DNA of 41,197 nt, taken from a virus. Each line of letters opens with the position of its first letter. Within the stretch, counting starts at the first letter, position 1. The notes beneath the pieces were generated by a model that was given only the letters and a program-made list of their open reading frames with translations, searched no databases and was not told where the DNA came from. A program made the position numbers and the translations under genes. Positions 1 through 41,197 of the stretch are shown here, piece by piece. Where the stretch lies: positions 1-41,197 of the IMG/VR virus record IMGVR_UViG_3300048585_000168; one strand, given 5' to 3'.

Positions 1-621
1 ATCTGCGCCGCCTCGTACCTCGATTGGAGTCGGAACGAGCTGCCCGCCGTCCGCGATCAGCCGTACCGTGAGGTGTACGCGTCAGTGAACAAGCACGTCA
101 AGTACATGGGGCGGTACGCCACCATGAAGCTGCTTGAAGTCCTCTACCAAGCCGAGATGATCAAGTACCCACAGGACACCATGGTCCCGCGCGACGGCAA
201 GTTCCCCCGGCGCACGATGGCGTTGCTGATGCCAGAGCATGCAGAGATGTTGAAAGGTACGCGCCAGGAGGACGAAGTGGACGCACTCTGCGAGCGGATT
301 CGTTCTTCGATGTCGACCAGGATCGGCATGGAGATCAGTTGGTTCCAAATCGAGACCATGCTCTGCATCTATCGTCAATCGCTGAAGGGCAAGTACCCAA
401 GCGGCCGCCACGACAGTGAGCTTGGTCATTGGATGAGCGTGATGAACGCGGTCAACCCCGCAGTAGCAGAGGAACTGATTGCGCAGTTCCCGTTCAGCGA
501 TCTCCGACGTGATCTGTACCCTCAACATCTGCTCGGCGAATGGAACGAACCGCAGTGGTTCGGCATTCGTCCTGAGTTGGAAGAAACACGGAAGGCGGAG
601 ATGGATGCCATCTTCAACTGA
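1..621 (+). CDS. alpha-glutamyl/putrescinyl thymine pyrophosphorylase-like protein (5' truncated)
   Basis: The reading frame is open from the first base of the window, so the gene is cut at its 5' end; 206 codons remain. A GTG at 73 is only an internal candidate start. The segment YMGRYATMKLLE (window codons 35-46) and especially ETMLCIYRQSLKGKYPSG (codons 118-135) resemble the C-terminal conserved block of the aGPT-PPlase clade found in phages that hypermodify thymine. Those enzymes are proposed to install amino acids or polyamines on phosphorylated 5-hydroxymethyl-dU in DNA. The kinase gene at 1690-2445, also of a hypermodification family, supports this reading. The next gene overlaps it by 17 bases. 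The family call is from remembered motif shape, not a search. The alternative is an unrelated phage protein with a similar helical C-terminus. Confidence 0.55.
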   Translation: MCAASYLDWSRNELPAVRDQPYREVYASVNKHVKYMGRYATMKLLEVLYQAEMIKYPQDTMVPRDGKFPRRTMALLMPEHAEMLKGTRQEDEVDALCERIRSSMSTRIGMEISWFQIETMLCIYRQSLKGKYPSGRHDSELGHWMSVMNAVNPAVAEELIAQFPFSDLRRDLYPQHLLGEWNEPQWFGIRPELEETRKAEMDAIFN

Positions 622-1057
622 GTGCGATATCTACGCCAGAGATTCTCACGGCCGCGTGACTGACCGGGTTCGACGTGATTACGCGAACCGAGACCTTCTC
701 CACAGAGTGTGGTCTGAACTTCATGGCAAGCCGTGGCCCACTGGAATGATCATCTGCCACACTTGCGATGAGCACCGGTGCAGCAATCCAGAGCACATCT
801 TCCCTGGCACGTACCAGGACAATGCGAAAGACATGTACAACAAAGGCCGAGCTGCTGGCGCAATTCACGGCGCCGGTGAGAGGCATCGATTCGCAAAGTT
901 GACTCAGACGCAAGTTGATGAGATCAAATTGCGCAAGGCCGCTGGTGAAACGCTCTCATCGATGGAGAAAGAATACGGTGTTGGCGCTTCGCAACTCAGC
1001 CGAATTGTTAACGGGAAACGATGGAATGGAGTACCGCGTGCCATGGCAACTACGTGA
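605..1057 (+). CDS. HNH homing endonuclease with C-terminal HTH
   Basis: This is a 150-residue free-standing HNH endonuclease. The centre of the protein has the typical metal/nuclease block ICHTCDEHRCSNPEHIF followed by GTYQDNAKDM. The C-terminal third (TQTQVDEIKL...YGVGASQLSRIVNGKRW) is a helix-turn-helix of the kind that reads DNA in phage HNH enzymes. I chose ATG 605 because GGCGGAG lies just upstream. It overlaps the end of the preceding gene by 17 bases, in another frame. Such genes are usually mobile selfish elements inserted between phage genes. Base composition looks more A-rich than its neighbours, which fits independent arrival. No intron is visible around it. Confidence 0.85.
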   Translation: MPSSTECDIYARDSHGRVTDRVRRDYANRDLLHRVWSELHGKPWPTGMIICHTCDEHRCSNPEHIFPGTYQDNAKDMYNKGRAAGAIHGAGERHRFAKLTQTQVDEIKLRKAAGETLSSMEKEYGVGASQLSRIVNGKRWNGVPRAMATT

Positions 1058-1469
1058 CAATCTGTACCTGGCGGCCATGCCGAAGCCGGCTCATCTTGAC
1101 AAGCACGGCTGGACCAACATCGGTCTGTTGACGCTCTGCCCCAAGGCGCCGCCGAACGAAGTCCTGATGGACAACCGAGTCGAATGGTGGAAGCACATGG
1201 CGATGCCAGACGGTCAGATCAAGGACCTCGACCATATCTGGCTCGCCCGTGACACGGCGTTGACGATGCACGCACAGGGGTTGACAACGATCATCCACTG
1301 CATGGCCGGACGCAATCGGTCTGGTCTCATCGGCGCACTCGTGCTCCAGCAGATCGAGAACCTGTCTGGACCAGAAGCACTCGAACGGATACGCGTGTTG
1401 CGTCCCCGTTCAGTTGACAACATTCACTTTGAGGACTTCCTCATGAGCCTCGGGAGGCCACACCCATGA
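1026..1469 (+). CDS. dual-specificity-type protein phosphatase
   Basis: The 147-residue protein contains the cysteine phosphatase P-loop HCMAGRNRSG at residues 91-100. This is HC-x5-R, with catalytic Cys92 and Arg98. The N-terminal strand DNLYLAAMPK and the following variable loop resemble compact dual-specificity phosphatases. The DGQIKD segment (62-67) is a plausible place for the general acid. Its substrate cannot be told from sequence. It could act on a phosphoprotein, or on a phosphorylated nucleotide or DNA intermediate, since a P-loop kinase lies two genes downstream. ATG 1026 overlaps the HNH gene end; GGGA upstream is a weak ribosome site. Its stop overlaps the next start (ATGA). Confidence 0.75.
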   Translation: MEYRVPWQLRDNLYLAAMPKPAHLDKHGWTNIGLLTLCPKAPPNEVLMDNRVEWWKHMAMPDGQIKDLDHIWLARDTALTMHAQGLTTIIHCMAGRNRSGLIGALVLQQIENLSGPEALERIRVLRPRSVDNIHFEDFLMSLGRPHP

Positions 1470-1693
1470 AGTCACAGTACCGAACCTTCGTCAACGGACG
1501 TTGGCGCACTGAGATGCAGATCAATCTCAGTGAGTACTACGACGAGGACATCATGAGCCGGATCGTCTGGTGGCGCGAGCACGACAACATGTCGTGGCGC
1601 GAGATTCATTCGAAGATCTATCTCGACACCGGCTACCGAGTCGCATCAACGACGCTCGCTCGGTGGATGTCATACGAACGGAACGGGCGATGA
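1466..1693 (+). CDS. small helix-turn-helix protein
   Basis: This is a 75-residue protein. The segment MSWREIHSKIYLDTGYRVASTTLARWM (about residues 42-68) reads as a helix-turn-helix: a first helix, a turn around Gly-Tyr, and a recognition helix rich in Ser/Thr/Arg. The N-terminal 30 residues are polar and without a known motif. It starts within the stop of the phosphatase gene (ATGA) and ends within the start of the kinase gene (ATGA), so it is translationally coupled to both. A DNA-binding regulator or a site-recognition partner of the modification enzymes is possible, but no function is assigned. Confidence 0.6.
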   Translation: MKSQYRTFVNGRWRTEMQINLSEYYDEDIMSRIVWWREHDNMSWREIHSKIYLDTGYRVASTTLARWMSYERNGR

Positions 1694-2445
1694 TCATCAA
1701 CGTACGAGGTTCGTCGTGCAGCGGCAAGTCGACGAACATCTATCGGCTGCTCAGTGAGTACCCCAGCACGCAGGTCTGGGAGCGCACCGGATGGAACAAG
1801 AAGAAGCCCCGCTGCGTCGGGCACCTGCTGCCTGGCGGTCTGTTCATCGTCGGTCCGTATCTGCCAGGCGCGAAGACTGGCGGGATGGACATGCTGATGC
1901 CCGGCAAGACGGAACTGGTCACGCTCTGGCTTGAGCGGAATTGCCAGCGGTACCCACACGTCGTCTTCGAGTCGATGATGGCGTCACTGGCCATCGGTCG
2001 CTACCACGAGTTGCGCAAGCGGTTGGGTCCTCCGGGCACGATCAAATTCGGCTTCATGGATACACCGCTTGAAGTCTGCCGCGAGCGCATCCGTGCTCGT
2101 ACGGGCGGACGCGGTCCCACCGGCAAGGGCATCAACGAGGCAGCGACCGTCGACCATCAGTGGAAGCGCGTTCGACAGATTCGCGAGCGCCTCGAAGAGC
2201 GACACGAAGTGTGCTTCACGCTCCCGTATGAGGCCGCGTACGAAACGTTGTTGGCCGAACTCCTGACCGGCGGATGGGACCCCATGTCGACGCCTCCGTC
2301 AGCGCACGAGAAGGTCAAACCGCGCTACTCACTTCAGGATGTCAAGGACGAGCTCACCAACGTCGGCTACCCAGATGACGACGAAGATCGCAACAAGCGG
2401 TTCGCAGCCGAGTTGGTCAAGCACGCAGACAAGTTCCCGACATGA
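1690..2445 (+). CDS. P-loop nucleotide/DNA kinase of the thymine-hypermodification type
   Basis: The protein has 251 residues. A clear Walker A, GSSCSGKST, occupies residues 7-15 right after a short N-terminal strand. Three further blocks, FIVGPYLPGAKTGGMD (52-67), VVFESMMASLAIGRY (91-105) and MDTPLEVCRERI (123-134), are the signature pattern I associate with phage kinases adjoining hypermodification genes, including 5-hydroxymethyl-dU DNA kinases. The LDTPLEVC-like block is the lid/sugar-binding part of deoxynucleoside-kinase-like folds. In such pathways the kinase phosphorylates 5-hydroxymethyl-dU in DNA before the pyrophosphorylase-like enzyme acts. The start at ATG 1690 overlaps the previous stop. 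A role as a dNMP kinase for precursor supply is the main alternative. Confidence 0.75.
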   Translation: MIINVRGSSCSGKSTNIYRLLSEYPSTQVWERTGWNKKKPRCVGHLLPGGLFIVGPYLPGAKTGGMDMLMPGKTELVTLWLERNCQRYPHVVFESMMASLAIGRYHELRKRLGPPGTIKFGFMDTPLEVCRERIRARTGGRGPTGKGINEAATVDHQWKRVRQIRERLEERHEVCFTLPYEAAYETLLAELLTGGWDPMSTPPSAHEKVKPRYSLQDVKDELTNVGYPDDDEDRNKRFAAELVKHADKFPT

Positions 2446-2819
2446 CGAGTCGCAATCGTCTTCGGTACCAACGCGCCTTCGTCGCCACTAACGGTGAAGG
2501 ACCGTGGCCATGTTACGGATGCGGCGAGCCAGTTGTCGAGCTGTATGTCCACCATATCGATGGTGATCACACAAACGACGATCCCGACAATCTTGCCGCA
2601 GTCCATCATCCGTGTCACATGCGTTTGCACCACGCTGGCAAACCACGATCAGCCGAAACGCGAATGAAGATCGCTAGAGCTCACCAAGGCAAGGTGCTAT
2701 CACCAGAACATGCGGCCAAGGCGCGCGTAGCCTTCAAAGGGCGGAAGCATTCAGAAGAAACGAAGGCGAAGATGTCAGCGACGCGCAAACGATTGAGCGC
2801 AGAACGGAAGAACGCATGA
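2442..2819 (+). CDS. HNH endonuclease with NUMOD3 repeats
   Basis: The 125-residue protein has an N-terminal HNH nuclease with zinc cysteines (PWPCYGCGE) and the core VHHIDGDHTNDDPDNL...CHMRLHH. Three NUMOD3-like DNA-contacting repeats follow (KPRSAETRMKIA, KVLSPEHAAKARVA, KHSEETKAKMSATRK), as in GIY-YIG and HNH homing enzymes. It starts inside the kinase stop (ATGA) and ends inside the next start. It is closely related to the endonuclease at 8156-8590: both carry the PWPCYGCGEPV block and a VHHID motif, and the DNA is alike over this part. It is probably a mobile endonuclease that does not disrupt the operon because of its precise overlap. Confidence 0.85.
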   Translation: MTSRNRLRYQRAFVATNGEGPWPCYGCGEPVVELYVHHIDGDHTNDDPDNLAAVHHPCHMRLHHAGKPRSAETRMKIARAHQGKVLSPEHAAKARVAFKGRKHSEETKAKMSATRKRLSAERKNA

Positions 2820-3775
2820 CTCGGTACTTTACGAATTCGGAGATGGGTACGTTCCGTGACTGCCGTCGCAAGTGGTGGCTGGGCACGTACCGTCGACTTC
2901 AACTCCGCGCTCGTACCGTCGTCGGTGCAGCACCGATCGGCACTCGCGTTCACTCAGCGCTTGAGCCGTGGTACCAACCAGAAGGCATCGAGCGCCGTGA
3001 TCCTCGGATCGTCGTCAAGGAAGTGATCGCCCAGGACAGAGCAGCACTCATCGAATCGTTCCCGCCCATCGATGAGAACGCTGAGTACAATCCGCTCACG
3101 GACGCACTCAAGCAGTTCGAGTCTGAGTCCGAGCTGGTCACCATCATGATCGATGGGTACATGGACTGGTTGGAAGAGACCGGCGCTGACAGTGACTACC
3201 GCATCATCGCGAGTGAACAGACGGTGCAGTACGAGTTCGCTCCTGGCGAGTTCATCGCTGGACGGATCGACACGCAGGTTCAGCGCATCCACGACGGAGT
3301 GCTGTTCGGCATTGACCACAAGACAGGCGACTTCGGCGCATTAGAGAAGCAACTGCCGCAGAACGAGCAGATGCTGCTGTACGAGATTCTTCGACGGTTG
3401 AACAATCCGGAGTCACGCAGTGATGGCATGATCTTCAACATGCTTCGCAAGGTGAAGCGGACGGCGCGTGCCAATCCTCCGTTCTATGCGCGCAAAGAAG
3501 TTCGCTTCAACCAGCACCAATTGGAGAGTGCGTGGTACCGTGTGATGGCAATCATCAATGACATCAAGGCGGTAACCGCTCGATTGGACGCGGGTGAGAG
3601 CCACCTCACGGCGGCGTATCCTCGACCCAACGGCGATTGCAGTTGGAAGTGTGAGTTCTACATCGTATGTCCGATGTTCGATGATGGCAGTCGCGCTGAG
3701 GATATGATACAATCTTTCTACGTCCAGGGTGACCCACTGGAACGTTACCCCGACCTGACTGGAGATTCTGAATGA
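2816..3775 (+). CDS. Cas4/RecB-like PD-(D/E)XK exonuclease
   Basis: The 319-residue protein has the layout of a Cas4/RecB nuclease. His46 lies in the N-terminal GTRVHSALE helix. The PD-(D/E)XK core is GRID (Asp152) followed by FGIDHKTG (Asp167, Lys169), and then the QNEQMLLYE helix (about 182-190) with the QxxxY-type motif. One early cysteine (Cys16 in FRDCRRKWW) and three late ones (Cys275, Cys279, Cys285 in CSWKCEFYIVC) have the spacing expected for a 4Fe-4S cluster. It likely resects DNA ends for recombination together with the Sak4-like ATPase and the SSB-like protein downstream, which it overlaps by four bases. Confidence 0.8.
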   Translation: MTRYFTNSEMGTFRDCRRKWWLGTYRRLQLRARTVVGAAPIGTRVHSALEPWYQPEGIERRDPRIVVKEVIAQDRAALIESFPPIDENAEYNPLTDALKQFESESELVTIMIDGYMDWLEETGADSDYRIIASEQTVQYEFAPGEFIAGRIDTQVQRIHDGVLFGIDHKTGDFGALEKQLPQNEQMLLYEILRRLNNPESRSDGMIFNMLRKVKRTARANPPFYARKEVRFNQHQLESAWYRVMAIINDIKAVTARLDAGESHLTAAYPRPNGDCSWKCEFYIVCPMFDDGSRAEDMIQSFYVQGDPLERYPDLTGDSE

Positions 3776-4578
3776 CCGTCGATCCTCGCTCGCTGAGCAT
3801 CCTTGTCCATGCCAACTCGAAGGTCGGCAAGTCGACGCTCGGAGCGACATGCCCGTTCCCCATCGTCTACTTTGACGCAGAGGGCGGGACGAAGTTTCTC
3901 GCCGGCAGCCCGTCGCTGACTGCCAGGCTTGGGCGTCCGATGGTCTTCATTCCGTGGGACCCCGCAGTCGCGCCGCCTGTCTACGACGGCACGTGGGACG
4001 CGGCAGTCGTCACGATCCGATCGTGGCATGACATGCAGCTCGCCAGCCAGTGGCTGATGTCGGGTATGCACCAGTTTACGTCGATCGTCGTCGACTCGAT
4101 CAGTGAGGTTCAGCGTCGCGCCAAGCAGAACCTCAAAGGCACAGAGGCGATGCAGATTCAAGACTGGGGATCGCTCCTCACGGTCATGGACACTGTGATC
4201 CGAGGCCTTCGCGACCTCACCATCGATCCGTACAACTCGATCCGCGTCGCGATGTTCATCGCAGAGACCCGTCAGACCGACGGCAAGTGGCGCCCGTACA
4301 TGCAGGGACAGATCGCCACGTCACTGCCCTACTGGGTTGACATCTGCGGATACCTCTACGTGGACATGGAACAGGATGCCGAAGGGCAGTACACCATTCC
4401 AGTTCGCAAACTGCTCGCCGCCCCGCACCCCATGTACGAGGCAGGTGAACGAGTTCAAGGACTCGTCGGTCCGGTCATCCCGAATCCGGACATCTATCAC
4501 ATCCTTGAGACCGTGTACCCACCACACATCTACCCAGCACCAACAGCCACACCACAGCCTGAGGAGGCACAGCAATGA
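3772..4578 (+). CDS. Sak4-like RecA-fold recombinase ATPase
   Basis: The 268-residue protein begins with a RecA-type Walker A, HANSKVGKST (residues 13-22). VYFDAEGGTKFL follows at the position of the acidic strand typical of the phage Sak4/AAA_24 group, and a Walker B, TSIVVDSI (Asp108), comes later. Sak4 proteins are RecA-core-like ssDNA annealing proteins used for phage recombination and usually sit beside a phage SSB and a nuclease, which is the case here. The last 20 residues are proline- and glutamine-rich and look disordered. Start and stop overlap the neighbours by four bases. A generic phage nucleotide-binding protein is the alternative name. Confidence 0.78.
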   Translation: MTVDPRSLSILVHANSKVGKSTLGATCPFPIVYFDAEGGTKFLAGSPSLTARLGRPMVFIPWDPAVAPPVYDGTWDAAVVTIRSWHDMQLASQWLMSGMHQFTSIVVDSISEVQRRAKQNLKGTEAMQIQDWGSLLTVMDTVIRGLRDLTIDPYNSIRVAMFIAETRQTDGKWRPYMQGQIATSLPYWVDICGYLYVDMEQDAEGQYTIPVRKLLAAPHPMYEAGERVQGLVGPVIPNPDIYHILETVYPPHIYPAPTATPQPEEAQQ

Positions 4579-5384
4579 CCAGCATCGACTTCGGCCAATT
4601 GATGAAGGAGGCCGGCGAAGGGTTCCAGCCGGTTCCCTCAGGCCCGTACAACGTTCAACTCGTGAAGGCCGAGGCAGTCACCTCGGGCACGGGCAAGCCG
4701 ATGATCAAGGTGCGCCTGCAGATCATCGGCGGTCCGCACGACGGTCGTCAACTCTTCGACCAGTTCGTCATCACGGCCGGCAACCCGACCGCACTGTCGT
4801 TCTTCTTCGAGCACATGGCGGCGTTCGGTCTCGACCGTTCGTTCTTCGCGTCCAACCCGCCGCTCGACGGCGTGGCCGCGACGCTCATCGGCAGGCAGGC
4901 ACTCGTCTCCGTCGGCATCAAGCAGTACAAGGGTGCGGATCGTAACGAGGTCCAATCGTACAACGCCATCGCTGGTGGTCAGGTCGGCGGCATCGGTCCG
5001 TCTGCCGCTGCTGGTCCTGGACCCGCCACGATGGTTCCGCAGGCAGTGCCTCCTGTGGCCGCTGCTCCCGCTCCGGCGCCCGTCGCACCTGTGGCTGCAC
5101 CAGTCGCACCGGCCGCTGTGACCCCGCCGCCCGCCGCAATCGTTCCGCCCCCAGTGGCACCAGTCGCTGCACCTGTTCCGCCGCAGGTCGCAGCCCCGGT
5201 ACCGGAGCAGCAGGTTCCCGCCCCTGTCGCTCCGGTACCGGAACCTCCTGCCGCGGTTGCGCCGGCCCCGGCCCCGGCACCCGTTGCGCCGGTCCAAGAG
5301 GTCGCACCCGCACCGGCTGCTCCCGCCCCGGCCGTCGCTCCGGCTCCCGCCGCTCCGGCGCACGTTGACGAAGAGCCGTTCTGA
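4575..5384 (+). CDS. SSB-like ssDNA-binding protein with Pro/Ala tail
   Basis: The 269-residue protein has two parts. Residues 1 to about 145 are beta-rich and resemble phage DUF669/SSB-like OB-fold proteins (PSGPYNVQLVKAEAV, IKVRLQIIGGPHDGRQLFDQFVI). Residues about 146-262 are almost only Pro, Ala and Val, a long flexible linker. The last residues HVDEEPF form an acidic tip ending in Pro-Phe, as in bacterial SSB tails (DDDIPF type) that recruit repair proteins. It lies directly after the Sak4-like gene, the usual pairing of recombinase and SSB. The high-GC repetitive linker DNA produces long arginine-rich open frames on the other strand that are not genes. Confidence 0.75.
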   Translation: MTSIDFGQLMKEAGEGFQPVPSGPYNVQLVKAEAVTSGTGKPMIKVRLQIIGGPHDGRQLFDQFVITAGNPTALSFFFEHMAAFGLDRSFFASNPPLDGVAATLIGRQALVSVGIKQYKGADRNEVQSYNAIAGGQVGGIGPSAAAGPGPATMVPQAVPPVAAAPAPAPVAPVAAPVAPAAVTPPPAAIVPPPVAPVAAPVPPQVAAPVPEQQVPAPVAPVPEPPAAVAPAPAPAPVAPVQEVAPAPAAPAPAVAPAPAAPAHVDEEPF

Positions 5385-5788
5385 TGTCGAACTTCAGAGA
5401 CGTTGGGGACTTCCATCGGAAGTTCGATCTGCCGGCATCAGACCACCACGCTGGTCCGAAGAACGTCACGCGCGAGTTGCTCGACTTCCGCGTCAAGTTC
5501 ATGCACGAAGAACTCACCGAGTTCATGGTGGCCGCGGACAACAGCGACATCGCCGGCATGGCAGACGCGTTGATCGACCTCGTCTACGTGGCGATGGGCA
5601 CTGCCCACGTCTACGGGTTCCCGTGGCAGGCCCTCTGGGAAGAGGTCCAACGCGCGAACATGGCGAAGGAGCGAGCGACGCATGAGAGTCAGTCCACTCG
5701 CCTGTCGACGTTCGACGTGGTGAAGCCGGAAGGTTGGCAGCCACCGGCGATCGCTGAGATTCTCGAATCGTACGGGTTCGAACTGTGA
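5384..5788 (+). CDS. MazG-like nucleotide pyrophosphohydrolase
   Basis: The 134-residue all-helical protein has the acidic metal-binding pattern of MazG/PRA-PH enzymes: HEELTEFMVA (Glu42, Glu43, Glu46) followed by MADALIDLVYVAMG (Asp61, Asp65). Such enzymes hydrolyse (d)NTPs to (d)NMPs and pyrophosphate. Next to ThyX this could convert dUTP or another host dNTP into a monophosphate substrate, or remove an unmodified nucleotide from the pool. The ATG at 5384 overlaps the SSB-like stop by one base (TGATG), and its stop overlaps the ThyX start. The C-terminal 40 residues carry no recognised motif. Confidence 0.75.
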   Translation: MSNFRDVGDFHRKFDLPASDHHAGPKNVTRELLDFRVKFMHEELTEFMVAADNSDIAGMADALIDLVYVAMGTAHVYGFPWQALWEEVQRANMAKERATHESQSTRLSTFDVVKPEGWQPPAIAEILESYGFEL

Positions 5789-6918
5789 CCAGCGCCGTCG
5801 TCATTACCGATTCCATCTCACCAGACGGTCATCGTGTGACGACGATGGAAGTCACGATGCACAGGTTCGTGCTCGCCGAGTTCAACACGCACCGCGTGTT
5901 CAGCAGGAACTCGGCGAGCTCACGAGCCATCCCCATCTCACGCACGCTCGAGAGTGTCAAGCAAGAGCCAGCATTCCCGATCTATTGGGGCGCAGAGAAA
6001 CCTGGCATGCAGTCAGGTGAGGAACTCGATGGCATGGACCTGCACGCCGCTGAGACGTTGTTCCGTGAGGTTCGATCGTCCACGATCGCGTACATCGAGC
6101 AGTACCTTCTCTCAGCGGGTGATACACGACTTCACAAGTCGGTCCTCAACCGTCTTCTGGAGCCGTTCCTCTGGCACAAGGTGATCGTCACGTCAACCGA
6201 GTGGGAGAACTTCTTCGGTCTCCGTTGTCATCCGATGGCGCAGCCTGAGATTCGAGTGGCTGCCGAGTTGATGAGGGATGAGTACGAGCGTTCGACGCCG
6301 AAGCAGTTGGATTGGGGCGAATGGCACGCACCGTACGCCAACCCAAATGGCGCGCACCAGTGGGATCTTGAAACCGCGCTGAAGACATCTGCCGCTCGGT
6401 GCGCTTGGGTGTCCACGGTCAACCACGACGGTGAGCACTCGTGGGAGGCCATCGAGCGGATGTACGATCGGCTGTCGTCTGCAGAGCCGATGCACGCCAG
6501 TCCGTTCGAGCATCAGTGCACTCCAGGTGATGGTCCTGGCAACTTCCGTGGTTGGCAGCAGCTTCGTCACATGCTCGAGAAGGGCAAGCCTCCATGGGAA
6601 GTCGGAGTGCGCAAGGGTGGCGCATACGGAGGTTCAAACGGAGGAGTCGTAGTGATCGAGTACGACGTCCCAGAGAGTCCGAGTCGACTCGGTCGTGAAG
6701 GCGACACTCAGCCAATGCCAGTACCGAGTGGCGCGCCCATCGCTCATCGGATGGTCCAGGATGACCTCGAAGAGCGATTGAAGATCGGCATCGAACGGTA
6801 CGGTCAGCCACTGCAAGCATTCAACGGGCGTGATAGCCTGCGGGACGCATACGAAGAAGTACTCGACCTCGCGGTGTATCTCCGCAACGCGATCTACGAA
6901 CAGGAGAACACCAGGTGA
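5785..6918 (+). CDS. thyX: ThyX thymidylate synthase fused to a MazG-like domain
   Basis: The 377-residue protein is a flavin-dependent thymidylate synthase with an added C-terminal domain. The ThyX signature is EFNTHRVFSRNSASSRA (residues 32-48), matching xHRxxSxNxxSxR; the first Arg of the textbook RHR is Thr. GNFRGWQQLRHML (about 252-264) is the C-terminal ThyX block. After a linker, residues about 322-370 (EERLKIGIERYGQPLQAFNGRD...YEEVLDLAVYLRNAI) form a second acidic helical unit of the dNTP pyrophosphohydrolase type, with Glu329, Glu330, Glu357, Glu358 and Asp361. ThyX normally makes dTMP from dUMP with methylene-THF and FAD; a hydroxymethylating variant is possible given the neighbouring modification genes. 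Both ends overlap neighbours by four bases. Confidence 0.85.
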   Translation: MTSAVVITDSISPDGHRVTTMEVTMHRFVLAEFNTHRVFSRNSASSRAIPISRTLESVKQEPAFPIYWGAEKPGMQSGEELDGMDLHAAETLFREVRSSTIAYIEQYLLSAGDTRLHKSVLNRLLEPFLWHKVIVTSTEWENFFGLRCHPMAQPEIRVAAELMRDEYERSTPKQLDWGEWHAPYANPNGAHQWDLETALKTSAARCAWVSTVNHDGEHSWEAIERMYDRLSSAEPMHASPFEHQCTPGDGPGNFRGWQQLRHMLEKGKPPWEVGVRKGGAYGGSNGGVVVIEYDVPESPSRLGREGDTQPMPVPSGAPIAHRMVQDDLEERLKIGIERYGQPLQAFNGRDSLRDAYEEVLDLAVYLRNAIYEQENTR

Positions 6919-8159
6919 CGATCAAGTTCATCTCATGCCAGACCTTCGCTGGCGGCTTCGACATGGGAGCCACCCAGGCTGGCATGCAGATGATCCACAA
7001 GGTGGAGAACGTCGGCGGGTTCGGCATCCCGAATGTGGACGCACAACGTCATCTGCTCGGTGAGCAGTGGCGGTGGCAAGCTGAAGAACCAACTGGTTGG
7101 GAGCCGATGGACGCTGAGATCGTCATCGGTAACCCGCCGTGCAGTGGCTTCAGCGTGGCGTCCAACAAGGACTTCCGCGGAGCAGACAGCCCGATCAACC
7201 GCTGCATGTGGGACTTCGTCGACTACGTGGCCAAGGTGATGCCACAGGTCGCTGCATTCGAGAGCGTGGTCCCAGCCTTCAGTCGCGAAGACGGACGCAA
7301 GCTGATGCGAGACCTCCGTGAGTACCTCGAGGCGATCACCGGCATCCAATGGAACCTCACGCACGTCAAGCACGACGCCGCTGCCGTCGGAGGATCGTGC
7401 ACTCGGCGACGGTACTTCTGGGTCGCGCACCGCGTACCGTTCCGAGTGGATCACACTCCGGCGCCGCTGACCACATGGCACGACGCGATCCAGGACCTCA
7501 TCAATCTCGATGCGACCTCGTGGCAGTGGCAGCCGTACGACGCTACCCGTCCACCGACCGCGTGGGCAGCAGAGCATGTCCGTACACCGCAAGGAATGTT
7601 CGACCCGCCTGGTGGCACTGACGGGCACTGGGCGCCAGACTTCAGTGACAAGCGCGGCACCAGGATCAAGGTGCTGTTGGAAGAGGAGAATTGGGGTCCG
7701 GGCGAGACGTACGAAGTCGTTCTCAAGCGCCGATGCGAACGAATGGGAGGGCATCCAGGTGAACCGTGGACAGCCGACGAGATCACTCATCATCGCGACA
7801 AGCGCCAGTGGCAGTCCGGCTACTTCCCCATCATCCGATGGAAGGCAGACAAGCCAGGTCACGTCATCTACGGAGGCGCGATCAACAACGTCATGCATCC
7901 GTATCTTCCGAGGCGAATCACGCACCGTGAAGTTGCTCGCGCTATGGGATTCCCAGACAATTGGCGCATTGCTCCCCTTGAGCACGACAAGGGACTCAAG
8001 GACTACTGGGGCAAGGGTGTGACGGTTCAGTGCGGCGAATGGATTGGGAGATACCTCAAACTTGCCGTCGAGGGCTCAGTCGATGATCTTCCTCCCGGCA
8101 AGGCAGTAGGCGACCGAGAATTTCTATACGAAGTCAAACCCGGCAAGGTCAAGAAATGA
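6915..8159 (+). CDS. DNA cytosine-C5 methyltransferase
   Basis: The 414-residue protein shows the ordered motifs of the C5-cytosine methyltransferase family. Motif I is TFAGGFDMGATQAGM (10-24). Motif IV is GNPPCSGFS (72-80), with catalytic Cys76. Motif VI is FESVVP, where the usual ENV is ESV but Glu116 is kept. Motif VIII is SCTRRRYFWVAHR (161-173). Motif IX/X includes RRITHREVARAMGFPDNW and WGKGVTVQCGEWIGRYL near the end. The stretch between VIII and IX, about 150 residues, is the likely target-recognition domain. It may protect phage DNA from host restriction. No partner restriction enzyme is seen, so it looks like an orphan methyltransferase. It follows thyX with a four-base overlap. Confidence 0.85.
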   Translation: MTIKFISCQTFAGGFDMGATQAGMQMIHKVENVGGFGIPNVDAQRHLLGEQWRWQAEEPTGWEPMDAEIVIGNPPCSGFSVASNKDFRGADSPINRCMWDFVDYVAKVMPQVAAFESVVPAFSREDGRKLMRDLREYLEAITGIQWNLTHVKHDAAAVGGSCTRRRYFWVAHRVPFRVDHTPAPLTTWHDAIQDLINLDATSWQWQPYDATRPPTAWAAEHVRTPQGMFDPPGGTDGHWAPDFSDKRGTRIKVLLEEENWGPGETYEVVLKRRCERMGGHPGEPWTADEITHHRDKRQWQSGYFPIIRWKADKPGHVIYGGAINNVMHPYLPRRITHREVARAMGFPDNWRIAPLEHDKGLKDYWGKGVTVQCGEWIGRYLKLAVEGSVDDLPPGKAVGDREFLYEVKPGKVKK

Positions 8160-8590
8160 CTAGCTACCGCGAAGTATTCTTTGCACACAGTGGGAAAGGT
8201 CCGTGGCCGTGTTACGGATGTGGTGAACCTGTTGATCTGAGTGAAGTGCATGTGCACCACATCGACCACGACCACTTCAATGACGCTCCCGAGAATCTCA
8301 CAGCGATGCACTCTCTATGCCACCAGAAGCTGCATAAGATCGGTAAATCCCATTCAGATGAGACCAGACAGAAGATGTCATCGACGCGCAGAGGGAGATC
8401 ACTCTCAGATGAGGCCAGAGCGAGGCTCAGTGCTTCAACGCGCGGGAAACCGAAGAGTGAAGAACACAAGGCTGCTCTAAGTAGATCGCTCCGTGGGCGT
8501 AAACTCGCCCCGCTGAGCGAGGAACATCGGCGACGAATCGGTGATGCGAAACGACTATGGTGGGCACAACAGAAGGAGAAAGTCTCGTGA
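8156..8590 (+). CDS. HNH endonuclease with NUMOD3 repeats (second paralogue)
   Basis: The 144-residue protein has an HNH core (PWPCYGCGEPV, VHVHHIDHDHFNDAPENL, CHQKLHK). Four NUMOD3-like repeats follow, around SHSDETRQKMSSTRRG, SLSDEARARLSASTRG, PKSEEHKAALSRSLRG and PLSEEHRRRIGDAK. It is paralogous to the endonuclease at 2442-2819 but has one more repeat. It starts inside the methyltransferase stop (ATGA) and its stop overlaps the GTG of the next gene. It is probably a mobile homing endonuclease; no intron or intein is visible at the junctions. Confidence 0.85.
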   Translation: MTSYREVFFAHSGKGPWPCYGCGEPVDLSEVHVHHIDHDHFNDAPENLTAMHSLCHQKLHKIGKSHSDETRQKMSSTRRGRSLSDEARARLSASTRGKPKSEEHKAALSRSLRGRKLAPLSEEHRRRIGDAKRLWWAQQKEKVS

Positions 8591-8835
8591 CGACCCGTGA
8601 TGGAATTGGAGCGCCGCGACGCAAGGACGTGGTTGAGCGCGACAAGAAGGCCCTTGACCTGATCCAACAGCGTGACGCCGAAGGCCTTTGTACTCGGCTC
8701 GCCGACATCCGACGAATCCTCGATCCGTCGTTGAGTCGCAGCCAGGTCTTCTACGTCATGAAGCGTTTGGAGCGCGATGGGCACATCGAGCGCCGAAGCG
8801 GGTACCTTTGGTGCCTAGTCTCAGCCACTGAGTGA
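8587..8835 (+). CDS. small winged-helix DNA-binding protein
   Basis: The 82-residue protein reads as a winged helix. A helix (DKKALDLIQQRDAEGLCTRLADIRRIL) is followed by the helix-turn-helix SLSRSQVFYVMKRLERDGHIERR and a short wing ending SGYLWCLV, like MarR/PadR-type folds. I chose GTG 8587 because it overlaps the TGA of the preceding gene (GTGA), the coupling used throughout this operon. It is the last plus-strand gene before the convergent late operon, so it could be a transcriptional regulator, but no target site is identified. Confidence 0.65.
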   Translation: MTTRDGIGAPRRKDVVERDKKALDLIQQRDAEGLCTRLADIRRILDPSLSRSQVFYVMKRLERDGHIERRSGYLWCLVSATE

Positions 8836-8856
8836 CCACCTCTCACACTTAAGGGG

Positions 8857-9210
8857 TTACGCTGGGGTCCAGTCCGTCGAGGGGTCGTAGGACACGAGAA
8901 TCGTTCCACTCGTAACGTTCGCTGAAACGGGTCCAGTCACTGACGTTGAGCCACTGACACCGATGCCATCAAAGGTACCTACGCCGGAGATGACGAATGC
9001 GACGTCAAGTGTTCCTGGTTGCACCAATGTGCACGGAAACGATGCCGTACCTGAGAAGAGATGTTCAACAAGCGTGGGGCCGCCTGTGACGATGAGTCCG
9101 CCAGTCATCAGCGCGAAGCTGTTGGGGCTGTTTCCTATGCCGGCAGCACCGAGAATCTTCGCCTGCCCGTATACAGGCTGCAGCGGACGAAGACGTTGAT
9201 TGCGACTCAT
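8857..9210 (-). CDS. putative tail-tip/virion protein (last gene of late operon)
   Basis: The 117-residue protein starts at ATG 9210, which overlaps the TGA of the upstream gene (ATGA). The N-terminus is basic (MSRNQRLRPLQPVYGQAKILGA). The rest is rich in Gly, Ser, Thr and Val and looks like an all-beta domain with repeated short strands (GGLIVTGGPTLVEHLF, SGVGTFDGIGVSGSTSVTG). It belongs to the tail-tip/adhesion end of the operon, but no family is recognised. It converges on the plus-strand operon with only 21 bp between the two stop codons, and no clear terminator hairpin lies there. Confidence 0.6.
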   Translation of the reverse strand: MSRNQRLRPLQPVYGQAKILGAAGIGNSPNSFALMTGGLIVTGGPTLVEHLFSGTASFPCTLVQPGTLDVAFVISGVGTFDGIGVSGSTSVTGPVSANVTSGTILVSYDPSTDWTPA

Positions 9211-9983
9211 GGTCCGAACATCATTGCGTTGTAGAGAAGTGAACGTTGCGTCAGATTCAACTTCCCTGCGTGGAATGAGAGTTTGCCGATCCGCCACTCA
9301 TCAGCGCGACCTTGAAGGTTTGGGTGGTCAGAGAATGAACCAATTGTGAAGAATTGATTCGGTACTGTCAAGGTTGCGAATGTGCCGTCACCACTTGCGG
9401 TCCAACTGGCTCGTCTGACTGCTTCGTCGTTAACCCAAAGCCCGCTGTCAACGTCAGTGCCAGGAGTCATCACAATTTGCGTCCATGTGTCTGTAGGAAT
9501 ATCAGACGTCCACCAGCTAAAGTCAGCACTCGCGCCACCGCCACTACTTGCGCTGCGTTTGTAAATAGTTGGTTGGTTGGCACCGCTTACGCCTGAGTGC
9601 ACAACCCAATTGGCCCCACTACCGCCGACACTGCGCATCCATTCCGGATCAGTTATGCTTGATGGTGCTGCTGTGTATTGCATCGGCGCAAACATGATCG
9701 ATTGGTTGTACCCACTACCAGAGAACGTGATCGGGCTGCACTTGAGCCAGAACACAATGCTCATGTTGTTGAGAACGGTGTTGTACGTTCTGTCGTAGAA
9801 GATGTTCGGAGAGAGTACAGGCGCTACTTGGAACGCTTTGTAGTCGGGGCTCACGTCGCCATGCACAACGAGGCAATCATCTCCGTTCGGCATTTCACCT
9901 GCGCCGATGCTGAAGAAGTCGTGTGCATCAGGAACGAACAGTGGAACGCCGATGATTTCTTCTGGGATGGTGTAGCTTGCCAT
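9207..9983 (-). CDS. LamG/concanavalin-like tail protein
   Basis: The 258-residue protein resembles a LamG/concanavalin A-like jelly roll. NNMSIVFWLKCSP is an inner strand. DTWTQIVMTPG followed by DSGLWVNDEAVRRASWT is the typical 'W-x-h-V, then h-x-V-N/D-G' pattern. FTIGSFSDHPNLQGRADEWRIGKLSFHAGKLNLTQ is the usual C-terminal 'G-x-ID-E-h-R-h' ending. Such domains in phage tail-tip proteins bind glycans, so host adsorption is likely. The start at ATG 9983 has AAGGAA upstream. It follows the glycine-rich tail protein, from which it is separated by seven bases. Confidence 0.65.
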   Translation of the reverse strand: MASYTIPEEIIGVPLFVPDAHDFFSIGAGEMPNGDDCLVVHGDVSPDYKAFQVAPVLSPNIFYDRTYNTVLNNMSIVFWLKCSPITFSGSGYNQSIMFAPMQYTAAPSSITDPEWMRSVGGSGANWVVHSGVSGANQPTIYKRSASSGGGASADFSWWTSDIPTDTWTQIVMTPGTDVDSGLWVNDEAVRRASWTASGDGTFATLTVPNQFFTIGSFSDHPNLQGRADEWRIGKLSFHAGKLNLTQRSLLYNAMMFGP

Positions 9984-9990
9984 GAGTTCC

Positions 9991-11235
9991 TTACGGATAT
10001 GGGTATCTGATCTTTACAATACCAGCAGAGCCACTACCCGGCGTGCCAGTACCGCGCGAGCCGCCGCCGCCTGATCCTCTGTTTGCGACAGCGTTGCCGC
10101 CATTACCGTTAGTACCACTGCCACCGTTCCCACCAACGCCGCCACCCGAGCCAGGTGCCGATACACGTGCACCGCCGCCACCGTACGCATACGCGACCCC
10201 ATCATGCCATGTCAATCCAGTGCCGCCTGCACCGCCAACTGATCCTGTCCCGTTGCCACCTGCCACATTCGCACCGCCACCACCACCACCAGAAGGTGTT
10301 GCGCCGCCAAACCCATTCCCGCCATTGTTTCCTCCTGCGCTACCCGAACCGCCTGTGCCGCTTGCTGGCGTCGTCGTTCCGGTACCACCACCACCAGAAC
10401 CTCCTGCGGCCCCATTCACTGTCGACAAACCGATGTGCCCGCCGATGCCACCTCCCAACGCAGTGCTGCCATCAAACGTTGTATTGTTTCCGTTTGTGAC
10501 GGTCAAGCCTGTGACTGCCGCGCCAACTCTTACTTCGCAAACGTCAACGGCAGAGTACCCATCGATAGCGAAGTACTCGCCTGCACCTCCGCCACCACCG
10601 GCGTTGCCAGTACTGTAACGACCGCCAGGTGCGCCGCCAGCGAGGTACAGAACATCAACGGACATTGTGATGTCTGTACCGACGTAGAAGGCCGGCCAAG
10701 CTGAACCCGTCAAGAATGTGTGATAGCGATAGCCACCACTGTCGGTGATTGTTCCGCCGATAGGATCAGCTACCCCGGTTGTGCTGAGTCTCGAACTCCA
10801 GATTGCGCCAATCTCATTGTCGAGCATGTCGTCGTAACTCAATTGCGGACTCAGCCAGTTGTACCACGCATCGAAGTAGTATGAACCAAACGTCCTAGCG
10901 ACATCATCTGCAATGCCAGTGGCGTACGATGGCCATTCTGTATCGATGGGTATCAAGTATTCATCAACCCACGCTTCAACCCAGAACGGACCCCAGCCTG
11001 GCCAATCGTACATACCGTCTACAAGCGCCTCAGCGTATGTCAACCAAATGGGCGGATTCTCAGCACCTGCCGGACTCAGAATTGAGAACCAGAGAGGTCC
11101 GAGCGCGATGACCTCATCGTCGTAATCAGTTCCGGTAAGCGGGAAGCCAGGAGTGTTTCCGACATCGATTGCGCCTTGTTGCTTCACCGAATCGTAAATT
11201 GGCATCAAAGGCGATAGAGCAGTTGTCCACTTCAA
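9991..11235 (-). CDS. minor tail protein with C-terminal glycine-rich domain
   Basis: The 414-residue protein has an N-terminal half (1 to about 180) of ordinary composition, rich in Trp, Tyr and Pro. A glycine-dominated domain (about 200-405) follows with repeated runs such as GGGGGAG, GGSGGGGTG, GGNNGGNGFGG and PSGGGGGGANVAGG. It ends GSAGIVKIRYPYP, the closing strand commonly seen in phage glycine-rich tail domains. Such domains can fold as polyglycine-II bundles, as in receptor-binding adhesins. The start appears to be TTG 11235, overlapping the upstream stop (TTGA). It probably forms part of the tail tip or receptor-binding apparatus. Confidence 0.65.
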   Translation of the reverse strand: MKWTTALSPLMPIYDSVKQQGAIDVGNTPGFPLTGTDYDDEVIALGPLWFSILSPAGAENPPIWLTYAEALVDGMYDWPGWGPFWVEAWVDEYLIPIDTEWPSYATGIADDVARTFGSYYFDAWYNWLSPQLSYDDMLDNEIGAIWSSRLSTTGVADPIGGTITDSGGYRYHTFLTGSAWPAFYVGTDITMSVDVLYLAGGAPGGRYSTGNAGGGGGAGEYFAIDGYSAVDVCEVRVGAAVTGLTVTNGNNTTFDGSTALGGGIGGHIGLSTVNGAAGGSGGGGTGTTTPASGTGGSGSAGGNNGGNGFGGATPSGGGGGGANVAGGNGTGSVGGAGGTGLTWHDGVAYAYGGGGARVSAPGSGGGVGGNGGSGTNGNGGNAVANRGSGGGGSRGTGTPGSGSAGIVKIRYPYP

Positions 11236-13088
11236 GTGACTGCTCCGCGCACGACCTGGTTGCGTCCGCCCATCTGCTGGAGAAGTTGAGCGGTCCGTCG
11301 TTCAGGTACGTCCAATTTGGCGTTCAACTCGCACGTCCAGATCGCCCAACCTTCAGCATCTTGCTGACAATTGATTGAATACACGCGCACAACTTCTGGT
11401 CCTGGGACCGTGACGTAATCGCCAACTTCAAATGCCTCGTACGGACAATCTGCCGCACTGACTGGTTCGATCGATGCGACAATGGCTGGATATTGTTCTT
11501 GTGCCCGCCGAAGAAGCTCAGTCTCTCCCTGCAGAATTGCTTCTTGCTCGTTGGCTGCGTCAGATGAGTAGACATCTTCGACCTTTGTACCGTATGCTGT
11601 AATCGCCGCCGAATCTTCAACGATCGTGTATCCGCCTTCCCACTGAACCATCAACGAGTTGGCATACGGTGCGGTAGCATTTCGCTCGAAGGCTGTCAAG
11701 TTGACGCCAGCAGCAAACGTTGCCGAGCTGGACGGCGATCCCGGCTGCCGACCACGCCATACGTCGAGGATGAGTGTTCCCGCGCGCGCGTGCCAATCGA
11801 TATACCCAGCCTCGTCCATCTGTTGAAGAGCAGTAAGAAACGTGCTGCCAACCTCAACAGCGAACGTCGGAATGTCTGGTGTGGTTACCGAGGCAACGAC
11901 CGGCCGCCATGGGTTACCGTCTGAGTCATTCGCATCGCTGAATGTCTCAGAATCGAAGATAGTCATGGCGCCTCGCGCCGTCGCCTCAGTGATGAGTTTG
12001 TCGAGAATCTGACCAGGTGTCCAACCCGGCCAAGTGTCTGGATCCCAATAGCCAATCCACGAACTGTCACTGCTCTTGATGTGCGTGGGCGCGAATGCTG
12101 GACCTTCGTCAGTGTACAAAGCGCAAAGCAATCCTCCAGGGTTGCCTGTTGTGACGCCGCCAGCCCATCCTTCGAGAGCACAAGGCGGATAGTCGAATGA
12201 TCCACCAGGCGCAATTTCATCGTATGCCAGATTGTACACAACGGCAGCAATTGTGTACGTGCCGGCGGGCAAGAAGATCTCTTGCTCTTTCCAACCCAAC
12301 CACATAAAGTGATCCGCCGTGTTGATATCTTCGCCGAGAATCGGAATACCCTCAACGAAGAAAGTGAAGAAGTTGTCGGCAGTGACTGTCACTGTCACAG
12401 CTGTTGGATTGTCTGGAACAGTGATTGTCGTTCTGAAGAAGAAATATCCGGGCTCATTGAAGATCGGCATGTTATCGGGCCGAATCCAATACGTGTCGAC
12501 GTAGTTCGATGTTGGCACACCACCTACAAGATTGTACGGATTGGTTGTCCACGGGAAGCCGATCGGTGACGGGTAGACCAATCCGTCTGGTGCCACTTGT
12601 GCATGGTAGTAGCAATAGTACGTGTCCCAACCTTCAAGGTATTCAGCATAGTCGATGGCTGGACCCCAACTTCCGGCATTCGGGAAGTCTGGACTGGCGA
12701 AACAGAACACGCGCCATGACGTCCCAAGTATGAAGTTGCGTCTGTAGGTCGGGTACGTAATCGCCTCATCAAATGTGCATGCCCAGCCACGACCAGACAC
12801 GCTTACGATCTGATCGACTTCTTCACCCTCTTCGATGACGCGGTACTCCGGGTTGCCTTCGATCTTGAACGTGAATCGCGAAGTGCCATTGACGAGAACG
12901 TCAACGTACCGACCCGGCATGATCTGAGCACTTCCAGCCTCTGACAGCGAGAGTGAGACTTGGCCTCGTCCTGGGCCGTTCAACTCATCGTAGAACGAGA
13001 TGTCGAAGGCATTCGCCAACGGCGTTCCACTGACAACCGTTCCGTCATAGTCGAGCAGTCGAGCAGTAACTGCCCTTGGGTATGTCAC
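11232..13088 (-). CDS. minor tail protein (tail-tip/baseplate hub-like)
   Basis: The 618-residue protein starts at GTG 13088, overlapping the upstream stop (GTGA). The N-terminus (AVTARLLDYDGTVV...FDISFYDELNGPGRGQVSLSL, then GRYVDVLVNGTSRFTFKIEG) resembles the first domain of the large actinophage minor tail proteins that follow the distal tail protein. The middle contains a carbohydrate-binding-like beta segment (about 215-270, TTITVPDNPTAVTVTVTADNFFTFFVEG). The C-terminal part (about 400-600) has the YEAFEVGDYVTVPG pattern seen in hub proteins. Position right after the Dit-like gene and before the receptor-binding genes supports a hub or tail-associated role. Confidence 0.7.
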   Translation of the reverse strand: MTYPRAVTARLLDYDGTVVSGTPLANAFDISFYDELNGPGRGQVSLSLSEAGSAQIMPGRYVDVLVNGTSRFTFKIEGNPEYRVIEEGEEVDQIVSVSGRGWACTFDEAITYPTYRRNFILGTSWRVFCFASPDFPNAGSWGPAIDYAEYLEGWDTYYCYYHAQVAPDGLVYPSPIGFPWTTNPYNLVGGVPTSNYVDTYWIRPDNMPIFNEPGYFFFRTTITVPDNPTAVTVTVTADNFFTFFVEGIPILGEDINTADHFMWLGWKEQEIFLPAGTYTIAAVVYNLAYDEIAPGGSFDYPPCALEGWAGGVTTGNPGGLLCALYTDEGPAFAPTHIKSSDSSWIGYWDPDTWPGWTPGQILDKLITEATARGAMTIFDSETFSDANDSDGNPWRPVVASVTTPDIPTFAVEVGSTFLTALQQMDEAGYIDWHARAGTLILDVWRGRQPGSPSSSATFAAGVNLTAFERNATAPYANSLMVQWEGGYTIVEDSAAITAYGTKVEDVYSSDAANEQEAILQGETELLRRAQEQYPAIVASIEPVSAADCPYEAFEVGDYVTVPGPEVVRVYSINCQQDAEGWAIWTCELNAKLDVPERRTAQLLQQMGGRNQVVRGAVT

Positions 13089-13588
13089 GTAAATCTCCCC
13101 GTTGGGATGCTGATCTGAAGTGTGCCAATCCAGATTGCGCCATCACATCCAGGACGGAATCCGTATGACTGCGTCTGCACGCCGAGCACGTGAATGTTCG
13201 CGGTCCGCGTGGCGCCAGATGGCATCAACAGCGATGCCGCACGAGTGCCTGTCGATGAAACGACGGGTGCAAGTACATTCGATCGAATGTACTCAAGGTT
13301 GTTCTGAAGTCCGATTAGTGCGTCAGCCGTTGGCGCACCCGCCTGATCAACATCACCGACCACGAGCAGACGGAGATCGAATCGCCGTGCCGTGATCCGC
13401 CTCGGATATGCGATCACTCCAGCTACCGACGGCAGAATGCGATCCTCACCGCGGACGTCGAAGTCGGCCCAGAGTCGGAGTAGACCACCTTCACCGCGCT
13501 CATCGCCGATGACTGCCCAAGCAGGACGGTTCATGTCAATTGAATCAATTGTGAGATTGCCTTCAACTTCGTAGTTTGCAAGAGGCAT
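13085..13588 (-). CDS. minor tail protein, distal-tail-like
   Basis: The 167-residue protein follows the tape measure gene with a four-base overlap, the normal position of the distal tail protein. It is beta-rich (YEVEGNLTIDSI, GGLLRLWADFDVRGEDRILP, ITARRFDLRLLVVGDVD) with a helical insertion containing LIGLQNNLEYIRSNVLAPV. This is like the small actinophage minor tail proteins that cap the tail tube. The last part (CDGAIWIGTLQISIPTGRFT) ends in a beta hairpin typical of tube-like folds. Start ATG 13588 is fixed by the ATGA overlap with the tape measure stop. Confidence 0.6.
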   Translation of the reverse strand: MPLANYEVEGNLTIDSIDMNRPAWAVIGDERGEGGLLRLWADFDVRGEDRILPSVAGVIAYPRRITARRFDLRLLVVGDVDQAGAPTADALIGLQNNLEYIRSNVLAPVVSSTGTRAASLLMPSGATRTANIHVLGVQTQSYGFRPGCDGAIWIGTLQISIPTGRFT

Positions 13589-16500
13589 CAGACCGGCGTA
13601 TTCTGTCCAAGTCGCGGGACGTAGTTGTTGTTGTACTTGCTGGGATCATACCTTCCGCCACTGCCTGCAGCAGCCGATGAAGCCGCAATCACTTCAGAAG
13701 CCGTGGTCCTCGGAGAAGACGTTCCCTGGATCACGATGTTGTTGTTGATCGCGACGTTTGACGATGTCGGTGCCGCAATCATCGGCGGGACGGCAGGTGT
13801 CGGCCCGAAGATCGCCTCACCGAGCGTCGCCGGCTGATTGAAGATCTTCACAATGGCCTCGCGGAATGCACCGCCGAATTGACCTCCGATGAAGTCTGCC
13901 GTCGCGAGCAGAACGTTCTTGTCGAAGATGAGACGCGAATCGAGTTCGAGGTCGATCTGGTTCTGCGCTTCACGGGCAGCATCGAGAATCTGCTGCGTCA
14001 ACAGTCCATCGTCGATTGCTACCCTCAGATCATCTCTCTCAAGCTCTGTCTGGATGGCGTCGTACAACGCCTTTCCAGCCTCTTCAGAGACAACAGGGTC
14101 CACTGGCACTTCAACCTGGATGGCGTCAATCTCAGCTTGGACCTGTTCCTTGCTGAAGACCACATCGATTCGCTTCTCTGCTTGGAGCGCGTCGAGCTGC
14201 GCTTCCAGACCAGAGATCGCACCTTCCGTTCTGGCCAAGTTGTTGAAGACGCCAGAGATTTGGCTGGGGTCCAAGATGCCGGCCAACCATGCCTCGATCT
14301 CGGCGGCTGCAGCGGGCGTGAAACCCTCCGACCAATCCAAGCTTGAGATGCGATTGAGCGCGCCGCTGAGGTCCTGTTGAATTGAGCCATAGACCGGACC
14401 AAGACGATCGATGATCTGCTGAGGGCTGAGTCCTTCTTTCAGACCCAACTCGAAGATGTTCCCAAGGCTGGACCCCAAGCCACTCAGTGCTTGGCGGATT
14501 CCAGCTTCGCCCTGCACACCACCGGTTCTGAGTGCATCTTCGATGTTGGAACCGATACTTGGGATGTCGAGCACAAGATCATCGATCGCGCCTTGAAGTC
14601 CGCCAGTGCCGCCGAGGAAGTAGTCATCAAACGCCTTCTTGGCATCTTCTGCGGCAGCCTTTGCTTCCTCAAGCGCCGCTGTGACGACGTCAATCTGCTT
14701 CTCAAGCTCGTTGTCGCGCCGTTCTTGCAATCGGCCGACTGCGTCTTTGACGACGTCCAACTCAACGCCCAGATCGCCGTATGCCGCGATCAACGGGTCA
14801 ACACTATCTGCTGCACCCTTGTTGAGTTTGGTTATCTCTTCGATGACGGCCGTGAAACCGCGCTCTCTGAACAGTGTTTCGATCTCATCGAGCGACAGTC
14901 CGTAGTCTTCAACCAGCGTCCTAATGACGTCACGAGCTTGAGATGTGACGTCGCCGAGAACACCGCTGACCTCGAGGTCACCGAGCACCCCGCCGATGTT
15001 GAGAGCATCCGTGAGATCTTCGCCTGCACCAGCAAGTCCTCGAAGGAAGTCATCAACCGTTGCCCCGGCATCGGCGGTCAACAGCCGATCAAGCGCTTCC
15101 CAAGCGCGGTCAGCCGCGTCCTCGAAGAGCTTGATCGCGTCAGCAGCATCTTCCACGGCGGGGATGTCGACGAATCCGACACTCTCCAAGTAGACTCGGC
15201 GAAGTCCTTCCTCAGCGAGCGTGAGGTTGTCGATGAACTCTTGAAGTCCTGGGATTCTCTCTTCGAAGACGTCCGGGACGTTGATTGCGCTACCGCGTGA
15301 CGCTCGTTCTTGAGCCTCAGCGGCATCGTTCCAAGCAAGCGCCACGATGTTCGCGAAGTCGGCTGCGTTGTCTTCGGCGATCCCGAGGCCGTTGGCGTAC
15401 TCAAGCGCCTGAGCCCTGGCATCGGCAAACGTCTCCGCGTTGTCCAGCAGTGACAGGTTGAAGTCGTTGGCAGCTGCCCGTGCAGCCTCGAAGTTGTCGA
15501 TCTCTTCGACGGCACCACGATCGCCGCCGAACAATGCGAATGACGCTCGGCCCGCTGCTTGGAACGGCGCCTCGTAGAATGGCACATCTTCGTTCAACCA
15601 AGACGGTCCTTCATTGAACGCGGAGTTGGTCGCGGTCAGTGCGCCGAACGCGGCCAGAGCGAGGCCTGCCTGAGCGGCGATCGTGAGGAGCTGAGCACTC
15701 AGAGCACTCAACGTCACGCTGACGAACGAAGCCGTGGCGACCTCAGCGATGAGCAGAGCGCCCTTCCACGCCACCCAGACTGAAGCGGCTGAGAGGATCA
15801 ATCCGGTGTTGTCGGCGATCAAACCGAGCGCGTCGGCAATGGCGGTCAGGAGGTCGAGAATGACAGGTGAAGCGAACGCGATGATTGCGTTGGTCAACGG
15901 TTGGAACGTGCCAGACAACTCTGTGACGATCGCAACCAAGCTGACAAATCCATCGGCAATGATCGGCAACGCCTTCGATCCGAAGTCGAACAGAAGGCCG
16001 AATGACGTGAGGACTCCGTCGAGGAAGTCGTCTGAGATCGCATTGTTGACCGCTTGACCAAAGTCAATGACGCCGCTGACCAGCGATTGAATGCCGCTGA
16101 CGATCCCAGGAATGGCCGACGCCAGCCCACTTGCGAACGAGTCCAGAGCGCCGCTGTCTCCCAGCCCACTGAGTCCGTCCACGAACGAATCACCCAGGAC
16201 GCTGAAGCCCTCGGCCAGTGCTTCAACGACTTCAGTCAGCGGCGCCAGTGCACCGGTCAACTCAAATGAACCGTCTTCAGCGACAGAGACGACGCCCAAG
16301 AGCTCTTCGCGAACATCGGTGAGGAAGTCGACGATGACCCCACCACCGCTACGGCCGATGAACGGCTCGACGAGCGCTGAACCGATGCCAGTGAGAACGT
16401 TCCGGAGACCCTGAGCCTGAACACCGTAGGTCTTCAGCGCGGTCTGCGCGACAGGACCAAACGTCTGCTCCAGATAGTCGTTGAGGATCGGCAGGACGAC

Positions 16501-17127
16501 ATCGGCGAGGAGCAAGTTCTGCCGGCCGAGTTCTTGAACCTCAGCCGTGGTCTTGCCGATCGCGTCACCGATGACGGCATACGCGTTGACGCCGACCTCT
16601 GAGAGCTGACGAGCTTCGTCACCCTCGAGGAATCCACGTCCTTGAATCTGACCGATGGCTCGGGCGAGCTGCGTCGCGCCTGCCTGGCCACGACCGAGGG
16701 CGATGGCGGCCAGGTTGATGTTCTCGGCGAGTTCGAGCGCGTCATCCTTCGCCACGCGAAACGTGAGCAACAGTGACGTGGTCCGCTGCAAACCTTCGAT
16801 GTCGAAGATCGGTTGCTCCAACGACAACTCGCCGAACTCACGAAGCAGTCCAAGTGCTTCATCGGCTGACCCTGTCAGAGCCGTGAAGAGCGCAGTCGCC
16901 TGCTGACCGGCAACGTTGAATGCGGCACCAGCACCGATCAACTCCGTGGTGATGATGGCTGCAGCCGTCTTTGCCGCGAATGCGGCCGCATCGAGGGCGC
17001 TACTCAGGGCGCCGCCGATCAGATTGGCGGCTTGAACTCCTGCGCCGCCCAATCCCGAGATCGAGTTTCGGGCAGAGTTGGTATCAGCGCTGACCTCAAA
17101 GAACAGATCGCCGATCTTGACTGCCAT
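13588..17127 (-). CDS. tail tape measure protein
   Basis: At 1179 residues this is the longest protein of the window, as expected for the tape measure. It begins MAVKIGDLFFEVSADTNSAR, a standard opening. The TP901-type block follows (FNVAGQQATALFTALTGSADEALGLLREFG...LSEVGVNAYAVIGDAIGKTT, about 70-190). Hydrophobic stretches lie in the middle (around 445-500), and a long helical Glu/Ala/Lys-rich region covers roughly 600-1090. The proline-rich end is extended. Length sets tail length; at about 0.15 nm per residue one would expect a tail near 175 nm, which is inference from the known ruler relation. Start and stop overlap neighbours by four bases. Confidence 0.9.
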   Translation of the reverse strand: MAVKIGDLFFEVSADTNSARNSISGLGGAGVQAANLIGGALSSALDAAAFAAKTAAAIITTELIGAGAAFNVAGQQATALFTALTGSADEALGLLREFGELSLEQPIFDIEGLQRTTSLLLTFRVAKDDALELAENINLAAIALGRGQAGATQLARAIGQIQGRGFLEGDEARQLSEVGVNAYAVIGDAIGKTTAEVQELGRQNLLLADVVLPILNDYLEQTFGPVAQTALKTYGVQAQGLRNVLTGIGSALVEPFIGRSGGGVIVDFLTDVREELLGVVSVAEDGSFELTGALAPLTEVVEALAEGFSVLGDSFVDGLSGLGDSGALDSFASGLASAIPGIVSGIQSLVSGVIDFGQAVNNAISDDFLDGVLTSFGLLFDFGSKALPIIADGFVSLVAIVTELSGTFQPLTNAIIAFASPVILDLLTAIADALGLIADNTGLILSAASVWVAWKGALLIAEVATASFVSVTLSALSAQLLTIAAQAGLALAAFGALTATNSAFNEGPSWLNEDVPFYEAPFQAAGRASFALFGGDRGAVEEIDNFEAARAAANDFNLSLLDNAETFADARAQALEYANGLGIAEDNAADFANIVALAWNDAAEAQERASRGSAINVPDVFEERIPGLQEFIDNLTLAEEGLRRVYLESVGFVDIPAVEDAADAIKLFEDAADRAWEALDRLLTADAGATVDDFLRGLAGAGEDLTDALNIGGVLGDLEVSGVLGDVTSQARDVIRTLVEDYGLSLDEIETLFRERGFTAVIEEITKLNKGAADSVDPLIAAYGDLGVELDVVKDAVGRLQERRDNELEKQIDVVTAALEEAKAAAEDAKKAFDDYFLGGTGGLQGAIDDLVLDIPSIGSNIEDALRTGGVQGEAGIRQALSGLGSSLGNIFELGLKEGLSPQQIIDRLGPVYGSIQQDLSGALNRISSLDWSEGFTPAAAAEIEAWLAGILDPSQISGVFNNLARTEGAISGLEAQLDALQAEKRIDVVFSKEQVQAEIDAIQVEVPVDPVVSEEAGKALYDAIQTELERDDLRVAIDDGLLTQQILDAAREAQNQIDLELDSRLIFDKNVLLATADFIGGQFGGAFREAIVKIFNQPATLGEAIFGPTPAVPPMIAAPTSSNVAINNNIVIQGTSSPRTTASEVIAASSAAAGSGGRYDPSKYNNNYVPRLGQNTPV

Positions 17128-17447
17128 CAGGACTCTTGTTTCTTCTTCCCGAGCGCCACTTGGAACATGGCGAGCTCATGGGATACTACCTCGTCTGACA
17201 CCCTGTTGGCCATCCCCGGCAATGGGCGCATCAGATCGTCTTTGAGTTTGTCGACGCCCTTCTGCGAGGCGTCCTTCGTCAAGTAGTGCCAGACGACATT
17301 CAATGCCCGCCGGATGGGCAACTTCCAGACCTCAACTTGGTTGGTTGTTGCCCATCCGTCGAACTCATCTCCGACGGCGACGGCGATCAGCCGGACCGCC
17401 GCCTCGTAGGGCGGTTGCTGCTCTGAGCGAGCAAGTATCGCGCGACC
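17127..17447 (-). CDS. tail assembly chaperone 2 (frameshift extension ORF)
   Basis: This frame is open from 17447 to the stop at 17127 and overlaps the 3' end of the preceding chaperone gene by about 60 bases in the -1 frame. It encodes EQQPPYEAAVRLIAVAVGDE...QVEVWKLPIRRALNVVWHYLTK, typical of the second tail chaperone in siphoviruses, but has no ATG or GTG at a sensible place. A TTG at 17321 would give only 64 residues. The expected product is therefore a fusion made by a programmed frameshift before the stop of the first ORF. I see no perfect slippery heptamer in the overlap. Listed as the full open stretch, not as a precise protein. Confidence 0.65.
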   Translation of the reverse strand, partial: GRAILARSEQQPPYEAAVRLIAVAVGDEFDGWATTNQVEVWKLPIRRALNVVWHYLTKDASQKGVDKLKDDLMRPLPGMANRVSDEVVSHELAMFQVALGKKKQES

Positions 17448-17716
17448 TCATTGAGCTGCTCGAGATCGAAGTCGTCGTCGGGATCTTGCAAGCGCTCGAG
17501 GATTCGCTCGGCTTCATCGCCGAGACCATCACTGACCCAGTTCAGCAGGTCACGGGCGCTGTCATTGTCGGTGGTCTGCTTGTCCAGACCGGTTGACGCG
17601 ACAACACTCATGATCAGCCCTGCTCGTTTGGGCGGTGTGAAGTGGAACTCCTCACCGTCCAACATGAAGACGATTGTTTCCTTCTCCCGCTGCTTGGTCG
17701 TGAATTCCTTGACCAT
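17387..17716 (-). CDS. tail assembly chaperone 1
   Basis: The 109-residue protein lies directly before the frameshift ORF and the tape measure gene, the universal position of the first tail chaperone. It starts VKEFTTKQREKETIVFMLDGEEFHF, a beta segment as in other actinophage chaperones. A helical, strongly acidic part follows (LLNWVSDGLGDEAERILERLQDPDDDFDLEQLNEVARYLLAQ). ATG 17716 was chosen over upstream codons because GGAGGG precedes it at good spacing. The ORF ends in an arginine-rich tail that would be replaced in the frameshifted product. Confidence 0.75.
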   Translation of the reverse strand: MVKEFTTKQREKETIVFMLDGEEFHFTPPKRAGLIMSVVASTGLDKQTTDNDSARDLLNWVSDGLGDEAERILERLQDPDDDFDLEQLNEVARYLLAQSSNRPTRRRSG

Positions 17717-17726
17717 GACCCTCCAT

Positions 17727-18155
17727 CTACTCAGTTGTACGGACAACCGGAGCTGCACTGGTGAATACCAATCGCCTGCCGGCTCTCTCAATTCCAGATA
17801 GTATCAACTTTCTCGGCGGTGTGGAACCTGGATGGTTGACCGACTGGCCGTAGAACATCTTGTTCTGTCGTTCCCAGAAGAACACGAGCGCCGGTGCTCC
17901 CTTCGCCGAGATCCTATGCGGTTTGGTCGCCTTCACCGTCACGTTCGCAAACGTGCCACGAGATCCCTGATTGATCGTCGTCACCACGGGCCACCAAGCG
18001 CCGCCAGCGCGTTCACGGAACACGCCCTTGATCTCCTTGGTGACGTTTCCGGCGAATCCAGAAACGACGCGGCCGACAGTGCCATTCCGTCCCAGAAGTT
18101 CTTCGTCCAACGCGCGCTTGTCGATGCGAACTCGGACGTTGACCTTCGCCGACAT
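17727..18155 (-). CDS. HK97 gp10-like head-tail/tail completion protein
   Basis: The 142-residue basic protein resembles HK97 gp10-family neck proteins. The N-terminal strand VNVRVRIDKRALDEELLG and the helix FAGNVTKEIKGVFRERAGG come first. The segment VTVKATKPHRISAKGAPALVFFWER and a terminal PPRKLILSGIERAGRRL helix complete the pattern. The conserved 'KPHRI..K.....FFW' block is common in this family. Start ATG 18155 overlaps the upstream stop (ATGA). It lies between the connector genes and the tail chaperones, where such proteins are normally encoded. Confidence 0.7.
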   Translation of the reverse strand: MSAKVNVRVRIDKRALDEELLGRNGTVGRVVSGFAGNVTKEIKGVFRERAGGAWWPVVTTINQGSRGTFANVTVKATKPHRISAKGAPALVFFWERQNKMFYGQSVNHPGSTPPRKLILSGIERAGRRLVFTSAAPVVRTTE

Positions 18156-18661
18156 CAGGAATCCGGACCGCAGGCGCAACCGTTGTCACGCAGCTGAACG
18201 GTCCAGACACCGCCAACGCATCCACCCTGCGGAGGCGTAGCATCCCACTGGCCCAGAATGATGTCCTTGTGCTCCACGGACCAGCAGCACATGATCGCTC
18301 GTCGAAGCGCGAGCCGGTCGTCGTACTGCTGTTGCGCGTCGGCCGTGATCAGTTCGGCATCAGGCGGTTGACCGTCATCGCCAACTACGCCTTGCGCGCA
18401 CCGAACGATTCCCAATTCGAGTGTCTCAGTGAACGGCGTTGCGCACGTGATTGGTTCACCGGTTGGCACAGGCCAGCCCGGTTGCTCGGTCGTGTGCCCG
18501 ATCCAGAGCTGCCCGTTGCTGATGTTCCCAGCAGCGTCTTGCGTCACCGAGCAAATGTCGTGAGGTGCTTCCGGGCCGGGATGCCAGAACTTCCGGCACA
18601 CGGGAGGATCGACGAGTTCATCAGCGCAGTCGAGCAGCTCAAAGATCGTTTCAGGACTCAC
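18155..18661 (-). CDS. head-tail connector or tail terminator, cysteine-rich
   Basis: The 168-residue protein starts at GTG 18661 with GGGAG upstream, overlapping the end of the adaptor gene by 11 bases. It contains about eleven cysteines and the blocks TLELGIVRCAQGV, QYDDRLALRRAIMCCW and PPQGGCVGGVWTVQLRDNGCACGP. I associate these with actinophage neck proteins lying between the adaptor and the gp10-like protein. It could be the head-tail stopper or the tail terminator; the sequence does not decide which. Cytoplasmic assembly makes disulphides less likely than metal binding, but that is inference. Confidence 0.55.
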   Translation of the reverse strand: MSPETIFELLDCADELVDPPVCRKFWHPGPEAPHDICSVTQDAAGNISNGQLWIGHTTEQPGWPVPTGEPITCATPFTETLELGIVRCAQGVVGDDGQPPDAELITADAQQQYDDRLALRRAIMCCWSVEHKDIILGQWDATPPQGGCVGGVWTVQLRDNGCACGPDS

Positions 18662-19433
18662 TGCACTCCCAGGTTGTGAATCGCTGCGGAGTCAGATCAG
18701 GACTCGATACGGAGCTGGCCTGCCACGGACCCATACGAAGGTTGGTCGTGTACGTGGTGATGAAGTCGTCGATCTCCCAGATGCCGGTGCCACCGACTCC
18801 GAGATTCTGGAAGTTGTCGAGGATGGCGACTGTCAATCCCTGGCGCTGAACGGTCGAGACTCGCTTGGGGAGTCGGCAACTGTTGTCCTTGCAGATGCCC
18901 TTCGCGTACTCGCAAGCGAGAATGCCCGCGATGAACCCGCCACCGGCCGGTACGGGTTCGCCCTTCAGGTACGTGACCTGCCAGGTTCCTTCTTCTGTCG
19001 GAGGCTCACCGAGGTTCTGGCACTTGGGCCACTCACCGCCATCAATGCGAACGAGACGGTTGTAGTTGTCGACGCGAACGGAGCAGAGGTCGAGTTCTTC
19101 GCCATCGATCAGAATCTCAGTGGGTTCGGCGATGGGGCCTGGGAGGATGATCTCGCTGACGCTCCGGCACGAACATCCGTGTGAGCAATTCCCGCAACCG
19201 AGGTCAATGTACCGACCGCCAGCGATGGGATAGTTCCACATCCAGCCACTGTCGGTTGCGCACGACTTCTTGCAGGGGCGATACGAGACCGGACAAGCAC
19301 CGAACCGGCGATTGGTCCACTCCCAAAGACGATTCACGGCGTGCTGACGAACCGCCTCTTGCAATTCGTCGCTGAGGCTTGTCAGCGCGGTACAGTCATC
19401 GCAATCGATGACCTCCCAGTCACATGGCTGCAT
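18651..19433 (-). CDS. head-to-tail adaptor, cysteine-rich
   Basis: The 260-residue protein matches the large actinophage head-to-tail adaptor type. A helical start (LSDELQEAVRQHAVNRLWEWTNRRFGACPVSYRPCKKSC) comes first. CGNCSHGCSCRSVSEIILPGPI and ILIDGEELDLCSVRVDN then form the beta core. TWQVTYLKGEPVPAGGGFIAGILACEYAKGIC, CRLPKRVSTVQRQGLTV and GIWEIDDFI follow. About sixteen cysteines are present. Its position before two further neck genes agrees. No Shine-Dalgarno is evident at ATG 19433, and 47 bases separate it from the glycosyltransferase stop. An imperfect hairpin (around 19445-19467) lies in that gap. Confidence 0.75.
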   Translation of the reverse strand: MQPCDWEVIDCDDCTALTSLSDELQEAVRQHAVNRLWEWTNRRFGACPVSYRPCKKSCATDSGWMWNYPIAGGRYIDLGCGNCSHGCSCRSVSEIILPGPIAEPTEILIDGEELDLCSVRVDNYNRLVRIDGGEWPKCQNLGEPPTEEGTWQVTYLKGEPVPAGGGFIAGILACEYAKGICKDNSCRLPKRVSTVQRQGLTVAILDNFQNLGVGGTGIWEIDDFITTYTTNLRMGPWQASSVSSPDLTPQRFTTWECSES

Positions 19434-19480
19434 GCGGGCATACTAACACCACTGGCCGTGGTATTACATAGCCACGAGGA

Positions 19481-21670
19481 TCACGTCTCGCCCACCGAAG
19501 TGAGTTTGGTGTCTGATCCAGCGCGAGGGCCACCATCTTCGCTGAGTAGGGCAATCATGGCCTCAGGATTCGGTTGGGCATTTCTGGGCACTGCGGACCG
19601 AGCGAGGGCGGCTGCAGTACCCGCTGGTGGGATCTTCCCAGCAGCCTGGCAGTAGCGGATGATCAACTTCACGTGCGGGTCGTCCTTGCGCATACGAACT
19701 TCCTTGCCGGCGGCATGCGCATGGAACCAATGGATGGCCGGACCGTCAACTCGCTGAACTCCGCCGCCCAAGCAATCAGCAGCGAGATCGAATGCGCGAT
19801 CCTCCAAGCCCCACGCCTCGAAGCGCTCATCGTACCCGCCGATCTGCTCCCACAACTTCTTGGAGATCGCTGACGCGCCAGAGGCGTGATTCCGTTGTCG
19901 ACGAGCGGTACGTGACAGTGCGTGAGCGTCAACAGTGCCGGCGGCCATGGCATCCTTCGTCTGCCGACTACCGAGTCGCGAATATGTCGTGAATGCGTGA
20001 GTCAGTTGATTGGTTTGGTGCGCGGTCGTCAATGCCGTGACGAACTGAGCCATCGGCACCCACGTGTCAGCATCGGCAAAGAAGAGAACATCAGCACCTG
20101 CCTCAAGCGCTTGCCGGGCCGCATCGTTTCGCATAGCGGACCTACTCGAGCCGCTGCCGATGAAGATCGGTGCTCCGATGCTCTGCCACCATGCCGTGCA
20201 CCAATCGTACGAGAGTTGACGCCATCCGTCACCTGGAGTCCACGGGATACAGACCGCGATGTTGACGTCCGATGGCGGTCCTTCGCGAAGTGGCTTGACC
20301 GCCTCAACCTGTGGCGTTGGGATCTGCCGTTGACGCGGCGCGCCCCGCTGCTTCGAGGCGAGTTGTTGCTTCTGAGCATCCGTGCCCCAACTGTGATGCC
20401 ACTTGTGCTCCATGAAGACCCATGGCAGGTGGTGGCTTGTGCCGAGCTTCCTCTTCTCCAGGTAGTGTGCTGGGTAGAAGGCACCAGGCGGGAACAGCAC
20501 GACATCGTCGCGGCCTGGAAGAATCTCGGTCGTCCCGCCCGGACCTGAGTGCCAAGCATCCTGTCCGCCTTCGATCGCCTCACGAGCGCGGCCGATGAGT
20601 TCCATGAATGCATGATGTCCTTTGGCCGCTCCGAGGACTGCATCAGGGACGACCCTCTCATCTTCCCATCCGGCGAACGCTGGAAGGTTCAGCAACGGCT
20701 CGAGCGTGCGGTATGGCTCAACGTCGCTGTCCACGTAGATGCCACCATTCGAGAACAGCGCCTCAAGGCGAATCAGACCCGCCTTCTGTGCTCCGTTCTG
20801 GCACTTCGCGAACAGATCACCAGTCATCGGCCAATCAGCCGGGTCAATTGGTTCTCTGTACGTGCGGAGATCCCAATCTGGGTTCAGTTCGCCGAACCGC
20901 TGCCACCACGTCTCAACTTCGTCACTGGTGTGCTCTGGGACGGTCCGATGAAGAATCCGAGGGATGGTCCCGATGGGAGCGTCATCGTCAACACGTCCGA
21001 GCAGACGCAAGATACGCTCGGGTTGCCACCGGACTGCTTCATAGCGACGCTTCAGTGACTGGTTCCTCTTGTACGTGAACGATGCCCTTGACGCCTCAGG
21101 CGAAACGGGATGGTGCAGGTGGAAGCAATCGCCTGGGATGGTCTGGACGGGAAGACCACTGATTGCCTCGATGGCGATGTGGAATGCGGTGTCTTCGAAC
21201 CCCCAGCCGACGAAGCGCTCATCGAATCCGCCAACGACGTCCCATGACGTTCGTGAGACGGCCACGGCGCAGCTCACGCTGTCACGCCATGTCTTACGGA
21301 TCATCCCGCTGCGCTTCCAATTGCCTTTGTCACCAGCGAGAATGCGCTTGGTCGCCGACTCTGTGAGCATGTGACGGTGTGTGTGCGCGACGACCAGACC
21401 GCCAGTTTGAACAGCCAGATCGAGCGCCTTGCGAACGCAATCTGGATCACTGATGGTGTCACTGTCGATGATCAGTGCCACGTCCCAATCTCCGGCCTTC
21501 TCCGAGGCGCGGTTAATGGCGGCAGAGCGATTGAACGGACCTTCGTTGTGATGCCCCTCGAACATCTCCATGTCAGGGTACTTCTCCAACCAAATCTCTC
21601 GGCAGTGCAACCACAACTTGTCGCGCCATCCGTTGTCGTCACGGCGCGGGACCAGAATGACCGCTCTCAT
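19481..21670 (-). CDS. three-domain glycosyltransferase
   Basis: The 729-residue protein has three glycosyltransferase-A type domains in a row. Residues 1-225: a GT2/GalNAc-transferase-like domain with LIIDSDT (DxD at 69-71) and GGFDERFVGWGFEDTAF (147-163). Residues about 236-425: a Gly_transf_sug-like domain with IPRILHRTVP, GLIRLEALFSNGGIYVDSDVEPY (DxD at 314-316) and HHLPWVFMEHKWHHSW. Residues about 468-690: a second GT2-like domain with FFADADTW (533-535) and GGYDERFEAWGLEDRAF (611-627). All three DxD metal sites are intact. It lies in the virion operon next to a methyltransferase, so virion proteins are the likeliest acceptors; modified DNA is an alternative. The start overlaps the methyltransferase stop. 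Confidence 0.85.
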   Translation of the reverse strand: MRAVILVPRRDDNGWRDKLWLHCREIWLEKYPDMEMFEGHHNEGPFNRSAAINRASEKAGDWDVALIIDSDTISDPDCVRKALDLAVQTGGLVVAHTHRHMLTESATKRILAGDKGNWKRSGMIRKTWRDSVSCAVAVSRTSWDVVGGFDERFVGWGFEDTAFHIAIEAISGLPVQTIPGDCFHLHHPVSPEASRASFTYKRNQSLKRRYEAVRWQPERILRLLGRVDDDAPIGTIPRILHRTVPEHTSDEVETWWQRFGELNPDWDLRTYREPIDPADWPMTGDLFAKCQNGAQKAGLIRLEALFSNGGIYVDSDVEPYRTLEPLLNLPAFAGWEDERVVPDAVLGAAKGHHAFMELIGRAREAIEGGQDAWHSGPGGTTEILPGRDDVVLFPPGAFYPAHYLEKRKLGTSHHLPWVFMEHKWHHSWGTDAQKQQLASKQRGAPRQRQIPTPQVEAVKPLREGPPSDVNIAVCIPWTPGDGWRQLSYDWCTAWWQSIGAPIFIGSGSSRSAMRNDAARQALEAGADVLFFADADTWVPMAQFVTALTTAHQTNQLTHAFTTYSRLGSRQTKDAMAAGTVDAHALSRTARRQRNHASGASAISKKLWEQIGGYDERFEAWGLEDRAFDLAADCLGGGVQRVDGPAIHWFHAHAAGKEVRMRKDDPHVKLIIRYCQAAGKIPPAGTAAALARSAVPRNAQPNPEAMIALLSEDGGPRAGSDTKLTSVGET

Positions 21671-22305
21671 CTCTCAAATTCTCCAATCCAGACCGCGTCT
21701 GCCCATGGTGTTGACTTGCCGTACCGTTCCCACCAGATTGAGTCCGCCTGGTGCCACGTGCTCCCTTTGCACTCCCATCGACCGGTGGCAACGGTCTCGT
21801 ACCAGAGACCTCCGCCGCGCATCATCACGCACTGTCGTTTCAACCAACCCGGACCCCAATAGCCGGAGAGGATCGCGTAGTCGAGTCCGGGGTTGGACCC
21901 GAAGGGAACAGTGATCAGCATCTTGCCGCCATGTGTCAAGCATCGGTACAGATGACTCACTGCCAACATGGCTCCGTGTACATCACGTTCCTCAGGAGGG
22001 TCCCAACGAACATGCTCGAGTGTGCTGATGGCGAAGATGAAGTCGTACTCACCCTTGATCTCGAAGACGTCGAGGTTCTCCACGCCTTCCGCCTCTTCGT
22101 ACGCATCCACGATTCGCCGAGGAACCAGATCGGGGAAGTAGTGTTCGAGCACATTCCCAACTTCCAGACCACGACCCATCGAATGCTCAGCAAGCCAATG
22201 CATCAGAATCGGAATCTCAACAGCCCGCTCATTCAAGAGCGTGGTGTTGTACTCGTGGTCGAACAGCGGCAACTCTTGATTGTGGTACTTGAACGTGTCA
22301 GCCAT
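21667..22305 (-). CDS. class I SAM-dependent methyltransferase
   Basis: The 212-residue protein has the Rossmann pattern of SAM methyltransferases. The glycine loop strand is GRGLEVGNVLEHYFP (44-58), an acidic strand follows (VENLDVFEIKGEYDFIFAISTLEHV, about 75-99), and then the post-motif CLTHGGKMLITVPFG. The FAISTLEHV block is typical of O- or N-methyltransferases acting on sugars or small metabolites. It is coupled to the glycosyltransferase gene (ATGA overlap), so methylation of a transferred sugar is a reasonable inference. The ATG at 22305 has no good ribosome site. A TACTAT box eight bases before it could give a leaderless transcript, but its -35 is poor. Confidence 0.75.
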   Translation of the reverse strand: MADTFKYHNQELPLFDHEYNTTLLNERAVEIPILMHWLAEHSMGRGLEVGNVLEHYFPDLVPRRIVDAYEEAEGVENLDVFEIKGEYDFIFAISTLEHVRWDPPEERDVHGAMLAVSHLYRCLTHGGKMLITVPFGSNPGLDYAILSGYWGPGWLKRQCVMMRGGGLWYETVATGRWECKGSTWHQADSIWWERYGKSTPWADAVWIGEFER

Positions 22306-22326
22306 CGAGAGTCATAGTACCATCAT

Positions 22327-22366
22327 GACAAACGGCCTCACTACTTGCGCGGTGAGACCGTTTGTC
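22327..22366 (-). terminator. hairpin after major tail protein gene
   Basis: Two 15-base arms (22327-22341 and 22352-22366) with a 10-base loop form a strong stem 35 bases after the major tail protein stop. In RNA from the minus strand all 15 pairs form, one being U-G; in plus-strand RNA the same position is an A-C mismatch. This supports action on the late transcript. No U-tract follows, as in many actinobacterial terminators. It probably reduces read-through after the abundantly needed capsid and tail genes. Confidence 0.75.
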
Positions 22367-22400
22367 TGGGGTCAGGCAGCGGGAGCCTGAATCAGTTGCG

Positions 22401-23096
22401 TCAGCTGGCGGGGACGGCTTCGCAGCCGCAGAAGGCGTCCGGAGCTGGGACCGAAGTCCACTGGAGATGCGCGTGCACGTCGTTGGGCACGGGGTCGATC
22501 AGCGGGCCTGCGGTGTTCAACGCGTCTTGCGCAACGACGTCGTACGGGCCTGCGCCCCAGTTGCCGTTGCCCTTGGTGTAGCCGGCGACCGTGAAGGTCA
22601 CTGCGTCGTTCTGGATCGTGAAGTCGCCGAGGGCGCCGGGGATGATGAAGGGGAAGAGGACGTAGCCGAGGCTGTCCACTTCCTCTGAGCCCTCTTCGGG
22701 GCAATCGACGCCGGGAACGCCCATCCAGACTTCGAGCGCGTAGCCGAGGTCGTTGACGCCCTGAACCGTCTGGAAGCCGACGATGTCGTCGTTCCAGTCG
22801 ACGACCGTGTTCGCCTTGGTCACCATGGCCATCAACGACGGATCGACTTCGCAGAACTCGATCGAGAGGTTGTGGCCGACGAAGACGTCCGGAGCGCGGA
22901 GTCGGTAGCAGAGGTCACCGTTCGCGTTCAGCGGCTGGATGCTCGTGCCGGTGATCGTCTCGCTGGAGACGGACACCTGGATGAAGCCCGAGCTGACGAC
23001 CTGACCACACGGGTCGTCAGTGGGGTTGCCGCAGTTGTCGAGTTGGGTGACTCGAAGGCGACGACCCTGGGCGAATGGGAAACATTGTGTTGCCAT
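22401..23096 (-). CDS. major tail protein
   Basis: The 231-residue protein has the pattern of actinophage major tail tube proteins. GRRLRVTQLDNCGNPTDDPCGQVVSSGFIQVSVSSE forms the first strands. LSIEFCEVDPSLMAMVTKANTVVDWN is the conserved 'IEFC-VDP' block. YALEVWMGVPG, GDFTIQNDAVTFTVAGYTKGNGNWGAGPYDVV and a VHAHLQWTSVPAP ending complete it. ATG 23096 was chosen because GGAGG lies about nine bases upstream. It is followed by the strong hairpin at 22327-22366, fitting a highly expressed structural gene. Its place before the connectors instead of after them is unusual. Confidence 0.8.
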   Translation of the reverse strand: MATQCFPFAQGRRLRVTQLDNCGNPTDDPCGQVVSSGFIQVSVSSETITGTSIQPLNANGDLCYRLRAPDVFVGHNLSIEFCEVDPSLMAMVTKANTVVDWNDDIVGFQTVQGVNDLGYALEVWMGVPGVDCPEEGSEEVDSLGYVLFPFIIPGALGDFTIQNDAVTFTVAGYTKGNGNWGAGPYDVVAQDALNTAGPLIDPVPNDVHAHLQWTSVPAPDAFCGCEAVPAS

Positions 23097-23098
23097 GA

Positions 23099-23917
23099 TC
23101 AAGAGCCTCCAGGAATACAGGCGGGGACGGTGAATGATGCGGAGAGATTGAGGCACGGATCGAATGCCGCGAGGCCGACCCGCTGTTGGAATGCGGCGTC
23201 CGTGTTGACCCGCCAACCATACGGGCGAGCGCCAGTGACGCCGTCCGTGAGCAGGTAGGCATCGCCGAGGGCGGCGAACACCGAGCCTGTTGCCCAGATC
23301 GTGATGGTCGTCTCGTCACCGTCGGTCTCAACCGGATACCCCGGGCTGATGATCCACGGAAGACCACCGGCCGAGTAGTAACTCTCGGACATCACGCCAG
23401 CCTCAGCGAGGAAGGCAGCCGCTCGCATCGGAGCGTGGAGCATGACTTCTGCTCCGAATCCGAGGTCGGCGGCGGCCTGCTCAAGGCAGGATACGGCGTT
23501 CACGATCGACAAGCCAACCGTTGTTGGGTCGTAGTCGGCGTGAGCAATGTTCTCTGCGTCAGCGAAGGACGGATTGGACGAACCGATGCCGGTTGCCAAC
23601 GAGCGACCGAGTGCCCACTCCGATGTTGCTTCCAGGCGGTTGGCTGCGATGTCGACGGTACCGACCTTCGAGAGCATTGAGCAAGCCGCGCTCTGAGCGA
23701 TGAAGATCGGTTCGAAGACGTTGTCATCTCCGGGCCGGGTCTCGGTTCGGTCCGTGACTGCGCAAGGACCTGTGATCTGTGGTTCCGAGCATCCCGTCCC
23801 GCGGAAGGAGACTCCATGCTCCCAACCATCTGGCAACGGGTACGCATTCGCGAGGAGGCCCCCACGAATCCGAAACCCGTTGCCCAGGTCTACGCGTTCG
23901 ACGAGAAGATCAGTCAT
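23099..23917 (-). CDS. virion structural protein next to major capsid gene
   Basis: The 272-residue protein starts at ATG 23917, four bases after the capsid stop (AGGCGACTGCGC lies upstream, a weak ribosome site). It contains HGVSFRGTGCSEPQITGPC, a helical stretch AANRLEATSEWALGRSLATG, LSIVNAVSCLEQAAADLGFGAEVMLHAPMRAAAFLAEAGV, and a C-terminal beta part with TTITIWATGSVFAAL. The middle and end (MLHAPMRAAAF..., ITIWATGSVF) recall the P/A-domain region of capsid-type proteins, so a capsid accessory or minor capsid role is possible. I do not recognise a family. Its tight placement between capsid and tail-tube genes supports a structural function. Confidence 0.6.
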   Translation of the reverse strand: MTDLLVERVDLGNGFRIRGGLLANAYPLPDGWEHGVSFRGTGCSEPQITGPCAVTDRTETRPGDDNVFEPIFIAQSAACSMLSKVGTVDIAANRLEATSEWALGRSLATGIGSSNPSFADAENIAHADYDPTTVGLSIVNAVSCLEQAAADLGFGAEVMLHAPMRAAAFLAEAGVMSESYYSAGGLPWIISPGYPVETDGDETTITIWATGSVFAALGDAYLLTDGVTGARPYGWRVNTDAAFQQRVGLAAFDPCLNLSASFTVPACIPGGS

Positions 23918-23921
23918 GAGA

Positions 23922-25586
23922 TCAGGCGACTGCGCAACCGGCGGCGGTCTCGCAGATTTCGACGGGGATGTTGATCCGCTTGGCGTTGCAGCCGCGGGCG
24001 AGGATTCCTTCGAAGCCTTCGGCGAATGCACCGACCGCGTTCTGGCGGGCGAGGTCGAGGTCGCGGATCTCGATGCCGAGGTCAAACTGACCACCGTCGA
24101 GGAAGGAGTAGTACCCTTCCGGCGCGATGATCGTCGAGATGGTCTCGGGGTACGGGGTCAGCGGACCGTCAGCCTGATCGCCCGGCTCGACAGGATCGGG
24201 GTCCATCGTCCAGTTGATGTTGACGCCGGCGGTTGCGGCGACCTCGTTGATGAACGCATCGGCGACTGCTGGGTTGTTCGTATCGGCGAGGCGGCGGTTG
24301 ACGAGGTCGGTGAGGACCGCTCCGCGGAACCAACGCGGCAGCCACTGGTTGATCTGGACTCCGTCGTAACGCTGATCGTCGCGGATGGTGTCCGCGGCGA
24401 GAAGCGTTGCGTTCGCCCAGTTGTTGAAGATCGAGCCGGTGGTGGCGGCGGTGTGCGTGGTGCTGACTCCGGCGAGCATGTCGCTCCAAAGCTTCAGATC
24501 GGCGATCCGAGCCTGGAGGGCGAGCGTTGCCTGGAGGATGGCCACCCACTGCTCTGTGGCGAAGCGCCGCTGGAACTCGCCGATGGTCAGGCATCGGTAG
24601 ATCGCGTCGACGATCGTGCGGTCCTCGGTCGGGCAGTCGATGAAGACGCATTCCTTCCAGGTCTCCGGATCGTCCGGGTCGACCGCGGAGTCGTCCGAGC
24701 AGAGCCAGACAGCCGCGCCATCGGCGGGAAGACAGACGGCCGGGAAGTACATGACTGCGCCGGTGTTCTGGACTCCGATGGTCGGGAGCGAATCCCGGAT
24801 CGGGCGAGCGGTGCTCGACATGACGTTCTGCGTCCGGATCGGCGTCGGGAGCGAGCAACAACCACCGGCTGCTGCAACGGCCTCGGGGCCAACCCAACGG
24901 TCGAGCATCGCCGTGTTGCCGGCGGTGTCGCCGGGGAGCGTGCGATCCTCGTCGAGGAAGGTATCGAACCGGACGAGCGTCTGCTTGCCCGTGTTCGGCG
25001 ACCGGACTGCGCGCTCGAAGGCGGCAGCGACCTCGCGGATGTCAGGCGTGTGATCGACCTGAACGCCTCCAACGAAGATGCTGGCGCCCGGTGTGCCGGT
25101 CGGTGCCGGTGCCTCCGGAGCGGGCGGGCGGACCCGAATGCGGCTGGCTGCGTCGCGGAGCGACAGCATCGGTACCGGAGCGGCGGCGCCCGCGGCGACG
25201 GGGACCGGCTCTTCGGCGGGCTGCTCACCGGCGGCGGGAGCGGGGAGCTCACCTTCGACGGGCGGAAGCTCTTCGGCGGGCGGGGTCTCTTCGCCGGCCT
25301 CGACGGCCGGGGCCTCTTCGCCGTCGGGGTCTTCGATGTCGGCGAGGAGTTCCGCCACCTGGGCGGCCTCGGCGGCTTCGGCTGCTTCGGCCTCGGCGAG
25401 GGCGGTGCCTGCCTGGCTGAAGGCGGCGCGGAGCGTGGTGAGGACCTGAAGGTCAGGTGCCTCGCTACGGGCCTCACCGTGGATGGCGCGGGCAAGCTCG
25501 GTACGAGCGGTCGCCAGTTCGGCCGAAGTCGGCGCGTTGTCCGAACCGATTCGCTCGATGATGGCGAGAATCTCTTCGAGGTTCAC
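23922..25586 (-). CDS. major capsid protein with N-terminal scaffold-like domain
   Basis: The 554-residue protein has two parts. Residues 1 to about 165 are helical and then extremely rich in Ala, Glu and Pro (AEAEAAEAAEAAQVAELLADIED and later proline runs). This is the delta/scaffolding-type segment removed in HK97-like capsids. Residues about 170-554 carry the capsid fold: DIREVAAAFERAVR, the RWVGPEAVAA...PIRTQNVMSS region, GEFQRRFATEQWVAIL, and a C-terminal IEIRDLDLARQNAVGAFAEGFEGI. GTG 25586 is preceded by CTGAGGAGAA, an excellent ribosome site. A copy of the repeated phage promoter lies about 115 bases upstream. The protease gene is in the same operon. The coding DNA's bias produces a 664-codon open frame on the opposite strand. 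Confidence 0.85.
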   Translation of the reverse strand: MNLEEILAIIERIGSDNAPTSAELATARTELARAIHGEARSEAPDLQVLTTLRAAFSQAGTALAEAEAAEAAEAAQVAELLADIEDPDGEEAPAVEAGEETPPAEELPPVEGELPAPAAGEQPAEEPVPVAAGAAAPVPMLSLRDAASRIRVRPPAPEAPAPTGTPGASIFVGGVQVDHTPDIREVAAAFERAVRSPNTGKQTLVRFDTFLDEDRTLPGDTAGNTAMLDRWVGPEAVAAAGGCCSLPTPIRTQNVMSSTARPIRDSLPTIGVQNTGAVMYFPAVCLPADGAAVWLCSDDSAVDPDDPETWKECVFIDCPTEDRTIVDAIYRCLTIGEFQRRFATEQWVAILQATLALQARIADLKLWSDMLAGVSTTHTAATTGSIFNNWANATLLAADTIRDDQRYDGVQINQWLPRWFRGAVLTDLVNRRLADTNNPAVADAFINEVAATAGVNINWTMDPDPVEPGDQADGPLTPYPETISTIIAPEGYYSFLDGGQFDLGIEIRDLDLARQNAVGAFAEGFEGILARGCNAKRINIPVEICETAAGCAVA

Positions 25587-25634
25587 GTTATTCTCCTCAG
25601 TCGCTGTTGTTTGGTTGTGCGTCGAATTTGGTGG

Positions 25635-25680
25635 GGCCTCGCTATGCGCGGCGGCCTCCGACTGCGCTATGCGACTGCGC
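25635..25680 (-). repeat. short repeats in capsid mRNA leader
   Basis: The leader between the internal promoter and the capsid gene contains three pairs of direct repeats: GGCCTC (25635-25640, 25653-25658), CGCTATGCG (25640-25648, 25665-25673) and GACTGCGC (25660-25667, 25673-25680), given in plus-strand letters. They could bind a protein or form alternative structures affecting capsid translation; chance in GC-rich DNA is possible. Confidence 0.4.
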
Positions 25681-25700
25681 GGGGACCTCTATGAGTGGGT

Positions 25701-25730
25701 ACTGTAATCAGCCGAGTTGCTGTTTGTCCA
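25701..25730 (-). promoter_or_regulatory. internal late promoter before major capsid gene
   Basis: On the minus strand TGGACA (25730-25725) is followed after 18 bases by TACAGT (25706-25701). This matches the other three copies of the phage promoter with one extra spacer base. It would start transcription near 25694 and give the capsid mRNA a leader of about 108 bases. It sits in the 161-bp gene-free gap between the FN3 protein and the capsid gene. Confidence 0.65.
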
Positions 25731-25747
25731 GGAATTGCGAGAAATTG

Positions 25748-27088
25748 TTATGCAGTCGTTTGACACACTTGAGATGAGAATGCTGAGTAGCAGAAGTCGT
25801 TTCCGGCCGCGACTTGGTAACAGTACTGCGTGCTAGTGCTCAAGCCAGTGTCATCGAATGTCGTATTGGGCGCGACGACCGGAGCGCCAATGGGCGTCCA
25901 CGGACCGCCTGAAGGTCCACGGTACACCAAGTAGTTCGAGGCTCCTTGCGAAGCATCCCACGAGAGTTGAATGCTACTGGCGTCGAACGAATCAACTGTG
26001 ACATTGGCAGGGACTGGCGGACAAGTCATCAAGCACAATTCGCTTGACCACGCCGAGGCTCCAGCAGAGTTGCGCGCCCGTACCTGCACGCAATACACAG
26101 TGCCTTCTTCGAGGCCCGTGAGATCGAGTTCGAGAAGTGTGGTTGGTGATTCAGCAGCTGCGACGTATGGACCACCAGAGGGGCCAAGTCGTAGGTCGTA
26201 CTCAGTGGCTCCTGCTGATGCTGAGTAACTGACACCGACGCTCGTCGCTGTTGACCCCCAATCTGCGAAGTCTTGCGGTGTCTCAGGCGGCACAATGGGC
26301 AGTCCAGGTACAGCGATGACATACGCCGAGCCGCCGCTGGATTCGATTGCAGAGCCAGTCACGGCGCACGTCACGGTCACCTCGGAATCGTCGCCAGTGA
26401 CCGTAGCGATGGCGACGACCTGATCATTGAGTAGGGTGGTGCCAGCTCGATAGAGATTGATCGCGTTGGTGAACGGGGAGACAGGCATCGAGTTGCCGTG
26501 GCTGTGGACCACGTACACGTACACCCATCCGGTAGGAATGGTGTAGGCGGGGAAGGTGACGATGTCGGTTCCGGCATCGTAGGTGATCCCCTCACCACCG
26601 GTGGGAAGGAAGGCTCTGGCAGGCATTGCTATGAGTGTGGGATCACCGACGCCGCGTAGCACAGTTTGCGACATACCGACGAGTTGGTTGGACCCCGGGG
26701 TCGTGATGACATCGCTCGTGTCGCCGGTCTCAAACAGCTTGTAGTACGCGCGGTGGTACCATGGCCGATCCGTGATAGGCACAGCCTGCGCCATGTCTGA
26801 GATCCACGTCATCTCCGGATCAGCAGTTGTGAACACGCGTCCGTCATTCACGTTCACGCCTACGACAGGACCCTGGGTTACACCACCGACGTAGTAGTCG
26901 CCATCTTCCTCACCGGTCGCCGTTGACCAGTTCGCGTTGATTGAGTTGCCAGACGACCATTGTGCGATGCCAGTGACAACGGTTGGTGGAGCCAGTCCTG
27001 GGTCAAGACTTCCACCAACGAGCGAAATCGCACCGCCGCCGAAGCCTGGACCTCGTCTGGTGTTGCTTCGACGGCGGCGCGGCGGCAT
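25748..27088 (-). CDS. virion protein with two C-terminal fibronectin type III domains
   Basis: The 446-residue protein starts with an arginine-rich tail (MPPRRRRSNTRRGPG). Residues about 30-260 form a beta-rich domain (PPTVVTGIAQWSSGNSINANWS..., GWVYVYVVHSHGNSMPVSPFTNAINLY) of a type seen in phage surface proteins. Two FN3 domains follow: PQDFADWGSTATSVGVSYSA...LTGLEEGTVYCVQVRARNSAGASAW (about 265-355) and VPANVTVDSFDASSIQLSWDA...STQYCYQVAAGNDFCYS (about 358-446). FN3 and Ig-like domains on phage virions usually bind weakly to cell-surface glycans. Its place right before the capsid gene suggests a decoration or fibre protein. Start ATG 27088 overlaps the holin-like stop. Confidence 0.7.
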   Translation of the reverse strand: MPPRRRRSNTRRGPGFGGGAISLVGGSLDPGLAPPTVVTGIAQWSSGNSINANWSTATGEEDGDYYVGGVTQGPVVGVNVNDGRVFTTADPEMTWISDMAQAVPITDRPWYHRAYYKLFETGDTSDVITTPGSNQLVGMSQTVLRGVGDPTLIAMPARAFLPTGGEGITYDAGTDIVTFPAYTIPTGWVYVYVVHSHGNSMPVSPFTNAINLYRAGTTLLNDQVVAIATVTGDDSEVTVTCAVTGSAIESSGGSAYVIAVPGLPIVPPETPQDFADWGSTATSVGVSYSASAGATEYDLRLGPSGGPYVAAAESPTTLLELDLTGLEEGTVYCVQVRARNSAGASAWSSELCLMTCPPVPANVTVDSFDASSIQLSWDASQGASNYLVYRGPSGGPWTPIGAPVVAPNTTFDDTGLSTSTQYCYQVAAGNDFCYSAFSSQVCQTTA

Positions 27089-27426
27089 CAGACGTGGTCC
27101 GTGCTGCTGTCGACCAGATGCGGCTTGGCAGTCGTGGTCGTGTTGTCGATGGCGCCACGGATGTCATTCGCAAACTGAGCGACCGAAGAGATCGTCAGAC
27201 CGATGAACACCTTGCTCCAGATGTTGTAGTCGGCCAACGTCTGCCCGGCAATGTCGATGCCATCCGCGAAGTCGGTCTCACCGACGAGCAGAATGACCAG
27301 GACACCAGCCACCCAGACCGAGATGGTCGTGACGATGCCGTTGGTGTCACCTGCTCGCACGAACTTCACGAGGTTGATGATCGCGACGACCAGAAGGGCC
27401 ATTGCAAGCGTGGGTACGAATTCCAT
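27088..27426 (-). CDS. holin-like membrane protein
   Basis: The 112-residue protein has two evident membrane segments, residues 5-22 (PTLAMALLVVAIINLVKF) and about 29-48 (NGIVTTISVWVAGVLVILLV), and perhaps a third weak one at 72-84. A hydrophilic Thr/Asp-rich C-terminus follows. Size and topology fit phage holins, which open the membrane for the endolysin. GGAG lies a few bases before ATG 27426. It is grouped with two other membrane proteins (27438-28333), far from the endolysin gene at 36436. A membrane protein of another role remains possible. Confidence 0.6.
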   Translation of the reverse strand: MEFVPTLAMALLVVAIINLVKFVRAGDTNGIVTTISVWVAGVLVILLVGETDFADGIDIAGQTLADYNIWSKVFIGLTISSVAQFANDIRGAIDNTTTTAKPHLVDSSTDHV

Positions 27427-27437
27427 GTGTTCTCCAA

Positions 27438-27728
27438 TCAGTTGAGTATGAGATTCAGCAATCCGGTTGCCAACGCAATCACGAACGTGACCGTGGTTGA
27501 AATCAGCAACCGAGTGACCTGAGTCACTTTCCGCTCCAAGCGGGCGGTCTTCTCTTCGAGAGCTTCCATCATCTCGGTATGGTCCACAGCCGCTGTGACA
27601 ATCTGGTCATCAATGAGCGTGGAGATCGCGAACAATGCTCGACGAACTGCCGCGTCGACCTTGTCCAGATCTCCGTTGAGAGCGTCAGTGATGGCGCGTC
27701 GCGCCTTGTTGTCACCTGGTGCGATCAT
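27438..27728 (-). CDS. small coiled-coil protein with C-terminal membrane anchor
   Basis: The 96-residue protein has an amphipathic, charged N-terminal part, a coiled coil (TEMMEALEEKTARLERKVTQV, about 51-71) and one membrane segment (73-95, LLISTTVTFVIALATGLLNLIL). This is the architecture of XhlA-type haemolysin/lysis accessory proteins of Gram-positive phages. It is encoded directly before the holin-like gene and starts inside the stop of the preceding membrane protein gene (ATGA). A lysis role is inferred from architecture and neighbourhood only. Confidence 0.6.
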   Translation of the reverse strand: MIAPGDNKARRAITDALNGDLDKVDAAVRRALFAISTLIDDQIVTAAVDHTEMMEALEEKTARLERKVTQVTRLLISTTVTFVIALATGLLNLILN

Positions 27729-28333
27729 GGCTCCTGCTCCGCGATGATGTAGAAGATCTCAGACTTCCAAGTAGCTGTCACCCCACCATCTCGATTAGGA
27801 GTCAACTCTCCTTCGACGTACCACGGTGACGCAGCGCCTGACGGACCAACACCACTGGCAAAGTCAAGAAGATCGACCCGAACTTGAGCAGGAACTTCAA
27901 TGTGCAGCCGAGGCGCAACGCATCCGTAACGGATGGTCGACTCAATGTCTTCATTGAGAACGTAGCGGGTGCCATGCGTCGCGTCAACGAACCAACTGTT
28001 GCCGGTTGCTACGAAGTCTTCTTCTGCGTCAGAGCAGAATTGGAAGACGGCCGGCAATGTCTGATTGACGTAGATCGAAGGTGCATCCTCACCTGGGACC
28101 TGTGGGATGATGATCGTGCCGTCTGGCTCAACCTCTCGGATCAGAACCGTCTGGAATCGCAAAGGGTCGAACGGAGTTGGCTTCGTGATGAAGTAGATGA
28201 TGATGCCGACAAACACCATGAACAGCACCATCATTGCGCCAGTGAGAATCCGGATGCCGTACTGCCAACGACGATCTCGTCCTGGCTCTAGCGCTTTGCT
28301 GTTCTCCTGGTGGAGGCCCATCTCATCTTCCAT
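27725..28333 (-). CDS. single-pass membrane protein with extracytoplasmic domain
   Basis: The 202-residue protein has a short charged N-terminus, one strong membrane segment (about 26-49, YGIRILTGAMMVLFMVFVGIIIYFI) and a beta-rich domain of about 150 residues. That domain contains VFQFCSDAEEDFVATGNSWFVDATHGTRYVLNEDIESTIRYGC and LHIEVPAQVRVDLLDFASG. Positive residues lie before the membrane segment, so the large domain should be outside the membrane. ATG 28333 was chosen because it follows the protease stop by one base and only the shorter form makes sense. The function is unknown. It is the first of three adjacent membrane-protein genes that may act in lysis or superinfection exclusion. Confidence 0.65.
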   Translation of the reverse strand: MEDEMGLHQENSKALEPGRDRRWQYGIRILTGAMMVLFMVFVGIIIYFITKPTPFDPLRFQTVLIREVEPDGTIIIPQVPGEDAPSIYVNQTLPAVFQFCSDAEEDFVATGNSWFVDATHGTRYVLNEDIESTIRYGCVAPRLHIEVPAQVRVDLLDFASGVGPSGAASPWYVEGELTPNRDGGVTATWKSEIFYIIAEQEP

Positions 28334-28334
28334 C

Positions 28335-29717
28335 TCACTCTGTCTCTTGACCTCGCAGATGGGCAGCGTACATTTCGCCGAGGGCCATCTCGATACGGTC
28401 CAACCTAACGGCGATTCCCGTATCTGCTTCGAGTTCGAGCGCGCCCCAGGTACCACAACCTTCGTCGACGGTGACTGCTGCCGAAGCAGCGAGGCCGTGT
28501 TGGAACTCTTCGTACGTGAGGTACCCCTTGGGGAATGCACCAACGTTGACAGCGGGAAGACCGACCAAGCTCATCCGGCCAGCCTTGGTGTACTCCCAAT
28601 GTCCGGAAACGTCGCTCGCAGCAAACGCGTAGACGTCCTTCTCATCAGCACCAGGACGGACCATGCCTGAGAACCAGATACCGTACTGATCCTTGCCGAC
28701 TCGGACATCGGCGAGCGCCTTGCCAGTGTTGTCGTAGAACTGAGTTGCCTCAGCAGCACCGATACCGACGCCGCAGTGGCCACCACCGACGCAGATGACG
28801 CCTGTGCGACGACCGCCTGCAGCCGGAGCACGTCCGCGCATGAAGCCTTCGAGATCGCCATCGGGCGGGGTCACGCATCGATCTGGACGGCCGCGGAGGC
28901 AGATGCCCTGCGGCGTGATGTGCCCGAAGACGTGCCCATCGGGCGTGACGGTCGGAGGGCACGACCAGACGCCACGGTCAGGATCGTACCGAAGACGCGG
29001 GTCAGTGACATAGCTGCCGAACTTGGGATCATCGAAGAAGTGCTCATTGCCTTCCCATTCACCGATGACACCTGCAGCAGCAATTGCTCCAGACGTGACC
29101 AGCGCGAGCTTGCCATCACTGACGGCGGCCGTATCGACAATCGCAAGGTGACGGACTCGAGCGGACGTGAACACGTAGAGGGCATCGTCCGCGGAGTAGC
29201 GCGCGACGACGACGCGATCTCCGTCATCATCATCTTCCATGCCTTCGTCGTCGATGCTTGCTGCTTCGACTGCCTGCTCTTCGATCAGCGACTTCTTGAT
29301 GCGGACTTCGACTTCTTCGCTGTCGAATCGAAGGCTGACGCCAACTGCGCCCTCTTCGAGAAGCTCAGCGGCCCGCGTGACGAGGTTCTGCGTCTCTGGA
29401 TCGTCTGAAGCACTGAGGTATCCGACCGTCCAGATCTTGCCTCCGTCCATCCGCTCCATGTCGGTGATTGCACCGATGGTCGGTCCGGTGTGGTCACCAT
29501 CCATACGATCGAAGATGATGGGAATGGGCAACATGCCGTCCCAGTACGCGGCACCAACCTCGAACATGCGTCCATCGCCGGTCGGTTCGCCTTCGATCAT
29601 GGACACGCCTTCGACAGCGATCCGGCCTGCTGGGTCCGCCGCGGCGACAGCACCAGTTTGTCTCAAGTTGACGATGAGATTGACCGGAACGTCGATTGCC
29701 TTCATCTTGACCATCAT
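28335..29717 (-). CDS. capsid maturation protease
   Basis: The 460-residue protein begins with a prohead-protease core. WDGMLPIPIIFDRMDGDHTGPTIGAITDMER contains a likely catalytic His in GDH. EEGAVGVSLRFDSEEVEVR offers a candidate Ser, and RVRHLAIVDTAAVSDGKLALV closes the core (up to about residue 215). The remaining 240 residues (WSCPPTVTPDGHVFGHITPQGICL, CVTPPDGDLEGFMRG, ADVRVGKDQYGIWFSGMVRPG, ASDVSGHWEY, VNVGAFP) match the long C-terminal part I associate with actinophage capsid maturation proteases. GGAGGTGA directly precedes the ATG at 29717, which overlaps the portal stop. It lies between portal and capsid genes as expected. Confidence 0.75.
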   Translation of the reverse strand: MMVKMKAIDVPVNLIVNLRQTGAVAAADPAGRIAVEGVSMIEGEPTGDGRMFEVGAAYWDGMLPIPIIFDRMDGDHTGPTIGAITDMERMDGGKIWTVGYLSASDDPETQNLVTRAAELLEEGAVGVSLRFDSEEVEVRIKKSLIEEQAVEAASIDDEGMEDDDDGDRVVVARYSADDALYVFTSARVRHLAIVDTAAVSDGKLALVTSGAIAAAGVIGEWEGNEHFFDDPKFGSYVTDPRLRYDPDRGVWSCPPTVTPDGHVFGHITPQGICLRGRPDRCVTPPDGDLEGFMRGRAPAAGGRRTGVICVGGGHCGVGIGAAEATQFYDNTGKALADVRVGKDQYGIWFSGMVRPGADEKDVYAFAASDVSGHWEYTKAGRMSLVGLPAVNVGAFPKGYLTYEEFQHGLAASAAVTVDEGCGTWGALELEADTGIAVRLDRIEMALGEMYAAHLRGQETE

Positions 29718-31459
29718 TCACCTCCTGTTGGAATGACAATAGCAGCCTCGTCTTCGTCTGGCCGCAGAACGGCATCGAGGTCGGTGGCTGGGTAACTCGG
29801 CAGCGGCCATGCGTGTATCGCGCGCAGTGACCACTCATTGAATTGCGAACGAATGAGGTCCAGGTCTCCGTCAACCTGATCACTCAACCAATCGATCAGT
29901 TGATCAGTCGCCGGACGGATCGTGTCGCTGAGGTTGAGACCGAGTTCAGCAAGGCGATCAGGTCCGAGGATACTGGGAAGCCTTCGATTGCTGATGCCAT
30001 CGATGTCGATCTCGAGCGGAGGATCGACGTGCTGCCTCTGTAGACGCGTGCGGGCAGCCGCCCCAACTCGGCTGACCGCAGTCGCGTGTGCCATGTCTGC
30101 TGCTCCACGGAACGCGCGAGTGATGTCGTCAAGTGAGGCGCCTGCTGAAGCCGAAGCTCGTACTGGCTCATTGCCGGCGACTTCGCTCGGGTCGAGTTCA
30201 CGTCCTTCACCGGGTGCCACGCCCTTTCGGAGATAGATGATGCGCTCGAGATCTTCTTCCGTAGCGGCATCCTCTTCGGCGATGCCGAGAACCTTGCGTA
30301 CCCATTCACCTCGGACGAGGCCTCGGTCATACGCATCCTTCGCGTCTGCCACGCTGTGCCTCCGTGCGAGCAACTCGGTCGCATCCGGTTCGACTTCGAT
30401 CTCGGCGTCTTCGTTCTCGACGAGCATCTTGAGTGCCATCGCGTACACTCGGCCGACCAAGTTGGCGATCGGTTCGACGTGGCTGCGGTACGTGGACTCT
30501 TCGATCTGGAAGGCGACCGCTCTGTTGGTGGCCGTCATGCCGAGCAGGATCTCAGGCGCGACTGGGAAGCCCCACGCCAACCGCTGGATCAAGAACTTCA
30601 TCTTGTCGTCCAGGCGCTCGTCGAACTCCTGCACCGGCTTGGTCCACTGGACAGCTCGAGCGCCGTTGCTGAGAGCACCGGTCATGAGTTCGAACGGACC
30701 ACGGAGGAGGATAGGAGAGGCTGACGTACGTCGCGGGTCGACGATCGGAGCGTTGATGGACTCTTCGAGCCGCTGTCCGAAGTCCCCGCCCGGTGTGGCC
30801 ATGTCGAACTCGTTCGCGACGGTCAAGATGCCCATCTGAGCGATTCGACTGCGGTTCTGACTGTAGGCGAGGTCCTGAACCTGTTCGATCTCTTCCAGCA
30901 CGTCCAGTACGGAGCGGAGCGGAGGATCAGGCACCGTCATCTTCGCGGGGTGGGGCCAAATCGCGCGAAGGTTGAGGTTGGCCTCTTTGAGAATCTCCAG
31001 ACGGTTCGGATCGATGACGCTGATCGGCAACCACTTTGCGTCGTCCTCACCAGGCAGTGAAGGACCGGCGATGGCGTCCCAGTGCGGATTGCCATTGAGT
31101 GACTCGATCTGATCGCCACCGAGAGCGACGTAGTTCAACTCGCCCGCCACGATGAGGTTGGTCGCGATGACGATCGTCGATTCTCGGTTGGCAACCTTCT
31201 TCATCATCTCGGCGGCTTGCTCTTGATCGAGTTCCTTGCCGTCGATCTTGATCTTCCAACCAACCCGACCGATCTGCTGAGCAACCCAGCCCATCACGAA
31301 GCGTACTTCGCCAATGGCGCCTTGGTTCGCCCTCAGTCCTGCAGCAATGGTTCCGTCAGGTGCTCCGTAGAATCGCCATGCCTTGGCCTGCCACGCCAGA
31401 TTCAGCGCTGGCATGTTGGGACCACCCGACATCAAATGTGCACCCGATGCGTTCACCAC
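29714..31459 (-). CDS. portal protein
   Basis: The 581-residue protein has the pattern of actinophage portals. LNLAWQAKAWRFYGAPD...VRFVMGWVAQQIGRVGWKI comes first, then NLIVAGELNYVALGG, LEEIEQVQDLAYSQNRSRIAQMGILTVANE (stem helix), RLAWGFPVAPEILLGMTATNRAVAFQIEES and YDRGLVRGEWVRKVLGI. The C-terminal 150 residues (about 430-581) are a helical extension. It precedes the protease gene with a four-base overlap. The first start is GTG 31459, 21 bases after the preceding stop. No Shine-Dalgarno is present, which would fit a leaderless transcript from the weak promoter at 31468-31496. An ATG at 31432 is the alternative start. Confidence 0.85.
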   Translation of the reverse strand: MVNASGAHLMSGGPNMPALNLAWQAKAWRFYGAPDGTIAAGLRANQGAIGEVRFVMGWVAQQIGRVGWKIKIDGKELDQEQAAEMMKKVANRESTIVIATNLIVAGELNYVALGGDQIESLNGNPHWDAIAGPSLPGEDDAKWLPISVIDPNRLEILKEANLNLRAIWPHPAKMTVPDPPLRSVLDVLEEIEQVQDLAYSQNRSRIAQMGILTVANEFDMATPGGDFGQRLEESINAPIVDPRRTSASPILLRGPFELMTGALSNGARAVQWTKPVQEFDERLDDKMKFLIQRLAWGFPVAPEILLGMTATNRAVAFQIEESTYRSHVEPIANLVGRVYAMALKMLVENEDAEIEVEPDATELLARRHSVADAKDAYDRGLVRGEWVRKVLGIAEEDAATEEDLERIIYLRKGVAPGEGRELDPSEVAGNEPVRASASAGASLDDITRAFRGAADMAHATAVSRVGAAARTRLQRQHVDPPLEIDIDGISNRRLPSILGPDRLAELGLNLSDTIRPATDQLIDWLSDQVDGDLDLIRSQFNEWSLRAIHAWPLPSYPATDLDAVLRPDEDEAAIVIPTGGE

Positions 31460-31467
31460 TGGGTGGG

Positions 31468-31496
31468 AATCTAGTCGCTTTACTCGTCTGAATCCA
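31468..31496 (-). promoter_or_regulatory. possible weak promoter before portal gene
   Basis: On the minus strand TGGATT (31496-31491), a 17-base spacer and TAGATT (31473-31468) match the phage promoter at 4 of 6 bases in each box. Transcription would start next to GTG 31459. This is a weak match inside the end of the preceding gene and could be chance. Confidence 0.25.
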
Positions 31497-31782
31497 TCAA
31501 ACGGTCGTCATTCCCACCAAGGATTGCCGTGCCAGCTGCGGCAGCGACGCCTACGAGGACTGGCGCGCCAATCCCACCGTCCACCAAGAGCACCACGAGA
31601 ATGGTGATCGCCGCGGTGATCCACGTGCCTGCGCACCACGGGCACTTCCACCAGATCTTCAGCCACGAGTCATCCTTCAACACGCGAAGTCGAAGTGGCT
31701 TGGTGATCGTGTCAAGCGCGATGAACGCCCACACGCGGTACGACGCAAATGCGATCAGTACCGCGAATGCAAGTTCACGCAT
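31480..31782 (-). CDS. DUF1360-like membrane protein
   Basis: The 100-residue protein has the DUF1360 layout: a first membrane helix with an embedded Arg (ELAFAVLIAFASYRVWAFIALDTITKPLRLRV), the motif KCPWCAGTW (46-54), and then two hydrophobic segments (about 55-68 and 72-90). This small membrane protein family is common in actinobacteriophages and of unknown function. The CPWC pair could bind metal or be redox active. ATG 31782 overlaps the preceding gene's end by eight bases. Its location between virion genes and the portal gene is not explained. Confidence 0.7.
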   Translation of the reverse strand: MRELAFAVLIAFASYRVWAFIALDTITKPLRLRVLKDDSWLKIWWKCPWCAGTWITAAITILVVLLVDGGIGAPVLVGVAAAAGTAILGGNDDRLMDSDE

Positions 31783-32074
31783 TGGCCGGGATCAATGTGT
31801 CGATGAACTTGCGAGCCGGTCCGCGGAGTTCAGTCGGAGTCTGACACCCGCACGACGCTCGCTGAAAGACGAATGCCGACTCATCGGTCAGCGTGCCCTG
31901 GAGCAAACGCCCCTTCTTCTTCGGCTCGGCGCTGAACGTCAACGTTTGCCCAGCCTCACCATTCTCAGGGAAGAGGTAGAACGTTGTCGCGTCTGACTGG
32001 ATCAGGCGACCGCGAAACGCTGGACCCTCACCAATTTGGACGTTTCCGAATGTGTCAATTCTGCCAGCAGTCAT
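31775..32074 (-). CDS. small hypothetical protein, late operon
   Basis: The 99-residue protein contains two beta strands (RIDTFGNVQIGEG, ATTFYLFPENGEAGQTLTFSAEP), a basic turn KKKGRLLQG, a Cys pair in RASCGCQTP and a short C-terminal helix ARKFIDTLI. Similar small CGCQ-type proteins are common in actinophage late regions, but I know no function. The ribosome site before ATG 32074 is weak. It follows the preceding gene after an 18-base gap. Confidence 0.55.
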   Translation of the reverse strand: MTAGRIDTFGNVQIGEGPAFRGRLIQSDATTFYLFPENGEAGQTLTFSAEPKKKGRLLQGTLTDESAFVFQRASCGCQTPTELRGPARKFIDTLIPANA

Positions 32075-32092
32075 GAGATCATACTACCTTGA

Positions 32093-32320
32093 TTAGATAC
32101 GCCGTCCATCGGCGAGTCTGACAGATGCTGCAGTTCCGTCAGCCATCCGTATTCTGGCTCGTGCACCGCTTGCTATCCGCACAAATGATCCGCTCCATGG
32201 TGGCGGTGGAGCGAAGTAGTCGTCGACAAGAAGAGGTCCGGCATGATCCTGGTCCCAGACATCCGCGCCGCCAGACAGTTCAGGCCGTTTGTCATATTGC
32301 GGCCATTCGACTCTGCTCAT
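32093..32320 (-). CDS. small hypothetical protein, late operon
   Basis: The 75-residue protein is charged and proline-containing in its first half (EWPQYDKRPELSGGADVWDQDHAGPLLVDDYFAPPPPW). Its second half is arginine-rich with a repeated pattern (GARARIRMADGTAASVRLADGRRI). The start overlaps the stop of the adsorption-type protein (ATGA). I do not recognise a family. The repeat R-M/L-A-D-G suggests two short beta hairpins. Confidence 0.5.
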   Translation of the reverse strand: MSRVEWPQYDKRPELSGGADVWDQDHAGPLLVDDYFAPPPPWSGSFVRIASGARARIRMADGTAASVRLADGRRI

Positions 32321-33165
32321 CAGCCGTGCGCGATCTTTGCTCCACCACGGATGATGCCGGTAGTCGTTGTGCTTGAGATCACGATCGGGAACAACGCGGA
32401 GTCGTTGAAGATCTCTGGAAGGCCGAGCTGAGCCCAGTCGGAGATTGTTTGGAAGTTGGCAAGCGGCTGTGGTGAAATGCCGCGCGGACGCGTTGCAGTG
32501 AATCCGAAGCTACCTGCGGTGCCGGTTGATGCGGACAGGGTGACGGTGTTGATGTCGCGGATGAACTTGCCGGAGTCGGCTGCCGGGATGAGGCCGTTCA
32601 GCGGGATCATGCGTGAGGCCCGGACGGTGCCACCGACCGCGACCAGGGTGAGGTTACCGGAGGTGCCGTCGTTGTAGGTGACGTTGATCGTCGCGTTCGA
32701 AGCGGTGGCTCCCGTGTCGGTGTACCATTCCATCCACCACTGAATGTCCGAGTAGTTGGCGTCCCCAATGCGCGCTGCAAGGTTCGATGTGGCGATATTG
32801 GCGTGCACGTCCAACAGTACGTTCTGCACCGTCGGTGTGAACACGATGCCGCTCAAACCGCCCATGTGCATCAACCGATCATGTATCTCAATGACGACGG
32901 CGCTGTTGGTCGCGAGGCCGTTCATCCATCCGAGGTACGACGTGGCTGGTGGTGTTTGGTTGGCGAATCCGAATGTGCCAAGAAGTCCGTTTGCGCATAC
33001 CGCCGCAGCCCCAGGAATGGCGCCCTGCCCTGGCTGGCCCGTGGCACGGAACATGCTATGGTAGCCGCCAGCAGTTGCGTTCGAGATTGACGCCTTGTCG
33101 AGCACAAGTCTGGAACTGTTGTTGGCAAGCGCATCGATGAGTTGATCGCGAGTGCTGATGGTCAT
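32320..33165 (-). CDS. virion structural/adsorption-type protein
   Basis: The 281-residue protein belongs, from memory, to a family frequent in tailed phages that begins TRDQLIDALANNSSRLVLDKASISNATAGGYHSMFRATG. Its core has PATSYLGWMNGLATN, VEIHDRLMHMGGLSGI, ANYSDIQWWMEWYTDTGATASNATINVTYNDG and a C-terminal GFTATRPRGISP...SDWAQLGLPEI. It is usually encoded with tail or surface proteins and often beside collagen-like fibres, as here. The biochemical role is not known to me. AGGAGG lies six bases before ATG 33165. Confidence 0.65.
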   Translation of the reverse strand: MTISTRDQLIDALANNSSRLVLDKASISNATAGGYHSMFRATGQPGQGAIPGAAAVCANGLLGTFGFANQTPPATSYLGWMNGLATNSAVVIEIHDRLMHMGGLSGIVFTPTVQNVLLDVHANIATSNLAARIGDANYSDIQWWMEWYTDTGATASNATINVTYNDGTSGNLTLVAVGGTVRASRMIPLNGLIPAADSGKFIRDINTVTLSASTGTAGSFGFTATRPRGISPQPLANFQTISDWAQLGLPEIFNDSALFPIVISSTTTTGIIRGGAKIAHG

Positions 33166-33175
33166 GGTGGGCCTC

Positions 33176-34291
33176 CTACACGGCTTCGTCTGTGCGAATT
33201 ACGATGTCAGGTGCGATCATGTTCAACGGCTGAACGCTTCCGTACCAGATGACCTGATCAAACCCAACGGGGCGAGCGACTGAGTTGACAGCGCCGTGAT
33301 TGACGAATTGGATGTTTGCGTTGACGCCAGCCGGTCCCGTTGGTCCTTCTGGTCCCTCCGGTCCTTCCGGCCCTGTGGGGCCCGCAGGACCTTGCGGGCC
33401 AGTAGGACCTGCTGGCCCAGTAGCACCAACGTGATTGACGACGAGCAACAGCTCATGGTTGTTGGCGAAGTCTGTTGTGCCAGTGCCTCCTGAACCGAGT
33501 AGGGTAACCGGCATCACCCAATAGTTCTCAGGCGTCGTGATCAGCGTGGGTGCTCCAGACAATTCCCACGTTTGGAAGTTGGTGTGCAGGTTGGCATCTT
33601 GAATCAACAGCTGATCGCCAACCGTCAAGAAGCCGAACAACGCATCGATATCTCGATCGTCTTCGTCCAAGTGGCTGACATGGACGCTTGTAGCACTGAT
33701 CTGAGTTGCGTTGTTCCACAACAGATACCCGTCACCTGGGTACCCAGAGATGTTGTTGGCATCAGCCCTGTACCTGAATATTGTCGCAGACCCGCCAGCC
33801 GGTCCTTGAGGTCCAGTTGCCCCAGTTGGTCCGATATCGCCTTGTGGTCCTTCAGGTCCTTCCGGACCTTGAGGTCCTTGAGGTCCAGTCAATCCTTGAG
33901 GTCCTTCAGGACCTTCAGGACCCTGTGGACCAGTCGGTCCTGTCAATCCTTGTGGTCCAGTAGGGCCGGTCGGGCCAATCACTCCTTGTGGACCTATGGG
34001 TCCTGGATCGCCTTGCAGCCCAGTATCGCCCTGCAGACCTTCTGGTCCTTGAACGCCTTGAACGCCCTGTGGTCCTTGTAGACCTTGACTTCCTTGAGGC
34101 CCTTCAGGTCCTTCAGGTCCAACAGGACCCTGCGGACCTTGAGGACCTTGAGGACCCATGGGTCCGATCTCGACGATGTCAATGACGTGCGTAATGTCTT
34201 CCACCGTGACGTCAACGATGTTCTCACTCGTGACGACATCGACGATGCTTGACGTAGATACAGGCGTCACATCGATCTGGTACGAGGTCAT
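33176..34291 (-). CDS. collagen-like fibre protein
   Basis: The 371-residue protein has about 41 uninterrupted Gly-X-Y triplets at residues 43-166, many GPQ, GPE, GPT and GLT. A globular beta domain of about 120 residues follows, then a second run of about 11 triplets (289-322) and a 50-residue C-terminal domain. Gly-X-Y runs form trimeric triple helices and serve as flexible fibres on phage virions. The short N-terminal domain probably anchors it. Start ATG 34291 is fixed by overlap with the preceding stop. The coding repeats make the DNA look like a tandem array, and open frames on the opposite strand are artefacts. Confidence 0.85.
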
Positions 34292-34644
34292 GGGACCGTC
34301 ACAGGCGTTGTGAGCGAAACCGGTTGAGCCGGAACAGCCGTAGTCGGAACTCCGCCAGTTGTTTGTTCCAGATCCCAACGTCCTTGCGTCGCGTTTGGTG
34401 GCAAGTCACCAGTCTCTTCGGCTGTCAGATAGAGAGTAATCTCACCCAACGCAGCATCGTCCACGTTGATGTTGATCGTCACGGTGTCAGTGCCGATGCG
34501 CATCTCAGCAGCGAACGTACTTCCACTCACGTCTTGCGGAATGGTCTTCTCTGCATCTTCCCAGAACCGAATCAGAACAGACCATGGACGGAATCGCTCA
34601 AGAACCATCGCATCTTGTTGCCTACTGCAACTCGAACAACTCAT
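34288..34644 (-). CDS. small beta-rich virion protein
   Basis: The 118-residue protein begins [10 protein letters not shown] and continues with a single beta-sandwich-like domain: [73 protein letters not shown]. This 'add a bound to the type' pattern is seen in small phage proteins like the N-terminal domain of baseplate upper proteins. It stands next to the collagen-like fibre and may attach to it. ATG 34644 overlaps the terminase stop (ATGA), and its end overlaps the collagen-like start. Confidence 0.55.
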
Positions 34645-36395
34645 CGTTTGACCTTTCCCTTGTGCCAGCGTATCATAGCCCCAGGTCGACGGCTTGAAGC
34701 CCGTCCTGGTGCTTGCATATGGCTGGGGAATTGCGTGGTGACATCGTTGAAGGACGCGCGTGCCCAGAGGAATGTGCATCCCCAAACCATGGCGTCCATT
34801 CGGTCTGGACTCTCTTTCGTGATGCCTTCCACATAGCTGGTCAGCTGATCCTCAAGTTTCGGCATGGTGCCGACGATGTGACCACGGAAGTCATCACGCT
34901 CCCAGAGCAAGGCGATCGGCTCGGCGCGGGCAGCCTTGCCGCCTCGTCCTCGAGCGGTGGCAGGAACGATCGTGATGTCGTCCATCAGGTCCGCTGCCTT
35001 CAGCACGCCGCGGATTGCGTCACCACCCGAGTCATTCTCAGGAACGATGACTGCATCCCAGAGCCGAGCGAGATTGACAGCCGCACGTGCCCACTGCTCA
35101 CTCGAGCGGCCAGGCTCGCTGGCGTCCTCCAGAACGTACAGGTGCCGGTCGTCTGTGATGACGGAGAGGACGATGCCCGTCGTACCCGTGCTGTTGGCCG
35201 GGTCTACGCCGACTGCTGCCTGCGTGATCGATGCACCGCGAGCATCCAACGATTCGTGGAAGGCGACCAAGTCTGAGATTCGGCTCCGCTCGAGGTCGCC
35301 CAACTTCCAGAGTGCGCCTTCCACGTCCTCGAGGACCTTGCCCTCAACCTCCTGAGCGTACAGTCGAGTGCCGGCGTACATCCGCTCCAACTCTTCGAGC
35401 CAGACCGGATCGGCGTGCTTGTTGTCGTGAGCTGTCGCCGCGCTGATCGCGATGGCCGGGTCCTTCTTCCAGTCACGGATCGTCTTGATCGGCCGAGGAG
35501 TCGTGGTGGCAATCCACTTTGCTCCCTTGCGACGACGTGACAGCCGAGCCTGGCGCTCCGCTTCTTCGATCTGCGGATTGGCCGCTGCCTCTTCGTACCA
35601 GTCGGCATCGACGTTACCGATGGCTCGGAGACGGTCAACGTCACGCGGTGTCGGGGTGCCGATGACGTAGCAGACGCTGCCATTCGGCCAAACCAACTGA
35701 GCGCCTCCTGGGTGCGCCGGCTTCCACTGCACGCTGTAGTTGGATGCTGCCAGAATGCCAGACGGACCTTCGATGCAGGATGCGACGGCGTCACCGAAGG
35801 ACGGTGCGATGATCCGAGCGCGTAGTTTGGGCCTCTCCCGCATGAAGCGGTCGAGCCATCGAGCGCCTGCGTACGTCTTGCCTGCGTTACGGCCGGCCAA
35901 CATAACCCAGCCAGTGACGGTGCTCTCAGGATCGTTATGTTCAGGCGGTGGGATCTGATGACTGGCGAGCGCTTGCCCGCTGTGTGGTGCCAACCGCTCG
36001 AGCGCCTCGGCTACGGCGTTGGCGAATCCTGGCTCATCATCGTCATCGATGAGGACTGCTACCGCCGCGGGAGGAAGATCGGGTTGTGGGGTGAAGAGCG
36101 GTTCGGCATCGGGCGGGGGCGGGGGCGGAAGCGCCTGGGCCGTTTGGGGAAGCGGCGGTGGGAGCGGACCTCGGCGCTCTCGGATCTCGTCGACGATGGC
36201 GACGTGATCATCGGCCGTCAGTGAGATCCCGGTCGGTTCGCGCTGTTCGAAGAACTCAGCAAGCGTGGCAGGAGCGTACCGTTCATGGTACTCTTCTGCC
36301 ACAGGCTCAGCCTCGGCCAGAAGGTCAGTGAATGAAACGGACGGTGCCGCATCGACGTCGAGGAACTCTTCATCGTCCTCGTCATAGATCGGCAC
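34641..36395 (-). CDS. terL: terminase large subunit with N-terminal extension
   Basis: The 584-residue protein packages DNA. The ATPase has Walker A AGRNAGKT (167-174) and Walker B-like VDADWYEEAA with acidic residues near 268-269. The nuclease has VGVDPA (Asp398), VPENDSGG (Glu453) and SPDRMDAMVW (Asp534). Before the ATPase lie about 155 unusual residues: an acidic start, a helical AEYHERY...FFEQREPTG part and proline runs. Most large subunits begin close to their ATPase. No separate small terminase is recognised, so this extension could substitute for part of it. The GTG at 36395 lacks a close Shine-Dalgarno; ATG codons inside the extension are not evident, so the long form is kept. Confidence 0.88.
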   Translation of the reverse strand: MPIYDEDDEEFLDVDAAPSVSFTDLLAEAEPVAEEYHERYAPATLAEFFEQREPTGISLTADDHVAIVDEIRERRGPLPPPLPQTAQALPPPPPPDAEPLFTPQPDLPPAAVAVLIDDDDEPGFANAVAEALERLAPHSGQALASHQIPPPEHNDPESTVTGWVMLAGRNAGKTYAGARWLDRFMRERPKLRARIIAPSFGDAVASCIEGPSGILAASNYSVQWKPAHPGGAQLVWPNGSVCYVIGTPTPRDVDRLRAIGNVDADWYEEAAANPQIEEAERQARLSRRRKGAKWIATTTPRPIKTIRDWKKDPAIAISAATAHDNKHADPVWLEELERMYAGTRLYAQEVEGKVLEDVEGALWKLGDLERSRISDLVAFHESLDARGASITQAAVGVDPANSTGTTGIVLSVITDDRHLYVLEDASEPGRSSEQWARAAVNLARLWDAVIVPENDSGGDAIRGVLKAADLMDDITIVPATARGRGGKAARAEPIALLWERDDFRGHIVGTMPKLEDQLTSYVEGITKESPDRMDAMVWGCTFLWARASFNDVTTQFPSHMQAPGRASSRRPGAMIRWHKGKVKR

Positions 36396-36435
36396 AGTGG
36401 CAGCGTATCATCCTCTCACTTCGGAAGGTAGCGCT

Positions 36436-37311
36436 TCACGACTCGATGCCGACCAGGTCGATGACGACGTGCGTGTTGCTTGACATGTAGACCTTGAACG
36501 AACCGTCAGCTGCGACCGGAACCTTCGTCGTGTTGGCAATCGCGGGTAGCGCCGGACCGTAGTTGATGTGGCTGGCGTTCGGCGGAACGTCTCCCTGCTT
36601 GAAGAGCGTACCGAAGCCTCCGCCCTTCGGCGCAACGGCGGTGAGCGTCACGATCGCGACCTTCGCGCCGGCTGCTTGAGCACACGGGATGCGCCGCACG
36701 CCGTTGTCGTTCGGCATGTCGTCGCCGAAGCGGCCGGCCTCATCCCACCATCTGGAGTCCATGATCCTGGGTGGCGGGTCGTACGTTGTGGTGGTCGTTG
36801 TCACGACGGGATCTCCTGGTTGGTAGGGCGGTGGGACAGGGTTGGTCGGTTTGCCGGGGTAGTTGACGAGGATCGGATCGGGGCGACCAGCGTTGACCCA
36901 GGACTGCCAGCCCCGGATGTTGGCGGACTGCATGTGCCAGGGTTCGCCGCTGATGAAGGTGTGGAGTCCGTACGCCGGAGCAGTTGCAGAGTCAGACCAC
37001 CGCATCGTGACGTGATTGCCGCCTGCCGGATTGCGCCGCACCAGGTCAACAGCCGACCATTTGATCAGCTTGCTGATGAACTCCTGCCACTGATGGAACG
37101 ACTTGCCTTCGGGAGCGAAGCCGGGAAGGTCGGGTTGTGATCCGTCTGGGCGCCAACCGCCTCCGATGCCGACCTCACCGCCCATCGACTCGATCCAAGC
37201 AAACAACGGCTCGCCGAAGTGGGGATGGATGCCCGGCCCGTGAAGTTCTTTCAGGCGACGCATCGTCACCATGGTGGAGCCGTACCCGACGGGGTAGAGG
37301 ACCTCAGCCAT
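36436..37311 (-). CDS. endolysin: M15-type peptidase with actinobacterial surface-type domain
   Basis: The 291-residue protein has an N-terminal D-Ala-D-Ala-peptidase-like zinc enzyme. KSFHQWQEF (His73), WSAVDLV (Asp89) and GEPWHMQS (Glu123, His126) give the H-D-E-H set of the M15 family; it should cut peptidoglycan peptides. A proline/threonine linker (about 155-180) leads to a C-terminal domain: RIMDSRWWDEAGRFG, AKVAIVTLTAVAPKGGGFGTLFKQG, ASHINYGPALPAIANTTKVPVAADGSFKVYMSSNTHVVIDLVG. This closely resembles a repeat domain of actinobacterial secreted surface proteins and probably anchors the enzyme in the wall. No signal peptide is present, so release by a holin is expected. ATG 37311 overlaps the preceding stop. 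Confidence 0.8.
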   Translation of the reverse strand: MAEVLYPVGYGSTMVTMRRLKELHGPGIHPHFGEPLFAWIESMGGEVGIGGGWRPDGSQPDLPGFAPEGKSFHQWQEFISKLIKWSAVDLVRRNPAGGNHVTMRWSDSATAPAYGLHTFISGEPWHMQSANIRGWQSWVNAGRPDPILVNYPGKPTNPVPPPYQPGDPVVTTTTTTYDPPPRIMDSRWWDEAGRFGDDMPNDNGVRRIPCAQAAGAKVAIVTLTAVAPKGGGFGTLFKQGDVPPNASHINYGPALPAIANTTKVPVAADGSFKVYMSSNTHVVIDLVGIES

Positions 37312-37493
37312 CAGTACTGCCCATCATCTGCTCGTCGATTTGCCATCCGTGCATGGTAACGATCATAGGCCTTCATGAAGCGTCGTTCCGCATGTTCTTC
37401 GCTGAATCCCCATCTGCTGAGACGCTCACCGTTCATACTGACGGAGAGGTAGGCCACTCGCGGAATGAGACAGTACGTTCTGCACGGGATCAT
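37311..37493 (-). CDS. small hypothetical protein, late operon leader cluster
   Basis: The 60-residue basic protein contains CRTYCLIPRVAYLSVSMNGERLSRWGFSEEHAERRFMKAYDRYHARMANRR. The middle GFSEEHAERRFMKAYDRY is a clear amphipathic helix. It begins inside the stop of the zinc-ribbon-like gene (ATGA) and its own stop overlaps the endolysin start, so expression is coupled. No family is recognised. Confidence 0.6.
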   Translation of the reverse strand: MIPCRTYCLIPRVAYLSVSMNGERLSRWGFSEEHAERRFMKAYDRYHARMANRRADDGQY

Positions 37494-37645
37494 CCTAACT
37501 CCTCATCACATCGCGGGCAGTGGACCTTCTTCCAACTGCCTTCTTCGACAGGCCGCCATCCGTGGTGGTAGAGGTACGTCACCGGATCTTCAAGCGGGTC
37601 AGGATCAATCGCTGCTCGGCAGGTCGGGTTGTCGCAACGGATCAT
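37490..37645 (-). CDS. tiny zinc-ribbon-like protein
   Basis: The 51-residue protein is encoded between two genes with ATGA overlaps at both ends. Cysteines at 4 and 9 (MIRCDNPTC) and at 43 and 46 (HCPRCDEEL) form two pairs suitable for one zinc ion. The middle, DPVTYLYHHGWRPVEEGSWKKV, is the expected beta part of a zinc ribbon. Its coding potential is supported by the exact overlaps and the cysteine spacing. The function is unknown; nucleic-acid or protein binding is typical of such ribbons. Confidence 0.65.
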   Translation of the reverse strand: MIRCDNPTCRAAIDPDPLEDPVTYLYHHGWRPVEEGSWKKVHCPRCDEELG

Positions 37646-37776
37646 CGTCGCGGATCATTCTTCCACAGATGGTGGAGGATGACCAGAGTGATGAGGGCCG
37701 CAGCGGCCGCGACAACGAAGAACTCGAGGCGGTCGTGCGGATAGGCGATGGATTCCTCTGGTGGGTAGAGGATCAC
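37642..37776 (-). CDS. tiny single-pass membrane protein
   Basis: This 44-residue protein starts at GTG 37776, overlapping the preceding stop (GTGA), and its stop overlaps the next ATG. One membrane segment, EFFVVAAAAALITLVILHHLW (about 18-38), is preceded by an acidic, proline-containing tail (PPEESIAYPHDR) and followed by KNDPRR. It may be an accessory lysis protein, given that the endolysin is three genes downstream, but this is only positional. Confidence 0.6.
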   Translation of the reverse strand: MILYPPEESIAYPHDRLEFFVVAAAAALITLVILHHLWKNDPRR

Positions 37777-37940
37777 CCGAGCGTGTCCCTCATCAGCTCG
37801 GCCGGTGCGGCGATCCACGGGCTGCCGTCCGGATACTCACCGCGAACGAGGACGTGCTTCTTCTCCGTGACCACGCCCATCTTCTTGAAGGACTTCTTGT
37901 GGCGGACCGCCATCCCGACCTTGATCTCACGCATTCGCAT
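37773..37940 (-). CDS. small beta-barrel-like hypothetical protein
   Basis: The 55-residue protein reads MREIKVGMAVRHKKSFKKMGVVTEKKHVLVRG, then a DGSPWIAAPAELMRDTLG ending. The alternation of strands and a Gly-Met-Val turn resembles KOW/SH3-like small domains, which often bind nucleic acids. ATG 37940 is preceded by GAAGGAGA at six bases, the best ribosome site in this cluster, and overlaps the end of the preceding gene. The function is unknown. Confidence 0.65.
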   Translation of the reverse strand: MRMREIKVGMAVRHKKSFKKMGVVTEKKHVLVRGEYPDGSPWIAAPAELMRDTLG

Positions 37941-38091
37941 CGGGGTTCTCCTTCGGCAGAGGATCATAGACGATGATGTGGCTGTGATTGGGCGAACAGC
38001 CAGGACCTTTCTCGCACAGGGCGCCGATGACGACGGCATTGACCACGTGCTCGTAGTGGATGTGGTGCCAGCGGGTAGGGTACTCTTTCAT
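37927..38091 (-). CDS. tiny histidine-rich hypothetical protein
   Basis: The 54-residue protein begins MKEYPTRWHHIHYEHVVNAVVIGALCEKGPGCSPNHSH. It has seven histidines and two cysteines, a set that could bind metal. It starts inside the stop of the P-loop-like gene (ATGA) and overlaps the next gene by 14 bases. These exact overlaps and the non-random composition are the reason for calling it a gene. No family is recognised. Confidence 0.6.
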   Translation of the reverse strand: MKEYPTRWHHIHYEHVVNAVVIGALCEKGPGCSPNHSHIIVYDPLPKENPDANA

Positions 38092-38390
38092 GACAGCACC
38101 CTGTCGAGCAGTGCTGCGGTCCGGTCGTCGATGACCTCCCAGACGGTGTGGTCGACGAAGATGTTCTGGCGGCCGACGAGATGCGCCGTCCGTTCAAATG
38201 AGTGCGCCGGCACGCCGCCGACGGTGATGAAGTCTCGTCGTTCGAGGGCTGGTACGAGGCGTCGGCAGTAGCTGATCATGTTGGGGCTGTGGACGATGAT
38301 CAGAATGCGCGTGCCGCCGTTGGAGGTCTTCCGGAGGAGTGCCTGCTCGAGGATGGCCGTGGTGCGGCCTGTTTGGCGGTCGTCTGTCAT
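38088..38390 (-). CDS. small P-loop-like protein
   Basis: The 100-residue protein starts at ATG 38390, overlapping the preceding stop. QTGRTTAILEQAL near the N-terminus looks like a shortened P-loop, and RILIIVHSPNMISYCRRLV is a typical strand-helix unit. QNIFVDHTVWEV could be a Walker B-like acidic strand. Compact phage proteins with a GRTT loop of this kind are common, but their role is not known to me. It lies in the run of small late genes before the endolysin. Confidence 0.55.
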   Translation of the reverse strand: MTDDRQTGRTTAILEQALLRKTSNGGTRILIIVHSPNMISYCRRLVPALERRDFITVGGVPAHSFERTAHLVGRQNIFVDHTVWEVIDDRTAALLDRVLS

Positions 38391-38578
38391 CGCGCGCCTA
38401 GCCGCTCGAGGTCGTTCCACGCCTTGTTCCGCTGGGCGATGGCGAGATTGTAGAAGGCCTCGTGAGCGGCAAGCTCTCCGACCGAGATGAGGACGTGGGT
38501 CGCTTCGTCACCGCGTTGCGCTTCGCGAGGTTCACCATTCTCGATGATGAAGGTGGGGAGGTCGTCAGACCAGCTCAT
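38387..38578 (-). CDS. small hypothetical protein
   Basis: The 63-residue acidic protein is MSWSDDLPTFIIENGEPREAQRGDEATHVLISVGELAAHEAFYNLAIAQRNKAWNDLERLGAR in overall pattern: an N-terminal beta part and a long C-terminal helix. Its start lies 14 bases inside the preceding tiny gene, and its stop overlaps the next ATG. No family is recognised. Confidence 0.6.
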   Translation of the reverse strand: MSWSDDLPTFIIENGEPREAQRGDEATHVLISVGELAAHEAFYNLAIAQRNKAWNDLERLGAR

Positions 38579-38702
38579 TCTTACCGTCCCAGATCGTGAC
38601 CCGGCCGATGCTGCCAGAGAGGCGTTCGCCGTTGACGTACTTGCACATCGTGGAGAGCATCGGAAGGCCGGTTGGCTTGTTGATTCGGCTGGTCATGGTC
38701 AT
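38565..38702 (-). CDS. first gene of late operon, tiny protein (leaderless)
   Basis: The 45-residue protein begins MTMTSRINKPTGLPML and ends with a small beta unit (GSIGRVTIWDGKNELV). It is the first ORF after the late promoter at 38709-38737. The predicted transcript start falls on or next to ATG 38702, and no Shine-Dalgarno precedes it, which fits leaderless translation, common in actinobacteria. A second ATG lies at 38696. Translation through this ORF would couple to all following overlapping genes. The function is unknown. Confidence 0.6.
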   Translation of the reverse strand: MTMTSRINKPTGLPMLSTMCKYVNGERLSGSIGRVTIWDGKNELV

Positions 38703-38708
38703 GTGAAC

Positions 38709-38737
38709 ATTGTAACATATAGGGTGGGGAGTGTCCA
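38709..38737 (-). promoter_or_regulatory. late operon promoter
   Basis: On the minus strand TGGACA (38737-38732), 17 bases and TACAAT (38714-38709) give a near-consensus sigma70-type promoter, with TGT before the -10 as a partial extended -10. The start point would be at about 38702, the ATG of the first gene. Confidence 0.75.
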
Positions 38738-38936
38738 GCAAAGATTGTATTATATACGGGAGGGGAGGGAGGCGAGTTTGGGGTCAGGCGCGATGAGGCA
38801 GTACCCATCCCACGGTACAGGCCTGCCCCCGCTCATTCACCACTCATTCACGCGCTCGCACGCGCGCCTGCGCGGTGGGAGTATGCAGGCACCGCTCAGC
38901 CGTGGGAATCCTCGTGGAAGCTAGTACTTTACGATA

Positions 38937-38943
38937 CCTTAAC
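38937..38943 (+). promoter_or_regulatory. CCTTAAC element upstream of early promoter
   Basis: CCTTAAC ends ten bases before the -35 box of the promoter at 38954. The same element stands eleven bases before the -35 at 40257. It is absent from the two strong minus-strand copies, so it may mark early plus-strand promoters as an operator or activator site. Confidence 0.45.
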
Positions 38944-38953
38944 AATAAACAGC

Positions 38954-38982
38954 TGGACAGTTGCGTGGGAAATTAGTACAGT
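38954..38982 (+). promoter_or_regulatory. early promoter copy 1
   Basis: TGGACA (38954-38959), a 17-base spacer and TACAGT (38977-38982) match the repeated phage promoter. The transcript would begin near 38989 and run into the gene at 39108 with a leader of about 119 bases. That leader contains another CCTTAAC (39030-39036) and a TTTCCGCAGGAAA palindrome (39042-39054). Confidence 0.7.
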
Positions 38983-39029
38983 ATTCCATCGCACAAACTA
39001 CGGGAACTAGCTAGGGAAGCTAAACAAAT

Positions 39030-39036
39030 CCTTAAC
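39030..39036 (+). promoter_or_regulatory. CCTTAAC element in early leader
   Basis: This third-site copy of CCTTAAC lies downstream of the promoter at 38954-38982 with no TGGACA box after it. If the element binds a protein, this position could block elongation; otherwise it may be chance. Confidence 0.3.
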
Positions 39037-39107
39037 TAAACTTTCCGCAGGAAATGCCGATAGCTATAACGGAAACGGTAACCAGACCTCAGGAAAGAGG
39101 AAGACAA

Positions 39108-39275
39108 ATGACATTCCCAATGACAGCATCGGACGCTCGGATCGCAGCCCGCGAGGATGAGTACGCCGACTACCTCGAATGCCTCCGGCTCGCAGCCGAG
39201 GCAGAGGCCGAGCAGCAGGCAGACCCGCGCTGGTGCTACTGCTGTGACGGTCCGTACGCAGGACTCGACCACTGA
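39108..39275 (+). CDS. small early protein with cysteine cluster
   Basis: The 55-residue protein has an acidic helical body (SDARIAAREDEYADYLECLRLAAEAEAEQQ) and a short C-terminal WCYCCDGPYAGLDH. Three of its four cysteines are clustered at the end. GGAAAGAGGAAG lies before ATG 39108. It is the first gene behind the early promoter and its stop overlaps the next start by one base. The function is unknown; a small host-takeover or metal-binding protein is possible. Confidence 0.65.
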   Translation: MTFPMTASDARIAAREDEYADYLECLRLAAEAEAEQQADPRWCYCCDGPYAGLDH

Positions 39276-39697
39276 TGCGGGCAGCTAGCCACACGGCTAG
39301 CCTGGTCGAGCAAGTAGATCGTGGAGACCTCTCGGTCTACACGATCAGCTTGAGCGCATCGGGCATCTGGACGCTTGTTGTCCACGCCGACGGCATCGAC
39401 ATCCTCACCTCGCCATCCGGCAAGGTCATCAACCTCGACAGCCACGAGTGGCCGTCAGCCAGCCCCCAAGTAGCCGCCATCCAAGCTTGGATGGCCAACG
39501 AAGTCGACGGGAAGTTCGCCAAGCACTTTCAGGGCATGGTCGACACCGACCAGGCACGCTGGATTCTCGACCCTGAGGTCGAAGGGGTCTACGGACTCCA
39601 ACGCACTGAGGACCACGCCATCCTCCTGGTGATCTACCGGGACGGCGAGGACTTCGAGGTGTCCACCAAGGGTGACCGAGAGGTCTACCCCACCTGA
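39275..39697 (+). CDS. early hypothetical protein
   Basis: The 140-residue acidic protein starts at ATG 39275 (TGATG overlap). It has a beta-rich N-terminal part (LSVYTISLSASGIWTLVVHADGIDILTSPSGKVINLDSHEW), a central helix (VAAIQAWMANEVDGKFAKHFQGMV), and a C-terminal segment EDHAILLVIYRDGEDFEVSTKGDREVYP. The order suggests a small alpha/beta fold. I do not recognise a family. It is followed by the palindrome region at 39724-39835. Confidence 0.65.
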   Translation: MRAASHTASLVEQVDRGDLSVYTISLSASGIWTLVVHADGIDILTSPSGKVINLDSHEWPSASPQVAAIQAWMANEVDGKFAKHFQGMVDTDQARWILDPEVEGVYGLQRTEDHAILLVIYRDGEDFEVSTKGDREVYPT

Positions 39698-39723
39698 TAT
39701 GCAAACCACGCCCCCACAGGGCG

Positions 39724-39763
39724 TGCCACACTTTCACTTCTTATCAGGGCCGAAAGTGTGGCA
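39724..39763. promoter_or_regulatory. 12-bp inverted repeat, operator or hairpin
   Basis: TGCCACACTTTC (39724-39735) and its exact reverse complement (39752-39763) are separated by 16 bases. The same 12-mer recurs at 39824-39835. The repetition argues for a protein-binding site; as RNA it would also form a 12-bp stem that could terminate the preceding gene, though no U-tract follows. Confidence 0.6.
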
Positions 39764-39816
39764 TTTACCATACTCCCCTCCGCGCATAGAGAGGGGTTGA
39801 TAGAAACAGGGGGCTC

Positions 39817-39835
39817 TGCCACAGAAAGTGTGGCA
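39817..39835. promoter_or_regulatory. TGCCACA-N5-TGTGGCA palindrome, probable operator
   Basis: A perfect 7-bp inverted repeat with a 5-base centre, typical of a dimeric repressor site. It contains the third copy of the 12-mer found at 39724-39763 and lies 70 bases before the gene at 39905. No strong -35/-10 pair is evident around it; the best, TTCGCA-N17-TACTCT near 39850-39878, is weak. Confidence 0.6.
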
Positions 39836-39904
39836 GGTCCGCCCCAGAGTTCGCATACACACACACAGCGGCTACTCTGAGTAGCAGAAAGGAAACACAC
39901 ACCG

Positions 39905-40171
39905 ATGATCGACCTCCAAGGTCACACTACGATGATCGGCCTCCACTGTCGCCTCAAGCCTGAGGCTCTCGACCCGCCGTATCGCACCGAGGAGTTCCTC
40001 ACGGTCTTCGTCTACGACGGGTTTGGAGCCACACCAGGCAACATCGGCACAGGGGTGTTCGTCACGTTCAGCGACGGGGACAATGCCCGCTTCGCCCCCT
40101 GGCACTTCGAACGCATTGCGACCCCGGAGGAGGTGATCGCCGCCGGCTTCCCTGAGACTCACGGTCCCTGA
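39905..40171 (+). CDS. early hypothetical protein
   Basis: The 88-residue protein has a beta-rich pattern: DLQGHTTMIGLHCRLKP, EEFLTVFVYDGFGATPGNIGTGVFVTFSDGDNARFAPWHFERIATPEEVIAAGFP. The 'VFVTFSDGD...F.PWHFERIAT' ending resembles small KOW-like or DUF folds, but no family is assigned. AAAGGAAA lies before ATG 39905. A gap of 207 bases with palindromes precedes it, so it probably has its own control. Confidence 0.65.
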   Translation: MIDLQGHTTMIGLHCRLKPEALDPPYRTEEFLTVFVYDGFGATPGNIGTGVFVTFSDGDNARFAPWHFERIATPEEVIAAGFPETHGP

Positions 40172-40238
40172 CCGTTCACACCCAACCCTGTTCCTCACGG
40201 CGGGACGAGAGGCTCACGACCTCACAGGGTACGAGGTT

Positions 40239-40256
40239 CCTTAACAGAACCTTAAC
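40239..40256 (+). promoter_or_regulatory. double CCTTAAC element before early promoter 2
   Basis: Two CCTTAAC copies (40239-40245 and 40250-40256) stand directly upstream of the -35 box at 40257. The first has nearly the same spacing to the -35 (11 bases) as the single copy at 38937 (10 bases). Binding there could activate or repress the promoter. Confidence 0.5.
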
Positions 40257-40285
40257 TGGACAATCCGGTCCAGTTGTTGTACAAT
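40257..40285 (+). promoter_or_regulatory. early promoter copy 2
   Basis: TGGACA (40257-40262), exactly 17 bases and TACAAT (40280-40285) give the same two boxes and spacing as the late promoter at 38709-38737. The transcript would start near 40292, 38 bases before ATG 40330, with GAAAGGGG in between. Confidence 0.75.
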
Positions 40286-40329
40286 CTCTACACCAGCCGG
40301 AACACCGGCCAAACACCCAGAAAGGGGTG

Positions 40330-40590
40330 ATGACAATGACCCACCGTATCCGACACGCAGACACCAGAGCCGCAGGCACGGTCACCGGGGAGTTCGTAGT
40401 CCCTGCAGAACGAGCCGGCGATTGCGCAGGCCTCTGGTACCACGTCCAGTTCGACGATGGTCTCAACTGCAGCGTTCCCGCTGTACTCACCGAGCGAATC
40501 TGTTCCACCGAGGAATGCCTGATCCGTCTCGAACCACACCAGACCCACTGCCTCCATCACGGCATGGCAATCTACGCGAGGAGCAACTGA
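40330..40590 (+). CDS. early hypothetical protein, KOW-like
   Basis: The 86-residue protein (starts at 40327, 40330 or 40336 are all possible after GAAAGGGG; 40330 chosen) has strands AGTVTGEFVVPAERAGDCAGLWYHVQFDDGLNCSVPAVLTERIC and a histidine/cysteine-rich end (CSTEECLIRLEPHQTHCLHHG). The order resembles a small SH3/KOW barrel with a metal-binding tail, as in the protein at 39905. The function is unknown. It is the first gene of the second early unit and overlaps the next start (TGATG). Confidence 0.65.
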   Translation: MTMTHRIRHADTRAAGTVTGEFVVPAERAGDCAGLWYHVQFDDGLNCSVPAVLTERICSTEECLIRLEPHQTHCLHHGMAIYARSN

Positions 40591-40946
40591 TGAACCCACT
40601 CCACGCACTCCGCGCATTGGAGAACGCACTCGACCAGGTGGACGCCGCAGAGCGTTCCATCCTCACGGCCGTTGAGGCCGTCCAGTCCTCGATCCGGTCC
40701 GTTCACACCAACCTCGAACGAGGCCTCAGCCTCAACGAGTTGGGCGAATTGCAGGCCCGTGGTCCTGCCGTAGACGTCGCCATCGCACGTCACGAGCAAG
40801 CAGTCCGGTCTTTCAGTAACCTCTACCGCCTCACCCGCGAGGTGCTGACCTTCGAATCGGAGGACACGCCCGCCGAGGCGCAATACAAGCAGGCCATCCT
40901 CGACCGGATCACTGTTCACCCTCGCCTCTCCAAGGACATGATCTGA
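40590..40946 (+). CDS. helical coiled-coil early protein
   Basis: The 118-residue protein is almost entirely helical: LHALRALENALDQVDAAERSILTAVEAVQSSIRSVHTNLERG, then LNELGELQARGPAVDVAIARHEQAVRSFSNLYRLTREVL. Heptad-like spacing suggests a coiled coil or helical hairpin. GAGGAG precedes ATG 40590. No enzymatic motif is visible. It is co-transcribed with its neighbours through one-base overlaps. Confidence 0.65.
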   Translation: MNPLHALRALENALDQVDAAERSILTAVEAVQSSIRSVHTNLERGLSLNELGELQARGPAVDVAIARHEQAVRSFSNLYRLTREVLTFESEDTPAEAQYKQAILDRITVHPRLSKDMI

Positions 40947-41197
40947 TGGAAGGTCTCGGCGCCAACTTCTTCGGCACGTACGCCGCCCTCAAGTTCACGG
41001 GCAACCAACGACGTCCGACCATCCTCGGTCAGCTGTTCAAGGCTGCCGCCCTCATCACCTGGATGATGGTGCTGTTCCCCATCGCTCTCATCCAGCTACT
41101 CCTATCCATCCGCGTCACCCCAGCCAAGCCGCCCCGTCAGACGACCCACGGCGGCTACCCACGCAAGTTCAGCGACCACGTAGACGACCTCCAGGAG
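40946..41197 (+). CDS. membrane protein (3' truncated by window end)
   Basis: Eighty-four codons are visible from ATG 40946, which overlaps the previous stop (TGATG). The N-terminal basic part (FTGNQRRPTILG) leads into one membrane segment, LFKAAALITWMMVLFPIALIQLLLSI (about 35-60). A basic proline-containing tail (RVTPAKPPRQTTHGGYPRKF) follows and continues beyond the window. The role is unknown. Confidence 0.65.
   Translation, partial: MEGLGANFFGTYAALKFTGNQRRPTILGQLFKAAALITWMMVLFPIALIQLLLSIRVTPAKPPRQTTHGGYPRKFSDHVDDLQE

Follow-up and report, generated by a model that had tools for sequence, protein, structure and literature searches.

Background

In phages M6 and ViI, a kinase and an amino acid:DNA transferase (ADDT) act on 5-hydroxymethyl-dU (5-hmdU) in DNA. 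To our knowledge, all known amino-acid hypermodifications made via this kinase/ADDT route are on thymine. A thymine hypermodification locus has also been described in Rhodococcus phage Tonitrus (PMC11955845). The locus presented here lies at the left end of a viral stretch of 41,197 b, referred to as the window, and combines a kinase with an ADDT as in the M6 and ViI systems. An earlier note had read it as a base-hypermodification island; both family assignments hold, and the locus is very probably a module which hypermodifies bases in the phage's own DNA.

Gene content of the locus

As the window spans an entire IMG/VR record, its left end coincides with the end of the contig. The first gene (1-621, + strand) is open at its 5' end and comprises the C-terminal ~206 aa of ADDT, the first ~107 aa lying beyond the contig end. 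Its initial description as a truncated aGPT-PPlase-like gene is borne out by a match to PF18724 (ADDT, earlier aGPT-PPlase) at 34.7 bits, with a cut-off of 26.2; among the relatives, 6/11 score above the cut-off and the remainder at 24.6-25.2 bits. A scan of viral contigs using the truncated ADDT alone gave zero matches. The window ADDT is 65% identical to the full-length ADDT of the nearest relative, contig L002, and the model of the latter (pLDDT 85) had 8z2n, the 5-PmdU glycinyltransferase gp46 of phage PaMx11, as its top Foldseek match and best PDB match (probability 1.00, TM ~0.46-0.49, E 5e-3). Judged by this model, 1-621 is an amino acid:DNA transferase with the fold of the solved 5-PmdU glycinyltransferase.

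The P-loop kinase (1690-2445, + strand, frame +1) most likely starts at ATG 1690, giving 251 aa, and not at 1570. All blocks listed for it previously, GSSCSGKST, VGPYLPG, VVFESMMASLAIGRY and MDTPLEVC, were recovered in the ORF. The match to PF18748 (5-hmdU DNA kinase) is below the cut-off of 27 (E = 7e-5, 22.8 bits), while PHROG 800 matches at E = 3e-12. Together with the DTPLEVC motif and the genomic context, the phrog_800 match supports its prediction as a relative of HMUDK, the 5-hydroxymethylpyrimidine-DNA kinase family, despite the Pfam score. Its identity to M6-like phage kinases is 33%. A broad kinase profile searched against solved structures gave zero matches. Family, motif and context rule out a dNMP kinase as well as a terminase small subunit, the labels carried in PHROGs and by many records.

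Three ORFs between ADDT and the kinase, all on the + strand, were overlooked in the earlier note: a free-standing HNH endonuclease (602-1057, ATG 602; PF13392 27.8 bits, cut-off 24.8; phrog_59 E 1e-17), a DSP/PTP-fold phosphatase (1038-1469) and a 75-aa ORF (1466-1693). The latter had zero Pfam matches and has a 34%-identical counterpart at the same position in L002. ADDT, phosphatase and kinase occur in the same order in 11/11 viral relatives, whose kinases are 69-74% identical to that of the window, which speaks against a chance association. In the relatives, no HNH endonuclease separates ADDT from DSP, the window's copy being an insertion at this point, and the ADDT and phosphatase genes of L002 overlap directly.

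Downstream of the kinase, and also on the + strand, the MazG-like gene and ThyX were found as previously listed. The former encodes an NTP pyrophosphohydrolase (5384-5788; PF01503 62.8 bits) and is a conserved neighbour, and ThyX (5785-6918) has an extra C-terminal MazG-like helical stretch. Another conserved neighbour, a C5-cytosine DNA methyltransferase (6915-8159, + strand; PF00145 69.5 bits), is kept in those relatives whose contigs extend to the gene. Its retention would fit poorly with a full replacement of C.

The phosphatase

The phosphatase has alternative starts at 1026 (ATG) and 1038 (GTG), a CX5R loop (CMAGRNR) and a general-acid loop (MPDG). It matched PF00782 at E 3e-7, the Pfam DSPc score of 30.7 bits being slightly under the cut-off of 33.5, and the best Foldseek matches of its AF2 model (pLDDT 93) were PTP/DSP structures. 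With its CX5R loop, general acid and modelled PTP fold, 1038-1469 is a member of the DSP/PTP superfamily. CX5R and the general-acid Asp were invariant in 13/13 phosphatases, and dN/dS was ~0.15-0.17.

In a scan built from ADDT-linked members, and thus valid for the CxAGRNR subfamily only, ADDT was located upstream of the phosphatase on the same strand, at <=611 b or overlapping, in 20/20 viral loci representing about seven lineages. The kinase followed downstream in 16/20, and 0/148 background loci of the same backbone contained any of ADDT, phosphatase or kinase. Generic mycobacteriophage DSPs were considered and set apart from this subfamily; those of Bongo and Rey (CQAGLNRS) are not adjacent to ADDT. 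A scan of bacterial genomes gave one short partial match, without ADDT. The CxAGRNR phosphatase occurs alongside three hydroxymethyl sources (Asp-type, Asn-type and TET/JBP) and two kinase types, and because these vary among its loci, ADDT is its constant partner. In all likelihood, the phosphatase is a genuine component of the module. The literature searched held no description of it as a conserved third gene.

That it acts as an eraser of phosphomethyl bases is our tentative proposal, with a probability somewhat short of even. Between clades, ADDT and phosphatase have diverged in parallel (35-41% and 34-38% identity), in contrast to the kinase (67-80%), so that the substrate of the phosphatase may follow the chemistry of ADDT. 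The enzyme might then trim phosphate from the moiety attached by ADDT, e.g., a phospho-amine, or make a small-molecule donor, and an inositol-1-phosphate synthase-like protein is indeed encoded in three lineages of phosphatase loci. Such a role is considered less likely than not, as the phosphatase is also present in lineages lacking the inositol-phosphate synthase.

The target base

A gene of the ThyA superfamily (PF00303), predicted to encode a hydroxymethylase, is located ~6.4 kb upstream of ADDT in 3/3 relatives reaching far enough left, a region that would be beyond the end of the window, which stops inside ADDT. Base specificity in the ThyA fold follows the rule Asp = cytosine, Asn = uracil (PMC5175136). 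Asn was found in the SPO1, M6-like and ViI-like enzymes and Asp in T4 gp42 and MilA, and all three relatives showing the enzyme have Asp at this position and not the Asn of the dUMP-type hydroxymethylases of M6 and ViI. The site reads RSSDVWLGMPFDVFQF in the homologues of L004 and L008, with R128 aligned, and the enzyme further has the Ser and Arg that characterise enzymes acting on deoxynucleotides. Its closest solved relative is CMP hydroxymethylase, and in the tree a single starred clade unites the Asn-type enzymes of phages, with the Asp types outside. From these residues, the ThyA homologue of the relatives is most likely a dCMP-type hydroxymethylase. A second, independent phage family with ADDT and kinase has an Asp-type hydroxymethylase in 10/10 visible cases. 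Of the modified thymine suggested earlier, the hypermodification therefore stands, while thymine is doubtful since the ThyA homologues of the relatives carry the cytosine-type Asp. We give cytosine about an even chance of being the target base. Amino-acid hypermodification of a 5-hydroxymethylpyrimidine, with cytosine more likely than thymine, is our preferred reading of the sequences.

Thymine may still be reached indirectly. A dCMP deaminase directly adjoins the hydroxymethylase in the window's clade and is encoded in 12/16 Asp-type contigs, which would make it possible for hmdCMP from the Asp-type enzyme to be converted into hmdUMP, with kinase and ADDT acting on 5-hmdU. The 5-HMUDK studied does not phosphorylate 5hmC in DNA (PMC6457204). 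The kinase of contig L143 shares 44-47% identity with those of hmU-type Bacillus and Lysinibacillus phages, and the kinases have no cytosine signature, as any cytosine-specific residues common to the two Asp-type kinase clades do not exceed those of arbitrary clade pairs. Such a route is roundabout, given that Asn-type enzymes, the direct makers of hmdUMP, are paired with the kinase at 27 loci, and phage dCMP deaminases also commonly serve as a source of dUMP. Moreover, the pairing with an Asp-type enzyme arose in two kinase clades separated by starred branches of the kinase tree. Thymine by this path is rather improbable, and a cytosine target is preferred.

The Asp-type enzyme could instead be a dCMP methylase, with the hydroxyl for the kinase coming from another source. 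The dCMP methylase of Xp12 belongs to the same superfamily (PMC5175136), and Asp-type relatives occur in AXL_3 and PW916. The kinase requires a hydroxymethyl substrate and, unlike in L242, no neighbouring gene in the window's clade is annotated as a TET/JBP enzyme, and together with the relationship to CMP hydroxymethylase this makes a methylase highly unlikely.

The earlier note proposed that ThyX, not ThyA, supplied the precursor. Within the window's clade, only the window and L002 encode ThyX, which is thus accessory, and both contigs stop short of the position of the ThyA homologue. The window ThyX reaches 33.6 bits with PF02511 (cut-off 24.8; phrog_85 E 1e-64), does not reach the NCBIfam thyX equivalog cut-off and gave only noise against solved structures. 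Its invariant motif THRxxSRNxxSSRAxP is common to ordinary phages including FoX4 and EM, and on this basis it is probably an ordinary phage thymidylate synthase for dTMP supply. ThyX as the source of a 5-hydroxymethyl precursor of modified thymine, without a ThyA-family enzyme, is very improbable and is rejected in view of the ThyA family upstream, its FoX4-like character and two of the three contigs (52.8 and 62.2 kb), which lack ThyX yet keep kinase and ADDT.

Proposed pathway

A cytosine-directed pathway would begin with the ThyA-family hydroxymethylase, seen in relatives and presumed for the window's phage, making a hydroxymethylpyrimidine at the nucleotide level. Because the hydroxymethylase appears to be of dCMP type, the base entering DNA would most likely be 5-hydroxymethylcytosine, and modification would be post-replicative. 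The kinase would phosphorylate the 5-hydroxymethyl group in DNA, and ADDT, a DNA-glycosylase-like base-handling enzyme, would then swap the phosphate for the amine of an amino acid. Its partner phosphatase most likely strips phosphate from phosphomethyl bases left unconverted by ADDT, and such an eraser or proofreader would spare the phage genome charged, transcription-blocking intermediates. ThyX would supply ordinary dTMP. Gene content and order, families, catalytic motifs and the conserved trio are observed directly, and the enzymatic activities, the cytosine target and what the phosphatase acts on are inferred. As a whole, this explanation, from hmC precursor to phosphatase eraser, is one to which we assign even odds. 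The broader idea of a cytosine-directed branch of amino-acid hypermodification in two unrelated phage families, with a PTP-type phosphatase erasing the phosphomethyl intermediate in the window's family, is offered with less than even confidence.

If true, the cytosine-type pairing in two independent phage families extends the kinase/ADDT route to a second base and predicts new DNA bases. The phosphatase, conserved as a third gene in about seven lineages that obtain the hydroxyl group in three different ways, gives a handle on how phages avoid such intermediates in their own DNA.

Relation to known systems

Actinomycetia phage DSL-LC01 and Gordonia phages of the GodonK/Sixama type share the gene order dNMP kinase-ThyA(Asp)-dCMP deaminase-PolA with the window's clade. 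DSL-LC01 additionally shares the order RuvC-helicase-nuclease-RecA, and here the helicase and nuclease genes adjoin with no ADDT-DSP-kinase insert between them, making this an empty site. The dCMP hydroxymethylase of T4 (gp42) and MilA have Asp at the cytosine-specificity site, as do the relatives of the window, but in T4 the hmC is decorated by glucosylation without a kinase or ADDT.

Pseudomonas phage M6/Yuavirus (MP1412) and the Salmonella ViI-like phages likewise combine a hydroxymethylase, a 5-hmdU-family kinase with ~30-33% identity to that of the window, and ADDT, with a hydroxymethylase of the Asn (uracil) type where the window's clade has the Asp type. The M6-like and ViI-like loci examined have no DSP, unlike the window's clade, and MP1412 has annotated threonine dehydratase and photolyase-like genes beside the kinase, none of which were recognised in the window's clade. 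In Tonitrus, ADDT adjoins a P-loop kinase as in the window, and this is the best isolate match of the window ADDT (27% identity); its hydroxyl comes from a TET/JBP enzyme and a DSP is not annotated, whereas the window's clade has one. PaMx11 gp46/PUGT (8z2m, 8z2n), known to use glycine on 5-phosphomethyl-dU, is only 14% identical to the ADDT of the window's clade, yet shares its fold and family.

Gene content of the left end

With high confidence, the left end of the window (the entire IMG/VR record, a linear fragment of 41,197 b) is a hypermodification island. The ADDT (amino acid:DNA transferase), kinase, MazG-like, and ThyX genes reported in the earlier note are all there, as is every sequence block it named, while its interpretation proved half right: the island stands, ThyX as precursor enzyme does not, the base is perhaps cytosine, and a third enzyme had been overlooked. 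The window starts inside the ADDT gene, leaving its C-terminal part (1-621), and continues with a free-standing HNH endonuclease (602-1057), a DSP phosphatase (1038-1469), a 75-aa ORF (1466-1693), the kinase (1690-2445), and a second free-standing HNH endonuclease (2442-2819). PD-(D/E)XK nuclease, RecA-like ATPase, and SSB-like genes follow in that order, then the MazG-like enzyme (5384-5788), ThyX (5785-6918), a C5-cytosine methyltransferase (6915-8159), and a third free-standing HNH endonuclease (8156-8590). Terminase, portal, tape-measure, tail, and glycosyltransferase genes of a tailed phage lie in the remainder, most of which is encoded on the minus strand. The first HNH gene sits precisely between ADDT and phosphatase, whereas these two overlap directly in the nearest relative, L002.

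Profile searches bore out both assignments of the earlier note. ADDT exceeds the Pfam cut-off despite truncation, and the predicted structure of its full-length L002 homologue (mean pLDDT 85) has its best match in 8z2n (probability 1.00, 14% identity), the structure of gp46, a 5-phosphomethyl-deoxyuridine glycinyltransferase from Pseudomonas phage PaMx11; DNA glycosylases rank next. The kinase, though under the Pfam cut-off for the 5-hmdU DNA kinase family, clearly matches PHROG 800. PHROGs (phrog_800), RefSeq phage records, and many GenBank records label this family “terminase small subunit”, probably a propagated error for a hydroxymethylpyrimidine DNA kinase family. Contig L120 has a kinase gene (2175-2894; 54% identity to the kinase of relative L004) between helicase and nuclease, with neither ADDT nor phosphatase at that place, possibly a solo kinase or an earlier stage of the island.

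A phosphatase as third enzyme

The gene between ADDT and kinase has a PTP/DSP fold with intact CX5R and general-acid loops; its model (pLDDT 93) matches PTP and DSP structures, and a dN/dS of about 0.15-0.17 shows purifying selection. A profile scan returned 20 viral loci, every one preceded by ADDT on the same strand, with an overlap or a gap of at most 611 b, and 16 with an HMUDK-type kinase downstream. Other genes were used to retrieve 148 loci from the same backbone clade, none of which has ADDT, phosphatase, or kinase. The phosphatase is thus very likely the third enzyme of the module. No mention of a phosphatase in such modules was found in the searchable literature, in which coverage of key papers is incomplete.

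The kinase keeps 67-80% identity between two sub-clades; ADDT (35-41%) and phosphatase (34-38%) are far more diverged than it or most neighbours, as if the pair had been exchanged or tuned together. The sub-clade with the diverged pair carries an additional HAD-family hydrolase immediately before ADDT (L004 7907-8473, L008 7685-8236), which L002 and L010 lack.

Nine phosphatase loci lie outside the window's clade, and five of them add a helical HMUDK_hel (PF18723) gene: L146 (module at 5688-10603), L236, L237, L240, and L246, the last close to an Asn-type hydroxymethylase. Three of these (L146, L237, L240) also encode, upstream, a methyltransferase and an inositol-1-phosphate synthase-like protein, which suggests an inositol-containing DNA modification. 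L242 carries ParB-like, TET/JBP, ADDT, FkbM-like methyltransferase, DSP, and Ploopntkinase3 (PF18751) genes in a row (6682-11013), so that this phosphatase also occurs in a TET-based module, there with a P-loop kinase that differs from the HMUDK type; the domains were tested in L242, while L243 looks alike and L244 was noted with the same row. Thus, the phosphatase accompanies ADDT whatever the hydroxyl source and whichever the kinase type.

The modified base

Eleven relatives were collected by a kinase scan of viral contigs, and all 11 have ADDT, phosphatase, and kinase in identical order. The record holds no DNA left of the window, where the earlier note suggested looking for hydroxymethylase or aminotransferase genes, but three relatives extend far enough left, in the order P-loop dNMP-kinase-like, ThyA-superfamily, dCMP deaminase, PolA, RuvC-like, helicase, HAD hydrolase, ADDT, phosphatase, kinase, with the ThyA gene lying about 6.4 kb before ADDT. 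In this superfamily a single residue indicates the base, Asn in uracil enzymes and Asp in cytosine enzymes (MilA, BcmA, T4 hydroxymethylase) (PMC5175136). Among solved structures, the L004 enzyme is closest to MilA, a CMP hydroxymethylase, and a scan for the window-clade family gave 80 loci, of Asp type wherever the motif is readable, with kinase plus ADDT only in the window's clade.

A wider kinase scan found Asn-type enzymes at 27 loci and Asp type outside the clade at one, L143, where ADDT, kinase, a small DUF1599 protein, and ThyA are adjacent. In its family (13 contigs) ADDT always adjoins the kinase, and all 10 visible ThyA enzymes are of Asp type. The 23 Asn-type phage enzymes form a single starred clade with all Asp types outside, in a tree that places two long branches, T4 gp42 and E. 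coli ThyA, without certainty, and starred branches separate two Asp-type kinase clades. Therefore, on at least two occasions the kinase/ADDT route has come to be combined with cytosine-type enzymes.

Against this, dCMP deaminase, encoded together with the Asp-type enzyme on 12 of 16 contigs, might turn hmdCMP into hmdUMP and so restore a thymine-type target. The 5-HMUDK that has been studied leaves 5hmC in DNA unphosphorylated (PMC6457204), Asp-type kinases share no special residues beyond background, and the L143 kinase is 44-47% identical to those of hmU-type Bacillus and Lysinibacillus phages, which stand alongside Asn-type enzymes. The C5-cytosine methyltransferase, kept in the backbone of relatives, also counts against cytosine. 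The thymine of the earlier note is in doubt, and cytosine has about an even chance of being the modified base in this clade.

Proposed mechanism

Judging from relatives, the pyrimidine would be hydroxymethylated at the nucleotide level and incorporated by PolA, and the hydroxymethyl base would then be phosphorylated in DNA. ADDT would transfer an amino acid onto the base, and the phosphatase would clear unreacted phosphomethyl bases, a reasonable role because phosphorylation of hmU templates blocks their transcription in vitro (PMC6457204). The main alternative is a phosphatase whose substrate is the product of ADDT or the donor. No PLP, radical-SAM, or acetyltransferase gene for further tailoring was recognised close to the three genes, which makes a plain amino-acid adduct the guess to start from.

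ThyX and comparison with known systems

ThyX as supplier of the modification precursor is very unlikely, given the ThyA gene upstream in relatives, two ThyA-bearing contigs (52.8 and 62.2 kb) without ThyX, and the kinship of the window ThyX with ordinary phage ThyX. Because of those two contigs it is regarded as an accessory gene of two members, placed between MazG and methyltransferase; the other member is L002, whose contig begins at dCMP deaminase, just right of the expected ThyA place. The window ThyX has an extra C-terminal MazG-like helical stretch (6600-6918) missing from that of L002. The C5-cytosine methyltransferase beside a cytosine-type hydroxymethylase would mean two C5-acting enzymes in one phage.

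The lake metagenome phage DSL-LC01, with predicted hosts in Actinomycetia (PMC10611076), has the backbone of the window's clade, but its helicase gene is directly followed by the nuclease, so that the site of the ADDT-phosphatase-kinase insert is empty there. With M6-like phages the window shares its DNA-kinase family, including DTPLEVC and other blocks. In the ThyA-superfamily alignment, the window's clade has Asp like T4 gp42, unlike SPO1 gp29, MP1412, a ViI-like kuttervirus, a Klebsiella taipeivirus, and Rhizobium phage TM26, all of which have Asn.
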